From Psychroflexus salarius (GTDB lineage: Bacteria > Bacteroidota > Bacteroidia > Flavobacteriales > Flavobacteriaceae): a DNA stretch of 64,000 bases. The position numbers and the translations under genes were made by a program. The notes beneath the pieces were generated by a model. The model worked only from the letters and a program-made list of their open reading frames with translations. It was not told where the DNA came from and did not search any database. Shown here in pieces: positions 1 to 64,000 of this stretch. Positions within the stretch are counted from its first letter, which is position 1, and the number at the start of each line of letters is the position of its first letter. The DNA lies in NCBI RefSeq assembly GCF_900129035.1, contig NZ_FQTW01000003.1, forward strand, positions 1 to 64,000, in the 5' to 3' direction.

Positions 1-263
1 TCTTCTGAATAAATCTTTCGGGGCCCTAAACGCTTTCCGCTTTTTATCATCTTTAAAATGGGTTTAAAACGGTCAACCTATATCAGGGAGTGACAGTTTC
101 ATAATAGTTAGGTTTGATTATTTGTTAAATATATGAAAAATTTATAACAAAACCTTTAAAAATAAATTTTTTGACTAGCCATTTTTGAAGCCTATTAACA
201 AAATATGCGGTGTAAAGGTCTTTTTCAAGTATGTTTCTATAAAAGCATCTGAGCTGAAGCAAC

Positions 264-866
264 TTACTTCTCTTCTTTAGGAAACGCCTTTTTATTAAAG
301 ACTAATAATAACCCAAAGCCGGTGCTAATGGCGGTGTCGGCAATGTTAAATACAGGCTCAAAAAACACAAAACGCTCGCCACCCCAAATCGGTAACCATT
401 CGGGTAATATACCGTCGTATAATGGAAAATACAGCATATCGACCACGTTGCCTTTCAGCCATTCGCCATACGGTTGTTCAGCAAATAAAGTAGCAACCTG
501 ACCATAACTGCCGTCAAAAACAACACCGTAAAACACCGAATCGATAATATTACCCAAGGCGCCAGCAAAGATTAAAGCAATGGCCCAAGCTAAGACTTTT
601 GGCTTATTTTTTTTAATTACATCTAATAGCCAGTAGCCAATAGCGACAATGGCAAATAAGCGAAACACGGTGAGGATAATTTTACCATAGCTACCAGGTA
701 TTTTTGCGCCCCAAGCCATGCCTTCATTTTCGATGAATAAGATTTTAAACCAAGAAAAGACTTCAACCGATTCGCCTAACCTAAAACTGGTTTTAATGTA
801 AATTTTAGACAATTGATCTATAATTAGAATAATGGCAATAATTAGGCTGGCTTTCTTTAAATTCAT
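264..866 (-). CDS. lspA: Lipoprotein signal peptidase (signal peptidase II)
   Basis: This inner-membrane aspartyl protease removes the signal peptide of prolipoproteins after lipidation. The 200-residue protein has the expected hydrophobic helices at about residues 5-22, 60-83 and 92-110, plus a C-terminal one. The catalytic Asp motifs are visible as NVVDM near residue 140 and FNIADTAIS near residue 175. It is longer than the E. coli enzyme (about 165 residues) because of an insert between the last helices, as is usual in Bacteroidota. A -7 box (CAAATGTA on the plus strand, 888-895) lies just upstream of the ATG. Many lipoproteins in this window depend on this enzyme. Confidence 0.95.
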   Translation of the reverse strand: MNLKKASLIIAIILIIDQLSKIYIKTSFRLGESVEVFSWFKILFIENEGMAWGAKIPGSYGKIILTVFRLFAIVAIGYWLLDVIKKNKPKVLAWAIALIFAGALGNIIDSVFYGVVFDGSYGQVATLFAEQPYGEWLKGNVVDMLYFPLYDGILPEWLPIWGGERFVFFEPVFNIADTAISTGFGLLLVFNKKAFPKEEK

Positions 867-887
867 CGGTTAAAAAATTGTAAGTTA

Positions 888-895
888 CAAATGTA
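888..895 (-). promoter_or_regulatory. lspA promoter -7 box (TAnnTTTG)
   Basis: The minus strand reads TACATTTG, an exact match to the Bacteroidota -7 consensus, 21 bases before the lspA start codon. I see no clear TTG at the -33 position. Confidence 0.5.
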
Positions 896-924
896 ATTTA
901 ATATTTTATTTTTTAGTCGCCGTG

Positions 925-1872
925 CTAAACTTCATTACTAAAATGTGCGGCAACCTTGTCTACAATAGTTTTGGCAAGTTTATAATTGCTTTCTTGCGTC
1001 CAACCAGCAATGTGTGGTGTTAAAATTACATTTTTAGCTTTCGTTAAATAGTTAAATTCGGCTGGTAAATTCTTTTGAGTAAAAAAGTCTTCAAAAGACG
1101 ATTTTTCAAATTCTAAGACATCTAAACCTGCGCCTAAAATCTTCCCGGATTTTAAAGCTTCAACCAAATCTTTAGTGACAACAGATTTCCCTCTTGCGGT
1201 GTTGATAAGCCAAAAATTCTTTTTAAATCTCGAAATAAATTCAGCATTGACCATCTTTTCAGTGAGCTCAGTCAATGGCGTATGCAAACTCAACACATCT
1301 ACATTTTCTTGTAAAGTTTGGAGGTCGACTTGTGTGGCATTCTCATCTGCAATGTTTTCTTTTATATCATAAAACAACACTTCACAGTCGAAGCCGCGAA
1401 GAACTTTCGCAAAGGCTTTTCCCATATTGCCGTAACCAATCAGGCCGATGGTTTTTCCTTCAATTTCAAGACCACGGTTTGCTTCGCGTTGCCACAATCC
1501 TGATTGTACCTCAACATGAGCCGTATGTAATTTATTAAACAAACTTAACAACAAACCCAAAGCATGCTCGCCAACGGCATTGCGGTTACCTTCCGGCGCA
1601 TTAAAGCAAGTGATGCCCATTTTTTTTGCTACTGAAAGATCGATGTTTTCTAAACCTGCACCAACACGGCCGATAAATTTAAGTTGAGTGGCTTTTTGTA
1701 AAAAAGTAGCATCTAAAGGAAAGCGACTGCGAATAATCAAGCCTTGATAATCTTGGATTTTGGCTTCAATGGCGGTTTTTGAACTGTTATAATCCATGTG
1801 ATTTTCAAAACCGAGTTGGGCTAAACCTTCAGCTAATGCAGGATGATTTTGATCGAGATGTAAAACTTTCAT
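925..1872 (-). CDS. D-2-hydroxyacid dehydrogenase (phosphoglycerate dehydrogenase-like)
   Basis: This NAD-dependent dehydrogenase of the D-isomer 2-hydroxyacid family has a Rossmann glycine motif GLIGYGNMG near residue 144. The catalytic Arg is in NTARG near residue 227, and the catalytic His is in LTPHIAGW near residue 290. At 315 residues it is the short form without a C-terminal ACT domain, so the substrate (3-phosphoglycerate or another 2-hydroxyacid) cannot be fixed from sequence. I start at the ATG at 1872; the codon one position earlier is TTG. A -7 box TATATTTG lies at 1887-1894. It follows lspA in the opposite reading order, 58 bases apart on the same strand, with no terminator seen between them. 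Confidence 0.85.
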   Translation of the reverse strand: MKVLHLDQNHPALAEGLAQLGFENHMDYNSSKTAIEAKIQDYQGLIIRSRFPLDATFLQKATQLKFIGRVGAGLENIDLSVAKKMGITCFNAPEGNRNAVGEHALGLLLSLFNKLHTAHVEVQSGLWQREANRGLEIEGKTIGLIGYGNMGKAFAKVLRGFDCEVLFYDIKENIADENATQVDLQTLQENVDVLSLHTPLTELTEKMVNAEFISRFKKNFWLINTARGKSVVTKDLVEALKSGKILGAGLDVLEFEKSSFEDFFTQKNLPAEFNYLTKAKNVILTPHIAGWTQESNYKLAKTIVDKVAAHFSNEV

Positions 1873-1886
1873 CAATATGTTTTAAG

Positions 1887-1894
1887 CAAATATA
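1887..1894 (-). promoter_or_regulatory. -7 box for the D-2-hydroxyacid dehydrogenase gene
   Basis: The minus strand reads TATATTTG, matching TAnnTTTG, 14 bases upstream of the ATG at 1872. Confidence 0.5.
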
Positions 1895-1975
1895 AAAGCT
1901 TTGTTGTTGAAAAGGTTTTAAATGAAAAAAATCCATCAAATTAATGATAGATTTTTATAGTAAAATTTCTTGTGT

Positions 1976-2059
1976 TTACTTAATAATCATTTTCTTGGTG
2001 ATAATCTCACTACTACCACTTACCAAACTTTATAAATAAATCCCTGGTTCAAAATCAGC
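1976..2059 (-). pseudogene. Remnant of a T9SS type A sorting domain C-terminus
   Basis: Translated on the minus strand, this stretch gives ADFEPGIYL, an in-frame TAA, then SLVSGSSEIITKKMIIK and a final stop. The pattern GIYxxxLxxGxxxxxKKxIxK is the last strand pair of the Por-secretion sorting domain that ends many Bacteroidota secreted proteins. A stop codon interrupts it (plus-strand 2030-2032) and another stop lies directly upstream (2060-2062), so it cannot be expressed as a protein. It is probably the 3' scar of a lost secreted-protein gene that once faced the hydroxyacid dehydrogenase gene. Confidence 0.6.
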
Positions 2060-2095
2060 TTATGAAATTAATTAAATTAATTATATTTGATTAAC

Positions 2096-4432
2096 ATGAG
2101 TCATAATTATTTCACATATTTTTATTTGTCTTTTTCATTTCTAATAGTCTTAAATATTAATGCTCAAGTACCCACAACTGTTCCACTTGAACTCAGAGCT
2201 CAATTTAATGGACAATATGATTATGTCGTTATTGGTAATACATTAAATGAATTTGATAATTTATCTTCTCCACCTCCACCCTGTCAAATGCTTTCCCAAT
2301 CATCTGCAGAATTATCACTTGAGCCTAATCAAAGCATAGTGGCTGCTTATTTATATTGGTCGGGTATCGGAGATGGTTTGTTTGATCCAGAAATTCAATT
2401 AAATGGGCAATCATTATTTGCAGACGAGATAAATGTTGTAGATCCACAACAGTTTAGTTTTAATTTTTACTACGGAAGCTTTAAAAATGTAACAAATCAA
2501 ATAACATTAACTGGTAATGGAATATATACTTTTGATGATCTTGAATTGAACAATATAATAACTGAATACTGTGCTAACGGCATATATTTTAGTGGTTGGT
2601 CATTATTAGTCATTTATCAAGATTCTACTTTACCCACACAACAGATTAATATTTATGATGGTTTAGCTTCTGTTTATGGTTATGAAGATAATGCCTTTAG
2701 TGACATTAGTATAAATAATCTTAATATAGTGAATACTCAAAATGCAAGATTAGCATACTTAGCATGGAATGGAAGCCCTAATATATTTTTTAACGAAAGT
2801 ATTTCTTTTAATGGCAATTTATTAAGCAACCCGCTTTTAAATCCTGTTGACAATCCCTTTAACGGCACTAACTCTTATACGGGAGCTACAGATTTATGGA
2901 ACATGGATTTAGATGTGTTTGATATTTCTAATTTTATAGCTGTTGGAGATACAGATGCAACTTTGACATTTACGTCTGTACCAGAACGTTTTATTCAAAA
3001 TGTGGTGACTGTGACCCGCTCAGAATTGCCTGATGCCACGGTACAATTAACTAACTTTTCGGGTATAGGTAATTGTAATGCGCAAAGTCTTAGCTTTGAA
3101 GCGACTGTTTATAATCTTAATTCCAGCGACCTTTTACCAGCCAATACGCCCGTTTCTGTTTTTGTGCTGGATGACAATAATGAAGAAGTATTTTTAGACA
3201 CTTTTTTTACCCAAAATATCATTCCTGTTAACGGTTCTGAAACTCAGTTTTTAACGCTTGATATTCCTCCACAAATCCCAAATAACACAACTTTAATCCT
3301 AAAAGCAAATACGCTTGAAGATGACTCACAACCTATTAATGAAGCTAATGTTTTAAACAATAATTTTAGTGCTGACCTTATTATGCCACAAAGCCCAACA
3401 ATTAACGATCAGCCTTTAACGGTCAATCTCTGTGATGATGTCAGTAATGGTATTTTTATTAATCTCACTGAGTTCGATAGCGATATAAAGATCAATCCTG
3501 AGCATGATGTGGTTTATTATCAAAGTCAAACTGATTTTGATAACAACTTGCCAATTAACCAACCCAATAATTTTTTAATCGATGCCAACACCACTCAAGT
3601 GATCGCTGAAGTAGTTGATCCAGTCTCTGGTTGCGCTTCTACTACGCAAACTATCATCACAATACAGGTAGCAAACATACCTATTATTGATTTTTACCAA
3701 GGTGAAGATTTAGTCATTTGTGTAGATTTTTTAACCAACACCATTATCAGTGCGCCCATACTCAACACCCAACTGAATGAAACTGATTATACATTTGAAT
3801 GGTTTTTAGATGGTAACATTTTAAACTTTACAGGAAGCAGCCTTCAAGTGCAAGAAGCTGGATTCTATGAAGTTATCGTGACCGAGATTACAACCAATTG
3901 CCAAACCAGTTATGTAGCAGAAGTGATTGAAAGTTCAATTCCTGATTTTGAAGTTAATGTGATAGGTCAAAATTTTAATCAGAATAACAGCATCGAAATT
4001 ACAAATATTCAAGGTGTTGGTGACTTTGAGTTTTCCGTCAATAGTCAAAATTGGCAAAGTTATCAAGGTGAAAGCCAGCTAATTTTTTCAAACTTACCTG
4101 GTGGCGAAATTCAAGTCATTGGCAGAAGTTTAGCCGGTTGTGGTCAAAACATCAAAAGCGTTTTACTATTAAATTATCCTGAGTTTTTTACTCCTAATAA
4201 CGACGGATTTAATGATACTTGGTCGATTACAAATTTGCCCGATGCAAAAGTGTTTATTTTTGATCGTTATGGAAAACTTCTAAAAAAACTCGACTCCAGT
4301 AATAATACTTGGGACGGCACTTTTAATGGTAAAGCAATGCCAGCTAATGATTATTGGTTTATCCTAAACTATAAAGACCTTAAAACGGGTGAACCAAAAC
4401 GTTTTAAAGCTAATTTTACGCTGAAAAGATAA
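2096..4432 (+). CDS. Secreted protein with gliding motility-associated C-terminal domain (T9SS type B)
   Basis: This 778-residue secreted protein starts at the ATG at 2096 (a TTG three codons earlier is less likely). It has an N-terminal signal peptide ending in NINAQ. The body is Asn/Asp/Ser-rich beta-sandwich sequence. An early part with DxLxxY- and LYWSG-type motifs resembles the DUF3344-like front of flavobacterial adhesins, and Ig-like segments follow from about residue 450. The last 85 residues, from FFTPNNDGFNDTW to the end, are a clear CHU_C domain, the type B signal for T9SS export linked to PorP/SprF-like proteins. No enzymatic motif is visible. A cell-surface or adhesive role is an inference. 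Confidence 0.85.
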   Translation: MSHNYFTYFYLSFSFLIVLNINAQVPTTVPLELRAQFNGQYDYVVIGNTLNEFDNLSSPPPPCQMLSQSSAELSLEPNQSIVAAYLYWSGIGDGLFDPEIQLNGQSLFADEINVVDPQQFSFNFYYGSFKNVTNQITLTGNGIYTFDDLELNNIITEYCANGIYFSGWSLLVIYQDSTLPTQQINIYDGLASVYGYEDNAFSDISINNLNIVNTQNARLAYLAWNGSPNIFFNESISFNGNLLSNPLLNPVDNPFNGTNSYTGATDLWNMDLDVFDISNFIAVGDTDATLTFTSVPERFIQNVVTVTRSELPDATVQLTNFSGIGNCNAQSLSFEATVYNLNSSDLLPANTPVSVFVLDDNNEEVFLDTFFTQNIIPVNGSETQFLTLDIPPQIPNNTTLILKANTLEDDSQPINEANVLNNNFSADLIMPQSPTINDQPLTVNLCDDVSNGIFINLTEFDSDIKINPEHDVVYYQSQTDFDNNLPINQPNNFLIDANTTQVIAEVVDPVSGCASTTQTIITIQVANIPIIDFYQGEDLVICVDFLTNTIISAPILNTQLNETDYTFEWFLDGNILNFTGSSLQVQEAGFYEVIVTEITTNCQTSYVAEVIESSIPDFEVNVIGQNFNQNNSIEITNIQGVGDFEFSVNSQNWQSYQGESQLIFSNLPGGEIQVIGRSLAGCGQNIKSVLLLNYPEFFTPNNDGFNDTWSITNLPDAKVFIFDRYGKLLKKLDSSNNTWDGTFNGKAMPANDYWFILNYKDLKTGEPKRFKANFTLKR

Positions 4433-4491
4433 AAAGGATTTAACTATTAAAAACAGGTAATCATTAGCACAATGATGATACTTGTTTAGAC

Positions 4492-4521
4492 TTGATTTTT
4501 AGCGAAATCTACGTATCTTTG
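4492..4521 (+). promoter_or_regulatory. lysS promoter
   Basis: TTG at 4492-4494, a 19-base spacer and TATCTTTG at 4514-4521 match the Bacteroidota -33/-7 promoter exactly. The lysS ATG follows 20 bases after the -7 box. Confidence 0.7.
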
Positions 4522-4541
4522 CGCCCTAAATTTGAGACGAC

Positions 4542-6233
4542 ATGCCATTAACAGAACAAGAACAGATTAGACGTGATAAACTAACTAAACTTCGCGAATT
4601 AGGGATTAATCCTTATCCTGCAGAAGAGTTTAAGTTATCGCACACATCTCAACAGATTAAATCTAATTTTAAAGAAGGTGAATCTGTAATTGTCGCTGGC
4701 CGACTCATGTCACGTCGTATTCAAGGTAAAGCCTCATTTGCAGAGCTACAAGACAGCGAAGGTCGCATTCAAGTTTACTTTAACCGAGACGAAATTTGCC
4801 CAGGTGAAGACAAAAGCTTGTATAACGATGTTTACAAAAAACTACTGGATATTGGTGACTTTATTGGGATTGAAGGCGAATTATTCACTACGCAAGTGGG
4901 CGAAAAAACCATTATGGTGAAAACCTTTAGCTTACTTAGCAAAGCTTTAAAACCTTTACCACTCCCAAAAGTTGATAAAGATGGTAACGAGTATGATGGC
5001 TTTCATGATCCAGAGCAACGCTACCGCCAACGCTATGCCGACTTAGTGGTCAACCCTAAAGTTAAAGAGGTTTTTGTCAAGCGTACCAAATTATTTAATG
5101 CCATGCGTTCATTTTTTAACGAACGTGATTATATGGAAGTCGAAACGCCTATTTTACAGTCGATTGCTGGTGGCGCCGCTGCAAGGCCTTTTGTAACACA
5201 CCACAACGCCTTAGACATTCCTTTATATTTAAGAATTGCGAATGAATTATATCTGAAAAGATTAATTGTTGGTGGCTTTGATGGCATTTATGAATTCTCA
5301 AAAAACTTCAGAAATGAAGGTATGGACCGCACTCATAATCCAGAATTCACGGCTATGGAAATTTATGTATCCTACAAAGATTACAACTGGATGATGAATT
5401 TCACCGAGCAATTATTAGAACATTGCGCCTTAGCAGTAAATGGCACAACTGAAGCGCAGTTTAAAGAACATCATGTCGACTTTAAAGCGCCATACAAACG
5501 CATTACCATGACTGATGCGATTAAAGAATATACAGGTTTTGATATCACTGGAAAAAGCGAAGCCGAACTTCGTGAAGCCGCTTTAAATCTAGATATTGAA
5601 GTTGATGATACGATGGGAAAAGGTAAATTGATTGATGAAATTTTTGGTGAAAAATGTGAGCCTAATTTCATACAACCTACTTTTATCACCGATTACCCTA
5701 AAGAAATGAGTCCGCTGTGTAAAGAACACCGCGACAATCCAGGGTTAACTGAACGTTTTGAGCTCATGGTTTGCGGTAAAGAAATTGCCAATGCCTATTC
5801 TGAGTTGAACGACCCAATCGACCAGCGCGAACGTTTTGAAGAGCAACTAAAACTGGCTAAAAAAGGTGATGATGAAGCTAGTGAATTTATAGATGAAGAC
5901 TTTTTAAGAGCTTTAGAATATGGCATGCCTCCAACTTCTGGACTTGGTATTGGCATCGATCGATTAATTATGTTTCTCACCAACAATCCATCGATACAAG
6001 AAGTCTTGTTTTTCCCACAAATGAAGCCTGAGCAGAAAAAAGTTGAGCTTAACGACGAGGAAAAAGAAGTGATGTCTTTACTTCAAAAGGAATCGCCACA
6101 AGACCTCAACAAACTTAAAGAAGCCTCTGGTTTAAGCAACAAGAAATGGGATAAGACCACTAAATCTCTACGAAAAAAAGCCCTAATTAAGATTGAAAAA
6201 ACCGAAGAAGTTTTACGCGTAAGTTTGGCTTAA
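4542..6233 (+). CDS. lysS: Lysyl-tRNA synthetase, class II
   Basis: This enzyme charges tRNA-Lys with lysine. An N-terminal OB-fold anticodon-binding domain (about residues 50-150) precedes the class II catalytic core. Motif 2 is FRNEGMDRTHNPEFT (about residue 259), and motif 3 is GLGIGIDRLIMF (about residue 468). The protein has 563 residues against about 505 in E. coli. The extra 65 residues at the C-terminus (from about 500) are Lys/Glu-rich with a helix-turn-helix look and are common in Bacteroidota LysRS. A strong consensus promoter precedes it. Its stop overlaps that of the convergent recO by four bases. Confidence 0.97.
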   Translation: MPLTEQEQIRRDKLTKLRELGINPYPAEEFKLSHTSQQIKSNFKEGESVIVAGRLMSRRIQGKASFAELQDSEGRIQVYFNRDEICPGEDKSLYNDVYKKLLDIGDFIGIEGELFTTQVGEKTIMVKTFSLLSKALKPLPLPKVDKDGNEYDGFHDPEQRYRQRYADLVVNPKVKEVFVKRTKLFNAMRSFFNERDYMEVETPILQSIAGGAAARPFVTHHNALDIPLYLRIANELYLKRLIVGGFDGIYEFSKNFRNEGMDRTHNPEFTAMEIYVSYKDYNWMMNFTEQLLEHCALAVNGTTEAQFKEHHVDFKAPYKRITMTDAIKEYTGFDITGKSEAELREAALNLDIEVDDTMGKGKLIDEIFGEKCEPNFIQPTFITDYPKEMSPLCKEHRDNPGLTERFELMVCGKEIANAYSELNDPIDQRERFEEQLKLAKKGDDEASEFIDEDFLRALEYGMPPTSGLGIGIDRLIMFLTNNPSIQEVLFFPQMKPEQKKVELNDEEKEVMSLLQKESPQDLNKLKEASGLSNKKWDKTTKSLRKKALIKIEKTEEVLRVSLA

Positions 6234-6946
6234 GCAAAGACTTGTTCTAGAATCGCTTTTGATTTAGGAATGCGAAATCCATCTAAGTGAATTTCGTAAT
6301 AATACAGTAGCATATCTAAAAAATCTTGACGCTTTTTTTGGTGAAGATGAAGTGGTTGAAACAAATCTGAAGAATTTAAGCACTGTTCTAAAATTTGAAC
6401 ATTGCTGCCACTAATACAGTATTTAGATAATTCTTCAGATTGAAATGCACCTTCTATTAGGTTGAAGTAAGCATAGCCATTAGGATTAATTTCAGGGTAA
6501 AAGCCTAGAAATCGTGTTAGCTCGACCAAAAATTGTAAATGGAAATCGGCATAGGTAGTGGCTTGGTCCAAGTCTTGAAGACTGCTTTCTAAAAATTGAT
6601 ACAATGCAAGATTCTGTTCTTCTTCTTGTATGCTCAACTTCAATACTTCAGCTAAAAACATACACATGGTCGATTTGTAGATATTCTGCTGAAGGTTTTG
6701 AAGCGAAATGTGAGTTTTAGCTTCTTTAATAAATTGCATCGATTTGTTATCACGATAGGTAAAATCTAGTGCTAAACAAGATAAAAGCTGAAATTGAGAT
6801 GACTTCAGCTTGGCACGTTTGGCTTTGCGAATTCCTTTTAAAAAGAAACTAATCACGCCTTTTTCTTTGGTAAATATGCTCACGATTAAATCGGCTTCGC
6901 TGTACTTAACCGTGGATAAAACAAGACCTGTGGTTTTAATTTGCAT
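6230..6946 (-). CDS. recO: DNA repair protein RecO
   Basis: RecO acts with RecF and RecR to load RecA at SSB-coated gaps. The protein has 238 residues, the normal family length. Its N-terminal OB fold carries the signature TTGLVLSTVKYSEADLIV and the following KGVISFF strand, and an alpha-helical remainder follows. The start ATG overlaps the porZ stop codon by one base (TAATG), so the two genes are probably co-transcribed and translationally coupled. Confidence 0.92.
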   Translation of the reverse strand: MQIKTTGLVLSTVKYSEADLIVSIFTKEKGVISFFLKGIRKAKRAKLKSSQFQLLSCLALDFTYRDNKSMQFIKEAKTHISLQNLQQNIYKSTMCMFLAEVLKLSIQEEEQNLALYQFLESSLQDLDQATTYADFHLQFLVELTRFLGFYPEINPNGYAYFNLIEGAFQSEELSKYCISGSNVQILEQCLNSSDLFQPLHLHQKKRQDFLDMLLYYYEIHLDGFRIPKSKAILEQVFA

Positions 6947-7752
6947 TAGCGAATAATCATGATTTTGGCCACCTTGGTTTCAACTTGGTCAGCGCCAGTA
7001 ATAAGTACTAAATAAACACCTGAAGCTACCTTGTGCCGTCCAAAAGCCGTCGTATCCCATTGAATGGTGCCGCCATTAACAGTTTCTTCGTAAACCAAAT
7101 TACCTGAAATATCTGTAATCTTAACATTAGCATCATCCATTAAACCATCAATAGTTACCAAGCCATTATATCCAGGCCGAACTGGATTAGGAAATACACG
7201 GACGTTTTCTAAATCTTCATTGCTACCCGTTATATTGGTATTGTAAGACACCAAGCCTTGTGTGGTTCCAAAATAAACAACGCCTGTGTCTTGATCAACA
7301 CTTACCGAACGCACTGAGTTTGTAGGCAAAGGCGAATTATCTTCTGTAAAAATATTGAGCACCTCTTGACCATTTGCCGAGACCTGAACCACACCAGAAT
7401 CGGCTGTGGCAATCCACTTATTATTTGCGCCATCAATGGCAATGTCGGTTATAAACTGCTCGAATAACAACTCTTGAGCGAGACCATCAACATCTTCAAT
7501 AATGATAGGTGCTACTGTAACAAAAGGATCTTCTTCAAAAATACCAGCTGGCGAAAAAGCGACCCTTAAACCCACATTAGTCCCAATCCATAAACGATTA
7601 TTTTGGTCAAACTCTAAGGCTGTGATTGATGGGTTTTCATTAAAAGCATCTGGAAAATCGACACCATCAATATTAGAGTTTATGGCGCCTGATTTTCCAG
7701 TAGCCGCTTCAAAAGCAATAACACCTGTTTTTAAACGAGGCAAAATAAGCAT
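6946..7752 (-). CDS. porZ: PorZ, C-terminal part after the frameshift
   Basis: This is the 3' portion of a gene whose reading frame breaks in an A5 run (plus-strand T run 7728-7732). It encodes the end of the beta-propeller (repeats such as NRLWIGTNVGL and NKWIATADSGVVQV). A type A sorting-like C-terminal domain runs from FPNPVRPGYNG to AKIMIIR. Together with the upstream part it forms a protein of about 766 residues, close to PorZ of the type IX secretion system (about 780). PorZ is a surface component that helps the PorU sortase process and attach cargo. If the shift is genuine, this fragment would need internal initiation and would lack a signal peptide. Confidence 0.8.
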   Translation of the reverse strand: MLILPRLKTGVIAFEAATGKSGAINSNIDGVDFPDAFNENPSITALEFDQNNRLWIGTNVGLRVAFSPAGIFEEDPFVTVAPIIIEDVDGLAQELLFEQFITDIAIDGANNKWIATADSGVVQVSANGQEVLNIFTEDNSPLPTNSVRSVSVDQDTGVVYFGTTQGLVSYNTNITGSNEDLENVRVFPNPVRPGYNGLVTIDGLMDDANVKITDISGNLVYEETVNGGTIQWDTTAFGRHKVASGVYLVLITGADQVETKVAKIMIIR

Positions 7753-9244
7753 TACCTTGACGGTCTACGGCTATTTTACTGCTAGCTTCATTTGTGGCAG
7801 TTACAAAACTTTCAGAAGTGTCTAGCCCTTGAATAGTTCCTGAACTTGAAAGTTGTTTAAGCGGAAATTCAGATAATGAATTGGTAAAATACAAATCACC
7901 TTGATTATTAAAGGCAGATGCACCAATGCGATTATCATTAATATTTGAAGGCACACCTTGGATATTTGAGTTTGAAGCTTGATAGTGATTAACGACAACA
8001 TCATCTTCAATTTCAAGTAGACCATCAAAATAACTGCTTAAAAAAACCCGATTGAAGTTTTGAGGATCGTAAGTGATATCAGAAAGTTCACGGGTTTGGT
8101 CTAAATCTTCAAAACTTAAATTAAACCATTCTCCGTTTCTAAAATGACTTGCACCACGAGATGTTAGAGGAAATGGGTTAAAAAACTGGGTATATTCGCC
8201 ATAAACACACCAAATATGCCCAGGTTGCACTTCTACACTAAAAACCTTATTTGATAAAGGTCCGTCTGGTGTAATGTTAACAAAATCAGTTTGATTTTGA
8301 TCGGAAATTTTTAAGACGCCTAAATTACGGTCGGCTAGGTACAAACCGTTATTTAAGCTTACGGCAGTGTTTAAATCAAGGTTGGTTTCAGGCAGGTCAC
8401 TTACAAAGAACTGCAGGTTAAAATTAGCATCGTAAACTTCAACTTGGCCTGGAAAGCAAAGCACGATTTGGTTTTGTTCGGCTCTAAAGTCTCTAACTTC
8501 TTGCGGAAAAGCTTCAACTAAACTCAAATTAGTTCCGCTTAATTCAAACAAACGATTATCAAAACGCATGGCGAAAAGCTGTGTTTCAGTCGCTTGGATT
8601 TGTTTCCAACTGCCTGAACCTAAACTTTGCCACTCATTAAAATCGACTAAGTCAGGGTTGTTAACAGCTGCATACCTGATTCCGCCTGTGGTTGAAGCAG
8701 CATAAATTGTGTTATTAAAGACTTGTGTCTGGTTAATTTGTAGTTGAGCAGCATTATTTCCGATAAAAAAGGAGTCGCCAAACTCTAAGTTTTCTAAATT
8801 GTAAACGGCTATGCCAAAATCGGTTGAAATATAGAGCTTATTTTCATATTCAAAAAAATGGTTAATGCGCTTTTGGCTGGGTGAAATACTTACTTTGTTG
8901 AGAATATCAACTACAGAAAAGACATTTTGATTATTATCCATCACTAATTGAATGAGTCCAGATTCGTAACCTAAAACCGTTAATTGAAAGCTATTAGAGT
9001 GATAAATAGCTGAAATTTTTTCGCCAGATAAACCGTTAATAGTTGAAGTGGTTTCGGTAAAAGTATTAATGGTGTTATAAGTGAAGTAAGCGTTCTCGGC
9101 CGCAGCATAAATATTTTGTGGTGAAGTACTTAGCCCAGAGGCATTGAAGTATGAAAAATGCCCTTCCCAATTTTGATTAAATTCTTGTGCATTGCTATAG
9201 CTAAAAGTAAAAATACAGCAAATAAAATAGAGGTTTAACTTCAT
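7709..9244 (-). CDS. porZ: PorZ, N-terminal part before the frameshift
   Basis: This is the 5' portion of porZ. It has a signal peptide (about residues 1-19, ending SYSNAQ) and then beta-propeller repeats of the two-component-regulator-propeller type. Examples are NIYAAAENAYFTYN at the start and GIRYAAV in the middle. The frame runs past SSKIAVDRQGNAYFASFKN and then ends in about five unrelated residues. Removing one base restores the join FKxGVIAFEA with the next frame. It lies upstream of recO and downstream of the gdhA terminator. A sequencing or assembly error in the homopolymer is as likely as a real mutation. Confidence 0.8.
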   Translation of the reverse strand: MKLNLYFICCIFTFSYSNAQEFNQNWEGHFSYFNASGLSTSPQNIYAAAENAYFTYNTINTFTETTSTINGLSGEKISAIYHSNSFQLTVLGYESGLIQLVMDNNQNVFSVVDILNKVSISPSQKRINHFFEYENKLYISTDFGIAVYNLENLEFGDSFFIGNNAAQLQINQTQVFNNTIYAASTTGGIRYAAVNNPDLVDFNEWQSLGSGSWKQIQATETQLFAMRFDNRLFELSGTNLSLVEAFPQEVRDFRAEQNQIVLCFPGQVEVYDANFNLQFFVSDLPETNLDLNTAVSLNNGLYLADRNLGVLKISDQNQTDFVNITPDGPLSNKVFSVEVQPGHIWCVYGEYTQFFNPFPLTSRGASHFRNGEWFNLSFEDLDQTRELSDITYDPQNFNRVFLSSYFDGLLEIEDDVVVNHYQASNSNIQGVPSNINDNRIGASAFNNQGDLYFTNSLSEFPLKQLSSSGTIQGLDTSESFVTATNEASSKIAVDRQGNAYFASFKNRCYCF

Positions 9245-9277
9245 ACTTAATTAACTTAAAAAGTGTACAAATATTAT

Positions 9278-9308
9278 AAAAAAAGCCCGACCAAAGTCGA
9301 GCTTTTTT
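9278..9308 (-). terminator. Terminator after gdhA
   Basis: AAAAAAGCCCGAC, a four-base loop and GTCGAGCTTTTTT form a 13-bp stem with one mismatch. On the minus strand it ends in a run of T, directly after the gdhA stop. Confidence 0.75.
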
Positions 9309-9328
9309 AAATTTATACTATTGTGAAA

Positions 9329-10678
9329 TTAAACAGCGCCTTGAGCAAGCATAGCATCGGCAACTTTTACAAAGCCAGCGATATTTGCACCTTTAACGTA
9401 ATTAACTGGTGCTTGGTCTTGACGACCGAATTTTACACAAGCTTCGTGAATATCACTCATGATTTGCTTTAGTTTGTTATCTACTTCTTCAGCAGTCCAA
9501 TTGTAACGCATAGAGTTTTGCGACATTTCGAGTCCAGAAACGGCAACACCACCAGCATTTGAAGCTTTTCCAGGCGCAAAGATAACACCTTCTTTATGGA
9601 AATGTTCTACAGCTTCAGGTGTACATGGCATGTTAGCACCTTCTGTAACAATTTTTACTTGTTTATTAACGAGCTTGTAGGCATCGTCTTCATTTAATTC
9701 ATTTTGTGTGGCACATGGCAAAGCAATATCAATTTCAGTACCAACATCCCAAGGTTTTTTACCTTCAAAAAATTCAACATGATCAAATTCTTCAGCCATT
9801 TCGTGAATTCTACCACGTCTTTCGTTTTTGAGCGCTTGTAAAAAGTCGAATTCTTTAGAGTGGAAGCCATCTTTACTGTAAACAAATCCTGATGAGTCAG
9901 ATAAAGTAACAACAATAGCACCTAACTGGATGGCTTTTTGGAAGGCATATTGCGCAACGTTTCCAGAACCAGAAATAGCTACTTTTTTACCTTTTAAGTC
10001 GTCATTATTACGTTGAAGCATTTCTTGCGTGAAATAAACAACGCCGTAACCAGTAGCTTCTGGTCTAATTAGTGAACCACCAAAAGAGAAGCCTTTACCA
10101 GTTAAAATACCTGTAAATTCGTTTTGTAATCGTTTATACTGGCCAAACATAAAGCCAACTTCTCTAGCGCCAACGCCAATATCACCAGCAGGAACATCGG
10201 TATTTGCACCTATATGTCTGTAAAGCTCGGTCATAAAGCTTTGGCAAAAACGCATGACTTCATTGTCTGATTTTCCCTTAGGATCAAAGTCTGAACCGCC
10301 TTTTCCGCCACCCATTGGTAAGGTTGTAAGGCTGTTTTTGAAAACTTGTTCAAAAGCTAAAAACTTTAAGATACTTAAATTAACCGATGGATGAAATCTA
10401 AGTCCGCCTTTATAAGGACCAATAGCTGAATTCATTTGAATTCTAAAGCCACGGTTAACTTGAATTTGACCTTGATCGTCTAGCCAAGATACGCGAAACA
10501 TAACCACGCGTTCTGGCTCGACCATTCGCTCTAAGAGCATTTTATTTTGATATTTTTCGTTCTCCTGTATAAAAGGAATTATTGTTTCGGCAACCTCTTC
10601 AACAGCTTGAAGAAACTCAGGTTGGTGAGCGTTACGCTCAGACACCTTTTCTAAAAAATCATGAATTAAATTTTCCAT
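9329..10678 (-). CDS. gdhA: NADP-specific glutamate dehydrogenase
   Basis: The enzyme interconverts 2-oxoglutarate plus ammonium and glutamate, and is usually the NADPH-dependent assimilatory form at this length (449 residues, as in hexameric GdhA). The substrate-binding and catalytic Lys segment PMGGGKGGSDFDPKG is near residues 120-135. The dinucleotide-binding motif is SGSGNVAQ near residue 237. A -7 box TAACTTTG (10716-10723) lies 38 bases upstream of the start. The gene has its own promoter and terminator, so it looks monocistronic. Confidence 0.95.
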   Translation of the reverse strand: MENLIHDFLEKVSERNAHQPEFLQAVEEVAETIIPFIQENEKYQNKMLLERMVEPERVVMFRVSWLDDQGQIQVNRGFRIQMNSAIGPYKGGLRFHPSVNLSILKFLAFEQVFKNSLTTLPMGGGKGGSDFDPKGKSDNEVMRFCQSFMTELYRHIGANTDVPAGDIGVGAREVGFMFGQYKRLQNEFTGILTGKGFSFGGSLIRPEATGYGVVYFTQEMLQRNNDDLKGKKVAISGSGNVAQYAFQKAIQLGAIVVTLSDSSGFVYSKDGFHSKEFDFLQALKNERRGRIHEMAEEFDHVEFFEGKKPWDVGTEIDIALPCATQNELNEDDAYKLVNKQVKIVTEGANMPCTPEAVEHFHKEGVIFAPGKASNAGGVAVSGLEMSQNSMRYNWTAEEVDNKLKQIMSDIHEACVKFGRQDQAPVNYVKGANIAGFVKVADAMLAQGAV

Positions 10679-10715
10679 TAAACCAATTTTAATAGTGTTT
10701 AAATTAAATATTTAG

Positions 10716-10723
10716 CAAAGTTA
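10716..10723 (-). promoter_or_regulatory. gdhA promoter -7 box
   Basis: The minus strand reads TAACTTTG, an exact TAnnTTTG match, 37 bases before the gdhA ATG. Confidence 0.5.
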
Positions 10724-10833
10724 CTATATATTTTTAAGGATATGATAATTTGAAGTCTTAAAAAAGGCGGCTTATTAAACTTTTTCAATTTTACGCAGTT
10801 CATAATTTTATTTTTTGGCTAATTAAAGTTTTA

Positions 10834-10841
10834 TATATTTG
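10834..10841 (+). promoter_or_regulatory. -7 box for the outer-membrane protein gene at 10861
   Basis: TATATTTG matches TAnnTTTG 19 bases upstream of the ATG. A TTG occurs at 10815-10817, closer than the usual 19-base spacer. Confidence 0.45.
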
Positions 10842-10860
10842 TCGAACTAATTACAGTATT

Positions 10861-11631
10861 ATGAAAACCAATCTTTTACGAATCATCCTAATCTTAATTG
10901 TATGGTCAAGTTTCAATACTTCAAAAGCACAACAACTTAACCATGAATTAGGTGTAATGATAGGTCCTGTAGGTTTTAGAGGTGACTACGGTGAGCGTGG
11001 TGATGCCGAAACAAACTTTGGTAATACAGGCTTTGGCATAGGTTTAAGTCATTACTTAAATTTTGCATACAGTTCACGCTATAACCGTTATTTTAACCAG
11101 CATTTCAAAGTAAGAACTCAACTTAGCTTTCATAAAACCAATCTTGAACATTATGGCGTTTATGTGAATGGTGGTAGCGATAATGCGTTTAAACTTCGCG
11201 CTATGACAGGTAGCGCATCTGTGTTTGAAATTGGTACAGGTTTGGAATGGTATTGGAAAGATATTAGAGAATTTGAAACAAGCGCTAACCAAATCACGCC
11301 TTATGCCGGCTTAGGGATTGGTGTAGCTTTTGCCAACCCTAATAATGAAACCAGCTTACCTGGCCGTTTGGGTTCTATTGATAATACTTGGCCAACATTT
11401 TTATGGGATCAAGGTGAAGAACCAAGAATTTCAAACACCAACATAACAACTGGCGCTCTAAATTTTCAACTTGGTGCTAAAATCAAATTAGATGAGATGA
11501 GTGAGCTTAACTTAGAAGGCCGCTGGCACGTTTATTTTGATGATATGGTTGAAGGCCTTAACCCAAGCAGTGGAAACAAGTATAATGATTGGATTTTTTG
11601 GGTAGGTATTGGTTATATTCAATACTTGTAA
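10861..11631 (+). CDS. Outer-membrane beta-barrel-like protein of unknown function
   Basis: This 256-residue exported protein has a signal peptide (about residues 1-23, ending SKAQ). The remainder is rich in alternating Gly/aromatic beta-strand patterns (ELGVMIGPVGFRGDYGERGD, GFGIGLSHYLNF, GLGIGVAFANP) and ends with WVGIGYIQYL, typical of a small outer-membrane barrel. It resembles a flavobacterial family that I recall under the locus-style name THC0290_0291, often found beside glutamate dehydrogenase genes; I could not verify this here. It is divergent from gdhA with its own promoter. The function is unknown. Confidence 0.75.
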   Translation: MKTNLLRIILILIVWSSFNTSKAQQLNHELGVMIGPVGFRGDYGERGDAETNFGNTGFGIGLSHYLNFAYSSRYNRYFNQHFKVRTQLSFHKTNLEHYGVYVNGGSDNAFKLRAMTGSASVFEIGTGLEWYWKDIREFETSANQITPYAGLGIGVAFANPNNETSLPGRLGSIDNTWPTFLWDQGEEPRISNTNITTGALNFQLGAKIKLDEMSELNLEGRWHVYFDDMVEGLNPSSGNKYNDWIFWVGIGYIQYL

Positions 11632-11825
11632 ATTTAAAACACCCAAACTATTAGCACTTTTTAATTAGTCATTTAAATTTAAAATACTACTTCACTCATA
11701 AATTTTAGTTGAAATTTATTAAGATTTATTGTCATGTTATTAAAATTTAACCTTAAAATTTCTTATTTATAGCAATTTTTATAGGTGTCTAGCAATTTTA
11801 AAAGCACTTAATTTTCTCATAGTCA

Positions 11826-11833
11826 TATCTTTG
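11826..11833 (+). promoter_or_regulatory. -7 box for the large T9SS protein gene
   Basis: TATCTTTG matches TAnnTTTG. Transcription would begin near 11838-11840. This excludes a TTG start at 11831 and favours the ATG at 11870. Confidence 0.55.
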
Positions 11834-11869
11834 CATTTGATAAAGATGATATCGATTAAAATTTTAAAT

Positions 11870-14800
11870 ATGAAAACAATATTACCTAACAAATTGTTTT
11901 TAAGTTTTGTTTTTGGTTTTTTACTATTAAACAGTTTTCAAACTTTTGCTCAAGCAGAATGTAATTCACTAACTACATCTGTTCGTCAGCTCGGCGATGG
12001 ACCTGTTGATGACACACAAAATATTAACTTATCATCATTAGGAGTAAGTATAGGTGATCAAATCACTGTATCAAATCTACTTGCTGACGGAGATATGGAT
12101 GGCGGTACAGAAGTATTTAGTCTTTCTATTAACGGCGGAACTGCTATTACGGGATTGCAAACTGGTTTGCAGTGTAACGGAACACTAGCGCCTTTAACGG
12201 CTCCAATTTTCGAAACTGTTAGCGTTATTGACATTGGTGGTGGTACACCTGGTGTAAGTTTACGTATACAATATGATAGTGTTATAAATTTTTGCTCACC
12301 AACATTTGAATATACGGTTGATATAGAATATTGTGAAGAAGACGGCGCTTTAGAATTTGCACAAGGTGATGGTAACCCTACTGGAAATGGCCCAATACAG
12401 TCAACCTCTATCCGGTTTAGAAATAACCAAGATAATCCTGCAGCTAACACTTTCTCTACTTATACGCCTGAACTAAATGCAGATTTTAATCTCACTAATC
12501 ACCAATATAATTTCTCAGGATTAGCAGCTTCAGCAACAGGTGCCATTGGTTATACGACTGCTGCTAACTCAATACTTGAAGATATGAACGTATTTGGTGG
12601 CGCTGTTAATGAATATTTCACCTCTTATAACTCTGTAGCAGGTTCAGGAATAGCTGTAACAGAAAATCAAGGTGTCCAATTTATGGCTATCTCATCAACC
12701 TTAAATGGTGGTCCTGCTACTTCAAGCCGTGTTCAAATGTATGATATCGAAATTAGCTTTGATCGTCCGGTTGATAATCCTATTCTTCATATTGCAGGTC
12801 TAGGAGGCGCCTCAGGTGGAACTAATTTTTCAGTAGAATTTGACGTTGTGAATACCAATACTAGCGTAACACTTGAACGCTTATCAGGAACAACACCTTT
12901 TGAAGTGGTTGGAAACCAAATTAATCATGCCGATGCAAGTCCTGGCGCTACAGGTGCAACAGCTGGCTCGGGTTCTGTTCGTTTAAATGGTGAAGGCTTA
13001 ACAAGTTTAACTTTAAGAACATATTTACGTGGTAATGGCTCTGGTAGCTGGTCAGCCAATACAACTGATCCTGCAGGTGATGCCTTCTATTTAGGGTTTT
13101 CAGTTGGAGAGTCTAATTTAGAAATTTCTTCTTCTGTAAGTAACACTACACCTGACCCAGGAGATAATGTTACCTTTACATTTACCGCTGAAAATTTAGG
13201 AACTTCTAATGCTACAGGCGTTAATCTAGATGCACTCTTACCAGATGGCTATAGTTTTGTAAGTGCCAGCCCAAGTGTTGGGTCCTATGATTCTGGTACA
13301 GATTTATGGACACTTGGCGATCTAGACTTTGGCGACACTGAAACACTTGAAGTTGTCGCTACGGTAAATGCCACTGGCGATTATGTTTACTCAGCTACCA
13401 TTGATGGTGATTTACGTGACCCTGATGAAACTAATAATACGACAATACCGTCTATTACTGTGCAATTAGATACAGATGGTGATGGCGTTTTAGATCCAGA
13501 CGACTTAGATGATGATAATGATGGTATTTTAGATGTTGACGAATGTAATGCTGTAGAAACAGTTGGGGAATTAAGTTATGAATTGTATGACAGTGCGCCA
13601 AGTGGTCTAACGGTAGACAACATTCCTTCTACAGGAGCGGATGAAACTGGAACAATTTCAGATTTTGATGTAACATCACTTGCCAATGCTGCAACTGGTA
13701 GTGCTGAAACCTTCTCAATTCGCTATACTGGAAAAATTAAAATTGCAACTGCTGACACGTATACTTTTTATACAAATTCAGACGATGGATCTAAATTATT
13801 TATTGACGGCGTAGAAATAGTCGATAACGATGGTGATCACCCAGTACAAGAAGAGTCGGGCGTTGTAAGTTTAAGTGAAGGTTTTCACAGCATTGAGATA
13901 TTGTATTATGAAAATGCTGGTTTAGAAGTTTTAGAAGTTTTATATGAAAGTCCTTCAATTTCAAAAACATCTATTCCTTTTTCAATTTTATACTCATCGC
14001 CAGAACCGTGCGTTGATACCGATGGTGATGGTATACCTGATAATCTAGATTTAGATTCTGATGGTGATGGTTGTAGTGATGCTAATGAATATTACGAAAG
14101 CAATAATGCTGACGGTGGAGATGATGGCGTATTCGGAACTGGAACACCAAGTGTAGATTCAGACGGTTTAGTTATTGCCGCTGGTTATGATGGTACAAAT
14201 CTTTCATCAGTAACTGATGATACGGTAGTTAGTGGATGTGATTTTATTCAAGATGTTGCAGGTGACTGGTCAACAGCTTCCAATTGGAATTTTGACCTCG
14301 TACCAACCTTAGATAATAATGCTATTATCCGAGCTAATTCAACTGTTAGCTCTAATCAAGCGGTTAACAACCTAATTGTAGACCCTACATTTACCGTTAG
14401 TGTTAATGACGGAAATACTCTTAATGTAAAGGGTAACCTCACTAATAATGGTGATTTCGACGGTGATGGTTATGTCGTATTTGATGGCAATTCTGCTCAA
14501 TCAATCGATGGTGATGGTTCCGACGCTGGTAGTTTTACTAATATTCGTGTTAACAATTCTGCTGGTGTTACACTTACTGATGACGCCGATTTATTTGAAA
14601 CTTTAGATTTAGATAATGGTGACTTTAATATTCAAAGTGGTGATTTCTTAACTTTTAAAAGTAATGCATCTGGAACTGCTGTTTTATCTGAAGTAGCTTC
14701 AGGTAGTACTATTTCAGGATGTGTTATTGTTGAACGTTATATCCCTGCTAGTAATCGTGCCTTTAGATATACCGCAGCTTCTGTTAACACAACGGTTACC

Positions 14801-16210
14801 TGTGGTAAAGAAACGATTAGAGATAACGTTCAAGAAGGCAATAGTGTCTCTAATATTGATGATTATACAGGAACTAGTGAAACACCTGGATTTGGAACTC
14901 ACGTAACTGGCTCTACGGTTGGTGCTAATGGCTTTGATGCCACCATCACTGGAAACCCATCTATGTTTAGCTGGGATGAGGCAACACAACAATGGGGTTC
15001 TGTACCTAATACAGATACACAAAGCTTTAATGTCGGTGATCCTTATTCATTATTAGTAAGAGGTGGCCGTGAACTTGACTTAAGAGTAAATAACTTTCAA
15101 TTAGGCTCTGCAACAACGCTTCGCTTTACTGGTGAATTAGAAACTGGTGATGTAAATGTCACTAACCTTGCAACTGATATAGATCAATATAGCTTGGTCG
15201 CTAATCCATATCAAGCACAAGTTGATATGAAAGCTTTACTGGAAAGTTCTGATGCTAACAATTTAAGCTCATCTTTTATGTATATCTACGACCCAACACT
15301 TGGTACACGTGGTGGATATGCAACTGTTGACTTAACCACAACTAACGGATCGTCTACGCCTTCTGGTTCTGAGGCTAATAAGTTTTTGCAACCTAATCAA
15401 GCCTTTTTTATCAAAAATACAGCAGCCGCTCCAAGCCTTACATTTAAAGAAACTTATAAAAAAGCGGTTGATCAAAGTTTGACTAACGAAACCTTTAGTA
15501 TTGACCAAACTAGTGTAATTACTGCTAATCTTAAACGCGCGCACGACAATAGCTTTAAGCTCGTTGATGGTATTAAAATTATGCTTAACCAAAACTTTGA
15601 TAATACCGTCTTAAATAACGACGCTCCAAAATTTTGGAATTCTGATGAATCAATCGCTATTGAACATAACAATAACTGGTTAGCCGTTGAACGTAGACAA
15701 ATCCCTGAACCTAATGAAAGTATTCAACTATTTATCTGGGATTACAAAAACACCGACTACCAGCTTGAACTTAAACTTGGTAACCTTGATCAAACACAGA
15801 TTAAATTAAAAGATCATTACACCAATGATATCGTCGAATTACCAACAAGTCAAGCTTTTACTTACAACTTTACAGCGAATTCAAGTATTCCTGAAAGTGT
15901 CTCTAATACTAGATTTGAATTGATTTTTGAGCAAGTGAGTTTAAACACTAATGAGCTCACTGAAAACAACATTAGCGTTTATCCTAATCCTGCCACTGAT
16001 ATACTGCATATCGATATCCCACAAATCGCTGGCCAGGAAGTTACCCTAGAATTAGTTGATATGGCTGGAAGACAGATTTCTAAAGAAACACTAACAGCTC
16101 AAACCAACACGATCTCTACAAAGGCAGTCCAAAATTTAAGCGCTGGTGTCTACAATGTCAATATTCAATTCAACGATAATAGCTTCAACAAGAAAATTAT
16201 TGTTAAATAA
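11870..16210 (+). CDS. Large T9SS-secreted multidomain adhesin-like protein
   Basis: This protein of 1446 residues starts at the ATG at 11870, which gives a standard signal peptide ending in FAQ. In order I see: a Ser/Thr/Gly-rich beta region to about 410; a DUF11-type repeat (about 416-530); a calcium-binding thrombospondin type 3 stretch (DTDGDGVLDPDDLDDDNDG, about 535-555); and a PA14-like domain (about 567-710, with YTFYTNSDDGSKLFIDG). A second type 3 stretch (about 715-743), a short beta-helix-like part (about 800-930) and a long beta region follow. The last 80 residues are a type A sorting domain (VYPNPATD to NKKIIVK). No catalytic motif is visible. Adhesion or glycan binding is inferred from PA14. 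Confidence 0.85.
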   Translation: MKTILPNKLFLSFVFGFLLLNSFQTFAQAECNSLTTSVRQLGDGPVDDTQNINLSSLGVSIGDQITVSNLLADGDMDGGTEVFSLSINGGTAITGLQTGLQCNGTLAPLTAPIFETVSVIDIGGGTPGVSLRIQYDSVINFCSPTFEYTVDIEYCEEDGALEFAQGDGNPTGNGPIQSTSIRFRNNQDNPAANTFSTYTPELNADFNLTNHQYNFSGLAASATGAIGYTTAANSILEDMNVFGGAVNEYFTSYNSVAGSGIAVTENQGVQFMAISSTLNGGPATSSRVQMYDIEISFDRPVDNPILHIAGLGGASGGTNFSVEFDVVNTNTSVTLERLSGTTPFEVVGNQINHADASPGATGATAGSGSVRLNGEGLTSLTLRTYLRGNGSGSWSANTTDPAGDAFYLGFSVGESNLEISSSVSNTTPDPGDNVTFTFTAENLGTSNATGVNLDALLPDGYSFVSASPSVGSYDSGTDLWTLGDLDFGDTETLEVVATVNATGDYVYSATIDGDLRDPDETNNTTIPSITVQLDTDGDGVLDPDDLDDDNDGILDVDECNAVETVGELSYELYDSAPSGLTVDNIPSTGADETGTISDFDVTSLANAATGSAETFSIRYTGKIKIATADTYTFYTNSDDGSKLFIDGVEIVDNDGDHPVQEESGVVSLSEGFHSIEILYYENAGLEVLEVLYESPSISKTSIPFSILYSSPEPCVDTDGDGIPDNLDLDSDGDGCSDANEYYESNNADGGDDGVFGTGTPSVDSDGLVIAAGYDGTNLSSVTDDTVVSGCDFIQDVAGDWSTASNWNFDLVPTLDNNAIIRANSTVSSNQAVNNLIVDPTFTVSVNDGNTLNVKGNLTNNGDFDGDGYVVFDGNSAQSIDGDGSDAGSFTNIRVNNSAGVTLTDDADLFETLDLDNGDFNIQSGDFLTFKSNASGTAVLSEVASGSTISGCVIVERYIPASNRAFRYTAASVNTTVTCGKETIRDNVQEGNSVSNIDDYTGTSETPGFGTHVTGSTVGANGFDATITGNPSMFSWDEATQQWGSVPNTDTQSFNVGDPYSLLVRGGRELDLRVNNFQLGSATTLRFTGELETGDVNVTNLATDIDQYSLVANPYQAQVDMKALLESSDANNLSSSFMYIYDPTLGTRGGYATVDLTTTNGSSTPSGSEANKFLQPNQAFFIKNTAAAPSLTFKETYKKAVDQSLTNETFSIDQTSVITANLKRAHDNSFKLVDGIKIMLNQNFDNTVLNNDAPKFWNSDESIAIEHNNNWLAVERRQIPEPNESIQLFIWDYKNTDYQLELKLGNLDQTQIKLKDHYTNDIVELPTSQAFTYNFTANSSIPESVSNTRFELIFEQVSLNTNELTENNISVYPNPATDILHIDIPQIAGQEVTLELVDMAGRQISKETLTAQTNTISTKAVQNLSAGVYNVNIQFNDNSFNKKIIVK

Positions 16211-16240
16211 ATTCAATTTCAGCAATTAACATTAAACTTT

Positions 16241-16288
16241 AGTGCATTTTAGTTGTCATAAAAATCTACATGATAACTAAAATGCACT
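16241..16288 (+). terminator. 19-bp hairpin directly before the metalloprotease start
   Basis: AGTGCATTTTAGTT (16241-16254) pairs perfectly with AACTAAAATGCACT (16275-16288). After one G-U pair, TCAT (16256-16259) pairs with ATGA (16270-16273), leaving a 10-base loop. Four T follow and the next gene's ATG is at 16292. It may terminate the T9SS gene, control translation of the protease, or both. Confidence 0.55.
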
Positions 16289-16291
16289 TTT

Positions 16292-18784
16292 ATGTTTAAA
16301 AAAATTATTTATTTATCATTTGTAGCAGTTTTAATGCTTTCGTTTAATTCCTGTTCTATTTTTAAGGGAAAAACAAAAGCTAAATCTTCTGCAAATGCTC
16401 AAGCAAAAAGGCCTTCTAAGGGCGACATTAAGCCTTATTCTAAGGTAATTACCAAATCAGCCAAAACAGACAAAGGACTTTTCGATGTTCACCAAGTCAA
16501 GGATAATTACTTCTTTGAAATTCCAGACTCACTTTTTAATCGGGAAATGTTAATGGTTACAAGAATCGCTAAGACCGCTCGCGGCATCGGTTTTGGTGGT
16601 GGTAAACAAAACGAACAAGTATTAAGATGGCAGCGAAAAGGTGATAAAGTTCATCTAAGAGTTGTTTCGTATCAAGTTGTTGCTAATGATTCTTTACCTG
16701 TTCATGAAGCTGTTGTTAACTCTAATTTTGAACCTATTTTATACAGCTTCGATGTGAAAGCTTATAAAAAAGACTCTATCAATAATAACACTGTTGTTGA
16801 TGTAACTAAATTGTTTACTGATGATGTGCAAGCAATAGGTTTACAGAAAAGAAGCCGAAGACCTTATAAAATTTCGCGCTTAGATAAATCAAGATCTTAC
16901 ATAGACACGATTAGAAGCTACCCTAAAAATATTGAAATTAGACACGTTAAAACCTATAATGCTGGCCAACCACCATCTAACTCAAGTACAGGTTCTGTGT
17001 CTTTACAATTCAGCAACTCGATGATTTTATTGAGTAAAGAACCTATGGAACGTCGTTACTTCGACCAACGCGTCGGTTGGTTTACAAGTCGCCAAACCGA
17101 TTATGGTCTTCCGGCACAAAAGTCTAAAACAGTTGAATACCTTGACCGCTGGAGACTAGAAGTGAAAGAAGAAGATATTGAAAAGTTTAAGCGAGGTGAA
17201 TTAGTAGAACCTAAAAAACCTATTGTTTATTATATTGATCGTGCCACACCTCAACAATGGCGTAAATACATCAAACAAGGTATTGAAGATTGGCAAGTAG
17301 CCTTTGAAGCGGCAGGTTTTAAAAATGCCATTATCGCTAAAGATCCACCTACTAAAGAAGAAGATCCAGATTGGAGCCCAGAAGATGTTCGCTATTCAGT
17401 TGTACGCTATTTAGCTTCTCCAATACCTAATGCTAATGGTCCACACGTCTCAGATCCGCGTTCTGGTGAAATATTAGAATCAGACATTAATTGGTATCAT
17501 AATGTAATGACTTTACTAAGAAACTGGTTTTTTGTACAAACAGCAGCAATTAATCCAGAAGCTAGAGGTGTTGAGTTTAAAAATGAAGTTATGGGGCGTT
17601 TAATACGTTTTGTATCGGCTCATGAAGTTGGTCACACTTTAGGCTTACCACATAACATGGGTAGTAGTGTTGCTTATAAAGTTGAAGATTTACGTGATCC
17701 AGAATTTACTAAAAAATATGGTACTGCGCCATCTATTATGGATTATGCAAGATTTAACTATATTGCTCAGCCAGGTGATGGCGATGTGGCCTTAATGCCA
17801 AACATCGGTCCTTATGATAAGTACTCTATTAAATGGGGTTACCGCCCAATTTTAGATAAAGTTGGTAAAGAAGAAAAACCTGTTTTGGATCAATGGATTT
17901 TAGAAAAAGCTGGCAACCCAATGTACCGTTTTGGTAAACAACAAATCGGTGGTGTTATTGACCCTAGTTCACAAACTGAAGATTTAGGAGATGACTCCAT
18001 GCGCGCATCTGAATTGGGTATTGAAAACTTAAAACGTATTGTCCCAAATTTAATCGAGTGGACAGCTGAAGACGGTAAAAACTATGATGATTTAGAAGAT
18101 TTATACAGTCAAGTTTTTGGTCAATATAACCGCTACATGGGTCATGTTACTGCTAATGTTGGTGGTGTTTATGAGTATTACAAAACTTATGATCAAGATG
18201 GCGCTGTATACGTTCATACACCTCGTGATAAGCAAGTAAGAGCAATTGAATTTTTAAATGAACAACTATTCGAGACACCACAATGGCTACTTGATGATGA
18301 AATTTTTAATAAAATTCAATTTGATGGTTATGTGGAACGCTTAACAGCTTACCAAGAACGTACATTAGATAACTTACTTGATTTTGGGCGTTTTGCTCGT
18401 ATGATGGAAAATGAAGAATTAAATGAAGACGCTTATTCAGCTCTTGAAATGATGGGCGACTTAAGAGAAGGCTTATTTAAAGAGTTAAGGTCAGGACAAA
18501 CTATTTCACGTGCTCGACGTAACTTACAACGTTCTTACATTAAACGTATGCATGAACTCATGACCGAAGAGCAGCGTTCTATCCCTTCACAATATAGAGC
18601 TTACATCAACCAAAGTAATATTGATGTTGAAACAAGTGATATTAGACCATTAGTAAGAGGCGAACTTAATAGCTTACTTAGAGATTTAAGACGTGCTGCT
18701 AGACGTACTAATGATACGATGACACTTTACCACATTAGAGACGCCGTAAAACGCGTAGAAAATATTTTAGATCCTAAAGATTAA
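16292..18784 (+). CDS. Zinc-dependent metalloprotease, lipoprotein (DUF5117/DUF5118 family)
   Basis: This 830-residue protein has a lipoprotein signal peptide with lipobox SFNSC (Cys at about residue 21). Basic rather than acidic residues follow the Cys, which argues for the periplasmic side rather than surface export. The zinc site is an extended HExxHxxGxxH: AHEVGHTLGLPHNMGSS at about residues 442-458, followed downstream by a Met-turn-like SIMDYARFNY. The order of DUF5118-like, DUF5117-like and met-zincin domains is that of the family. The substrate is unknown. A strong hairpin sits 3 bases before the start codon and a terminator follows the stop. Confidence 0.9.
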   Translation: MFKKIIYLSFVAVLMLSFNSCSIFKGKTKAKSSANAQAKRPSKGDIKPYSKVITKSAKTDKGLFDVHQVKDNYFFEIPDSLFNREMLMVTRIAKTARGIGFGGGKQNEQVLRWQRKGDKVHLRVVSYQVVANDSLPVHEAVVNSNFEPILYSFDVKAYKKDSINNNTVVDVTKLFTDDVQAIGLQKRSRRPYKISRLDKSRSYIDTIRSYPKNIEIRHVKTYNAGQPPSNSSTGSVSLQFSNSMILLSKEPMERRYFDQRVGWFTSRQTDYGLPAQKSKTVEYLDRWRLEVKEEDIEKFKRGELVEPKKPIVYYIDRATPQQWRKYIKQGIEDWQVAFEAAGFKNAIIAKDPPTKEEDPDWSPEDVRYSVVRYLASPIPNANGPHVSDPRSGEILESDINWYHNVMTLLRNWFFVQTAAINPEARGVEFKNEVMGRLIRFVSAHEVGHTLGLPHNMGSSVAYKVEDLRDPEFTKKYGTAPSIMDYARFNYIAQPGDGDVALMPNIGPYDKYSIKWGYRPILDKVGKEEKPVLDQWILEKAGNPMYRFGKQQIGGVIDPSSQTEDLGDDSMRASELGIENLKRIVPNLIEWTAEDGKNYDDLEDLYSQVFGQYNRYMGHVTANVGGVYEYYKTYDQDGAVYVHTPRDKQVRAIEFLNEQLFETPQWLLDDEIFNKIQFDGYVERLTAYQERTLDNLLDFGRFARMMENEELNEDAYSALEMMGDLREGLFKELRSGQTISRARRNLQRSYIKRMHELMTEEQRSIPSQYRAYINQSNIDVETSDIRPLVRGELNSLLRDLRRAARRTNDTMTLYHIRDAVKRVENILDPKD

Positions 18785-18817
18785 GTTTTTTTCATGATTA
18801 GTTAGGTTAGTTAGTGA

Positions 18818-18849
18818 AACGCCCGCTGTAATAATAGCGGGCGTTTTTT
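18818..18849 (+). terminator. Rho-independent terminator after the metalloprotease gene
   Basis: AACGCCCGCT (18818-18827) and AGCGGGCGTT (18836-18845) form a perfect 10-bp stem with an 8-base loop, followed by a T6 run. It can also serve phhA from the other side, as the two genes converge. Confidence 0.85.
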
Positions 18850-18861
18850 ATGAAAAATGCT

Positions 18862-19590
18862 TTAGGTAACCAACGCTGATTGCTCCCAGGTTTGCTTTAA
18901 TTGATGCAGACTATTAAACAAGTCACTAAAATTATTAATCACGTAATAATCTTCTTGCATCACATCTGTCCTAAATGGCTTATTGATAATCTCGTTAATA
19001 TCATAAGTGTGAAAATTAGCGGCTTGTTCATCAATTTGATTGGTTTCACCAAAAGAAGATAAAATCCCAGCACCATAAGATTTAATTTTAGCATCTTCTT
19101 TTAGCACCCCAAATTCAATTGTAAACCAGTACAGACGTTGCAGTTGAACAAGCTTTTCTGAGTCATTTAAATATTGGCAACCTAATTTACCAAACTCATG
19201 TACAAATTCTGAGAAGATAGGATTTGATAATAACGGAATGTGCCCAAAGATATCATGAAACATATCAGGCTCTTCTAAATAATCTAGACTATCTTTAGAG
19301 CGCAACCAAGTTGAAGAACAAAAGGTTTTTTGGGCAAGTAACTGAAAAAAATCTTCAACTTCAATTAAACCTGGCACCACTTTAATTTCCCATTCAGTTG
19401 AAGTTTTAAACCATTTGTTTACCTTTTCAAAATCAGGAATTTCATTTACATTCAACACAGGAGACATCACCTCTAAAGCATCAATATAGGCAGTAGATGC
19501 TTTGTTAGGAATGTTTTTTAACTGGCGTTGAGCAAGTGTTTTCCACACCCATAAATCGCTTTCAGTGTAATTTTTCATGTTTTGTTTCAT
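18862..19590 (-). CDS. phhA: Phenylalanine 4-monooxygenase (phenylalanine hydroxylase)
   Basis: This enzyme hydroxylates phenylalanine to tyrosine using iron and a pterin cofactor. At 242 residues it is the bare catalytic domain, without the regulatory ACT domain of animal enzymes. The iron ligands are visible: His112 and His117 in FHDIFGHIPLL and Glu159 in WFTIEFG. The start at 19590 is 14 bases after the T run of the upstream attenuator; an ATG four codons later is also possible. Expression is probably controlled by the leader peptide and terminator at 19604-19731. The gene is transcribed towards the shared terminator at 18818-18849. Confidence 0.95.
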   Translation of the reverse strand: MKQNMKNYTESDLWVWKTLAQRQLKNIPNKASTAYIDALEVMSPVLNVNEIPDFEKVNKWFKTSTEWEIKVVPGLIEVEDFFQLLAQKTFCSSTWLRSKDSLDYLEEPDMFHDIFGHIPLLSNPIFSEFVHEFGKLGCQYLNDSEKLVQLQRLYWFTIEFGVLKEDAKIKSYGAGILSSFGETNQIDEQAANFHTYDINEIINKPFRTDVMQEDYYVINNFSDLFNSLHQLKQTWEQSALVT

Positions 19591-19603
19591 AATTATAGAG
19601 CAT

Positions 19604-19637
19604 AAAAAAATCCCGATTCAATTCAGAATCGGGATTT
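19604..19637 (-). terminator. Attenuator terminator of phhA
   Basis: On the minus strand, AAATCCCGATTC, a six-base loop and GAATCGGGATTT form a perfect 12-bp stem, followed by seven T. It lies between the tyrosine-rich leader peptide and phhA. Its 5' arm contains CCGATTCTG (plus-strand 19624-19632), which can instead pair over 9 bp with CAGAATCGG inside the leader reading frame (plus-strand 19675-19683). This gives mutually exclusive terminator and antiterminator structures. Confidence 0.85.
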
Positions 19638-19662
19638 AGATTAATGTATTAAGGTTAAGCCA

Positions 19663-19731
19663 TCACATTATCAACCGATTCTGGTCTGAAACAGTATAAT
19701 AATAGTAATAAGCTTGTTGATTAAATTTCAT
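19663..19731 (-). CDS. Tyrosine-rich leader peptide of phhA
   Basis: This 22-codon open frame begins at an ATG at 19731 and ends in TGA. Residues 8-12 are five consecutive tyrosines (codons TAT TAC TAT TAT TAT); the peptide starts MKFNQQA. A -7 box (TACATTTG, 19737-19744) ends five bases before the ATG, so the mRNA would be leaderless or nearly so. The antiterminator segment (codons for Gln-Asn-Arg, 19675-19683) starts about 13 bases after the last Tyr codon. A ribosome stalled on Tyr would just leave it free, and one that reaches the stop codon would cover it. Tyrosine scarcity should therefore raise phhA expression. The arrangement is seen directly; its function is inferred from known attenuators. 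Confidence 0.85.
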   Translation of the reverse strand: MKFNQQAYYYYYTVSDQNRLIM

Positions 19732-19736
19732 ATTTA

Positions 19737-19744
19737 CAAATGTA
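19737..19744 (-). promoter_or_regulatory. -7 box of the phhA leader transcript
   Basis: The minus strand reads TACATTTG, matching TAnnTTTG. The leader peptide ATG begins five bases after the final G. Confidence 0.6.
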
Positions 19745-19767
19745 AACGACTCTTTGTAATTGACTAA

Positions 19768-21009
19768 TTAACCATTGTTAAATTTTTGTTTTGAAGAGTT
19801 ATTTTGAGAGAACTCATTTAATTTAAGGTTATTAAGCATTTTCTTAGCTTGATTTTCAAGGTAGTTTTGAAAATAAACTTTAGACCTGTTTTGCGTATGA
19901 CTTAATACAATGTAAGTTAACTCGTCTTCAGGAAAGTAATGTAAGCCATTTCTAAAGCCATCCCATAAGCCGTCATGGTAAATTTCAATTTCACCAGATG
20001 AATTTACACGCGTTCTAAAACCCATGCCATAATCATATTGCTTAAAAGTATCAAGGTTGAACATTTGGTGAACTGAAGCTTTAGAGAGTAATTTGTAATT
20101 TTTTAGTTGTTTAAACCAGATCCACAAATTATTTGCTGTGGTATGAATACCCTTATCACCTAAAGCGCCATTATGAAAACTTGGTGGTAAATTTATATAA
20201 CTTCGACCATAAGGTTGAAAAGCCGTAATTACATTTTCTCTTGAACGGTTTTGAACGCCAACGTAAGTTTCGTCTAAACAATGTGGACTAAAAAAATGTT
20301 GTTGTAAAAAATCTCTAAAACTTTGGCCACTTAGTTTCTCGGTTAAGGCTACTAAAATGGCGTAATTAGTATTATTATAATCAAATCGGCTACCAGGTCT
20401 AAAGCTTAAACTGCTCTGGTGCTGGTTAATCAACTCTAAAACTTCAAATTGGTCAGGCGCTTTTTCTTGATGCCAATAAGCTTCAGTTAAATTCATATAA
20501 TCCCAAAGACCAGAAGAATGCTTCAATAAATCACGCACTTGAATATTTTCAAATTTAAATTCTGGAAAGTAATTCACTAAGGCTTGGTTGATGTCAACTT
20601 TACCTAATTCAGCTAATTTTAAAACAGCAGCTGCCGTAAATTGCTTACTTACTGATGCCAGTTCAAATGAAATATCGGTGGTCAGTAAGTCTTTAGCCGT
20701 AGGATCTTTGTAGCCATAAGCCTTTTCAAAAATAACTTGATTTTTATAGGCCACTAAAACGACGCCATTAAATCGACTACGCTTAGCTTTATAATCTAGC
20801 TTATTCTCAAAGCTTACAAGCTTATTGGAAAGGATCGATTTATAATTAAACTTAGGTTTTTTTTCTGGCTTTACTTCATCAAACACAAGCTTTGAAGCTT
20901 CTTTAGCATTTTTATTAACCGTGGCATGACTAAAACTATAGTTTATAAACACTGCTACAATAAGCATAAAGGCGATGAGCAGTAAAATTCGGCGCTTATT
21001 CTTTAACAT
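19768..21009 (-). CDS. Serine hydrolase, class C beta-lactamase fold
   Basis: This membrane-anchored serine hydrolase belongs to the beta-lactamase/DD-peptidase-like superfamily (PF00144). The active-site Ser is in SVSK, the second element is YNN in FDYNNTNYA, and a late HDG motif (YHDGLWDGF) replaces the Lys-Thr-Gly box, as is common in this superfamily. A single hydrophobic segment near the N-terminus acts as a signal anchor. I choose the ATG at 21009 because a -7 box (TATATTTG, 21027-21034) lies just upstream. An ATG at 21123 would add 38 residues but overlaps the serS promoter. The substrate is unknown (peptide, ester or beta-lactam). Confidence 0.8.
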   Translation of the reverse strand: MLKNKRRILLLIAFMLIVAVFINYSFSHATVNKNAKEASKLVFDEVKPEKKPKFNYKSILSNKLVSFENKLDYKAKRSRFNGVVLVAYKNQVIFEKAYGYKDPTAKDLLTTDISFELASVSKQFTAAAVLKLAELGKVDINQALVNYFPEFKFENIQVRDLLKHSSGLWDYMNLTEAYWHQEKAPDQFEVLELINQHQSSLSFRPGSRFDYNNTNYAILVALTEKLSGQSFRDFLQQHFFSPHCLDETYVGVQNRSRENVITAFQPYGRSYINLPPSFHNGALGDKGIHTTANNLWIWFKQLKNYKLLSKASVHQMFNLDTFKQYDYGMGFRTRVNSSGEIEIYHDGLWDGFRNGLHYFPEDELTYIVLSHTQNRSKVYFQNYLENQAKKMLNNLKLNEFSQNNSSKQKFNNG

Positions 21010-21026
21010 AAACAAAACTTGAACGC

Positions 21027-21034
21027 CAAATATA
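21027..21034 (-). promoter_or_regulatory. -7 box of the serine hydrolase gene
   Basis: The minus strand reads TATATTTG, matching TAnnTTTG, 17 bases before the ATG at 21009. It is the reason for preferring that start. Confidence 0.5.
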
Positions 21035-21088
21035 CATAAACTTAACCTAATATTATTTTGACTTAACATTCTAATCTTGTAATGAATA

Positions 21089-21118
21089 TTGTACAAGACG
21101 GCTGAATTGCTAAATTTG
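21089..21118 (+). promoter_or_regulatory. serS promoter
   Basis: TTG at 21089-21091, a 19-base spacer and TAAATTTG at 21111-21118 give an exact -33/-7 promoter. The serS ATG is 40 bases after the -7 box. Confidence 0.65.
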
Positions 21119-21157
21119 TACATTTAGTATAAACCGGAGGCCAAAAGACCATTAATT

Positions 21158-22429
21158 ATGTTAGATGTAAAACAAATTAGTACGCATAAAGACGCTTTTA
21201 TAAAAGCGTTGAAAAAAAGAAATTTTAATGCCGAAGATCTCTTTGAAAAGCTCTTAAAACTTGATGAAGAACGCAGACAAACCCAAAAACAATTAGACGA
21301 TACTTTAGCAGAATCTAACCAGCTATCTAAAGAAATTGGCGCGTTGTTTAAACAAGGAAAAGCCGATGAAGCTAATGCTATTAAAGAAAAAACAGGGGCT
21401 TTAAAAGAAAACTCTAAGCAGTTAAACCACAAAATGGAAAGCCTTTTAACTGAGCTTCAAGATTTGCTTTACACCATACCTAACGTGCCTCATGAGTTAG
21501 TACCTGCAGGACAAACTGAAGATGATAATCAAGAAATTTACAGCAAAGGCGATATCCCAAAACTAAGCCATAAATCCTTACCACATTGGGAGTTAGCTAA
21601 AAAGTACGATTTAATCGATTTTGAGTTAGGTAATAAAATTACAGGCGCAGGGTTTCCCGTATTTAAAGGCAAAGGCGCTAAATTACAGCGTGCGCTTATT
21701 ACTTATTTTCTAGATAAAAATACCGATGCGGGCTATCAAGAAGTACAAGTACCGCTTTTAGTCAATGAAGCTTCGGGTTATGGCACCGGACAATTACCTG
21801 ATAAAGAAGGCCAAATGTATCATGTTACTGGTGATAATCTATACCTGATTCCAACTGCTGAAGTGCCTATCACTAATATTTTTAGAGGTAACATGCTTAA
21901 TGAAAGTGAATTGCCTATTCAACTTACCGGCTACACAGCTTGTTTTAGACGTGAAGCAGGTAGTTATGGCGCTCACGTTCGCGGACTAAACCGTTTACAT
22001 CAATTTGATAAAGTTGAATTAGTAAACCTCACCACACCTGAACAATCTTACCAAATGTTAGATGACATGGTAGAGCACGTCAAAGACATTTTAGACGAGT
22101 TGAAGTTACCTTACAGAATATTAAGACTTTGCGGTGGCGATTTAGGATTTACATCGGCATTAACCTACGATTTTGAAGTCTTTTCTACGGCACAAGACCG
22201 CTGGCTAGAAATCTCATCTGTATCTAATTTTGAAACCTTTCAAGCCAACCGACTAAAAATACGTTATAAATCGGCCAATCAAAAAAAGCAACTTGTGCAT
22301 ACGTTAAACGGAAGCTCATTAGCGCTACCAAGAGTTATCGCTGGTATTTTAGAAAATTACCAAACCGATGAAGGTATAAAAATACCTGAAGTATTAGTAC
22401 CTTACACAGGTTTTGAGTGGATCAAGTAG
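21158..22429 (+). CDS. serS: Seryl-tRNA synthetase
   Basis: This class II synthetase charges tRNA-Ser (and tRNA-Sec where present). The 423-residue protein has the N-terminal antiparallel coiled coil (about residues 25-100, Lys/Glu-rich) that grips the tRNA long arm. Its class II core includes the motif 2 region CFRREAGSYGAHVRGLNR (about residue 267) and the motif 3 region ALPRVIAGILEN (about residue 387). Length and layout are normal. It has its own consensus promoter, with no tRNA-responsive leader visible. Confidence 0.97.
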   Translation: MLDVKQISTHKDAFIKALKKRNFNAEDLFEKLLKLDEERRQTQKQLDDTLAESNQLSKEIGALFKQGKADEANAIKEKTGALKENSKQLNHKMESLLTELQDLLYTIPNVPHELVPAGQTEDDNQEIYSKGDIPKLSHKSLPHWELAKKYDLIDFELGNKITGAGFPVFKGKGAKLQRALITYFLDKNTDAGYQEVQVPLLVNEASGYGTGQLPDKEGQMYHVTGDNLYLIPTAEVPITNIFRGNMLNESELPIQLTGYTACFRREAGSYGAHVRGLNRLHQFDKVELVNLTTPEQSYQMLDDMVEHVKDILDELKLPYRILRLCGGDLGFTSALTYDFEVFSTAQDRWLEISSVSNFETFQANRLKIRYKSANQKKQLVHTLNGSSLALPRVIAGILENYQTDEGIKIPEVLVPYTGFEWIK

Positions 22430-22500
22430 AGGTTAAACATTAATATAGTTTATCATCTTTAGCTGAAGTATTATATTTTATATCATGCAACTTTAAGTTT

Positions 22501-22610
22501 AATGTACATTATTTCAAAATTTTATGCACATTACTTTGTGAATTAATGTACATTATTTTAATTTTTAATGTACACCATTTAGCTGAATAATGTACATTAA
22601 AAAATCTATT
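22501..22610. repeat. Five palindromic sites at exact 22-bp spacing
   Basis: Cores related to AATGTACATT begin at 22501, 22523, 22545, 22567 and 22589, so the period is exactly 22 bp. Copies 1, 3 and 5 are the perfect 12-bp palindrome TAATGTACATTA; copies 2 (ATGCACATT) and 4 (AATGTACACC) are diverged. The flanks between cores are not conserved apart from AT-richness. The region lies between the 3' ends of two converging genes, so it is not an obvious promoter operator. It looks like an iteron-type protein-binding array. TTTAGCTGAA also occurs twice (22458-22467 and 22578-22587). Confidence 0.75.
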
Positions 22611-22737
22611 ACTTACGAAGACTTTAAATAATACCTATAGGTATGCCGAAACTTACTAGTAATTTAAAATAATTTTTATTGAAAAGATTGATTATTGAGA
22701 CATCATAGAAAGGCTTAAACATTTTTTAAACAAAGGT

Positions 22738-23406
22738 TCACTTATGCCGATTTTTAAGTGATTCAACCAATTTCTCAATGTAGACTTTTCGTTTGATCAG
22801 TTGGCTAATTTCAGCCTCGAATGATTTGGTGTTGCTTATTTTAGGAAATGCTAATCTATTTTTAGCTAATGAATTAGAAATTAAAATATTGAAATAATTA
22901 TAGCTTAAAATCACTTTTTGCAACACATTGGTTTCAATCACTTGAAAACCTATTTTTTGAGCTGTTCTTTTATTAATCACATAACTTGTGCCTTGAATTT
23001 TCATTGATGGATTGTTTTCATGTGTTTCGATGAGTGATAATAATCCAATAAGGTATTGGCGAATGACATAATTTGTGCGTTGTTTTCCAGTCATATTCCA
23101 GTCAATTACAAAGTAGTAATCAAATAAAGTTCCACCATGAATTTTTATAATGTTGTTTTTAGGACTTTCAGCAATAAATAAAGACGAATAATACTGCATT
23201 TTCCCGCTTTTTTTAAGAGATGGCATATCAAAAAATGGCGCAATAATAGATAGTAGTATGGCGACAAATAAAGCACCTATAAAATAAAATTGAACATAAA
23301 TCACAACAGCAAGTAAAAGCGTTAAAACCACAAGCGAAGATAAAGCAAGTACAATTTGAAATGTGTTTTGTTCTTTTTTGGTTTTATTATAAAACTTGTG
23401 ATTCAT
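22738..23406 (-). CDS. Membrane protein of unknown function
   Basis: I do not recognise this 222-residue protein. Two adjacent hydrophobic segments (about residues 18-38 and 42-60) are followed by a soluble, Lys- and Asn-rich part of about 160 residues, probably cytoplasmic. There is no signal peptidase site or catalytic motif. The gene faces serS across the 22-bp repeat array. Upstream is a 400-base gap before the divergent ssb gene. Confidence 0.6.
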   Translation of the reverse strand: MNHKFYNKTKKEQNTFQIVLALSSLVVLTLLLAVVIYVQFYFIGALFVAILLSIIAPFFDMPSLKKSGKMQYYSSLFIAESPKNNIIKIHGGTLFDYYFVIDWNMTGKQRTNYVIRQYLIGLLSLIETHENNPSMKIQGTSYVINKRTAQKIGFQVIETNVLQKVILSYNYFNILISNSLAKNRLAFPKISNTKSFEAEISQLIKRKVYIEKLVESLKNRHK

Positions 23407-23813
23407 CTTAATTTAGTTTTGATGTGATATTTAAGTATTGATCGATAAAAATTTATTGACTTCAAGAAATAAATTGCGTTTCACTAACAAACTAGGCCAA
23501 ATTAAATTAAAATCTTGTTTGGTTTTAATGGTTATGTTATAGAAATGCTTAATTTGAAGCACTCTTATTAATCCACAAACATACTGATTGCTAAGCAAAA
23601 TTTAAATTGAAACCAACCGATTAAGTTTTTATAATTTACAAACTGATGACACATTTATTCAAATACAAACGCTTACAAACGACTATAAAGGTAAGTAAAT
23701 AGTTATTAGACGAATACAACTTCAATCATCTATCATCTTTGTCTCGTTGTTTAGTCACAACAGGTTCAGATAGTCTGAATCTATTTATTAAATCATTTTA
23801 AATATTTATCGTT
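23407..23813. other. Intergenic region between the membrane protein gene and ssb
   Basis: This 407-base AT-rich gap separates two divergent genes. I see an imperfect -7 box (CATCTTTG, 23734-23741) and one inverted repeat (separate entry). I find no RNA gene or open frame with support. Confidence 0.4.
23765..23779 (+). promoter_or_regulatory. Inverted repeat in the ssb leader
   Basis: TTCAGA-TAG-TCTGAA is a perfect 6-bp inverted repeat with a 3-base centre, 34 bases before the ssb start codon. It could be an operator or a small RNA hairpin. Confidence 0.35.
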
Positions 23814-24152
23814 ATGAGCACGTTAAAAAATTCAGTACAATTAATGGGACACTTAGGACAAGATCCCGAAGTCGTCAATTTAGATTCAGGTAAAAAGCTG
23901 GTCAAATTTTCTTTAGCTACCAATGATTATTACACTAAAAAAGATGGTGAAAAGGTTACTTCTACCGACTGGCACAATATTGTTGCTTGGGGTAAAACCG
24001 CGGACATCATCGAAAAATATGTAACTAAAGGTCGTGAAGTGATTGTAAGAGGTAAGCTTAGTTCACGGTCTTATGAAACAAAAGAAGGTGATAAACGCTA
24101 CATTACAGAAGTTGTCTGTGACGAAGTTGTTATGACTGCCCAAAAAGGATAA
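23814..24152 (+). CDS. ssb: Single-stranded DNA-binding protein, short form
   Basis: This is an OB-fold SSB of 112 residues. Typical strands are visible (NSVQLMGHLGQDPEV, KLVKFSLATNDYY, STDWHNIVAWGKTADIIEKYV, KGREVIVRGKLSSRSY). The protein ends directly after the OB fold at VVMTAQKG. It lacks the flexible tail and acidic DDxIPF-like tip with which the main bacterial SSB recruits repair and replication proteins. It is therefore probably a secondary paralogue, with the housekeeping ssb elsewhere. A strong terminator follows. Confidence 0.9.
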   Translation: MSTLKNSVQLMGHLGQDPEVVNLDSGKKLVKFSLATNDYYTKKDGEKVTSTDWHNIVAWGKTADIIEKYVTKGREVIVRGKLSSRSYETKEGDKRYITEVVCDEVVMTAQKG

Positions 24153-24190
24153 GTTAGCCTTAGCAATGATTATAAACAAATTCTTAAAAT

Positions 24191-24220
24191 AAAAAGCTGC
24201 CCATCATAGGCAGCTTTTTT
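24191..24220. terminator. Bidirectional terminator between ssb and the LacI regulator gene
   Basis: AAAAAGCTGCC and GGCAGCTTTTT form an 11-bp stem with a 7-base loop, flanked by A and T runs. It can stop transcription from both converging genes. Confidence 0.85.
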
Positions 24221-25226
24221 AAGTTGTTGCTTTTGGGTAAAGCGATGTAGACATTTTAATGGTTTTATAATTAACTGCTTTTTCACTTTTATTTTCTAAA
24301 CGCCGAATAAGCAGCTCTGTAGCCTCTCGGCCAATATCTTCAGCATTTTGATTAATATATGACATCTGCGGGAATGATAAATACGAAGTTTCCTCATCAC
24401 CAAAACCTATAATTGCAATATCTTTTGGGACTTTAAAGCCTAGATCTTTGGCAATATTAACGCACATAATTCCCGATGTATTATCAGCTGAAATAACTGC
24501 ATCAATATCTTGACTTAATAAAAAACGCTTAATATCTTGATGCGCCTCATCTTTTTGATCAATCGTTAAGATTAACTGGTCGTTTGTAGGTAAGCCATTT
24601 TCAATTAATGCTTTTGTATAACCTTCTTGACGTAAACCACCAATTTCTAAATGAGCAATATCGCTTACAAAAGCAATTTTTTGTCGTCCACTTTCAATTA
24701 AGTATTTAGTAGCGTTGTAAATGGCTTGTTGGTCGTCTATGACTACTTTATCACAATTAATTTTTTCAGAAACCCGATCAAACAAAACAATAGGTTGTTT
24801 TATAGAGTGTGATGTTTTTAAATGATTAACGTGATTTTTTTCAAGAGTTTCTGTCGCTAAAGACATAATAAAACCATCAACACGACCATTGGTAAGCACA
24901 TTGATACTTTGCTGTTCGTTTTGGTAGCTCTCATGACTAATACAAACAATCGTATCATAAGATTTTTCACTGGCTGCTTTTTCAATACCAAACAATACTT
25001 TTGCAAAAAAATGATTTAATATATCTGGTACAATAACGCCAATCGTTTTGGTTTGATTAATTTTTAAACCAAGTGCCATTTTATTGGGCTTATAGTTATA
25101 AAGTTCGGCAGCATCTCTAACCCGCTTTTTAGTTTCAGGGCCAATATCAGCACTGTCATTTAAAGCCTTAGAAACTGTCGATATAGAGACGTTTAATAGT
25201 TTAGCGAGTTCTTTTAGGGTTGTCAT
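24219..25226 (-). CDS. LacI-family transcriptional regulator
   Basis: This 335-residue DNA-binding repressor has the classical N-terminal helix-turn-helix TLKELAKLLNVSISTVSKAL (residues 3-22), a hinge helix (YNYKPNKMALGL) and a periplasmic-binding-protein-like effector domain. That domain has the usual TKTIGVIVPDILNHFF, FDRVS, AFVSD and GFGDEE strands. It lies at the downstream edge of the beta-glucan locus in the same orientation, 180 bases from the T9SS glucan-binding gene and beyond that gene's terminator. It probably senses a glucan-derived sugar or a metabolite, but its operator is not identified. Confidence 0.9.
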   Translation of the reverse strand: MTTLKELAKLLNVSISTVSKALNDSADIGPETKKRVRDAAELYNYKPNKMALGLKINQTKTIGVIVPDILNHFFAKVLFGIEKAASEKSYDTIVCISHESYQNEQQSINVLTNGRVDGFIMSLATETLEKNHVNHLKTSHSIKQPIVLFDRVSEKINCDKVVIDDQQAIYNATKYLIESGRQKIAFVSDIAHLEIGGLRQEGYTKALIENGLPTNDQLILTIDQKDEAHQDIKRFLLSQDIDAVISADNTSGIMCVNIAKDLGFKVPKDIAIIGFGDEETSYLSFPQMSYINQNAEDIGREATELLIRRLENKSEKAVNYKTIKMSTSLYPKATT

Positions 25227-25340
25227 ACCTGCTGAAATTAATAAGTGTTTACAAAAATTAAACTTACAGTATTAGACTATAATTTAAAAGACAATTTTAT
25301 ATTTTTTTAGCGAAGTTGAAGCTTATAATCTAAATTGAAT

Positions 25341-25374
25341 TAAAAAAAGGCTTGTACAACCAGTGTACAAGCCT
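25341..25374 (-). terminator. Terminator after the T9SS glucan-binding gene
   Basis: AGGCTTGTACA (25348-25358) and TGTACAAGCCT (25364-25374) form a perfect 11-bp stem with a 5-base loop. On the minus strand a run of T follows. It separates the PUL structural genes from the LacI gene. Confidence 0.85.
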
Positions 25375-25404
25375 AAATCAACTTCAACTTCAAACTAGAA
25401 AAAA

Positions 25405-26748
25405 TTAGTTTTTAATCAGTCGGATAGTTTTTGTGCTTTTAGCAGCATTTTCAAGTTGAGCAAAATAAACACCAGTTGGTAAGGCTTCAGATGAAATTGT
25501 AGCACGATCAGCATTAATTTCCTGCTCTAAAACTAATTTACCTAAAGTATTATAAACCTTAACTGAAGTCATTTCAACACTAGCTGAAATTGTCCAGTTA
25601 CTGCTAGAAGGGTTTGGATAAACAGAAAATTCAGCTGTGTTAAACTCATTATTACTTAAAGTGGTGTTTTTGTGTAAATAGATATTATCAACAAAAGCAA
25701 GCTGAATAGTACCTGATGGTGTTATTAAAAACTGTGTCAAAGCTGCTCTAGCGTCAATACCATTACCGTTAACGTTGTTAAAATCTGATAATGGCACATC
25801 TATTGAAACCCAAGTTTGAACATCATCAGGACCAAGTGCTATTGTTAATTCTCCAGCGTCTGTTTCACCACTTCCATTAGCGTGATTAGACCATTTGGTG
25901 TTAAATACTTGTCCTGCTTGAAAATCATCAGACACCCAAAAATCCATGTGAAAATGCGTCATTCCTGTAGCATCAACAACTTGATCAAGATTAGAGCCTA
26001 AAAAAGTTCCAAAATCCATTCTCAACATATCATCTCCAGCTTCAGTCACTTCAGTAAAAACAGTTGGATCATCCCAAGGCACGTTTGTTAAACCTGTGTC
26101 AGCACCATAAGCATCACCGTAGATTGATATCACATCACCTGCTGGTCTATTAGGTGGTGTCGGCGCTGCTACTGTTGGTACAACTTCACATGGAGGACAA
26201 GAACCACCACAATCAACACCTGTTTCATCACCATCTTGAACACCATTGTTACAAGTTGTTTGTACTTCAGTAACAGATACATTATCTATAAAAACAAAAC
26301 CTACTTCTGCACCCATGTCAAATAACACTCGATCATCAACGCTATCACCATAACCAATGGTAAACTGATAAGTAAAAGTCTGTGAGGTTGATGTTAATGT
26401 AGATGTTTCAGTTAAGGCTGCGAAGTCTCCTCCGTTTTTCCCTAAACCAACTACAATATCTCTTGAACCTGTTGTTGCATCCGTAAATGCATCAAAACTT
26501 AGCTCATACGTCATGCCATCTTGTAGTGTAATAACTTGACTAAGGTTAACGTCAAAAGGGTTTCCTGCAGCTTGAACATCTGCTTCATTTAACTTATTAG
26601 TCCCTTGCGTTACAATATTAAATGCATTACCAAACCATGAACCGTCTGGTGCTGATTCGAAGTCGCCATTAGTGACTAACTCTGTTTGTGCAAAACCTGC
26701 TACAGACATTGCGAAAATCATTAAAAAAGTTGTAATTTTTTTCATCAT
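25405..26748 (-). CDS. T9SS-secreted carbohydrate-binding protein of the beta-glucan locus
   Basis: This 447-residue protein has a signal peptide ending VAGFAQ. A CBM4/9-like beta-sandwich follows (about residues 22-160, beginning ELVTNGDFE). Next come a Cys-rich linker (CNNGVQDGDETGVDCGG, about 165-190) and a second sandwich domain (about 205-360, with aromatic and acidic strands). A type A sorting domain ends it (YPNPSSSNWT to TIRLIKN, about 372-447). There is no hydrolase motif. Its place in the locus suggests surface capture of laminarin or similar glucans. It has its own promoter with activator-type repeats upstream and a terminator downstream. Confidence 0.85.
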   Translation of the reverse strand: MMKKITTFLMIFAMSVAGFAQTELVTNGDFESAPDGSWFGNAFNIVTQGTNKLNEADVQAAGNPFDVNLSQVITLQDGMTYELSFDAFTDATTGSRDIVVGLGKNGGDFAALTETSTLTSTSQTFTYQFTIGYGDSVDDRVLFDMGAEVGFVFIDNVSVTEVQTTCNNGVQDGDETGVDCGGSCPPCEVVPTVAAPTPPNRPAGDVISIYGDAYGADTGLTNVPWDDPTVFTEVTEAGDDMLRMDFGTFLGSNLDQVVDATGMTHFHMDFWVSDDFQAGQVFNTKWSNHANGSGETDAGELTIALGPDDVQTWVSIDVPLSDFNNVNGNGIDARAALTQFLITPSGTIQLAFVDNIYLHKNTTLSNNEFNTAEFSVYPNPSSSNWTISASVEMTSVKVYNTLGKLVLEQEINADRATISSEALPTGVYFAQLENAAKSTKTIRLIKN

Positions 26749-26782
26749 ATTAAATTTTGGTTTATAAATTTTAATTAATCAT

Positions 26783-26842
26783 TAAATATAAGATGTATAA
26801 ATTGTTAATTCAATGTTTACACCACTACAAAAAACATACACT
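26783..26842 (-). promoter_or_regulatory. Promoter region with block B of the PUL operator
   Basis: A near-consensus -7 box (minus strand TATATTTA, 26783-26790) is preceded 33 bases upstream by CACTACAAAAAACATACACT (26823-26842). The same block, differing at two positions, stands at the same 33-base distance upstream of the main PUL operon (42787-42806). On the minus strand it reads as TGTA repeats 11 bp apart, and it lies where an activator could contact RNA polymerase. Confidence 0.5.
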
Positions 26843-26920
26843 CAACCTAAAACAATTTTACTACTACATCGTTGTAGATAATGCAGTTAGAACAACGCTT
26901 GTAGCAAACTCACAATAGGC

Positions 26921-26941
26921 TTTGTATAGTTAATGTATAGT
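26921..26941 (+). promoter_or_regulatory. PUL operator block A, copy 1
   Basis: TGTATAG-N4-TGTATAG is a direct repeat with an 11-bp period, about 170 bases upstream of the T9SS glucan-binding gene. Related copies are at 42917-42937 and 46112-46132. Confidence 0.5.
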
Positions 26942-26966
26942 TCTGTGTGGTTAATATACAGGTGAA

Positions 26967-27887
26967 TTAGTACTTGATTTTTTCATTTTTATCCCATATA
27001 CCCCAATAAGCACCAACTTCACCTTCGTCACCAACTTTCCAAGACTCATCAAAAGATGAAAAGTAAAAGCTTTCTATGCCAGCTTGTTGACACCAGTTTT
27101 GAGTATTGATAAAATATTTTAAAAAATTAATGTCTGAAGGCTGTGCGCTTCCTAAACTTTCTCCTTTACTTGGCCATCCGGTTTCTGTGATAATAACCTT
27201 TTTACCTTTTGCAGCGCCTAAAGCCTGACCAAACATTTGCTGCATGTGCGTTAAAGCATAATCAATATGGCAACTTTCCCAAAAAGGGTAACAATTGGCT
27301 AAAATTACATCGCACAAATCTGTTAGGTCTGGATGTACCGTAAATTCGTAATAAGCATCTACATAGCCGACTGGGATGTTTTTAGGGATAGCAGCACGAA
27401 CTTCACGAATATATGTTTTTAATTGTTCTAAAGGAATATCATTTCTGTAAAGCACTTCATTACCTACAGCTGCAATGTCAACCAAGCCATTATTAGATAA
27501 TTCTATTAAAGCATTTAATTCTTGTCTATTTTTTTTGGGGTCATCACCAATCCAAGCGCCTACAAGTGTTTTTATGCCTTCTTCTTTAGCGGCCTGAGGC
27601 ACAAACTCGTTCCCTTCAATACATGAAAAAGAACGCACCCACTTTGTATAAGGTTTAAGAATTTTCATGCGTCTTCTTACCTGTTCGAGGGTAATATGAT
27701 CACCTGGCTCTTGACCATCTTCATACATGCTAAAACAAATACCGTGCATACCTTTAGAAAGTATATTCTTAAAAATAGCTTTCAGGTCTTGAACATCGCT
27801 ATCTTCTGGGATAAAGCTTTGGTGCTGAATAGAAGCTAAAAAAGCCTCTTGCTTTGGTGTTAATAGTTGATCTTTTCTATATGACAT
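26967..27887 (-). CDS. GH17-family beta-1,3-glucanase-like enzyme, cytoplasmic
   Basis: This 306-residue protein has the GH17 TIM barrel. The acid/base Glu is in VGNEVL (about residue 144) and the nucleophile Glu is in TETGWPSKG (about residue 233). It has no signal peptide, so it should act in the cytosol on imported oligosaccharides. It is closely similar along its whole length to the C-terminal domain of the fusion gene three bases upstream, for example the shared PYTKWVRSFSC. The pair looks like a tandem duplication. GH17 enzymes of this kind may hydrolyse or transglycosylate short beta-1,3-glucans. Confidence 0.85.
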   Translation of the reverse strand: MSYRKDQLLTPKQEAFLASIQHQSFIPEDSDVQDLKAIFKNILSKGMHGICFSMYEDGQEPGDHITLEQVRRRMKILKPYTKWVRSFSCIEGNEFVPQAAKEEGIKTLVGAWIGDDPKKNRQELNALIELSNNGLVDIAAVGNEVLYRNDIPLEQLKTYIREVRAAIPKNIPVGYVDAYYEFTVHPDLTDLCDVILANCYPFWESCHIDYALTHMQQMFGQALGAAKGKKVIITETGWPSKGESLGSAQPSDINFLKYFINTQNWCQQAGIESFYFSSFDESWKVGDEGEVGAYWGIWDKNEKIKY

Positions 27888-27890
27888 AGG

Positions 27891-30389
27891 TTACTTAAAT
27901 TTTAGTTTTTCTTTTTCGTTCCAAATACCCCAACGTTGACCAACATCACCTTCATGATAGATTTTCCATGATTCATCAAAGGAAGAGAAATAGAACATAG
28001 GAATATCTTCTTTATTTGACCAATGTTGAACGTTTATAAAATACTTCATTGCATTAACTTTTGAAGGTTCTGCGTTTTCTGTACACTCTCCATCACTTGG
28101 CCAACCTGTTTCAGAAATAATAACAGGTTTCCCTTTTGCTCGTATTTCTATTAATCTATACATGTATCTTAGATAAGCTGTTGAAACATCAATATCTGCA
28201 CCTTCCCAAAACGGATAACAGTTAATTAAGATAACATCTGATGCCTCAATTAGGGCAGGATGTTGGTCAAAAATATAGTAAGCGTCTACATAGGCTACAG
28301 GAATTCCTTTTGGAATTAAACTTTTTACACGCTTGAGATAATCTATAACTTCTTCAACAGAAAGCTCGCTGCGAAGTAATACTTCGTTACCAACAACAGC
28401 AATATCTACCATGCCAGCTTGAGCAAGTGAGACTAATTTTTTAATTTCGGCTTCATTATTTTGCTTATCATTACTGATCCATGCACCTACAACGGTTTGT
28501 AGGTTATTATTTTTTGCAAATTGTGGAATATATTCATTACCATTAGTACAAGAGAACGAACGCACCCATTTAGTATAAGGTTTAATGATACGCATCCTTC
28601 TAGATATTTGTTCTTCTGTAAGCTTATCGGTTAAATCTTGTCCTTCTTCATAAGGACTGAAACAAATACCGTGTAAACCTTTTTTTAAGGTTGCAGCAAA
28701 TAACGCTTTAATTTCTCTGGGGGATTTTTGTACAAAGTCTAAATCATATTCTCGTTCTGGTTGAAGATTAAGCCCTTCAAAAGAGAAATTTTTATGAGCC
28801 AAGTAGCCACTTGATGATATAACTTTGGGTTTAACTTTTCTTCGTTTTAACTCTTTGCCAATTTCATTTACGCGCTTTTCGTCTAAATTGTAACTCCACA
28901 TCACAATAAAAGCAATAGCTGCTGTACCTGCAGGGACAATGATATCTGCAATTCTGAGATTAGTCATGGTTTCAATTGTTTGCACATCTGCATCAGGAAC
29001 AAAACCAACAATACTTAAAATCACACCGCTTAAGACCAATGCTATTGATTGACCTAATTTAACCATCAACCAATAAATTGCACCAAAGGTTCCTTCTTTT
29101 CTTGGCAAGCCATTTTCTAATTCGTCTAAATCACAAACATCAGCCGTCATAGACATCATCAGTGTAAATAAACCACCCATACCAAAAGCAAACAGAGGAA
29201 TTGGTAAAAAAATAAGCCATGGCACACCATCCTCAACATTAATCGTAAACCAGCTAGCGCCGATACGCTCTAAATAGGGATTTAAAAAGTTAAAAATTGT
29301 ACCTAGTCCTTCTGTTAATGATTGCCCTAAAGCCGTTTCGTTAAATTGTGCATTCAATTCTACATCAAATCCCCACCATTTGAGCACATACCCAACAATA
29401 GATAAAAAGGTAGAAAGTAAGAAGGCATTACGCTTACCGATTTTAGTAGCGATTTTAGAAATGATAGGAATTACAATAAATGCTGTTATGATAGCATTTA
29501 TGGTATTGAACCAAGCTGGCCAAGTTCCAGCCATATCATAGCTGCCATTATACATATAAAACACAATAATGAAGACACCAAAGGCAGCAACCAATTGAAA
29601 ACCATTAAAAACTAAAAAGGTAGCGCCGCAAAGCTTCATAAATGGTTTATTTTTTGAAACTTGCAGAATACCTTCCCAGAGTTTTTTTAAGTTTTTGGCT
29701 AATGTTTTAAAGCTAATTCGTTCTCGATCCTCCATTTCGCCTGCATCCATACCTTTACAAAACAGCGATGGTAAAACTCCAAAAATAATGGTCATACTAC
29801 CAACAATTAGCGCCATTGTTCTTACACCTTCAGGTTTAGTGCTAAAGGTTTCTGTATCTGGAATAATAACATAAAGCCATGGTACAATCATCCAAGCAAT
29901 TTGCCCCATAGTATTAGAAAAAGCCATTAACCTTGTTCGCTCGTGGTAATCTGGTGTCATTTCATACCCCAAACCAACTAACGGTGTGGCAAACATGGTA
30001 TTTCCAATTAAAAAAAGCAGCTGAAGAATCATGACATGCCAAATAATATAAGACTCAGAAGCATTATCATCTAACTGCCACATTAAAAAAAATAAAATTC
30101 CGCTTAAAATTGAACCAAAAAATATGTAAGGTCTACGTCTTCCCCATCTAGATTTTGTATTATCGGTTATAAAGCCCATAATGGGATCGGTAATCGCATC
30201 AAAGACTCTGGGTAAACCACCTAACAAACCAGCCCATAAGGGATCAACTCCCCAAGCTGTTAGTAAAAAAAACTGAATAAAAACACCTAAGGTACCTGGC
30301 AAGACATTTAAAATAAAATGTCCTGCACCAAAGGCCGCTTTTTGTCCTACAGGTACTTTTGCTTCAGCAGGTGTGATTTTATCAGACAT
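27891..30389 (-). CDS. MFS/GPH sugar transporter fused to a GH17 domain
   Basis: The 832-residue protein joins two activities. Residues 1 to about 505 form an MFS carrier of the glycoside-pentoside-hexuronide (GPH) type. It has about 12 membrane segments, the GGLPRVFDAITDPIMG motif near residue 42 and an RRRPYI loop near residue 85. After a basic linker, residues about 545-832 form a GH17 barrel with Glu in VGNEVLLR (about 668) and SETGWPSDG (about 757). GPH carriers have both ends in the cytosol, so the hydrolase domain would sit at the exit of the transporter (inference). It lies in an operon with a free GH17, GH30 and the phosphorylase. Confidence 0.88.
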   Translation of the reverse strand: MSDKITPAEAKVPVGQKAAFGAGHFILNVLPGTLGVFIQFFLLTAWGVDPLWAGLLGGLPRVFDAITDPIMGFITDNTKSRWGRRRPYIFFGSILSGILFFLMWQLDDNASESYIIWHVMILQLLFLIGNTMFATPLVGLGYEMTPDYHERTRLMAFSNTMGQIAWMIVPWLYVIIPDTETFSTKPEGVRTMALIVGSMTIIFGVLPSLFCKGMDAGEMEDRERISFKTLAKNLKKLWEGILQVSKNKPFMKLCGATFLVFNGFQLVAAFGVFIIVFYMYNGSYDMAGTWPAWFNTINAIITAFIVIPIISKIATKIGKRNAFLLSTFLSIVGYVLKWWGFDVELNAQFNETALGQSLTEGLGTIFNFLNPYLERIGASWFTINVEDGVPWLIFLPIPLFAFGMGGLFTLMMSMTADVCDLDELENGLPRKEGTFGAIYWLMVKLGQSIALVLSGVILSIVGFVPDADVQTIETMTNLRIADIIVPAGTAAIAFIVMWSYNLDEKRVNEIGKELKRRKVKPKVISSSGYLAHKNFSFEGLNLQPEREYDLDFVQKSPREIKALFAATLKKGLHGICFSPYEEGQDLTDKLTEEQISRRMRIIKPYTKWVRSFSCTNGNEYIPQFAKNNNLQTVVGAWISNDKQNNEAEIKKLVSLAQAGMVDIAVVGNEVLLRSELSVEEVIDYLKRVKSLIPKGIPVAYVDAYYIFDQHPALIEASDVILINCYPFWEGADIDVSTAYLRYMYRLIEIRAKGKPVIISETGWPSDGECTENAEPSKVNAMKYFINVQHWSNKEDIPMFYFSSFDESWKIYHEGDVGQRWGIWNEKEKLKFK

Positions 30390-30400
30390 GATTTACTTTT

Positions 30401-31906
30401 TTAATTAGCAATATTGATGGTTTGAATCGCTTGTGGACTAATAGAGATTGTTTTAGTTAGTTCACCTAGTTGAAGTTTAAATACTTTCTCCTCTTGAGAT
30501 GGGTTAAATACAATTGCAATATGATTTCCATCCGGATTGGTAGCAGCTGTAACTTGTAAATCTTTATCAGTAGATTCAAAATCGATACGTTTTGCACCTG
30601 GACGAACATATCTACTAAAGTGTGCCATCGTGTAATAAAGCGGTGTAAAATAAACTTCATCTTGGTCTGGATCTACAATTACAGGTGCAACACACCAGTT
30701 TTTAAACCAGTTGGGACCTCCTTGACGATCGAGAACCATATTCCAATCTACCCAACCATCTACCCAATTATTCATACAGCCGATAATATCTCTAGCATAC
30801 CGGTAAACTGGTCTATATTTAGGGTGCAAGTATTTTTGGTCTTCAGGTGCCCAATCCCAACCCCAATCGGTGGCTTCTTTTCTCCAGTACCAATCGTCTT
30901 CTTGCCAAACGGGAACTTGTGCATCTACACAAGCTTCAGTTTCAATTAAGTACTTATCAGGTGCTTTGTTGTGAGCGTATTGTAGATCTTCTGCAAAAAT
31001 TTTATACGTACTTTCATACCAGTGTACAGCAGTGCCATCAAAATATTTTGCGTTAGCTTCATTTTTATACATGACATCTACCCATTCTTTTAAGCCAGCT
31101 CTGTTTTGGTCGTAACCTAAAATCTTCAAATATCCTTTTCCATCTTTTTCCAGCTTTGGCCCTAAGTGTTCTCTTACAAATTTGGTCATTTCTTCGGGTG
31201 TGTAATGCATACTTTCCCAATTATTCCCATTACCATGAGGCTCATTTTCAACGGTAAATCCCCAAAGATTTATTCCTTCAGCTTTATAGGCATCAACGTA
31301 TTTTGAGAAGAATAACGCCCAAGTGTCGTAATATTCAGGCTTTAATTTACCACCAACCCAATCGTTGTTGGTCTTCATCCAAGGTGGCGCCGTCCAAGGT
31401 GATGCAAATAATTTAAAACCGTTTTCAGATGCTGCCATGGCATCTTTAATCATAGGTATTAAATCGGGTTGATCTTCTTTAATAGAAAAATGCTTTAAAT
31501 TTTTATCGCCTTCTACTGGTGCATAAGAATATTGGCTTAAAGAGAAATCACAAGAATTCATATGTGTTCTCATCAATGAATACTTTGCGCCACTATCAGC
31601 AAAATAAGCATCAATAATTTTTTTTCGATTTGCTGGGCTCAATTGATTTAGCAAATAAGCTGAAGACTCTGTGAATGCGCCACCAAATCCCGTAAATGTT
31701 TGAAAGGTTTTTTGGGGATTTAGAGTAATGATTGCTTTAGGTTCGACCGTGTTAAATGAGTCGATTTTAGTCAGTTGATGCCCATTTCTAGATGTTTCAA
31801 CAACCTCAACTTTTAAGTCATTTGATTTATTTTCATTTGTGCTTTTACAAGAACTGGCCATTATTATCACAAATAGATTTAAAATTAAGATGATCAATCG
31901 TTTCAT
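30401..31906 (-). CDS. GH30-family beta-1,6-glucanase-type lipoprotein
   Basis: This 501-residue lipoprotein has lipobox MASSC (Cys at about residue 20). It carries a GH30 TIM barrel with a C-terminal beta-sandwich. The acid/base Glu is in TVENEPHG (about residue 222) and the nucleophile is in LIETEAC (about residue 322); FTGFGGAFTESSAYLL near residue 72 is the family start. GH30 members in laminarin loci cut beta-1,6-glucosidic branches; glucosylceramidase-type annotation is common but less likely here. It acts outside the cytosol, on the surface or in the periplasm. Confidence 0.9.
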   Translation of the reverse strand: MKRLIILILNLFVIIMASSCKSTNENKSNDLKVEVVETSRNGHQLTKIDSFNTVEPKAIITLNPQKTFQTFTGFGGAFTESSAYLLNQLSPANRKKIIDAYFADSGAKYSLMRTHMNSCDFSLSQYSYAPVEGDKNLKHFSIKEDQPDLIPMIKDAMAASENGFKLFASPWTAPPWMKTNNDWVGGKLKPEYYDTWALFFSKYVDAYKAEGINLWGFTVENEPHGNGNNWESMHYTPEEMTKFVREHLGPKLEKDGKGYLKILGYDQNRAGLKEWVDVMYKNEANAKYFDGTAVHWYESTYKIFAEDLQYAHNKAPDKYLIETEACVDAQVPVWQEDDWYWRKEATDWGWDWAPEDQKYLHPKYRPVYRYARDIIGCMNNWVDGWVDWNMVLDRQGGPNWFKNWCVAPVIVDPDQDEVYFTPLYYTMAHFSRYVRPGAKRIDFESTDKDLQVTAATNPDGNHIAIVFNPSQEEKVFKLQLGELTKTISISPQAIQTINIAN

Positions 31907-31930
31907 AAGTTCTGTATTTCATGATTAGTT

Positions 31931-33217
31931 TTAATGATTGAGATTAATTTCATTTTTAACTGGTGGTATTAAAACATCCAGAAGAAGGTCGGTTTTTTCA
32001 CCATTATAGGTCTTTTCTATTGGGTTTCCGTCTCGGGTTAAGCCTTTAAATGTCTTCTGGCCTACTTCATCCCAAAGTGCGTATTTGGCCTTTCCATCAA
32101 CTGTAAAAAGTCCAAAATGGTTTTCAGAATCTAATGGGTTATGAGCTGCTTTCCAAGGTTCATCAAATGCTTCAAAGTAAAAGCACTTTATTTTGTTTTG
32201 CGTTGCCCATTCTCTCATTTTATGATAATACAAGGCTTGTTTGTACTCATCTGTAGCTTTTGAGCCATGTTCGCCATAAAACCCGTTAGAAAAGCTTGCC
32301 CAACCTGTTTCACCAATGTGAACAGGTTTATTGATACCTAGACTTTTCATATAACTTACAACACTATCATACTGAGATATGGCATAGCTTAAAGAGCGAT
32401 TCATCACTTTATCTAACTTTTCTGTATTACTTAGTTGTTGTTCTTTTGGCAGAACACCCCAAAAAACAGGGTTGTAATGGGTATCATGCATTGGGTAAGT
32501 ATGAATTGACAAGTAGTCTACACTTTTAATCAATTCATTTAGTTCTGGTGTATGATATTGACTTTCGCCACCACCCCAAGAAGCAAAATTATCTGAGCTG
32601 GTAATCCAAAGGTCTTGGTCTAGTTTTCCTGCTTGTTTTAATTCTTGTAAATAATTAACCCATTTTAAAATAATATGAGGTTGCACAAAATAAGCTGTAG
32701 CCCATTTTACCATGGCTTCATTACCAACCGCTACTATTTTTACAATATCTGGATAGGAGTTGGCTAGCTCTACAGCGCGATTAATTTCTGCTTCGTTATA
32801 CTCACTTTCCTCGTTGTGGTTTAGCGGTAACTCTGTCCAAGCATTTTTGCAATCTATCCAAGCGCCTAACATCACATACATCTCAAAATCAGGGTTGTTT
32901 TGCTTCAATTCATGGATAGCTTTTAAAATATTGGCGGCATGAGGTAAACGCACGTTGTATGTTCTTAAAACACGAATTCCCAAGGCGTGCATAATCTTTA
33001 AATCGTCTTTGAGCTGATTTAAAGTTGGTTGGTTATTGCGTGTTTTTGAACGGTAACCACCATAAGAAATGGCTAAATATTCAGGTTTACTGAGGATTTC
33101 TTTCGCGGTTAAATTGTGGTTATTTTGCATTTTTTCATTCTCTTTTTGAGATGGTTGACATGAGGCCAATAACTGAAGGCTTATAACTAAAAAAATGTTT
33201 GCTATTGACTTCATCAT
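31931..33217 (-). CDS. GH17-family beta-1,3-glucanase-like lipoprotein
   Basis: This is a 428-residue GH17 enzyme with a lipoprotein signal (lipobox LLASC, Cys about residue 19). Catalytic Glu residues are in AVGNEAM (about 165) and HIGETGWAS (about 304). It differs clearly from the two cytoplasmic GH17 copies and carries insertions around the active site, so it probably acts on longer chains outside the cytosol. It lies 6 bases after the phosphorylase gene and 24 bases before GH30, in one operon. Confidence 0.87.
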   Translation of the reverse strand: MMKSIANIFLVISLQLLASCQPSQKENEKMQNNHNLTAKEILSKPEYLAISYGGYRSKTRNNQPTLNQLKDDLKIMHALGIRVLRTYNVRLPHAANILKAIHELKQNNPDFEMYVMLGAWIDCKNAWTELPLNHNEESEYNEAEINRAVELANSYPDIVKIVAVGNEAMVKWATAYFVQPHIILKWVNYLQELKQAGKLDQDLWITSSDNFASWGGGESQYHTPELNELIKSVDYLSIHTYPMHDTHYNPVFWGVLPKEQQLSNTEKLDKVMNRSLSYAISQYDSVVSYMKSLGINKPVHIGETGWASFSNGFYGEHGSKATDEYKQALYYHKMREWATQNKIKCFYFEAFDEPWKAAHNPLDSENHFGLFTVDGKAKYALWDEVGQKTFKGLTRDGNPIEKTYNGEKTDLLLDVLIPPVKNEINLNH

Positions 33218-33223
33218 GACATT

Positions 33224-36200
33224 TTATTTTAGAATAGACGCCTTAAGGCTAACATGAATGGTTTTAATTTTTCCAGACCGACTAAAAACTTTCTGAGCTA
33301 AAGTGCTTGTTAATTCTAGGCCTTCAATTTGTAATGAATCAGCATTATATAATTCGACTTTTATTTCATTTTGAGTTGAAATGTTATAAATAATCGGAAC
33401 TTGACAGAATGTAAATCCTAATGAATTTTCATTTAAATGAATTTGATGTTTTTGATTATTGACATCTACATATCTGAAAATATGCGTTTCATCTAAAAAC
33501 TCAGATTTTCTTAATAAATGGGGTTTAAATTGAAGCTTTCCTTTTGTAATGTTCACACCCAATTCGCCAAATCGGCTTAAAATATCTTCTTTTACTTGAC
33601 CTGTCATTCCCGGTTGTTGTGCTCCTTTTCCTAATGGTGTATGCGAATAGGGATCAGTTGGGAAAGCGCCATATAATTTTGGAGTTTTATGAACGCCGAT
33701 ACCTTCATTAATTTCGTAATAATGCTCTAATAATCGTCCAACAGTTTCAGCAGATTCGTTGGTGTTAATAGCTTGTAAACAAGTTTCTAATACCGCTAAT
33801 TGTAGTTTTGAAACCATGTGCCAATAAATTGATCCTAAACCTTCATAGCCATAAAATGTTCCTGAACGGCCAGTAAAAGCCTTATGGTTAAAAACTTCTT
33901 CATAAATTTTAAGAATATGATCTTCTTCTTGTTGCGCTAATGCTGAATAAGTTTCATCTTCTAAAGATTGTAAAGCTTCTTTTAATTTTTTTGAATTATT
34001 GAAATTAGCATTGAAATGATAATTCCCTTCGACGTCTTTTTCAATAATTTCTTTATGGCCATCTTTTACTAGTTGTTGAAGTAATACAGAAGAATTAACT
34101 GAAGTTTCTGGAACATGATTACGGTCTAAAAAGCCTTTTAAGGATTTGTTTGGATAGAGTAAATAACTGTACTGGTCTTGCCTAAACAAATCGCTGTTTT
34201 TAAGCGCATCTAATAATACAAGCGACTGCTTCGCGTCTAGGTAGCCAGAACTTAATACCGCAACCTGACCTTCTAACATTTCAGATAGGTAATCGATAGT
34301 AATTTTGTTGCCATCTATGGTCATTAAGTTATATGCATGATATAAATGATCAGTACGCTTGTTTACCTCAATAGCCTGTTCTATGTAGTTAAGGCTTGTA
34401 CTTATAAATTGCTTAATTGCTTCTGCCGAAACTTTAGTTTTATGACCTGACAGTCCAGATTTATAGACTTCACATCTGTATAAACTAGCAGCATGACCAA
34501 GTTCATCTAAAACTTCTTTTCGCTGAACATCTGAGAATGTCCCTTTTGTTAAATCTTGATATCGCTTAAAAGTGGTATGCATTTTAGAGAACATCTCGGC
34601 CAACTCTTCTGAAATTTCATAAGTTTCAGACACATCAACCTCATCAATAACAGACTTAAAAAAAGCTAAAAAGCGTCTCAGGTAAAATAATGTTACCATA
34701 GAAACACCATTACCCACTAAAGCATTGTTGGCATCGTTCCATTCTGGTCTCTGGGTATTTATCCAAATACCTGCTTCAGGAATAAAGTTTGAAAGTTTAG
34801 CTAAGGTCGTCGCTAAAATTTTCTCTATGAAGTTAACATGAATAATCTCACCATTTTTATTTTCTAGTAAAGCACCATCAGCCCCGATTTTGCTGCGCTT
34901 ACTTCTAATTTGAGCATCAGATTTATGGTCAAATTCTATGGTATCTTTAGGATCTTTTAAAATGTCTTCATAAGACTTGATTTTGTAAGGCACATTGGCA
35001 TATACAAACTGAGACTTATTAAATAATTGAGATAAACTTTTCGGTTTATAATCTTCACAAAACTCTAAAAATTTCAATAAGTAGATGATTTGGTGATCGC
35101 CCCAATAACCAATATAAGACCATGGATCGTCTGGTTCTATAGTTTCCCAATCAAAGCCATCTTTAGTAACGCGATACGGATTGTAGCCATCAAAAGTTGT
35201 TGCATTTAAAAATTTATAGATCATGCTTTCAATAAACTCCGGATAAGCATAGGCTAAGCTTTCCCAGTTTTGGAAAATATCACGCCAATTACCTTCATAA
35301 TCTAAGATTTTACGGCCTTGATCGTCTTTGGTATTAATGGAGAATTGATTCCAAGGTCGGCTAGGATCACCATGTCTACGGCTAAATTTTAGCGGTAAAT
35401 ATTCTATTGAAAGGCGGGAAAAATCTGTATTATTTAATTTTTCAGCTAATCCTTTTAAGTCATTTAAACTGAAAACCTTTGGAAGTGCATTGAGTTCATT
35501 TTTATAGGTTTGAGCTAGAGGTTTATTTGCTTTATTTAGATAATTTTTAAAATCTTGACTTTCAATTTGATAATTGTTATCAAAAATACCACCGCGCATA
35601 ATATTGAACATGGTGTTAGAATAATGCCGTATATCTCTTAGATTATCGTTAGAACGTTGCAGACCATCGGCGGCGCCATTAAGTTGCATTAATTTTTCAG
35701 TGCCTAGCTCAATATCATTTTGAATTAGTTCAGCTAGGTTAGTTTGTTTTAGATCTTGTTGAAGTTGAATAACTGCAGAATGATTATAGTTAACATCAGC
35801 TACAATAAACCAAGAGGTTTGTTCTTGCGTGTCTAGTTGAAGTGTTTTATTAATAAAAAACGCGCCTTTTTCAGCTTTTACGTCGGTTTCTTGTGAAATT
35901 TGTTGTCCTGCTCTAAACTTTTCAAGCTGTAAGGATGAAAGTAGATAAGTTGGATTTTCTAAGCCTAAAGACCATACAACATTAGCTTTTAAAGCTTCAC
36001 TAGGTTCTGCTTTATCTACTGGAACGGCACTGAGTGCAAAAATCCCTAAACCGTTAACCGTATCAAGTTCGCTTCGTTTATAAGCATCAACTAAGTTACT
36101 GCTTTGAGTTTGCAAATCTGGAACTACACCAGCTGGTAGTACATTCTGCAGTCCATCTAAGATTTCAATTTTTACGGGTTTTTGATTTAGGTTTTTAATT

Positions 36201-36676
36201 TCGACCTGTTTTACAAAACCAAAGCGATCGCTTGTTGACCAACGATAAGAATAACTTAGGTTTAAACTGTGATTAATTTCTTCGAAGACCAGTTTGTCAC
36301 CATAAATGTTTTTGTAGATATTACGAGTAATTTCGTATTGCTCTACAAAACGGTTTGAAAAAGGTTCCCAAAAATTTAAATCGCCATTTAAGTGAACTTT
36401 AAAAATTGATTTGCTTCCCGTATAGTGTGCAGATTCAGTGATTTTATCATCGGTATAATACGGAAAAAGCGCAAATTCTGAATTTCGTCTTCCAGCTGTT
36501 AAACCGCCATTACTTGAAATAAACATCCAGTGATTAGAGTCGCTTACAATGCTCATGAAAAATGGTCGCATGGCATCGATATTTGAAATTTTTAAAAATT
36601 TTTCGCCATTTAACCTTACTTGTTCTAAATCACTAGTTTTAGACGTTTTATTGTCTAGTATCTTGTCTTGAATCAT
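33224..36676 (-). CDS. GH149-type beta-1,3-oligoglucan phosphorylase
   Basis: This large cytoplasmic protein (1150 residues from the ATG at 36676) resembles GH94/GT36-type phosphorylases. Its length and its place beside GH16/17/30 fit GH149, whose members reversibly phosphorolyse beta-1,3-glucan oligosaccharides to glucose 1-phosphate. An N-terminal beta-sandwich (about 1-350) is followed by an alpha/alpha barrel. The candidate catalytic Asp is in RPEWNDANN (about residue 648), and WGDHQIIYLLKF and the late GLGSIYWHMVS are also visible. It has no signal peptide. An upstream TTG would start inside a hairpin and is rejected. Family assignment is from memory. Confidence 0.8.
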   Translation of the reverse strand: MIQDKILDNKTSKTSDLEQVRLNGEKFLKISNIDAMRPFFMSIVSDSNHWMFISSNGGLTAGRRNSEFALFPYYTDDKITESAHYTGSKSIFKVHLNGDLNFWEPFSNRFVEQYEITRNIYKNIYGDKLVFEEINHSLNLSYSYRWSTSDRFGFVKQVEIKNLNQKPVKIEILDGLQNVLPAGVVPDLQTQSSNLVDAYKRSELDTVNGLGIFALSAVPVDKAEPSEALKANVVWSLGLENPTYLLSSLQLEKFRAGQQISQETDVKAEKGAFFINKTLQLDTQEQTSWFIVADVNYNHSAVIQLQQDLKQTNLAELIQNDIELGTEKLMQLNGAADGLQRSNDNLRDIRHYSNTMFNIMRGGIFDNNYQIESQDFKNYLNKANKPLAQTYKNELNALPKVFSLNDLKGLAEKLNNTDFSRLSIEYLPLKFSRRHGDPSRPWNQFSINTKDDQGRKILDYEGNWRDIFQNWESLAYAYPEFIESMIYKFLNATTFDGYNPYRVTKDGFDWETIEPDDPWSYIGYWGDHQIIYLLKFLEFCEDYKPKSLSQLFNKSQFVYANVPYKIKSYEDILKDPKDTIEFDHKSDAQIRSKRSKIGADGALLENKNGEIIHVNFIEKILATTLAKLSNFIPEAGIWINTQRPEWNDANNALVGNGVSMVTLFYLRRFLAFFKSVIDEVDVSETYEISEELAEMFSKMHTTFKRYQDLTKGTFSDVQRKEVLDELGHAASLYRCEVYKSGLSGHKTKVSAEAIKQFISTSLNYIEQAIEVNKRTDHLYHAYNLMTIDGNKITIDYLSEMLEGQVAVLSSGYLDAKQSLVLLDALKNSDLFRQDQYSYLLYPNKSLKGFLDRNHVPETSVNSSVLLQQLVKDGHKEIIEKDVEGNYHFNANFNNSKKLKEALQSLEDETYSALAQQEEDHILKIYEEVFNHKAFTGRSGTFYGYEGLGSIYWHMVSKLQLAVLETCLQAINTNESAETVGRLLEHYYEINEGIGVHKTPKLYGAFPTDPYSHTPLGKGAQQPGMTGQVKEDILSRFGELGVNITKGKLQFKPHLLRKSEFLDETHIFRYVDVNNQKHQIHLNENSLGFTFCQVPIIYNISTQNEIKVELYNADSLQIEGLELTSTLAQKVFSRSGKIKTIHVSLKASILK

Positions 36677-36715
36677 TTTTATATTGTTTGTTTCTTTATT
36701 TTGGGCCTTATTAAT

Positions 36716-36748
36716 AAAAAGCGGCAAGATTTCAGGTTACCGCTTTTT
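36716..36748 (-). terminator. Hairpin between GH16 and the phosphorylase gene
   Basis: AAAAAGCGGCAA (36716-36727) and TTACCGCTTTTT (36737-36748) form a 12-bp stem with one G-U pair and a 9-base loop. A and T runs lie on both sides. On the minus strand it would terminate part of the operon transcript before the intracellular genes. Confidence 0.65.
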
Positions 36749-36767
36749 TTAAGCCTTAATTTGAATC

Positions 36768-37583
36768 TTAATCTTGATAAACTCTTACGTAATCAACTTC
36801 TAGTGTTTGAGGGAAAACCGTATTTTCATTAGGTGAACCGACAAAAGTTCCGCCAACTGCCATGTTGATTAAAATAAAAAAAGGTTTATCGTAAACCCAT
36901 TCACCTGGGACATCAGCCGGTGTAATTTGATTATACAACTTGTCATCAACATAAAAATTGATATAATTTGGTCCCCATTCAATCCCGAAAATGTGATAAT
37001 CTGTATCAAATCTAGAATTTACCAAGTCGTAAGTTTTTGTGATGGCTTCTCCAGCTGAGTAGCCAGGACCATGAACACTGCCATGAATAATCGTTGGGTC
37101 TTGACCGCGATACTCCATAATATCAATTTCGCCCGTTTGCGGCCAACCGACTTGATCTATATCAGCTCCTAGAAGCCAAAAGGCTGGCCATAAACCTTGT
37201 CCCCAAGGTAATTTCATACGTGCTTCAAAGCGACCGTATGTTTTCTCAAAATTAACTTTTGTTATGATGCGTCCAGAAGTATATCCAGAACCTTCGTAGG
37301 CTTCTTTGCGAGCTGTTATGGTTAATTTTCCGTCTTCAACTTTTACATTTTCAGGCCGATCGGTGTAATATTGTAGTTCATTATTTCCCCAACCATTTTG
37401 CCCTGTACCAATTTCATAAGACCATAAACTAGTGTTTAATTCATTCCCATCAAATTCATCTTCTAATACTAAATCATCAAAAGTTGTAACCGTTTGTACA
37501 TCGTCAGTCTCACAGCTGTAAAAGCTGAAAGCAATCAATACAGAGGTTAGTATTACGTAAATTGATTTATGTCTTTTCATCAT
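36768..37583 (-). CDS. GH16 laminarinase (endo-beta-1,3-glucanase), lipoprotein
   Basis: This 271-residue GH16 enzyme has the catalytic motif ExDxxE in GEIDIMEYRG (about residue 150) and the usual WPAFWLLG and INMAVGG strands. It has a lipoprotein signal (lipobox FSFYSC). Acidic residues follow the Cys (ETDD), which resembles the lipoprotein export signal that sends Bacteroidota lipoproteins to the cell surface. I start at the double ATG at 37583, 8 bases after the preceding stop codon; an ATG at 37613 overlaps that gene. It should make the first cuts in laminarin. Confidence 0.92.
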   Translation of the reverse strand: MMKRHKSIYVILTSVLIAFSFYSCETDDVQTVTTFDDLVLEDEFDGNELNTSLWSYEIGTGQNGWGNNELQYYTDRPENVKVEDGKLTITARKEAYEGSGYTSGRIITKVNFEKTYGRFEARMKLPWGQGLWPAFWLLGADIDQVGWPQTGEIDIMEYRGQDPTIIHGSVHGPGYSAGEAITKTYDLVNSRFDTDYHIFGIEWGPNYINFYVDDKLYNQITPADVPGEWVYDKPFFILINMAVGGTFVGSPNENTVFPQTLEVDYVRVYQD

Positions 37584-37590
37584 CTTTATT

Positions 37591-39534
37591 TTAATTAGTT
37601 GTTTGAATATCATCTAAATAGTAAGTGCTTCCATCTCCTGGTGTACCTTCAATAAATTCAAAGAAGGCAACAATACGTTGATAATCAAGTGAAGCGTTTA
37701 ATACATTACTAAAATCGAATTCAAGTTCTTCCCATTCATTTGAAGTTGTTGTATTTACATCAACAAAAACTTGATTTCCTCCGCCAGCAGTTTCAAGCGC
37801 TAATCTTACTGGAATATTAGCTTTAGGCGAGTAAACCTTCATTTTTAAGGTTTGGCTTGATGTAAAATCTATGGCTTGATCGAGATCTATGCTAGTACCT
37901 GCAAAAAATTGAGCCCCGTTTGTTTTAACAGACTGCATAACTGTTGGTGAAGTATTGATGCCATTTGGAAATGGATTATCTTCAATGGTAGTTACGGCGC
38001 CTTCAAAACCAGTGAAACTATAATTTGCTGGGTTTGATAATTCAAAATCAAGTGGAAGTGCTACTGTTTCTGGTGTAATATTTTCGCCGTCTTCTCTGTA
38101 AAAATAAATATTATCTACATAGAATTCTTCTGGCGGTGTAATTCCGTTGAAGTCAGCTAAAATAATTTGACCTAAATTCGTTTTAGGGTTTAAGCCTGTA
38201 ATATCCATGTCTATTGAAATCCACTCACCAGCTACCAAACCTTCTGTAAAGCCTTCAGATAAAGTTGTATCGTCGCCACCTGCAAAAGAAGCATCCGCAC
38301 CAAAGTCTACTAAATCTATTCTTAAGGCCGTATTTGATGACGGTTCATTTGGAATAAAAATATCAAAATGTAAATCTGTTGCTAATTTGCCATTAATTGT
38401 CGGTACATTTTGATTGAATTCAATCCCAACAAAGTTAAAATTCAAGTAATATAAAACACGATCACCATTAACTATGAAATCTGATGATGTTGTGGTTTGG
38501 AATGGCTGATAAAATCCGTTATAAAAATCAACTGGTCTATTTTCATAAGCCTCACTAAAAATAGAGATAACACTTTCAGGGTCACGCGTTGGTATTGGCG
38601 CTGGTGTATAGCTTCCTAAAGATTCTACTGTTAAAGAGCCTTCTGCATCTATACCATTAAGGCTTGCAGTAATTACAGCTGTTCCAGAACCAACGATATT
38701 AACTTCTCCATTTTCATTTACCGTAGCGACATTTGTATTTGATGACTCAAACTCGAAATATGCAGGTGATGCAGTAACTGTTACATCACCACTTGGTGAG
38801 TTTAAGGTTTGAGTTAAACCACTTACTGTCAAATTACCACCGATAAAAGTTTGGGCTACTGCATCTTCTCCATTTTGAATTTTTGGTCTTGGTTGTGCGA
38901 GTGTTCCAAGCTTTTCAAACCTCAATTCGTCAATCCAAAAAGCATAACCATAGCCATTTAAAACGCCGTCAGGATTATCAACAACTTGTTTCGGTGTTGC
39001 AACAAACCTAAGCATACCTCTTTCTTGTTTTAGAACTGAGGCGTTAGGAATTGGGATAATAAATTTTTTCCAAGCAGTTGTTAAGCTAACATTTGTAATT
39101 GAAGCCATGAACTTATTTTGGTCAAAATCTTCACCAAAACCAAGTTCATCAATTTTAACGCCTTCAGATGCTTTTGCCCAAAAAGTTAAGGCATCATAGC
39201 CTGTTAAATTTCTTCCAGCACCATCAATTCTTAAGATACCGCCAGCGTAACCGCTTACAGGGTTATCAGCATTTGGCACATCTATTCTCATAGAAGCTGA
39301 GCCTTGATAACTTTCTTCTTCATCAACAGACCAAGCTTCAGGAAAAGCATCAGCGTAAGGAAAATAAAAGTCACTTCCCATACTAACTGGATTATCTGTA
39401 AAAATATCAGCCGTACTTGGGAATTCTGCTACTACAGCATCATCAGATATATCTCTTTCACAGCTAAGACTGCATAAAACAGCTACAGTTAATAGCCCTA
39501 TATTTTTTATTGAATTTTTATAATTAAATTTCAT
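37591..39534 (-). CDS. Surface glycan-binding lipoprotein with Ig-like and carbohydrate-binding domains
   Basis: This 647-residue lipoprotein (lipobox CSLSC at about residue 26, followed by ERDISDD, an acidic surface-export-like start) has no hydrolase motif. A beta-sandwich binding domain (about 45-205) is followed by a bacterial Ig-like Big_2 segment (about 225-305, with NENGEVNIVGSGTAVITA). Two more carbohydrate-binding-like sandwiches follow (about 320-480 and 490-647), each ending with YVDNIYFYRE- or YYLDDIQT-type strands. It lies 6 bases after the hydrolase-barrel gene and 8 before GH16. It plays the role that SusE/SusF-type proteins play in other loci. Confidence 0.75.
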   Translation of the reverse strand: MKFNYKNSIKNIGLLTVAVLCSLSCERDISDDAVVAEFPSTADIFTDNPVSMGSDFYFPYADAFPEAWSVDEEESYQGSASMRIDVPNADNPVSGYAGGILRIDGAGRNLTGYDALTFWAKASEGVKIDELGFGEDFDQNKFMASITNVSLTTAWKKFIIPIPNASVLKQERGMLRFVATPKQVVDNPDGVLNGYGYAFWIDELRFEKLGTLAQPRPKIQNGEDAVAQTFIGGNLTVSGLTQTLNSPSGDVTVTASPAYFEFESSNTNVATVNENGEVNIVGSGTAVITASLNGIDAEGSLTVESLGSYTPAPIPTRDPESVISIFSEAYENRPVDFYNGFYQPFQTTTSSDFIVNGDRVLYYLNFNFVGIEFNQNVPTINGKLATDLHFDIFIPNEPSSNTALRIDLVDFGADASFAGGDDTTLSEGFTEGLVAGEWISIDMDITGLNPKTNLGQIILADFNGITPPEEFYVDNIYFYREDGENITPETVALPLDFELSNPANYSFTGFEGAVTTIEDNPFPNGINTSPTVMQSVKTNGAQFFAGTSIDLDQAIDFTSSQTLKMKVYSPKANIPVRLALETAGGGNQVFVDVNTTTSNEWEELEFDFSNVLNASLDYQRIVAFFEFIEGTPGDGSTYYLDDIQTTN

Positions 39535-39540
39535 AATAAA

Positions 39541-42500
39541 TTATTTTCCGATATTAATATGAATGTATGTTCTAATTTCCCATTCTGAACCATTAGGAAA
39601 GCCAACTGCACTAAGTACTGGCTGTGGTGGAAATACGTTTTCTGGTGGCGTTGCAGGCGCATATCTAGGTGAATTTTGATCAAGCGATCGCCATGTACCT
39701 CTGATACCAATTTTAGTACTAGGAAGCATGAACCAGTCTGGTTTTGCTAATGTTGTAGAAACATCTAGCATAAGTTGAAGCGGAAAAGTTAGGTTGAAGT
39801 CTCTATGATAATCAAATGGTCCCCAATCATTAACTTTAACCATAGCTTGCGCTTTTACTTTTTTATAAATCATTCTGATATCACCACCAAAGCGCTTGAT
39901 TAATCTAGGATCGTCACCATTGGCTTGACCATTACCATAATAAAAGTTTCCGATAATACCTAAATCAGGTGTTAATTTAGACACCATTCTGGTATGTGCT
40001 TCCCATAAATCTTCAGCTGGTGCAGAATCAGGAAAAGCAAAAAATGTACGGTCTGCTAAGAAACCGATATGACCATCCATCGCAGTAGGATGGTGACGGT
40101 AAACAAAACCAGCACTCATAGCAAAAGAAGCATCTTCTGCTCTATCATTATTCCACTCATACATCCATGTTCCTGGTGTTGGGTCAAAAGTTAGTAACAA
40201 TTCTCCAGCGGTCGTTTCACGATTACTTCTTACCGCGAATGGATCGTCAATAATATTTCTTAATCTTCCAGGAGCATCAATTCCTCTTGGCATCGGTCCT
40301 ACCAAAGGTTTTTGCCATAAAAAGTTTGGTGCAATTTGCCAGTTACCGATATTATAAGTGAAACCCGATAAAAAGTTAGATTGGTTACCACTTCCAGAAT
40401 CTTTTAATCGCCAGCCTGTAAATGTTTGCGTTTGATCGGCTCCAGTATTAGCAATAAGTCCCATAATTGCACCTTGGGCATACCAATTAAACTTACCGCC
40501 TTCATAAGTGATTTTAGCTTTACCACCCCAATTATCTTCGGGTTTTATTTTATCAACAAGAACAGTATAGTTTCCAGGAGTTCCTCTTACGTCTTGATAT
40601 GAGCTTCCGTTTAATGGACTTCCGCTCCAAACACCTCCTAAAGTTAAACCGAACTTTCCAAAATCTCTTTCTAAAGCAATTGCAGCTCTTTCTGTTGGCC
40701 ATGGCGGAATTACACCACTTCGAACCTGATTAAGGTCTAAAACACGCCTTCCATTTTCATCAAATTCTAAATCGGTTTCAATATCTCTATGGTAAATACC
40801 TGTGACATCCCATTTAGCGATATTTGTTGAATATTTAAAAAGTGCTGTTGGGTTAGCGCCCCACCAAAGTTGAGGTCCAAAAGCAGCTTTTAAACCTTTA
40901 GCTACACCTTTGCCATCTACCTCAAAACCTGAAATTTCACCGCCGTAAATATCTAAATTAGGGCCATAATTAGCCTCTGGATATAAACCAAAGAAATCAC
41001 CTTCATAGCCCCAATGATAGTGACCTGTTCTATAAAAACCTCTTAAATCGAAATGTTTGGCTTTCCACTCGTATTCTGCTTGATAAACAGCAACGCGATT
41101 ATTATCGTTAATTACCGTTTCACCATCAGGTGATGCCACCGTAATTGGTCTGGTTCTATTTTCATAAAATATTTCATCAATCGGATTTTGAGCGACACGA
41201 CCAACAATATTAAAGTCTACATTAGCTCTCATATTAGGTGCTGGTCTACCTTCAATTCCAACAAAATAAGATTGCATATGGTCAAAACCAAGTTGATTCG
41301 GGAAGGCATTACTATCCGGATCTGGGTTATCTGGTGTTGTAATTAAGCTTCCACCTGTGTTAAAAGTTGTGAATTGTGCCGATAACCTACTAATACTTAT
41401 TTTTTCGGAGCTTCCACCACCAAGTGCTGCCTTATCACCTCGAGCTTTTAAAACAGCATCCATTAATTGAATATTATTAAAATAGTTATCAACAAAGTTG
41501 AGATTAACGCCTTCTTCGTAAGGGTTGATTTTATGAGCTTCTTTTAATGCATAATAAGAAGCTCTTGGGTAAAGATCATACAAACCTCTTGCATTGGTTG
41601 GTCCTTTTGCACAAACGCCAAACCATTCTTCATTCATATTATTTTGACCTTCAACATGATCTCTTTCATAACCGCCATTAGACCATGACGCGTTGCTATC
41701 GTGCACATCAAGATTATCAGTTTGACCGTATTTCCACCAACCATCGCTGAACTGGAATGTAAAACCACCAATCGAATTTTCGGCTAACCCGAGACCTGCA
41801 GCGTTTTTATAAATTTCTTCCCAATTCTCTACCATATAATAAGCTTGAGATTTTTGATCTTCTTGGTTTTCTATGGCATTAAAAGCATCTGCTCCAAATT
41901 CTGTAAAAAGAATAGGTTTTCCATATTCATTTTTAACCCTTTCGAAGGCATCACCAAAAGAAGCGCCACGATACATATTTGTACCGTAAATATCTACATC
42001 TGGACATTCCTCTGCTATAATGTCGAGAAAAAGCAAATCACCATTACAAATAGCTACAGGTAAGTTATCATTAATCTGCTTCATTTTCACAGCAGCTTCA
42101 TTCATAAGCTTGTACATAGGACGACCTCTATTTTCACCTACAGCTCTCTTTTGATCTTCTTCATCTGGAAAATCTTCAGTTTCGGCACCAGCCCAAAACA
42201 AGCCGTAGTTATTTTCATTACCAAGAAGAAAAAGCAGTAAACCAGGTGTATTTTGATATTCTGCGGCTAACTGTTCTACCTCTGACATGAGTAAATTTTG
42301 TGTCGCTGGATCATCATATTTAGTAACGGGCGTCCAGACGCCATCTATCGTGAGGCCATACCTACCAAAAGAGTGATTTAACATGGTATAAATACCATAA
42401 TTTTCGTAGATATAGGTAATCCATTTAGGTTGGATTCCTGTATACAATCTTATGGTATTAACACCCATATTTTTAAGCAGACCCATTTCTGAATCGAGTG

Positions 42501-42717
42501 CGGCTTTTATTAACTCGTCTGATTGATTCCAAAGGCTGTAATTGAAATTTGTTCCTCTTGGAAAGTAATCCCAATTCATACCATTAATAATAAAGTCTTT
42601 ACCATCGACTTTCAATTTCATGCCTTGATTATTCGAAATTATTTCAACATCATGGCCTTGTGAAAAACTAGATGTTGAGAAGAGTAAACAGACAAAAAAG
42701 AATACAATTTTTTTCAT
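39541..42717 (-). CDS. Clan GH-A glycoside hydrolase fused to a probable outer-membrane beta-barrel
   Basis: The 1058-residue exported protein (signal peptide ending STSSFSQ) opens the main PUL operon. Residues about 20-400 form a TIM-barrel hydrolase of the GH2/GH5-like clan. A probable acid/base Glu is in LLGNENNYG (about 167) and a nucleophile Glu in LFTEFGAD (about 272); the exact family is uncertain (GH2-type or GH72-like). From about residue 430 to the end, the sequence alternates in amphipathic strands with Gly/aromatic girdles (LTLGGVWSGSP, SAGFVYRHH, KAQAMVKVNDWG, TYIHINIGK), as in outer-membrane barrels. A hydrolase displayed on a porin-like barrel is unusual. No SusC/SusD pair exists in the window. 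Confidence 0.75.
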   Translation of the reverse strand: MKKIVFFFVCLLFSTSSFSQGHDVEIISNNQGMKLKVDGKDFIINGMNWDYFPRGTNFNYSLWNQSDELIKAALDSEMGLLKNMGVNTIRLYTGIQPKWITYIYENYGIYTMLNHSFGRYGLTIDGVWTPVTKYDDPATQNLLMSEVEQLAAEYQNTPGLLLFLLGNENNYGLFWAGAETEDFPDEEDQKRAVGENRGRPMYKLMNEAAVKMKQINDNLPVAICNGDLLFLDIIAEECPDVDIYGTNMYRGASFGDAFERVKNEYGKPILFTEFGADAFNAIENQEDQKSQAYYMVENWEEIYKNAAGLGLAENSIGGFTFQFSDGWWKYGQTDNLDVHDSNASWSNGGYERDHVEGQNNMNEEWFGVCAKGPTNARGLYDLYPRASYYALKEAHKINPYEEGVNLNFVDNYFNNIQLMDAVLKARGDKAALGGGSSEKISISRLSAQFTTFNTGGSLITTPDNPDPDSNAFPNQLGFDHMQSYFVGIEGRPAPNMRANVDFNIVGRVAQNPIDEIFYENRTRPITVASPDGETVINDNNRVAVYQAEYEWKAKHFDLRGFYRTGHYHWGYEGDFFGLYPEANYGPNLDIYGGEISGFEVDGKGVAKGLKAAFGPQLWWGANPTALFKYSTNIAKWDVTGIYHRDIETDLEFDENGRRVLDLNQVRSGVIPPWPTERAAIALERDFGKFGLTLGGVWSGSPLNGSSYQDVRGTPGNYTVLVDKIKPEDNWGGKAKITYEGGKFNWYAQGAIMGLIANTGADQTQTFTGWRLKDSGSGNQSNFLSGFTYNIGNWQIAPNFLWQKPLVGPMPRGIDAPGRLRNIIDDPFAVRSNRETTAGELLLTFDPTPGTWMYEWNNDRAEDASFAMSAGFVYRHHPTAMDGHIGFLADRTFFAFPDSAPAEDLWEAHTRMVSKLTPDLGIIGNFYYGNGQANGDDPRLIKRFGGDIRMIYKKVKAQAMVKVNDWGPFDYHRDFNLTFPLQLMLDVSTTLAKPDWFMLPSTKIGIRGTWRSLDQNSPRYAPATPPENVFPPQPVLSAVGFPNGSEWEIRTYIHINIGK

Positions 42718-42746
42718 GTTAAAGAATTTAAGAAATTCATAGAAAC

Positions 42747-42806
42747 CAAACTTAAAGGATTTAGTTTAGTTATTCTTAAAATATTACACTACAAAAAATA
42801 TACATT
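42747..42806 (-). promoter_or_regulatory. Main PUL operon promoter with operator block B
   Basis: A consensus -7 box (minus strand TAAGTTTG, 42747-42754) lies 29 bases before the ATG at 42717, with no TTG at -33. At 33 bases upstream stands CACTACAAAAAATATACATT (42787-42806), the same block and spacing as upstream of the T9SS glucan-binding gene. A weak -33 with an adjacent conserved site suggests an activator-dependent promoter. Confidence 0.55.
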
Positions 42807-42916
42807 GCAACATAAACAGCTAATTATTGCCGAATCTTTAAAAAATCACACAAAAGCCTTATAATAAACACAATCAGAATCTGGTGCTTTTTTAAGTTAT
42901 AAATCTATTTAATGAA

Positions 42917-42937
42917 TTTGTATAGGTAATGTATGGT
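42917..42937 (+). promoter_or_regulatory. PUL operator block A, copy 2
   Basis: TGTATAG-N4-TGTATGG is a direct repeat with an 11-bp period, 200 bases upstream of the hydrolase-barrel gene. It matches copy 1 at 26921-26941 in 18 or more of 21 positions. Confidence 0.5.
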
Positions 42938-43171
42938 TAAAAATTAAGTTTGTAAAGGTTGTCTTTATGCTTTAATTTATTGAAATTGGATTATAAATCG
43001 CTTTGCTTCGCAATCGTTTTCGTTAAGCTATTGAAAATGATGATTACACAGTATGTTCCAGAAGAATTAAATTTATGAAAAATTGCTTAATCTAATATTT
43101 AAGCTTTTTATTTTGGCACTAGGTAAATTACAACTTAAAAACCCGTATTAAGTATTTCACTATTAAAGCAA

Positions 43172-45967
43172 TTAAAGTTCTAAAATATAGTTAGTTAGGC
43201 TATCATTCCTATCTAAGTTCATCTTTTTACGTAATCGGTATCGTTTTACTTCAACACTTCTAGTTGAAATATTAAAAAGTGGTGCAATTTCTTTAGAAGA
43301 TAAATTTAAGCGTAGGTATGCACAAAGCCTTAAATCGTTTGGTGTTAAAGAAGGGTGTTTTGACTTGATTTTCTTTAAGAAATCTTTATCTGCATTATTA
43401 AAAGCTTCTTCGAAAAAACTCCAATCATCTGAATTGTTTAAGTTTTTATTGATTGTTTTAAGCACATGGTCTAATTGTTTGCCTTTTTTAGCTTTAACTT
43501 CTTTGAGGTCTTTTTTTATTGAAGCTAAAAATTCATTTTTCTTAATTAAACTCATTGTCGAAATGGCTAACTCTCTATTTTTATTTTCTATATCTTGCTC
43601 AAGCTTTTCATTTTTAATGCGCATAATTTTACGTTGCGCCTCAAGCTCTTTGAGTTCAAGATCGTTTTTGAGTTTTTCTTGTAGTTGCTTTTTTTGCTTT
43701 TTGTAATACATTTTATAAAGGAAATGAACAAAAAAGCCAAAACCTATCAGTATAAATACATATAAAACCAACATCTTGTTGGTTAAGTATAAGGGTTTTT
43801 TAATTTCAAAACTATAGCTAAGCACATCACTAAGATTTTCTTTACCAATTCTAGATCTTAATTTAAAGGTGTAATTGCCGTGCGGTAAATTTTTAAAGTT
43901 AACTTGACCATTTGACTGCCAATCACTCCACTTATTACTATAGTTATCTAACTTGTACTGATATTCACTTTTAAAAACTGACTGATAATTATAAGCTGTA
44001 AAAAAGAACGCTATATCGTTATGTTTATTTTTAAATATGTTACGACCAGCAGTTGCAACAAAGGACGTATCCTTGTTTTTAGAAGATACTACAATTTTGT
44101 TTAAGTTTACTTCTGGATTTGGTTGTTTAAACTGACTTAGATTAAGTTTCAAATAACCATTACTACTTCCTAGCAAATAACTATCAGAGGCTAATAAACT
44201 TACATTCTCATAGCCAGAAATTTGTCGCCTACTTTCGTTGTTAATAGGTAACTTTATAGTCGTGTAACCATTTTTCAGCGAACTTGGCAACAAAAGGGTG
44301 ATGTCTGATTTAGAAAAAGCCCAAATTTTACCATCTTTTGTTTTTACTAAACGCCCTGAAGTGTATTGATCATAAGAATAAAACTGAGAAAGAATACTGT
44401 CTTTTTGAAACTGTTTCTTGGTATTATTATAGCTGAAAATTCCATTTTTGTAAGCATAAAGAATTTTGTCTTGATATTTAATAATAGAAGAATATAAACC
44501 CTTTGGAACAGAAAAATCTTTCTTAACTGAAGTTATTTCGGTTAAACTATCATTTAACTTCAATTTGTAAATCCCTTTGTATTCATGGTTAACTAAAATT
44601 TCGTCTTTATTGAGGAATTCAAAATATTTCGTAGAGATATTAAAGCCCTCGATTTTTTGTTCATAAACCCAAGTCGTATCTTGTTTTTTATACTTGTGCA
44701 AACCATTATAATTCCCTGATATAACCGTGCTTTGATCAACAGCTTTAAACGACCAGGTGCCTTGTACATTACTAATTAATCTGGCTTTGGCATTATCAAT
44801 TAAAAACGTACCAATATTATGACCACAAAATAACTGATTATTATGATTAAATAATGACCAAACCTGACCTTTAGTACCTTTAATAAAATTAAAATTAGAG
44901 CTATTTTTATCTCTGTAAAACAAGCCCTGATTGGTTCCTAAATAAATGGTATCTTTAATTTTAATAGAAGTGTAAACTGTTCCTAAATCACCATTCCCGT
45001 CATTATAAATGCTAATTTTAGATGCTGTATTTACGCAGTTAATGCCATTATCTAAGCCTAGCCAAATATTACCTTTAACATCTTGATATAAATTTAAAAT
45101 TGTGTTGTTATTTAAATTATTTTCTTGATTTAAATGAAATTCGATTTGATTATTAGAGAGTTTTAATAATCCGTGTGAAATTGTACCTAGATAAATGTCG
45201 CCATTATCAACCTGAATGCTATTATAAACTGAAATATTTGGCCATAAATCAAGGTAATTATTAGGAACATAGGCCGAATTATCACTTAACTTAATAATGC
45301 CGTTGTATTGAGTTTGAGCATAAAGTTTGTCATTTATGTCATATATATTTAAAACGAGACTGTTTTGAATCAATGATGTTGTGTTAACTGGAATTTCTTG
45401 ACCATTAATAAGCTTAAAAACACCTTCATCAACTTTATGGTAATAAAGAATATTGTTTACAACCATCATTTTGGTAATACCAAACTCAGAAGAAATTACC
45501 TCAAAAGATTGATTAGTTGTATTGTAGAGATAAATAGAATGTAAAGACTGGAACACAATAAACTGATTTAACTGATCGATTTTCCAGAATTGCTCATCTT
45601 CTGTTAAATCTAAATCTTTAGATAATGAAGTGTATTTGTAATTGTCCTGTTCATTCTTCTCCCATACACCAAAATCCATATAAGCACCACTATAAACAGA
45701 ATTGTCTACCGCAAAAACAGATCTTAAAATAGTTTTATTAGGTGAACCTAGTAGTTCCCAACGCTCACCATCAAATTTTAAAAGGCCTTTACTGTTAGCA
45801 AAAAACAAGTCTTTACTTTTTGTTTGAGTCACAGACCAATTTTGATTATCAGCATTATAATCTTCAGTTGTAAAGCTTAAAACTGGCGGCAGTTCCTGAG
45901 AAAAACTAAAAAAGGAAAAAAATAAAAGCGTAATAAGAGTAAAAAAGAAAGGTTTAAAGCAGTTCAT
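43172..45967 (-). CDS. SusR-like membrane regulator: propeller sensor, Y_Y_Y domain, LuxR-type HTH
   Basis: This 931-residue one-protein sensor-regulator has a signal peptide (to about residue 23, SFSFSQ). About 14 beta-propeller repeats follow (for example GNIWLGLDNGI and TIYLGTNQGLF, about 25-640), then a Y_Y_Y domain (about 650-725) and one membrane helix (about 733-753). A cytoplasmic coiled coil (about 755-810) leads to a C-terminal LuxR-type helix-turn-helix (LSSKEIAPLFNISTRSVEVKRYRL). It lacks histidine kinase domains, unlike hybrid two-component PUL sensors. The periplasmic part probably senses a beta-glucan oligosaccharide. TGTA-type repeats upstream of its own gene suggest autoregulation. 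Confidence 0.88.
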   Translation of the reverse strand: MNCFKPFFFTLITLLFFSFFSFSQELPPVLSFTTEDYNADNQNWSVTQTKSKDLFFANSKGLLKFDGERWELLGSPNKTILRSVFAVDNSVYSGAYMDFGVWEKNEQDNYKYTSLSKDLDLTEDEQFWKIDQLNQFIVFQSLHSIYLYNTTNQSFEVISSEFGITKMMVVNNILYYHKVDEGVFKLINGQEIPVNTTSLIQNSLVLNIYDINDKLYAQTQYNGIIKLSDNSAYVPNNYLDLWPNISVYNSIQVDNGDIYLGTISHGLLKLSNNQIEFHLNQENNLNNNTILNLYQDVKGNIWLGLDNGINCVNTASKISIYNDGNGDLGTVYTSIKIKDTIYLGTNQGLFYRDKNSSNFNFIKGTKGQVWSLFNHNNQLFCGHNIGTFLIDNAKARLISNVQGTWSFKAVDQSTVISGNYNGLHKYKKQDTTWVYEQKIEGFNISTKYFEFLNKDEILVNHEYKGIYKLKLNDSLTEITSVKKDFSVPKGLYSSIIKYQDKILYAYKNGIFSYNNTKKQFQKDSILSQFYSYDQYTSGRLVKTKDGKIWAFSKSDITLLLPSSLKNGYTTIKLPINNESRRQISGYENVSLLASDSYLLGSSNGYLKLNLSQFKQPNPEVNLNKIVVSSKNKDTSFVATAGRNIFKNKHNDIAFFFTAYNYQSVFKSEYQYKLDNYSNKWSDWQSNGQVNFKNLPHGNYTFKLRSRIGKENLSDVLSYSFEIKKPLYLTNKMLVLYVFILIGFGFFVHFLYKMYYKKQKKQLQEKLKNDLELKELEAQRKIMRIKNEKLEQDIENKNRELAISTMSLIKKNEFLASIKKDLKEVKAKKGKQLDHVLKTINKNLNNSDDWSFFEEAFNNADKDFLKKIKSKHPSLTPNDLRLCAYLRLNLSSKEIAPLFNISTRSVEVKRYRLRKKMNLDRNDSLTNYILEL

Positions 45968-46027
45968 AACAATGAGATGGTCTAGTATAAAAATGTTGTG
46001 GTAAAATAAACTGAATGTAATTTACAA

Positions 46028-46060
46028 CAATTTAATACTAAAACAATTAAAATACTAAAA
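46028..46060. repeat. Tandem 16/17-bp repeat upstream of the SusR-like gene
   Basis: CAATTTAATACTAAAA (46028-46043) is followed directly by CAATTAAAATACTAAAA (46044-46060). A palindrome TGTAATTTACA stands just before at 46016-46026. Both lie 50-95 bases upstream of the regulator start. Confidence 0.5.
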
Positions 46061-46111
46061 ACTATTGGCTTAAGCTTAAACTTTAAGAAATTATAATCTC
46101 TAAAAGTTAAG

Positions 46112-46132
46112 TTTGAATATGTAGTGTATAGT
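46112..46132 (+). promoter_or_regulatory. PUL operator block A, copy 3 (diverged)
   Basis: TGAATAT and TGTATAG lie 11 bp apart, in the same orientation as copies 1 and 2, 145 bases upstream of the SusR-like gene. It matches copy 1 in about 16 of 21 positions. Confidence 0.35.
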
Positions 46133-46143
46133 TGCTTATCAAC

Positions 46144-46704
46144 TTAATTTACCTCTAAATTTAAATCAAATTCGATATTAATTACAGGATCAACTTGAAT
46201 GGTTCCAAGTAATTTTCTTGGTGCTTCCATATCAAAATCATTAATATTTAATTTTAAGTTACCTTTATAATTATTATTGTGTTGTGGTAAAATATTAAAA
46301 GCGTAAAGATTAGTTTGATGAGCTATTTTAATTAAAGCTTCAACTTCAAATACATCTTCTTTTAAATTAATTTGAGTAAGCGTAATACTTATGTAAGGAT
46401 AGTCTTCAGATTGCATTAGCTTATTAAAATCACGATTAATCATTCTGCCGCCACAATCAAAAGCTTCACTTTTTAATTTAATTTTAGCATCATCTAAAAT
46501 GATAGCACTACTAAGGGTATTATAATCTACGATTTGACATCCTGGTGCTATTGAAGTGGTATAAACGCAGGAAAATTTATTAACATTAGATTGTCCGCTA
46601 ATTGTAATTTGGCTCCCTTTTTTTATGTGAACATCAACTGTATTATTAGTTGATATAAAAAAGCCAAAACTCAAAATAAAAAATAAGTATGGTAAGGCTT
46701 TCAT
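46144..46704 (-). CDS. YceI-family periplasmic protein
   Basis: This 186-residue exported protein has a hydrophobic N-terminal signal. The YceI beta-barrel (lipocalin-like) pattern follows: ITISGQSNVNKFSC early, RMINRDFNKLMQSEDYPYISITL in the middle and LKLNINDFDMEAPRKLLGTIQVDPVINIEF at the end. YceI proteins bind isoprenoid-type lipids; a precise role is unknown. It follows the porin gene beyond a hairpin terminator, so it may be transcribed by read-through. It is a distant paralogue of the YceI gene at 48040-48606. Confidence 0.8.
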   Translation of the reverse strand: MKALPYLFFILSFGFFISTNNTVDVHIKKGSQITISGQSNVNKFSCVYTTSIAPGCQIVDYNTLSSAIILDDAKIKLKSEAFDCGGRMINRDFNKLMQSEDYPYISITLTQINLKEDVFEVEALIKIAHQTNLYAFNILPQHNNNYKGNLKLNINDFDMEAPRKLLGTIQVDPVINIEFDLNLEVN

Positions 46705-46716
46705 AATTTAATAATT

Positions 46717-46746
46717 AAAAGGGCTTGATCAAACTCAAGCCCTTTT
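46717..46746 (-). terminator. Terminator after the porin gene
   Basis: AAAAGGGCTTGA (46717-46728) and TCAAGCCCTTTT (46735-46746) form a perfect 12-bp stem with a 6-base loop, flanked by A and T. It lies between the porin gene and the downstream YceI gene. Confidence 0.8.
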
Positions 46747-46765
46747 TGGTTAATTCAAACAACTA

Positions 46766-48028
46766 TTAAAAACTGATTACAGCTTCTAGCATCAATCCAT
46801 CAAATTGTCCGTCAGCTAGAATACTTGTAGCATCAAAATCTGAATAAGACTGTTTAACATATTCAATTTTAGTAAGAATATTTTTAGTCATAAACCAACC
46901 AGCGCCAAGCTGAAGTCTATCAACAGAAATATCTTGTCCAGGTGCTTGTTCACCATCAACTAAACTATATCTACCGCCTACATAGAAGTCTTCATTTTCT
47001 CCAAAACGATATAGCAAATCTGCTGCATAGTGGTTATAAGTTCGGCTAGGTGGGTTAGGACCAAAACCTTTACCAGAAGCATTTTCATATAGTCCGAAGA
47101 ACTCTAATCCTTTATATTTTACAAATGGGTTAATCATAATTGAAGTTAACTCTGTTGATAAACCTGGATTAATTCGACCTGAACGAAAGTTACTACTAGA
47201 ACTTGCATCTACATCTTCCATGACTAAATAATATCTAGAACCTGCACGATCACCATCGTATAGCCATGTTTTAGAAGATTCGCTAGTGGAGTACATAGAA
47301 CCAGTTAACCTAAACCTTAAGTCATCATTAATTTGCTTATCATAGCCCAATTTTGCTACAAAAGATGCTTTAGTATTAGTTTCTTCAACCGATTGGTTAA
47401 GCTTACCATTGGTTACACCTAACATGGCAATCCATCCACTTCTTCTATAATAAGCTTCAAAACCAACTTCAGTTGTGAAAGCATCCATTAAATGGTTACC
47501 AATAAATGGGTTGTAAATTGTTGCAGCATTATCAGAACGTCTAAAGTGAGCATCACCATAGTTAATTTCCATGTGACCAAACTTGAATGTTAAATACTTC
47601 ATTGCATCGGCCATAAAGCCTTCATTAATAAATTCAAGCTTATCAACCAATAAATATCCACCTTTAACATAAGGTTCTGGATGGTGTCGGGAAGATAAGT
47701 AAGTTCTTAAGTGCATTCTCACACCATCATAAAGCGCTACATCTAAATCTAAGTTAGCCGTTGCTAAATTAAAGTTATCGCCTAAAGCAATTAATGGTAC
47801 TGCGCCATTATTTTCATGATCTATCGCTTGAAACTGTAGTGTTGATGCACCACCAATTCGAACTTTTACACCATCAAAAGTAGATGTAGTGTCTTTTGGA
47901 GCTTCAAACATAGTGACACCGCGTTGGTCTCGTGGTCTAAAGTTGTCTAAATCGCGCTTCTGTGCGTTTGTTAATTGTGTGATTGCCAAAGCAATTAGCA
48001 AAAACACGGTTGTTTTCATGGTTTTCAT
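46766..48028 (-). CDS. Outer-membrane porin-like protein
   Basis: This 420-residue protein has a signal peptide ending TNAQ. The remainder shows porin-type amphipathic strands (VRIGGASTLQFQAID, MHLRTYLSSRHHPEP, LLYRFGENEDFYVGGRYSLV, FDGLMLEAVISF at the end), similar in style to phosphate-selective porin O/P-like proteins. The C-terminal Phe is that of an outer-membrane barrel. The substrate is not known. It lies 11 bases after a YceI gene in the same operon. Its nearness to the SusCD-less glucan locus makes it a candidate for oligosaccharide entry, which is inference. Confidence 0.8.
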   Translation of the reverse strand: MKTMKTTVFLLIALAITQLTNAQKRDLDNFRPRDQRGVTMFEAPKDTTSTFDGVKVRIGGASTLQFQAIDHENNGAVPLIALGDNFNLATANLDLDVALYDGVRMHLRTYLSSRHHPEPYVKGGYLLVDKLEFINEGFMADAMKYLTFKFGHMEINYGDAHFRRSDNAATIYNPFIGNHLMDAFTTEVGFEAYYRRSGWIAMLGVTNGKLNQSVEETNTKASFVAKLGYDKQINDDLRFRLTGSMYSTSESSKTWLYDGDRAGSRYYLVMEDVDASSSSNFRSGRINPGLSTELTSIMINPFVKYKGLEFFGLYENASGKGFGPNPPSRTYNHYAADLLYRFGENEDFYVGGRYSLVDGEQAPGQDISVDRLQLGAGWFMTKNILTKIEYVKQSYSDFDATSILADGQFDGLMLEAVISF

Positions 48029-48039
48029 AAGTAAGTGAT

Positions 48040-48606
48040 TTAATTATTGTAAGTTAAATTAGTCATAACGGTAACATTTTCTCCCGTAGTAATTGTACCA
48101 AATAAAGCTTTCGGCGGATCTATGTTATAATCTAGCATATTAATCTTGTAGGTTGAAGAGAGCTTTATTTGATTATTAGTTTTCGAAATTTCGAAAGGTA
48201 TTTCAACTTTTTTGGTTGTACCAGCTATGGTTAAATTGCCAACAGCAACATAAGTTCCAGCCGATTTTTGTATTGAAGTCGATTTGAAATTAATAAACTT
48301 ATAGTCATCAGCATCTAAAGCTTTGTAAGTGTTTTTATCCATTCCACCTTTACCACTTTTCATGCTTTTCACAGGAACCTTAAACACAATAGACTGAACT
48401 GATAATTCGTCTTGGTTAGCGTTTACCAGTTGAAGTTGACTCACTAAATCTTCAACCTCAATTTCCCAATCGTGAATATTTGAAGTACCTTCAACAATAA
48501 CATGGCTGTGTTCTACATTGGCCTTAAAACTCTGAGCCTGACTTAAACCAATTGAAGCTAGAAAAAGGAAGCTTAAAAAGCTAAGTTTTAAAATTGATAT
48601 TCGCAT
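48040..48606 (-). CDS. YceI-family periplasmic protein
   Basis: This 188-residue YceI protein has a signal peptide ending SQAQ. Family motifs are visible: HSHVIVEGTSNIHDWE near residue 33, KNTYKALDADDYKFINF near residue 95 and LDYNIDPPKALFGTITTGENVTV near the end. It is the first gene of a YceI-porin operon. Upstream are a near-consensus -7 box (minus strand CATATTTG, 48656-48663) and a Crp/Fnr-like inverted repeat at 48687-48698. Confidence 0.87.
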   Translation of the reverse strand: MRISILKLSFLSFLFLASIGLSQAQSFKANVEHSHVIVEGTSNIHDWEIEVEDLVSQLQLVNANQDELSVQSIVFKVPVKSMKSGKGGMDKNTYKALDADDYKFINFKSTSIQKSAGTYVAVGNLTIAGTTKKVEIPFEISKTNNQIKLSSTYKINMLDYNIDPPKALFGTITTGENVTVMTNLTYNN

Positions 48607-48686
48607 TGCCTTATAATTTAATAGAGTTAAAATTTTTAACTATTGTTTGACAATGCAAATATGAGGCAGTAATTGCTCTTTATTTA

Positions 48687-48698
48687 TGATAAATGTCA
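48687..48698 (-). promoter_or_regulatory. Crp/Fnr-like site upstream of the YceI-porin operon
   Basis: TGATAAATGTCA has the TGA-N6-TCA symmetry of Crp/Fnr-family sites. Its centre is about 42 bases upstream of the start expected from the -7 box at 48656-48663, the usual position for a class II activator. Confidence 0.4.
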
Positions 48699-48807
48699 TC
48701 ATAATTAAGGTTTAAATGTAGAACGAATCAACTCAAACCTTGTAGTTTACAATGTAGAAATAAGAAGACGCTATAAATGTTGTATGGCTAAAACTTAGGT
48801 AAGTATA

Positions 48808-49164
48808 TTAAACGGCGAATGCCTTTAATTCTTCTAAATCTAAATAATCAAGCATTTTTTCATGGCAAGCTTCTAACTTTAACTTTAAAGGATGCCCTGC
48901 TTCACGGCTTCGTAGCCAAACGCCCATACAAATGCACCACCAATCACCAGCTTGAAGTCCTATAAATTGCCATTCTGGTTTTGGGGTAATTAAGTCATTA
49001 CCGCGCGCTTTATTCCACTCCAAAAAACCTTGCGTTACTTGAGCAGCAACAATATGTAAACCTGGATCCTGCTTGGTATAACTGCAATATCCATCTCTAA
49101 AGACACCTGTTTTAGGGTTAAAAGAACAGGCTTGCAATTCTGTACCTAATACATTTTTAGCCAT
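48808..49164 (-). CDS. DUF2237 family protein
   Basis: This 118-residue soluble protein has the DUF2237 pattern: NVLGTELQACS at the start, GVFRDGYC, RGNDLITPKPEWQFIGLQAGDWWCICMGVW in the middle and LEACHEKMLDYLDLEELKAF at the end. The conserved Cys and Trp residues are kept. The function of the family is unknown. Confidence 0.9.
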   Translation of the reverse strand: MAKNVLGTELQACSFNPKTGVFRDGYCSYTKQDPGLHIVAAQVTQGFLEWNKARGNDLITPKPEWQFIGLQAGDWWCICMGVWLRSREAGHPLKLKLEACHEKMLDYLDLEELKAFAV

Positions 49165-49228
49165 AACTAAAGTTTAGTTACTAAAATAGTTGAGGTTTTT
49201 CAATCTTAAGCTTAAACTAATCATAAAT

Positions 49229-50086
49229 CTAAGCTACTTCAACGCCACGTGAGGCTTCATAAAGTTTAAACCAGTCTTGACGTTCTATATCAAGTTGTTG
49301 CGTGTCAACTAATAACTTCGCTCTATTAATCGATGTTGTACCTATAATTGGCAAAATATCAAACGGTAACTTGTTCAGAAATAACAGTGCAAGTTGAGCT
49401 TCTGTGATAGAATATTTCATACATAATTCTGTCAGCATTTTGTTTAATCTAGCATTAGGGCTTAATTTAAAAATATCACCTAAAGGTTGCCAAGCCATAG
49501 GTTGAATTTGCCGCTGAGCTAAACCATATAAATGGTCACTTTCAATCGCATCAAGATGTGTTATTGAAATTTGAATTTGATTATAACAAATTTCAACACT
49601 AGCACTTAAATAATCAATTTGTGCTAGGCTGAAGTTAGACACACCAAACTGCTTAATTAAACCTTGGCTTTGAAGTTGTTCTACAGCTTCAGCAATTTCA
49701 TCACTTTGCATAAGCGGACTCGGCCGATGTAATAAAAACACATCTAGATAGTCACACTCTAAGTTAGCAATACTTTGCTTGGCTTGGGCAATGATGTAAT
49801 CTGCATTATATTGGTAATGCTTCAACTGGTTCTGGCGCTTTTTAGACGGTAATTGCAAGCCACATTTTGATATGATTTGAATGTCTTTTCGATTTATTTT
49901 GCTTGCTTTAAAAGCCTTCCCAAACTCAGCTTCTGTGGTATAATCTCCATAAATATCAGCATGGTCAAAACTAGAAATACCGTTTTCAAGATTGGCTTCT
50001 ATACGTTGGGTAATTTGTTGGGTTGAGAGTTGTTTTCCCCATTTCCCATAAGTCATACAACCTTGAATTACAGGAGATAGCTTCAT
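49229..50086 (-). CDS. Aldo/keto reductase
   Basis: This 285-residue NADPH-dependent oxidoreductase has an (alpha/beta)8 barrel. Catalytic residues are visible: Asp and Tyr in FDHADIYGDY (about residue 40), Lys in IISKCGLQ (about 75) and a His in LLHRPSPL (about 120). It is closest in style to the YdhF-like group. The substrate is unknown. The start codon lies one base after the trpS stop, so the two genes are an operon driven from the trpS promoter. Confidence 0.9.
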   Translation of the reverse strand: MKLSPVIQGCMTYGKWGKQLSTQQITQRIEANLENGISSFDHADIYGDYTTEAEFGKAFKASKINRKDIQIISKCGLQLPSKKRQNQLKHYQYNADYIIAQAKQSIANLECDYLDVFLLHRPSPLMQSDEIAEAVEQLQSQGLIKQFGVSNFSLAQIDYLSASVEICYNQIQISITHLDAIESDHLYGLAQRQIQPMAWQPLGDIFKLSPNARLNKMLTELCMKYSITEAQLALLFLNKLPFDILPIIGTTSINRAKLLVDTQQLDIERQDWFKLYEASRGVEVA

Positions 50087-50087
50087 C

Positions 50088-51056
50088 TTAATAGCCTAAT
50101 TTTGTTCTTACTCGGCTTAGTACATCATCAGCCACATGCGTTGCTTTTTGAGCGCCAATCTCAAGTTGATTGTCTAACTCAGCTTTGTCATTCATAAAAT
50201 CAGTATAAGCTTGGCGTTGTTTTTGGTATTTGTCAACAATAAGTTCAAATAAAGCTTGTTTGGCATGACCATAACCAAAATTACCAGCAAGGTATTTCGC
50301 TCGTAAGCCTTCAGTTTCTTTGGGTTTTGCCAATAATTTATAAAGCGCAAAAACATTGCAAGTATCTGGGTTTTTTGGCTTTTCAAGCGGCGTACTATCG
50401 GTTTGAATACCCATAATTTGTTTACGTAATTTCTTATCGGTTTGAAACAAGTTAATGGTATTGCCTTTAGATTTACTCATTTTTTCGCCATCTGTCCCTG
50501 GAATATATTTGGTGTTTTCTGCAATTTGAGCTTTTGGTAACACAAAGGTTTCACCAAATTTAGCATGAAAACGCTCAGCAACATCTCGCGTCATTTCAAT
50601 ATGTTGCAGTTGGTCTTTTCCGACGGGAATTATTTCAGCATCATAAAGCAAAATATCGGCTGCCATTAGCATCGGATAAGTGAATAAGCCAGCGTTGACA
50701 TCAGCGAGACGGTCGGCTTTATCTTTAAATGAATGTGCTAGCGTTAGCCTTTGATATGGAAACATACAGTTTAAATACCAGGTTAATTCTGTTACTTGCG
50801 GGACATCACTTTGCCTGTAAAAGGTACTTTTATTGACGTCTAAACCAAAAGCTAGCCATGTTGCGGCTGTGGCATAGGTGTTCTCTTTTAAAACTTTAGG
50901 GTCTTTTATTTGTGTGAGTGTGTGCAAGTTGGCGATAAACAAAAACGAATCGTTTTTAGGTTGATTGGCCATTTCTATAGCTGGTATTATAGCACCTAGT
51001 AAATTTCCTAAATGTGGCACACCAGTACTCTGAACGCCTGTTAATATTCTTGACAT
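50088..51056 (-). CDS. trpS: Tryptophanyl-tRNA synthetase
   Basis: This class I synthetase charges tRNA-Trp. The 322-residue protein has the HIGH-type motif GVPHLGNLLG (residues 12-21) and the KMSKS motif in DGEKMSKSKGN (about residue 195). Length and layout are normal. A promoter with TTG at 51106-51108 and -7 box TATCTTTG at 51080-51087 lies just upstream. No tryptophan leader or attenuator is visible. Confidence 0.96.
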   Translation of the reverse strand: MSRILTGVQSTGVPHLGNLLGAIIPAIEMANQPKNDSFLFIANLHTLTQIKDPKVLKENTYATAATWLAFGLDVNKSTFYRQSDVPQVTELTWYLNCMFPYQRLTLAHSFKDKADRLADVNAGLFTYPMLMAADILLYDAEIIPVGKDQLQHIEMTRDVAERFHAKFGETFVLPKAQIAENTKYIPGTDGEKMSKSKGNTINLFQTDKKLRKQIMGIQTDSTPLEKPKNPDTCNVFALYKLLAKPKETEGLRAKYLAGNFGYGHAKQALFELIVDKYQKQRQAYTDFMNDKAELDNQLEIGAQKATHVADDVLSRVRTKLGY

Positions 51057-51079
51057 GTTTCTTGTTATGTTTGAAGCGT

Positions 51080-51108
51080 CAAAGATAATTAAAAGCTTTC
51101 AGTATCAA
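51080..51108 (-). promoter_or_regulatory. trpS promoter
   Basis: On the minus strand, TTG (51106-51108), an 18-base spacer and TATCTTTG (51080-51087) fit the Bacteroidota promoter. The ATG follows 23 bases later. Confidence 0.65.
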
Positions 51109-51118
51109 TAGAGTTTAC

Positions 51119-51126
51119 TAAATTTG
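51119..51126 (+). promoter_or_regulatory. -7 box of the acyltransferase gene (leaderless)
   Basis: TAAATTTG matches TAnnTTTG and ends only six bases before the ATG at 51133, so the transcript should have almost no 5' leader. Confidence 0.55.
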
Positions 51127-51132
51127 GCAACT

Positions 51133-51870
51133 ATGCGATTTATTAAGATTCCATTTATAATTGTTTGGCGACTGTGGTTTTATCTCTTAGTCATTGTACC
51201 TATTTTACTTTTATTTCCAGCGCTTTTAGCGACAACCACCAAAGAAAAGCATTATAAATATGCTTACCGAATTGCAAGGTTTTGGGCAAAGATTATTTTG
51301 TTTGGCATGGGCTTTATACCAAATGTAAAAGTCCAGCAAGCTTTAGAGCCAGGAAAAAGCTACATGCTTACGGCTAATCACACGAGCATGATTGATATCA
51401 TGATGATGCTTTATGTAAGTAAATCGCCGTTTGTATTTATCGGGAAAAAAGAGTTAAGCAAATTGCCCGTATTTGGTTTTTTCTACAAACGAATGTGTAT
51501 TTTGGTAGATCGTAAAAGTCCGCAAAGTCGGCGTGACGCTTTTGTTGAGGCTCAACGCCGTTTAAGTCGTGGTACAAGCATCTGTATTTTTCCTGAAGGT
51601 GGCGTTCCTGACGATGTATCGCTTAAGCTAGATGAGTTTAAAGATGGCGCGTTTCGACTTGCCATCGAACATCAAATTCCCATTGTACCAATTAGTTTTA
51701 TTGATAATAAGAAAAACTTTCGTTACCAGTTTTTAACAGGATCGCCTGGTGTTTTAAGGGCTGTTATTCACCCGTTTATTTCAACTGAAGACTTAAGCTT
51801 AAATTTAGCGCATAAAAAACGGCTCAAGGCTGAAACCCGAGCCGCTATTGCTTCTTGTTTAGAATGGTAA
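51133..51870 (+). CDS. plsC: 1-acyl-sn-glycerol-3-phosphate acyltransferase
   Basis: This membrane acyltransferase makes phosphatidic acid from lysophosphatidic acid. The 245-residue protein starts at the ATG at 51133 (a TTG nine bases earlier lies inside the -7 box). It has an N-terminal membrane helix (about residues 8-28). The catalytic HxxxxD motif is in ANHTSMIDIM (about residue 86) and the substrate-binding motif is FPEGGVP (about residue 155). It is divergent from trpS. Some homologues act on other acyl acceptors, such as in ornithine lipid synthesis. Confidence 0.88.
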   Translation: MRFIKIPFIIVWRLWFYLLVIVPILLLFPALLATTTKEKHYKYAYRIARFWAKIILFGMGFIPNVKVQQALEPGKSYMLTANHTSMIDIMMMLYVSKSPFVFIGKKELSKLPVFGFFYKRMCILVDRKSPQSRRDAFVEAQRRLSRGTSICIFPEGGVPDDVSLKLDEFKDGAFRLAIEHQIPIVPISFIDNKKNFRYQFLTGSPGVLRAVIHPFISTEDLSLNLAHKKRLKAETRAAIASCLEW

Positions 51871-51887
51871 ATTTAGTTTTTCAAGCT

Positions 51888-52553
51888 TTAAAATGGAAGT
51901 ATCACTTGAAATCTAAACATGTGCTGGTCTTCTTCAATTGTATTAATTAATTGAGTATAGTCTGAATCCCAAGAGTTTTGAGATAAATTGAAGTCGTAGC
52001 TTACTTGTAATCTTAACCAAGGTTCTAAGTCTTTGTTGTTAAACTGAAAACTCATCACTGGTCCTAAATACCAATTGTTTAAATCTATTTTGGTAAGTTC
52101 TCCTAAATTAGATGGGTTGGCTAAATCGGCTTCACTGTTAGTATTATACAATTCGTTTTCAATGAAGGTATAATTAATCTGGGCACCGAGATTAAACTTG
52201 TGTTGATTTATTTTAAATAGATTGTATTGATAACCTAAACCTATCATATTACGACTCAACTCATAATTATAACCGTTTTGATCATCTTCGGATTCTGAAG
52301 TTGCCCATTCTAAACTATACATACTTTTAGGTGTTTGAACGGTTAAACCAAATGAAAACTCAAAATCGGTCGTTCTAATTTCTGGAAATTCATCGTTTTG
52401 AAGTGCTGAAGAAAGATTAAAATCATCGGCAGATTGAAGCCCTAAACCAATATAATAATTAACATTAATTGGTTTTGTTTCTGTAGAATCACTTTGGCTA
52501 AAACTCAGGCCAAAACTTAACATAAAGCATAAAGTTAGTAGTGTTGTTTTCAT
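51888..52553 (-). CDS. Outer-membrane beta-barrel-like protein of unknown function
   Basis: This 221-residue exported protein has a signal peptide ending GLSFSQ. Strands such as VNYYIGLGLQSADDF, FEFSFGLTVQTP, FNLGAQINYTFI and a terminal FRFQVILPF support a small outer-membrane barrel. No closer family is recognised. It converges with plsC, 17 bases apart. Confidence 0.7.
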   Translation of the reverse strand: MKTTLLTLCFMLSFGLSFSQSDSTETKPINVNYYIGLGLQSADDFNLSSALQNDEFPEIRTTDFEFSFGLTVQTPKSMYSLEWATSESEDDQNGYNYELSRNMIGLGYQYNLFKINQHKFNLGAQINYTFIENELYNTNSEADLANPSNLGELTKIDLNNWYLGPVMSFQFNNKDLEPWLRLQVSYDFNLSQNSWDSDYTQLINTIEEDQHMFRFQVILPF

Positions 52554-52634
52554 GGTTTTTTATTTTTATGAATAAATATGGTTATATAAAGCTAAAATTT
52601 AAGAATTTTGTGTCTTTAATTTTAACTTCATGTT

Positions 52635-53498
52635 ATGACTAACAAACCAATTATTGTGCCATTAATTTTATTAATGTTTGTTTTTTCAGGTTTCTTAAAT
52701 CTAAATGCTCAATCTAAAATAGTAGGAAACCGCGAGGTTGAAGAACAACAACAAATTTTTGATGAGCCGATTGAAACCCTAATTGTAGGCTCTAATTTAG
52801 AGATAGAATTAATTAAATCGGCGCGTGCATCAGTCACTTTAGAAGCTGACGCTAACTTACACTCGGCTGTAGATATTAACTTATCTAATGGCGTTTTAAA
52901 TTGTTCGGTCAATAAAATTGTCAAACGTTCTAAATCATTTAAATTAATTGTAAGGTATACCGAAGCTTTAAAAACAATTGTACTTAATGATGAAGCAGCT
53001 TTAACATCTAAAAAAGGTATTTCTACAACTCAACTTAACCTTACTTTAAACGATGATGCAAGCGTAGATACAGAAATTACATGTAATGAATTTACGCTCA
53101 ACAACAACAATAATGAAGGTTTTAAGATAGCTACCAATTGCGAGCTTAAGATTGAAAGCCGAAAGACTATTTTGAACTTGAATAAGAAAAGTAATAACAA
53201 GATTGAATTAAATACGGATAACTTAACACTTGCTATTAAAGATAAAGCTGATTTAAGTTTAGTCGGTTTTGCTAAAAAAGCAAATGTTACAGCCACTAAT
53301 TCTTCTAAAATTAAGGCTGAAGAATTTAAAATAATGAATTTAGACCTCTACACTTCTGAAGACGCTGAAGTAACTACTTTTGTAGAAAACCTTGTGAATA
53401 TTTCTGCCATAGGAAACAGCGTCATTGAACTGTATGGCGAAGCTCGTATTCGTATAGATGCTTTAAAAAATGAAGCTAGCTTATTAAAACAAGATTAA
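52635..53498 (+). CDS. DUF2807 (head GIN) domain protein
   Basis: This 287-residue exported protein has a signal peptide ending LNAQ. Repeating beta-strand turns follow, of the putative auto-transporter adhesin head GIN domain (DUF2807). Examples are FDEPIETLIVGSNLEIEL, LKTIVLNDEAALT and LNLTLNDDASVDTEI. Strands of about 20 residues suggest a parallel beta-helix-like stack. The function is unknown; surface or periplasmic location is inferred. It is convergent with yebC, with stops two bases apart. Confidence 0.75.
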   Translation: MTNKPIIVPLILLMFVFSGFLNLNAQSKIVGNREVEEQQQIFDEPIETLIVGSNLEIELIKSARASVTLEADANLHSAVDINLSNGVLNCSVNKIVKRSKSFKLIVRYTEALKTIVLNDEAALTSKKGISTTQLNLTLNDDASVDTEITCNEFTLNNNNNEGFKIATNCELKIESRKTILNLNKKSNNKIELNTDNLTLAIKDKADLSLVGFAKKANVTATNSSKIKAEEFKIMNLDLYTSEDAEVTTFVENLVNISAIGNSVIELYGEARIRIDALKNEASLLKQD

Positions 53499-53499
53499 G

Positions 53500-54261
53500 C
53501 TATTGGCCTTCGTTTAAAGCTTCAATTAATTCATCGGTGATTTCAAGCGTATGATAAACGTTTTGAACATCATCATCATCTTCAAATTTTTCGATAAGAT
53601 TCATGATTTTGATGGCGTCTTCAACTGGTAATTCTGTGGTGTTGAGCGGAATTCTCTGTAGACCAGCATTTTTAGTTTCTATTGATAAGTCTTCAAGCTT
53701 CTGGTTCATTTTTCCGAAGTCATTAAAATCGGTATAAACTCTTAAAAAGTCGGTTTCATTTTCAAAGCTAGTTGCGCCACCATCGATTAATTCAAGCTCT
53801 AGTTCTTCAAGGTTTAGGGTGATATTTTCTTTAGCGATGGTAAACACACCTTTATGGTCAAATAAAAACTCTAATGAACCATTAGTCCCTAAACTTCCGC
53901 CATTTTTTGAAAAAATAGAACGTACTGAAGCCACTGTTCGGTTGGTATTATCTGTTGTGCATTCTACAAAAATAGCGATGCCATTTGGACCATAACCCTC
54001 GAAAGTAACGGTTTCGTAATTTTCGGCATCAGCGCCAGAGGCCTTTTTAATAGCACGTTGAATCGTGTCTTTTGGCATATTTACGCCTTTAGCATTGGCA
54101 ATCGCATTACGAAGTGATGGGTTTGATTCTGGGTCTGCGCCGCCACCTTCTTTTACAGCAACCGAAATATCTTTTATTGCTCTTGTAAATTCTTTTGCAC
54201 GCTTTTTATCTTGGGCGCCTTTTCTATGCTTAATATTAGCCCATTTACTATGTCCTGCCAT
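53500..54261 (-). CDS. yebC: YebC/PmpR-family protein
   Basis: This conserved three-domain protein has 253 residues and begins with the invariant MAGHSKWANIKHRKGAQDKK. It continues with YGPNGIAIFVECTTDNTNRT (about residue 108). Family members are DNA-binding regulators, and recent work links them to relieving ribosome stalling at proline-rich sequences. Length and motifs are normal. Confidence 0.95.
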   Translation of the reverse strand: MAGHSKWANIKHRKGAQDKKRAKEFTRAIKDISVAVKEGGGADPESNPSLRNAIANAKGVNMPKDTIQRAIKKASGADAENYETVTFEGYGPNGIAIFVECTTDNTNRTVASVRSIFSKNGGSLGTNGSLEFLFDHKGVFTIAKENITLNLEELELELIDGGATSFENETDFLRVYTDFNDFGKMNQKLEDLSIETKNAGLQRIPLNTTELPVEDAIKIMNLIEKFEDDDDVQNVYHTLEITDELIEALNEGQ

Positions 54262-54314
54262 AATTTTTGGTTTCTAAATTAAAGGTTATTAAGTCTAATG
54301 TTTAATCATTTTAT

Positions 54315-55355
54315 TTAAACATCGTCATAATCTATGGTCAAATTTTCACTTAACGGAAGTCCTTGGCAAGTTAAGATTAATCCTTCAGCAGTATCTTCAT
54401 CAGTAAGTATTTGGTTTTTAATCATTTCAGCTTTACCTTCAGTAATTTTTGCCACACAGCTACTGCAAATTCCACCTTGACATGAATATGGCGCATCGAT
54501 ATCTTGCGCTAATATTGCATCAAGAATTTTTTGATCTTTTGGCATGCTAAATTCAAATTCTTCATCATCTAAAATCACTTTAACTTGTGTTTGACCGTCA
54601 TGATTTTGACTTACCTCAGCGTCTTCAGCTGAAAAGAAAAGTTCAAAATTGATATTTTCTTCAGGGATTTCTTGTTCTTTTAGTACTTTAATAGCATTGT
54701 TTATCATCGGTTCTGGTCCGCAAAGATAAACTTGATTAAAATTGAAGTTAGCATACTTATTTTTAATCACATAATTAATGGTTGGTGTTTCAATACGACC
54801 AAATTGTGCGTTATTTTCTTTGGTTTCGCTATAAACAGACTCAATAAAAAAACGCTCTGGATAACTTTGCTGAAAAGTTAATAACTCTTGTAGATATATA
54901 CTTGACTTTGGCGATTTATTACCATAAACCAACACAAATTTTGAACGTGAGCTTTGTTTTAAAACAGATTTAATCATACTCATAATTGGCGTAATACCAC
55001 TACCAGCTGCAAATGCGATAAACTGCTTATCTTCAATTTCTTCCGGCAAAGTAAAATTACCTTCTGGAACATGAACACCTAAACTGTCGCCTGGTTTTAA
55101 TTGTGTATTAACGTAGTTTGAAAATACGCCTTGGTCTATAGCTTTAACAACAACCGACAAAGCTTCATCTGGTGAAGAGCTAATGGAATAAGAACGTCTT
55201 ACATCTTCACCTTCAATTGAAGTTTGAAGCGTTAAATATTGGCCAGGTTGATAGCTAAATTCAGACCTTAAGTCTTCAGGGACTTTAAATATGAGTTCGA
55301 CGGCCTTGTCTGTTTGGCGATTAATATGTTGAATTTGTAGTGTATGAAATTTCAT
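54315..55355 (-). CDS. Ferredoxin-NADP reductase family protein with C-terminal 2Fe-2S domain
   Basis: This 346-residue flavoprotein has three parts. The FAD-binding barrel has RRSYSISSSP (about residue 53), the NAD(P)-binding domain has FAAGSGITPIMSMI (about 110) and YLCGPEPMI (about 220), and a plant-type ferredoxin domain has CQGGICSSC plus a later Cys (about residue 293 onward). This order is that of PaaE/HmpX-type reductases, which feed electrons to oxygenases. The partner here is unknown. I start at the ATG at 55355; a TTG six codons earlier lies within a -7 box (TATTTTTG, 55371-55378). Confidence 0.88.
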   Translation of the reverse strand: MKFHTLQIQHINRQTDKAVELIFKVPEDLRSEFSYQPGQYLTLQTSIEGEDVRRSYSISSSPDEALSVVVKAIDQGVFSNYVNTQLKPGDSLGVHVPEGNFTLPEEIEDKQFIAFAAGSGITPIMSMIKSVLKQSSRSKFVLVYGNKSPKSSIYLQELLTFQQSYPERFFIESVYSETKENNAQFGRIETPTINYVIKNKYANFNFNQVYLCGPEPMINNAIKVLKEQEIPEENINFELFFSAEDAEVSQNHDGQTQVKVILDDEEFEFSMPKDQKILDAILAQDIDAPYSCQGGICSSCVAKITEGKAEMIKNQILTDEDTAEGLILTCQGLPLSENLTIDYDDV

Positions 55356-55370
55356 AATTAAAATTTTAAA

Positions 55371-55378
55371 CAAAAATA
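55371..55378 (-). promoter_or_regulatory. -7 box of the ferredoxin reductase gene
   Basis: The minus strand reads TATTTTTG, matching TAnnTTTG, 15 bases upstream of the ATG at 55355. Confidence 0.5.
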
Positions 55379-55416
55379 CAATCTTAGCTTAAAATCGAGC
55401 TTAAATTAATAGTTCC

Positions 55417-56049
55417 TTATAAAATTTTAAGTACGTTTTGCTCGGCAATGGCATAAACATGCTCATTTTCTTGTGGTGAAATGATAAACTTACCGGTAAA
55501 TGCCCCAAAAGCGGGTAAAATAAGTTGCTGAGGCTTGTGATAAAAACAGGCTAACTTTAGCGATTGTTTAGCGGAACCTTTAAGGTGAAAACCAGGGTGA
55601 ATGTGGCCACAAATATTAAAATAGTCTTCAGTAACCTCAGGATGATGTGTGAGTTTGAAGTCTTGTAAGTAAACTTCGGTTGAAGTTTCTATGCCTAAAT
55701 TTTCAATTTCTCGGCTTGAAATTACATCATGATTACCTATGACCAGTTGAAATTTTATAGAATGATGTCGCTTAATCCATTTTGTAAAACGTTGCCAATC
55801 TGTATTTTTGGTCGAATGAAATAAGTCGCCTAAAAAAATAAGTTGATCAGGTTGATATTGGTTAATCACGTGGTCTAACTCTATATAATTTTTTGCGCTC
55901 AAAATAGGTGGAATGGCACTGCCGTGTTTTCTAAAATGTTCAATTTTTCCCAAATGAACATCAGCTATAATTAAAGTGTTCATTTGTTTCATAAATATAG
56001 CGCCAGAATAATGCAGCTCAATATTGATGTCGTGAATTTTTAGTTTCAA
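55417..56049 (-). CDS. pdeM: Ligase-associated DNA damage response endonuclease PdeM
   Basis: This 210-residue calcineurin-like metallophosphoesterase has the metal-binding motifs in order: DVHLGK (about residue 30), GDLFHS (about 73), GNHD (about 105) and GHIHPG (about 148). The family belongs to a conserved bacterial cluster with a DEXH helicase, an exonuclease and an ATP-dependent DNA ligase. The matching helicase is 4.5 kb away at 60606-63038, separated by an unrelated kinase and NAD-salvage genes. The ligase and exonuclease are not in this window. Confidence 0.9.
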   Translation of the reverse strand: MKLKIHDINIELHYSGAIFMKQMNTLIIADVHLGKIEHFRKHGSAIPPILSAKNYIELDHVINQYQPDQLIFLGDLFHSTKNTDWQRFTKWIKRHHSIKFQLVIGNHDVISSREIENLGIETSTEVYLQDFKLTHHPEVTEDYFNICGHIHPGFHLKGSAKQSLKLACFYHKPQQLILPAFGAFTGKFIISPQENEHVYAIAEQNVLKIL

Positions 56050-56131
56050 ACTATTATATTTTTTTGTAAGATTTAGGTAAAAGACTAGTAATTAAATCCT
56101 TAAATAACTGCTTAACTTTAATAAAAAGTAA

Positions 56132-56139
56132 TAACTTTG
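56132..56139 (+). promoter_or_regulatory. -7 box of the TPR histidine kinase gene
   Basis: TAACTTTG matches TAnnTTTG, 24 bases upstream of the ATG at 56164. Confidence 0.45.
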
Positions 56140-56163
56140 AAAGTATAACCAACCAACATATGT

Positions 56164-58554
56164 ATGAAAAAGTTTATAATTAGCCTGCTTTTTTGCATAT
56201 CAATCAATTTTATGTTTGCCTTTAATCAGCATCCTAAAATTGACAGTTTAAAAACTGAACTCCAAAAAACCGCTTCTAAAAAGGCAAAAGTAGACCTTTT
56301 TAATGAAATTAGTTACGAGTACATTTATATCAAGTACGACAGCATTAAACCCAATGCAGAAAAAGCAATTTCAATTGCCAAACAAATTAAATATGAAATA
56401 GGTATTGCCGATGCCCAAAAAAACTTAGCGGTTTATTATTATTTTGATGGTAATAGACAAAAAAGTTTTAAGTCGATTAACCAAGCCATTTCAGTTTATA
56501 AATATAAAAAAGACACGGCAAAAATTGCTAAAGGCTATAATAACCTCGCCAATTTATATAAAAACTTTGGCCTTTTTAAAGAATCGCTCAAAGCTTATGA
56601 TTCGGCGATTTATTTTAATACTAAAGTAAAGTCTAATCAAGGCCTTTTTAATAACCATTATAATATCGGTGGCATTTTTTTAAAGCAAGGCGATTTAGAT
56701 GAAGCTTTAAAAAATTATAATGTCGCTAAAGAAATTAATCAAAACCTTAACGACAAAGGTTCTCGCGCCAGTGTTTATAGTGGCTTTGGTTTAGTTTATT
56801 TAGAAAAAGGTAAGTTTGATTCAGCAACAGTTTTCTTAGACAAAAGCTTAAAAATCTTTAAAGAAGTTGGGAGAACTAGAGATGCTATAGCCATGGCAAA
56901 TAACCTAGGTGACATTGCGCGTAAAAAAGACAATTACTTAAGTTCTATAAGATATTTTGAAGAAGCTTTAGAATCTGCGCGAGCAATAAATAATCCAAGA
57001 ATGGAAGCCGTTTTATTGCTCAACCTCGCTAATAATTATTTAGAACTCAATGATGATGAAAAAGCTTTAAAACTGTACCAAAAGTCTGCTAAGATAATAA
57101 AAGGGATTGACGACTTTACTTATGCAGCAGCACTTTCAAATATTGCTTTAGTTTTACAGGACAAAAATCCAAAAGAATCTCTACGATATTTTGACAAGTC
57201 TAATGCCGTTTATAAAAAGATGAATAGCAAGCCGAAGCTTGCAAATAATCTTAATAACAAAGGCAATAACCAATTTAAACTAGGTCATTATCAAGATTCT
57301 AAAAACACTTATTTAAAAGCAAAAAAACTTTTAACCAATTTAAATTTAGACTACCTCGAATCTTCTACATTTCTTGGCTTATCAAACGCTAGCTTAGCTT
57401 TAAATCAATTAGACTCTGCTCAAACTTATGCTGATAAAGCATTCAAACTTGCTAAGAAAACACAAGCCTTAAGCGAAAAAGCCGAAGCTGCACAATTACT
57501 CTATAAGCTCGCTAAACTTAACAAAAACTATAAAACATCTTTAGAGTACTTAGAACTGCATAGACAACTAAAAGACTCCCTTTTTAATCAAGATAAATCG
57601 CGTGAATTAGGCAAGCTTGAAGCAAAACTCGAATTTAAAAATTTAAAAGAACAACTTCAACTTGAACGCAATCAAGAAACGGTTGAAAGTGAACTCAAAC
57701 TGAATTTAAGACGTAATTTCATAATCGGTTTAAGTATAATTTTAATCGGTACTATTATTATTATAATTTTACTACTAATCCTGAAAAAAAATCAAGCAAA
57801 AGCTAACCAACAACTTGAAAGTTACTCTAAAGAAATTGAGTTGCGTAATAACAAACTCCAAAAACTACATACCCAAAAAAACCGTTTAATCTCCATTATA
57901 TCTCACGATTTCAGGCAACCTTTAACTAACCTTGATCAAATCTTAAGTTTTTATCTCACCAATAAAATTTCAAAAGAAGAGTTTGACCAATGGTTACCTG
58001 AAATAAAGCACAAGCTTGATTCAACCCAAAACTTAATCAGCAACCTATTAAAATGGGCCAAACAATCTATAAACGAATTCCAACTAAATAAAACCACAAT
58101 CGGTTTACACGACTTGACAAATTCTATTATCAATGACTTTAAGGATATTATTGAATCAAAAAAACTTAAGGTTATAAACCAAGTTTCCACAAACCAAAAT
58201 ATCTATATCGACAAAAATACACTTGAACTTTGTTTAAGAAACTTAATCTCAAACGCCATCAAGTTTTGTGAAAAAGAAGATAAAATTATTATTACGGCTT
58301 CCAAAAGCGTAACTCACACGCGTGTTTGTATAGAAGACACAGGTATCGGAATGAGTAAACAAACAGCTGAAAAGCTATTTGATAGCGATGATATTATTTC
58401 TGCTATTGGTACAAGCCAAGAAAAAGGTAGCGGCATTGGTGCCGTGCTTTGTAAAAGTTTTATTGAAGAAAATGATGGTAATATTTGGGTTGAATATTCT
58501 GAACCAAATCAAGGCACAAAAATTTGTTTTGAAGTTCCCGTTAAAACTAGCTAA
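56164..58554 (+). CDS. TPR-containing sensor histidine kinase
   Basis: This is a 796-residue membrane sensor. A signal peptide (ending FMFAFN) leads to about nine tetratricopeptide repeats outside the membrane (about residues 55-440, for example YNNLANLYKNFGLFKESLKAY). A coiled coil and one membrane helix follow (about 519-540), then a HisKA-like domain with the phospho-acceptor His in ISHDFRQPL (about 580). An ATPase domain ends the protein (N box LRNLISNAIKF, G box DTGIGMS, and GSGIGAVLCKSFI). No response regulator gene is adjacent, so it is an orphan kinase. Confidence 0.9.
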   Translation: MKKFIISLLFCISINFMFAFNQHPKIDSLKTELQKTASKKAKVDLFNEISYEYIYIKYDSIKPNAEKAISIAKQIKYEIGIADAQKNLAVYYYFDGNRQKSFKSINQAISVYKYKKDTAKIAKGYNNLANLYKNFGLFKESLKAYDSAIYFNTKVKSNQGLFNNHYNIGGIFLKQGDLDEALKNYNVAKEINQNLNDKGSRASVYSGFGLVYLEKGKFDSATVFLDKSLKIFKEVGRTRDAIAMANNLGDIARKKDNYLSSIRYFEEALESARAINNPRMEAVLLLNLANNYLELNDDEKALKLYQKSAKIIKGIDDFTYAAALSNIALVLQDKNPKESLRYFDKSNAVYKKMNSKPKLANNLNNKGNNQFKLGHYQDSKNTYLKAKKLLTNLNLDYLESSTFLGLSNASLALNQLDSAQTYADKAFKLAKKTQALSEKAEAAQLLYKLAKLNKNYKTSLEYLELHRQLKDSLFNQDKSRELGKLEAKLEFKNLKEQLQLERNQETVESELKLNLRRNFIIGLSIILIGTIIIIILLLILKKNQAKANQQLESYSKEIELRNNKLQKLHTQKNRLISIISHDFRQPLTNLDQILSFYLTNKISKEEFDQWLPEIKHKLDSTQNLISNLLKWAKQSINEFQLNKTTIGLHDLTNSIINDFKDIIESKKLKVINQVSTNQNIYIDKNTLELCLRNLISNAIKFCEKEDKIIITASKSVTHTRVCIEDTGIGMSKQTAEKLFDSDDIISAIGTSQEKGSGIGAVLCKSFIEENDGNIWVEYSEPNQGTKICFEVPVKTS

Positions 58555-58582
58555 AGCCTTCGTTCCAGCTGAAGTTTTCTCG

Positions 58583-58590
58583 TATTTTTG
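58583..58590 (+). promoter_or_regulatory. -7 box of the pncB-pncA operon
   Basis: TATTTTTG matches TAnnTTTG, 13 bases upstream of the pncB ATG. Confidence 0.45.
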
Positions 58591-58603
58591 ATATAAAAAC
58601 GCT

Positions 58604-60007
58604 ATGCTTCAAATTTCAGGCACTTATACCGACTTGTACCAACTGACTATGGCACAAGTTCACTACCTCAACCATAATAACCAAACTGCCGTATTTGACT
58701 ACTTTTTCAGGAAATTACCCTTCAAAAACGGGTATGTGATTTTTAGTGGTTTAGAGTCATTGCTTGAAGCCTTAGAGCAGTTTCAGTTTACGACGCAAGA
58801 TCTAGACTATCTTCAGCAACAAGGTTTTGACTCTAGCTTTATTAACTACCTTAAAGATTTTAAATTTAAAGGTGCTATTTACAGTGTACAAGAAGGCGAA
58901 CTTGTATTTCCTACACAACCTGTACTTCAAGTTAAAGCCAGTTTAATCGAAGCACAACTCATAGAAACTATACTTCTCAACTATCTTAACTTTCAAACCC
59001 TTATTGCTACTAAGGCTAGCCGCATACGTCAAGTTGCGCCACAATCTACTTTAATCGATTTTGGGATGCGTCGAGCGCAAGCCATGGGTGCTTATTTTGC
59101 CTCGCGCGCTGCTTTTATAGGCGGATTTGATACCACAAGTAATGTTAAAGCAGCAGCCGATTTCAAGATTCCAGTAACCGGTACCATGGCGCATGCATTT
59201 GTACAAAGTTACGATTCAGAGTTAGAAGCATTTCAGTCCTATGCGCAAGCTCACCCCCAAAACTGTATCCTACTAATAGATACGTATAATTGCCTTAAAA
59301 GCGGTTTGCCAAATGCCATTAAGGTAGCTAAAAGCTTACAACAACAAGGCGAACAGCTTAAAGGTATTCGAATTGATAGTGGCGATTTGGCCTATCTCTC
59401 GCAACAATGTCGCCAACAGCTAGATGCTGAAGGCTTAACCGAAGTTAAAATAGCGGTCTCAAATCAACTGGACGAATATGTCATTAAGAGTTTACAAGAA
59501 CAAAATGCCCCGATTGATGTGTATGGTGTTGGGACTAATTTAGTTATTGGTCATCCCGACGCTGCCTTAGATGGTGTTTACAAACTGGCTTACGCTAACC
59601 AAAAACCACGCCTTAAATTATCTGAAAACATAGCTAAGTCTACTTTGCCGCATCAAAAACAAGTGTATCGATTACGTGACCAAAATCAACAACTCATTGG
59701 TGCTAATATTATCGCTAAAGCGGAAGAACAACCAGATTTTAATCAAATGCACCATCCGTTTGATTTAACTAAAACCATGCCTTTAGACCAACTGAAGTTT
59801 GAAGCTCTACTACAACCTGTGATGCTCAACGGAAAACGGCAACAAGCGCCAACACCTTTAGTTGATATCAAGCGGTTTGCTGAACAACAATTAGCTGAAC
59901 TACCGGCCGAATATAAGCGATTTACTAATCCGCACCTCTACAAAGTAGGCTTATCTACCGCATTGCTTGAAGCAAGAGAAAAATTACGAACGACTTATAA
60001 ATCTTGA
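58604..60007 (+). CDS. pncB: Nicotinate phosphoribosyltransferase
   Basis: This enzyme makes nicotinate mononucleotide from nicotinate and PRPP in NAD salvage. The 467-residue protein has the family start YTDLYQLTMAQVHY, the GMRRAQAMGAYFASRAAFIGGFDTTSN-type region (about residue 150) and the phosphate-binding IRIDSGDLAYLS (about 250). YGVGTNLV is near residue 307. The next gene, pncA, supplies its substrate; their ends overlap (TGATG). Confidence 0.95.
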   Translation: MLQISGTYTDLYQLTMAQVHYLNHNNQTAVFDYFFRKLPFKNGYVIFSGLESLLEALEQFQFTTQDLDYLQQQGFDSSFINYLKDFKFKGAIYSVQEGELVFPTQPVLQVKASLIEAQLIETILLNYLNFQTLIATKASRIRQVAPQSTLIDFGMRRAQAMGAYFASRAAFIGGFDTTSNVKAAADFKIPVTGTMAHAFVQSYDSELEAFQSYAQAHPQNCILLIDTYNCLKSGLPNAIKVAKSLQQQGEQLKGIRIDSGDLAYLSQQCRQQLDAEGLTEVKIAVSNQLDEYVIKSLQEQNAPIDVYGVGTNLVIGHPDAALDGVYKLAYANQKPRLKLSENIAKSTLPHQKQVYRLRDQNQQLIGANIIAKAEEQPDFNQMHHPFDLTKTMPLDQLKFEALLQPVMLNGKRQQAPTPLVDIKRFAEQQLAELPAEYKRFTNPHLYKVGLSTALLEAREKLRTTYKS

Positions 60008-60603
60008 TGATGAAAACACTACTAATCGTAGACCCACAAATCGACTTTATGCCAGGTGGCCAATTGGCCATTCCTGAGGGTAACGAAATTATACAGCCTA
60101 TCAATGCCATTATTTATAATTACGATTTAGTGGTAGCCACGCAAGATTGGCATCCCGAACACCACATTAGTTTTGCAGAAAATCATACACAAAAACAGGC
60201 CTTTGAAAGCATTCAGTTACCTAACGGCGCATCACAAAATTTATGGCCAAGCCATTGCGTTCAAGGTGAAATAGGTGCAGAGTTTCATCCGGAATTAAAC
60301 ACCAAACCCATCGAAGCTATTTTTAGGAAAGGGCTCAACCCACAAATAGATAGTTATAGTGGTTTTTTTGATAACTTGAAGCAAAAAGACACAGGTCTAT
60401 CAGGTTACTTAAAGGCAAAAGGCGTTATTGAATTTGATATTTGTGGCTTGGCAGGTGACATTTGTGTATATTTTACCATTAAAGACGCTTTAGAGTTTGG
60501 CTTTAAAGTTAACTTAATCGAAGCTGCCACTAAAGCTTTGAATCTGACCACCTATAATCAACAAAAAACTGAATTACATAGCTTAGGGGTTAAGTATCAA
60601 TAA
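60007..60603 (+). CDS. pncA: Nicotinamidase
   Basis: This enzyme hydrolyses nicotinamide to nicotinate, the substrate of PncB encoded just upstream. It has 198 residues from the ATG at 60007, which overlaps the pncB stop by one base. The catalytic Asp is in LIVDPQIDF (about residue 10), metal ligands are in DWHPEHH (about 54-60), the Lys is in FRKGLNP (about 110) and the nucleophilic Cys is in AGDICVYFT (about 155). The gene pair forms a compact NAD-salvage operon. Confidence 0.94.
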   Translation: MMKTLLIVDPQIDFMPGGQLAIPEGNEIIQPINAIIYNYDLVVATQDWHPEHHISFAENHTQKQAFESIQLPNGASQNLWPSHCVQGEIGAEFHPELNTKPIEAIFRKGLNPQIDSYSGFFDNLKQKDTGLSGYLKAKGVIEFDICGLAGDICVYFTIKDALEFGFKVNLIEAATKALNLTTYNQQKTELHSLGVKYQ

Positions 60604-60605
60604 TT

Positions 60606-63038
60606 CTATTTCCTCAACTTCTTCAACATGGCTTGAATGCGGTCTTCTAACTTTTCAGACGATAGTTTTTCCCGTAGCCGATCTGTTATAATAGGAAATG
60701 AAAAAGGCGTAGGTTGTTGACATTGCTTCACCAAAATTTCTTGAGTACTAATCTGTTCTAAGGCTTGCTGCAAACGGCCTTGCTCTAATGAAAACTCAAA
60801 GGTTTCGGTCATGGCTTGTTTAAATAAAGGATTATCGGGTTCAAAATCTTTAAATACATCAAAAATAAGCTGCGAGCTGGATTGTAAATGCTTGCTCTTT
60901 AGTTGTTTGTTTGGATAGCCTGTAAACACAAGTCCGGCAATAACGGCAATATCTCTAAACTTTCGGCGGGCCATTTCCGTGGCATTTAAACTTTTCTGTA
61001 AATCGTCCAGTACATAGGTTGGAGAAAATAAATTATTGTCTAATACGTCTTGCAAATCTACGGGCTTATTGGAGAGCAATTCAAAGCCATAATCGTTAAA
61101 CGCTAACGAAAAGCTTATGGGTTGCAATAAGCTAATGCGATAGGCTAATAAACTGCCCATGGCTTCATGAACAAAACGGCCTTCAAAAGGATAAAATAAA
61201 TGATGATAGCCTTCCCGGGTTTTGAAGACTTCAACTAAAAACTGATGTTGTTTGGGAACCGAAGATACTTCAGCTTGGGTTTGTAAAACCGGTGCTAAAG
61301 CTTTTATTTCTTTAGCAGTTGAAGTTTGATAGTTATACAATTCGGCTTTTAAGAGTTCACTCATTTGGGACGATAAACTTAAACGGCCGCCCATCCAACT
61401 CGGAATTTTTGAAGTTTTTTTGGTTGATTTCCGCACTAAGACTTGCATTTGCTTAATCCGAACCAATTCTAAATTTCGGCCTGCAAATGTAAATACATCA
61501 CCAGGTTGAAGTTTAGAAATAAACCACTCTTCTATAGTCCCAATAAAGCCACCTTTAAGGTATTTTACACTTAAGACTTGGTCACTTACAATAGTACCTA
61601 TTTGTAAGCGATGCCGCATAGCAATACCGCGATTATTGACTTTAAATTTGCCATCCTCTTCAATTTCTACCTTGTGATATTCATCATAATTTTCAAGTGA
61701 TTGTCCGCCTTTGGTAATAAAATTCAAGGCCCAGCGCCAATTATCATCTGTCATGGCTTGAAAGCAAAAAGTCGATTTAATTTCAGGATAAATATCCTTC
61801 GGATAAAAGCCATCAGATACAGCTAAAGTGGTTAAATACTGCACGAGGACATCAAAACTGTTAAGGTAGGGCATGCGGTCCTCGACATAATTTTGCTTAA
61901 CTGCTTTTTGTAAGGCTGCGGCTTCTATGAGCTCAATGGCATGTGTTGGTAAAAAGTAAATACGACTGGTTTTTCCAGGTTGGTGACCACTTCGACCGGC
62001 ACGTTGAACAAATCGAGCAACCCCTTTAGGGCCGCCAATTTGAATAATTGTTTCAACGGGAGCAAAATCGACTCCTAAATCTAGACTTGAAGTGCAAACA
62101 ACGGCTTTTAAACTTTCGTTTCTGATGGCTTGCTCTACCCATAATCTCGTGTCTTTATTTATGCTACCATGGTGCATGGCAAATTCACCTGCAAATTCTG
62201 GATATTTTTCTAAAATCTTTTGAAACCAAATTTCGCATTGTGAACGTGTGTTTGTAAACAGCAAGGTGGTTTTAGATTGTTTGATAATCTTAACCACATC
62301 ATCTATTAAATGAAGTCCGATATGCCCACGCCACGGGAAGCGTTCCATTTCCTTTGGAATTAAACTTTTAACTTCAATTGTTTTGTTGAGTTGTGCTTTA
62401 ATTAAAACAGACGCATTTTGGGTTGAAGGATTTAAACCTAATAGCACGTCTCGCGCTTGCTCTAAGTTGCCAATAGTAGCTGAAATACCCCAAATTTTGA
62501 GTGCTTGTTGTTGTACAGCTTTAAGTCGCGATAATGCTAATTCCATTTGGACACCACGTTTAGTACCTAAGAGTTCATGCCATTCATCAACGACTATAGC
62601 ACGGCAGTTTTTAAAAGTTTTAGGGTAATTTTTAGAAGCTAAAAGTAATTGAAGACTTTCAGGCGTTGTGATTAAAAGATGAGGCATTTGTCGTTTTTGG
62701 CGTTGCCGCTCTTTCTGGCTGGTATCACCTGTTCGTATACCAACGCTAAGGTTTAAGTCTAAGTCAGCTATTAAACGTTCGGCCGATTGCTGTATTTCTT
62801 GTGATAAGGCGCGTAAGGGTGTAATCCAAACCGCTTGTAAGCCTTTAGGCGAATTAGAATTTTGAATAATTTCTTGAATAATTGGTACCCAAAGTGCATA
62901 GGTTTTACCACTGCCTGTTGGGGCATTTAATAAACCGTGTTTACCTTCAGCAAAAGCTTGCCAAGTGTCGGTTTGAAATTGAAATGGCTTCCAAGATTGC
63001 TGTGCAAACCAATTTTCAAAAAGCTTAAAATCGCTCAT
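60606..63038 (-). CDS. Ligase-associated DNA damage response DEXH-box helicase (Lhr family)
   Basis: This is an 810-residue superfamily 2 helicase. The P-loop APTGSGKT is at about residue 39, the Walker B motif is DEWH (about 151), motif III is GISATIG (about 184) and motif VI is QRAGRSGHQPG (about 345). A Lhr-core winged-helix and C-terminal domain follow. Members are encoded with PdeM, an exonuclease and an ATP-dependent ligase. The transcript start predicted from the -7 box TACTTTTG (63043-63050) almost touches the ATG, so the mRNA is likely leaderless. Confidence 0.92.
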   Translation of the reverse strand: MSDFKLFENWFAQQSWKPFQFQTDTWQAFAEGKHGLLNAPTGSGKTYALWVPIIQEIIQNSNSPKGLQAVWITPLRALSQEIQQSAERLIADLDLNLSVGIRTGDTSQKERQRQKRQMPHLLITTPESLQLLLASKNYPKTFKNCRAIVVDEWHELLGTKRGVQMELALSRLKAVQQQALKIWGISATIGNLEQARDVLLGLNPSTQNASVLIKAQLNKTIEVKSLIPKEMERFPWRGHIGLHLIDDVVKIIKQSKTTLLFTNTRSQCEIWFQKILEKYPEFAGEFAMHHGSINKDTRLWVEQAIRNESLKAVVCTSSLDLGVDFAPVETIIQIGGPKGVARFVQRAGRSGHQPGKTSRIYFLPTHAIELIEAAALQKAVKQNYVEDRMPYLNSFDVLVQYLTTLAVSDGFYPKDIYPEIKSTFCFQAMTDDNWRWALNFITKGGQSLENYDEYHKVEIEEDGKFKVNNRGIAMRHRLQIGTIVSDQVLSVKYLKGGFIGTIEEWFISKLQPGDVFTFAGRNLELVRIKQMQVLVRKSTKKTSKIPSWMGGRLSLSSQMSELLKAELYNYQTSTAKEIKALAPVLQTQAEVSSVPKQHQFLVEVFKTREGYHHLFYPFEGRFVHEAMGSLLAYRISLLQPISFSLAFNDYGFELLSNKPVDLQDVLDNNLFSPTYVLDDLQKSLNATEMARRKFRDIAVIAGLVFTGYPNKQLKSKHLQSSSQLIFDVFKDFEPDNPLFKQAMTETFEFSLEQGRLQQALEQISTQEILVKQCQQPTPFSFPIITDRLREKLSSEKLEDRIQAMLKKLRK

Positions 63039-63042
63039 GATT

Positions 63043-63050
63043 CAAAAGTA
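63043..63050 (-). promoter_or_regulatory. -7 box of the Lhr-type helicase gene (leaderless)
   Basis: The minus strand reads TACTTTTG, matching TAnnTTTG, and ends four bases before the ATG. Confidence 0.5.
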
Positions 63051-63116
63051 TAGCAGTTTGAAATAATTAGCGACTATATTTCTTGATTTAAGATTAGTTT
63101 AGCGTTAAAGCATCGG

Positions 63117-63842
63117 TTACTTATCGATTACTTTTAATTTTTTATAGATAGAATTCTCATTATACCCACGACTAATTTCAGAAGTATCTTTACCAACAAT
63201 TCTGAATCCTAGCCTCATAAAACCCTTAATATCATGGTCTAACTCATTAAGCAAAATGCGCGCATGATTATAGGGTACAAGCGGCAAAGTGCTACTATCT
63301 TTTTTAACAATATAATGGCTTCTAGGTTTGTACCTAAATTTCTTCTTTTTTTTAGGTACGACTCCGAAATAATGATGAGCTTCATTATTAATAATCGTAT
63401 CTTTAAATCGTATAATTTTGTAGTGTTTTAAATAATACCTTTTTTTCTTCTTATTTCCTTGAATACGATAAAAATAGCCTTTTTTAAGATTAGAAGTAAC
63501 CGTTTTGAGTTGAAGAAAGTCTTTTTTTAATAAACGAAGAAATCCGTACTTACGATGATTAACATGCAATGCATGAATGCTGTCCTTATTTTGCCCTACA
63601 ATAATTAAATGCTGCTCTAAATCTGAAGGATCGTAAAAATAAGTTCTACTTCGTTGAACAAGTTCTCCATAATCATCAGGATCATAAAAATAAGTTCTAT
63701 TGGTTTGATGGTGCCTTTCAAAACTTGTATAATAGGTTCGCTCAATAGTGATCGATTTCGTATAGCTTGAAGCTGATTGCTGGCATAAGCAAAGCTGAGT
63801 AATTAATAAAAAAATGGATAAAGCTAGGTTTTTTAAAGGCAT
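63117..63842 (-). CDS. Exported protein of unknown function with a short internal repeat
   Basis: I do not recognise this 241-residue protein. A signal peptide ends near LCLCQ (about residue 21). The segment RTYFYDPDD (about 49) is repeated as RTYFYDPSD (about 66). The rest is very rich in Lys, Tyr and His, including NKKKKRYYLKHYKIIRFKD and PKKKKKFRY. It shows no membrane helix after the signal, no enzyme motif and no sorting domain. It is in the same orientation as the helicase and the glycosylase genes. Confidence 0.6.
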   Translation of the reverse strand: MPLKNLALSIFLLITQLCLCQQSASSYTKSITIERTYYTSFERHHQTNRTYFYDPDDYGELVQRSRTYFYDPSDLEQHLIIVGQNKDSIHALHVNHRKYGFLRLLKKDFLQLKTVTSNLKKGYFYRIQGNKKKKRYYLKHYKIIRFKDTIINNEAHHYFGVVPKKKKKFRYKPRSHYIVKKDSSTLPLVPYNHARILLNELDHDIKGFMRLGFRIVGKDTSEISRGYNENSIYKKLKVIDK

Positions 63843-63889
63843 GTATTTAGATTCTATAGTAGTTAGTTTTATAGCGTAATATTAATAAA

Positions 63890-64000
63890 TTAAGAGAGAC
63901 TTTTCTTAGATACAAACTTATTTTCTTTAAGATAAAACCGCCAAGGCAGTAAGGCGTCTTCTTCGGCATAATCAATCCCAATACGTGTTGTTTTTACTAT
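63890..64000 (-). CDS. 3-methyladenine DNA glycosylase (AAG/Mpg type), C-terminal end only
   Basis: The last 36 residues of a gene that runs off the window are readable. They include [20 protein letters not shown] and NKFVSKK, the C-terminal signature of the AAG/Mpg family of alkyladenine DNA glycosylases (typically RIGI.YA....PWRF...N.FVS). The enzyme excises alkylated purines. Only the 3' end is present, so completeness cannot be judged. Confidence 0.8.

Follow-up and report, generated by a model that had tools for sequence, protein, structure and literature searches.

A candidate tyrosine-sensing leader attenuator upstream of the phenylalanine hydroxylase gene phhA in Psychroflexus and other Bacteroidota

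The window, a 64,000-nt stretch of the Psychroflexus salarius genome, encodes a phenylalanine 4-hydroxylase gene (phhA) preceded by a short tyrosine-rich ORF and an intrinsic terminator (Table 1). An earlier note on this DNA had described the ORF, its Tyr run, the terminator and a 9-bp complement between leader and terminator, and the coordinates it gave were right at every position on re-checking. The terminator stem consists of the arms AAATCCCGATTC (19637-19626) and GAATCGGGATTT (19619-19608), with seven T at 19610-19604, and 13 bases separate the T run from the phhA start at 19590. Within the leader, CAGAATCGG (19683-19675) is a perfect complement over 9 bp of CCGATTCTG (19632-19624) in the 5' arm of the terminator. 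A putative 1:2 protector hairpin was predicted in the window fold, and a 1:2 register ranked high in a helix scan; the pairing is AU-rich, which makes the evidence for it weak, and involves the Tyr codons themselves. A serine hydrolase gene ends 36 nt before the leader ORF, and phhA appears to be monocistronic, as the next large ORF downstream is convergent.

Table 1 Features of the phhA locus in the window, in the order of transcription.
Feature	Position	Strand	Description
Upstream co-directional serine hydrolase gene	19768-21123	-	Pfam Beta-lactamase
Candidate -33 element TTAG	19764..19767	-	Consensus TTTG; spaced 19 nt from the -7 box
Candidate -7 box TACATTTG	19737..19744	-	Consensus TAnnTTTG; transcript predicted to start near 19732 (plus or minus 1)
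Tyr leader ORF	19663..19731	-	22 codons, MKFNQQAYYYYYTVSDQNRLIM; probably leaderless (predicted 5' UTR 0-2 nt)
Sensor, five consecutive Tyr codons	19696..19710	-	Inside the leader ORF
Predicted 1:2 protector hairpin	19657..19715	-	Tyr codons and segment 2; fold prediction
Segment 2, 5' half of the antiterminator	19675..19683	-	CAGAATCGG; pairs with 19624-19632
Intrinsic terminator	19604..19637	-	12-bp stem with a 6-nt loop; 7 T; segment 3 forms the 5' arm
phhA, phenylalanine 4-hydroxylase	18862..19590	-	242 aa; Pfam Biopterin_H, E 5.2e-44

When the 156-nt leader was compared with its dinucleotide shuffles, it folded far better than expected (z -4.92, 0/200 shuffles as good), and without the terminator the z-score was only -2.13 (5/200 shuffles). 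Five consecutive TAY codons were matched seven times in the window genome when overlaps were counted (four places) and the reversed control pattern six times, and none of the other three places held a short ORF with the run in frame. Given how AT-rich this genome is, the Tyr run alone thus does not exceed chance, and a genome-wide search for such runs was rejected as evidence. Judged from the sequences compared, it is conservation in relatives that raises the phhA leader above chance.

A leader was counted where at least three Tyr fell within seven codons and a terminator was present. In the genus Psychroflexus, a PhhA match was found in 19 of 27 genomes, 17 with a short form of the enzyme and two (G021 and G024) with only a long-form relative (26-32% identity, the frame being interrupted in G024). 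Sixteen of the 17 genomes with a short phhA carried the Tyr leader and terminator. The exception (G015, locus L004) had no Tyr leader, and no terminator was detected computationally, although by eye a short hairpin can be made out ahead of a run of T; this genome has TyrA. A family sample of 149 genomes gave 94 with a match, 88 of these with the long form only, and five further genomes with a short phhA, two of which had the leader. Named genomes were represented by the best 80 of 575 loci, reduced to 68 by removing 12 repeat genomes and to 65 by asking for at least 200 nt of upstream sequence; leader and terminator were found at 41 of these 65 non-redundant loci. The leader count thus failed at 24 of the 65 named loci (from the best 80 of 575), in three of the five family genomes and in G015, and four of the 24 (L071, L085, L099 and L115) resemble leaders that are weaker or fall outside the criterion. 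As labelled, the carriers include Flavobacteriaceae, Crocinitomicaceae (Fluviicola), Saprospiraceae (Lewinella) and a Chitinophagales MAG. Two labels call for comment: CP034120.1 (L107), labelled as the gammaproteobacterium Glaciecola amylolytica, has a phhA Tyr leader nearly identical to that of a Fluviicola locus (L095), for which a mislabelled record, contamination and transfer are candidate readings, and in a MAG labelled Actinomyces viscosus (L099) the phhA, which has a weak leader, looks flavobacterial, at odds with the label.

A covariance model of the leader gave 16 matches at 76.7-102 bits in the genus, every one at phhA, with the next best at 47.9 bits; among 14 weaker matches inspected, one before pheA (L165) was the only leader-like case. 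Across the order (296 genomes) there were 19 matches, of which the seven at 65 bits or more were all at phhA, and among eight of the 12 weaker ones inspected only one, before tyrA (L182), was leader-like. Long-form hydroxylases were rejected as leader hosts: taking the first M of the frame as the start, no consecutive Tyr run was found upstream in the 25 readable of 26 loci, and one locus (L036) passed the loose count of three Tyr in seven codons. The comparative check that the earlier note had called for thus found the Tyr codon run, the terminator and the alternative pairing before phhA in related genomes.

This recurrence bears on an alternative in which the hairpin would only be the terminator of the serine hydrolase gene, the ORF a product of chance and the phhA promoter located further downstream. 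The upstream gene is indeed co-directional and close by, and the Tyr run would by itself allow such a reading, which we nevertheless regard as very unlikely given that the same element is found immediately ahead of phhA in different genera and families, that segment 2 co-varies with the terminator arm, and that exact -7 boxes were absent 3-9 nt before the phhA starts. A TAnnTTTG box (at least 5/6) ended 3-9 nt before the leader start at 34 of 57 loci, compared with 6 of 57 for phhA starts and 6.8 of 57 in shuffles. For exact boxes the counts were 29 leader starts, 0.4 in shuffles and no phhA start among the 57 loci, where the phhA start was set to the first position of the protein match, possibly a few codons off. 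When other in-frame ATG or GTG codons up to 24 nt upstream were allowed, a box was present at 45 of 57 loci, mostly at 4-6 nt, and the other 12 had none. An exact TTTG at 19-nt spacing was found at 10 of the 16 genus leader loci listed. In the window the -7 box ends (at 19737) 5 nt before the leader ATG, from which a 5' UTR of 0-2 nt is predicted. In Flavobacterium psychrophilum, the TAnnTTTG box is reported at -12 to -5 and leaderless mRNAs make up 5.5% of those mapped, in a phylum noted for the absence of Shine-Dalgarno sequences (PMC9723704). The leader ORF thus seems to begin at or near the 5' end of the transcript, the start of which we infer from the candidate promoter; the start near 19731 given in the earlier note fits the sigma-A-like box of Bacteroidota type, the last base of which is 19737.

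The pairing that underlies the proposed switch was evaluated by alignment and by a register-free test; 59 loci had at least three Tyr within seven codons. Terminator pairs were kept in 91.0% of cases against 80.1% in shuffles (0/500), and 58 cells were altered on both sides against 12.6 in shuffles (0/500). For the antiterminator in the fixed MAFFT register, 67.9% of cells were paired against 66.9% in shuffles (83/500) and the covariation score was reached in 35/500; this was not significant and was rejected as support, and a register-free swap test was added. We think that the fixed-register count failed as segment 2 shifts register between clades. In the swap test, a segment taken from a fixed window after the Tyr run was paired with its own terminator arm or with the arms of other loci. 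Over 59 loci the own duplex of segment 2 and arm reached -9.60 kcal/mol, compared with -7.61 kcal/mol for swapped arms, with 0/10000 permutations as good, although the permutations leave some shared ancestry in place. Alignment A2 (57 loci), from which one locus without segment 2 (L098) was omitted by hand and another (L076) as a near-duplicate, both restored for the 59-locus test, gave -9.65 and -7.68 kcal/mol (0/10000), and thinning the set to 42, 28 or 20 dissimilar loci left the result at 0/10000. Shuffles at single loci gave p 0.05 or less for the antiterminator in only 33 of 57. In an untargeted helix scan of the alignment the 3:4 helix ranked first, with 1:2 and 2:3 registers among the next. 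The mutual exclusion of antiterminator and terminator proposed in the earlier note is thus backed by the exact 9-bp complement and the swap test, and not by the MAFFT count.

The position of segment 2 relative to the ribosome was also largely conserved. In 58 of 59 loci it begins 11 nt or more beyond the last Tyr codon (11-18 nt in 55), and with an assumed footprint a ribosome at the leader stop would mask 80% or more of the segment in 55 of the 59. Under the same assumed footprint the exceptions to masking are four: at L073, L076 and L077 segment 2 finishes 18 nt short of the stop and would be left uncovered by a terminating ribosome, and L098 has a Tyr run and terminator without a matching segment 2. 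The geometry of the earlier note, in which a ribosome stalled at the last Tyr codon would clear the segment and one at the stop would mask it, is accordingly borne out at most loci with this footprint. Taken together, the locus has what characterizes a trp-type attenuator: by sequence an ORF with end-product codons, an intrinsic terminator, a co-evolving exclusive pairing, and the stall and mask geometry. A nascent-chain sensor, in which the leader peptide would arrest the ribosome in response to Phe, Tyr or a pterin with the same RNA switch downstream, would show an identical switch and geometry; since the leader peptides differ widely between clades outside the Tyr stretch, and segment 2 itself codes for the RIG ending that the peptides of the genus have in common, we find this highly improbable.

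The supply of tyrosine gives the putative switch a plausible purpose. No match to the TyrA or PheA models was found in the window genome (99.99% complete), while both models were positive in 14/14 control genomes; HgmA was likewise without a match, by a model that was positive in only 1/14 controls. With TyrA, PheA and HgmA matches missing, PhhA looks like the sole source of tyrosine and probably is the only one in this genome, fed by phenylalanine that would have to be imported. The end-product logic put forward in the earlier note, in which a tyrosine-making enzyme is controlled by charged tRNA-Tyr, is therefore stronger than the DNA of the window alone allowed. Phenylalanine hydroxylase as a tyrosine-making route has genetic (fitness) support in Dyella and Echinicola (PMC7311316).

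In Psychroflexus, four genomes (G001, G005, G018 and G022) combine a short phhA and leader with the lack of a TyrA or PheA match. Six genomes in all (these four, G000 and G009) gave neither match and are predicted from their gene content to be phenylalanine auxotrophs; G009 also lacks a phhA match and should need both phenylalanine and tyrosine. Among genomes outside the genus, TyrA passed the cut-off in 1 of 35 that carry the leader and in 9 of 15 that lack it (p 1.7e-5), a comparison of mostly MAGs, with completeness not given and with two groups that differ in ancestry. Five of the nine TyrA matches in leaderless genomes were strong (p 0.007 with these only), and four more leader genomes had TyrA matches below the cut-off. 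The rule is weakened by Psychroflexus itself, where TyrA is present too in 11 of the 16 genomes with the leader, and the association pooled with the genus was weaker (12/51 against 10/16, p 0.006). HgmA was matched in three genomes of the genus, all with low scores (23-26 bits, cut-off 21): G021 and G024, which have the long form only, and G025, which has a short phhA with leader.

We therefore consider it very probable, on comparative sequence evidence, that phhA is under a trp-type, ribosome-mediated transcription attenuator that senses charged tRNA-Tyr, as the earlier note had read the locus. From the transcript start inferred above, the conserved and co-varying parts, their geometry and the missing pathway genes, its operation can be outlined as follows. 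The transcript would begin at the leader start codon or directly beside it, so that the ribosome would load straight onto its 5' end in the absence of a 5' UTR. With tyrosine scarce, it would stall in the Tyr run, leaving segment 2 just past its footprint and free to pair with the 5' arm of the terminator, so that the terminator would be blocked, read-through would occur and phhA would be made; PhhA would then produce tyrosine from imported phenylalanine. With ample tyrosine, the ribosome would reach the leader stop and cover segment 2, the terminator would form and transcription would stop before phhA.

Related leaders were found before other genes. In another family of the order (f5), eight genomes (L182 and 7 of 30 loci fetched) carry Tyr leaders before tyrA: at L182, L198, L200, L202, L205, L213, L215 and L219, Tyr-rich leader ORFs with a TYYY or AYYY core and terminators lie upstream of the gene. 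A box-like sequence ends 4-5 nt before their ATG or GTG start, and several have a GTG start 4 nt past a box-like TATCTTCG. The antiterminator swap test was not supportive for these eight loci (-4.74 against -5.02, 8226/10000; the arm was given without loop). A Phe-rich leader (MLNKVYFWNFFYFAFTSRKGL and a relative) with a terminator precedes pheA at L142, L143 and L165, in two genus genomes (G014 and G011) that have kept the pathway. When the phhA model was run on 395 genomes of the phylum, four of eight matches were at phhA and the other four (L220, L221, L222 and L223) could be read as leaders before hisG (His/Tyr-rich), an aspartokinase-like gene (Thr/Ile-rich), tyrA (Tyr/Phe) and pheA (Phe/Tyr), respectively. 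The phylum thus probably has a wider repertoire of leader attenuators, to which the phhA leader belongs. It further seems reasonably likely that a Tyr-specific, leaderless attenuator class exists across Bacteroidota on whichever unrelated enzyme makes tyrosine, that is phhA in Flavobacteriaceae, Crocinitomicaceae and Saprospiraceae and tyrA in another family, and that it sits on phhA mostly where PhhA replaced TyrA, so that the switch would mark the biosynthetic form. As the leader was seen on the short form only, and G021 and G024 with the long form only are among the three genus genomes with a low-scoring HgmA match, it may allow phenylalanine hydroxylases with a biosynthetic role to be distinguished from catabolic ones at the sequence level. 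The phhA leader would also be a clean test case for leaderless initiation in a phylum noted for lacking Shine-Dalgarno sequences (PMC9723704).

When compared to Rfam, nothing scored above gathering; the best match was Thr_leader on the right strand (29.9 against 55 bits, E 4.9e-4), and Trp_leader reached 16.8 of 41 bits, so that the leader resembles these families without being a member. T-box was absent among the matches listed up to E 10. A Tyr T-box or riboswitch, i.e. an RNA binding tRNA or a metabolite instead of a translated leader, is therefore very unlikely, all the more as the conserved part is an in-frame Tyr-rich stretch within an ORF, even though tyrosine genes elsewhere are T-box controlled and a 2005 survey of Actinobacteria placed tyrosine under T-boxes (PMC1262725).

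Leader-peptide attenuators usually concern trp, phe, his, thr and leu; if the attenuator reading is true, tyrosine would join these amino acids. The E. coli trpL and pheL attenuators (PMC11802643) resemble the phhA leader in their short ORF carrying codons for the end product, in the choice between antiterminator and terminator, and in a stop codon position that masks segment 2. The phhA leader differs in the Tyr sensor, the gene (phhA or tyrA), the candidate start at the transcript 5' end and the Bacteroidota promoter. The AroR leader of C. glutamicum (Phe-Tyr-Phe, aroF operon) is likewise aromatic with a Tyr codon, but has only one and was reported to be unresponsive to tyrosine availability (PMC11802643). 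Putative attenuators have been listed before tyrA operons, among them that of Bacteroides thetaiotaomicron in Bacteroidota (PMC1173090, Table 7), in a text that does not use the terms leader peptide or tyrosine codons and that places phhA in catabolism. Within the same family, leader-peptide attenuation of amino-acid operons has been suspected in F. psychrophilum from conserved 5' elements without Rfam match at pheA and hisG, the section on these elements mentioning neither a Tyr leader nor phhA (PMC9723704). The novelty suggested by the earlier note is thus retained in part: a search of open-licence literature found no Tyr leader for phhA or tyrA, and within that literature the tyrosine specificity was not found described, but the architecture is classical and flavobacterial leader attenuation had already been suggested (PMC9723704). 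S. meliloti trpL is also a leaderless attenuator ORF, and differs in sensing Trp, in belonging to an alphaproteobacterium and in acting in trans as well (PMC7298713). Its RNA, rnTrpL, has the leader ATG right at the 5' end (PMC7298713), the layout predicted here, and as reported for trpL the terminated phhA leader might additionally work in trans as an sRNA, or the leader peptide might have a function; we consider this improbable, and it is compatible with the tRNA-Tyr attenuator proposed here.
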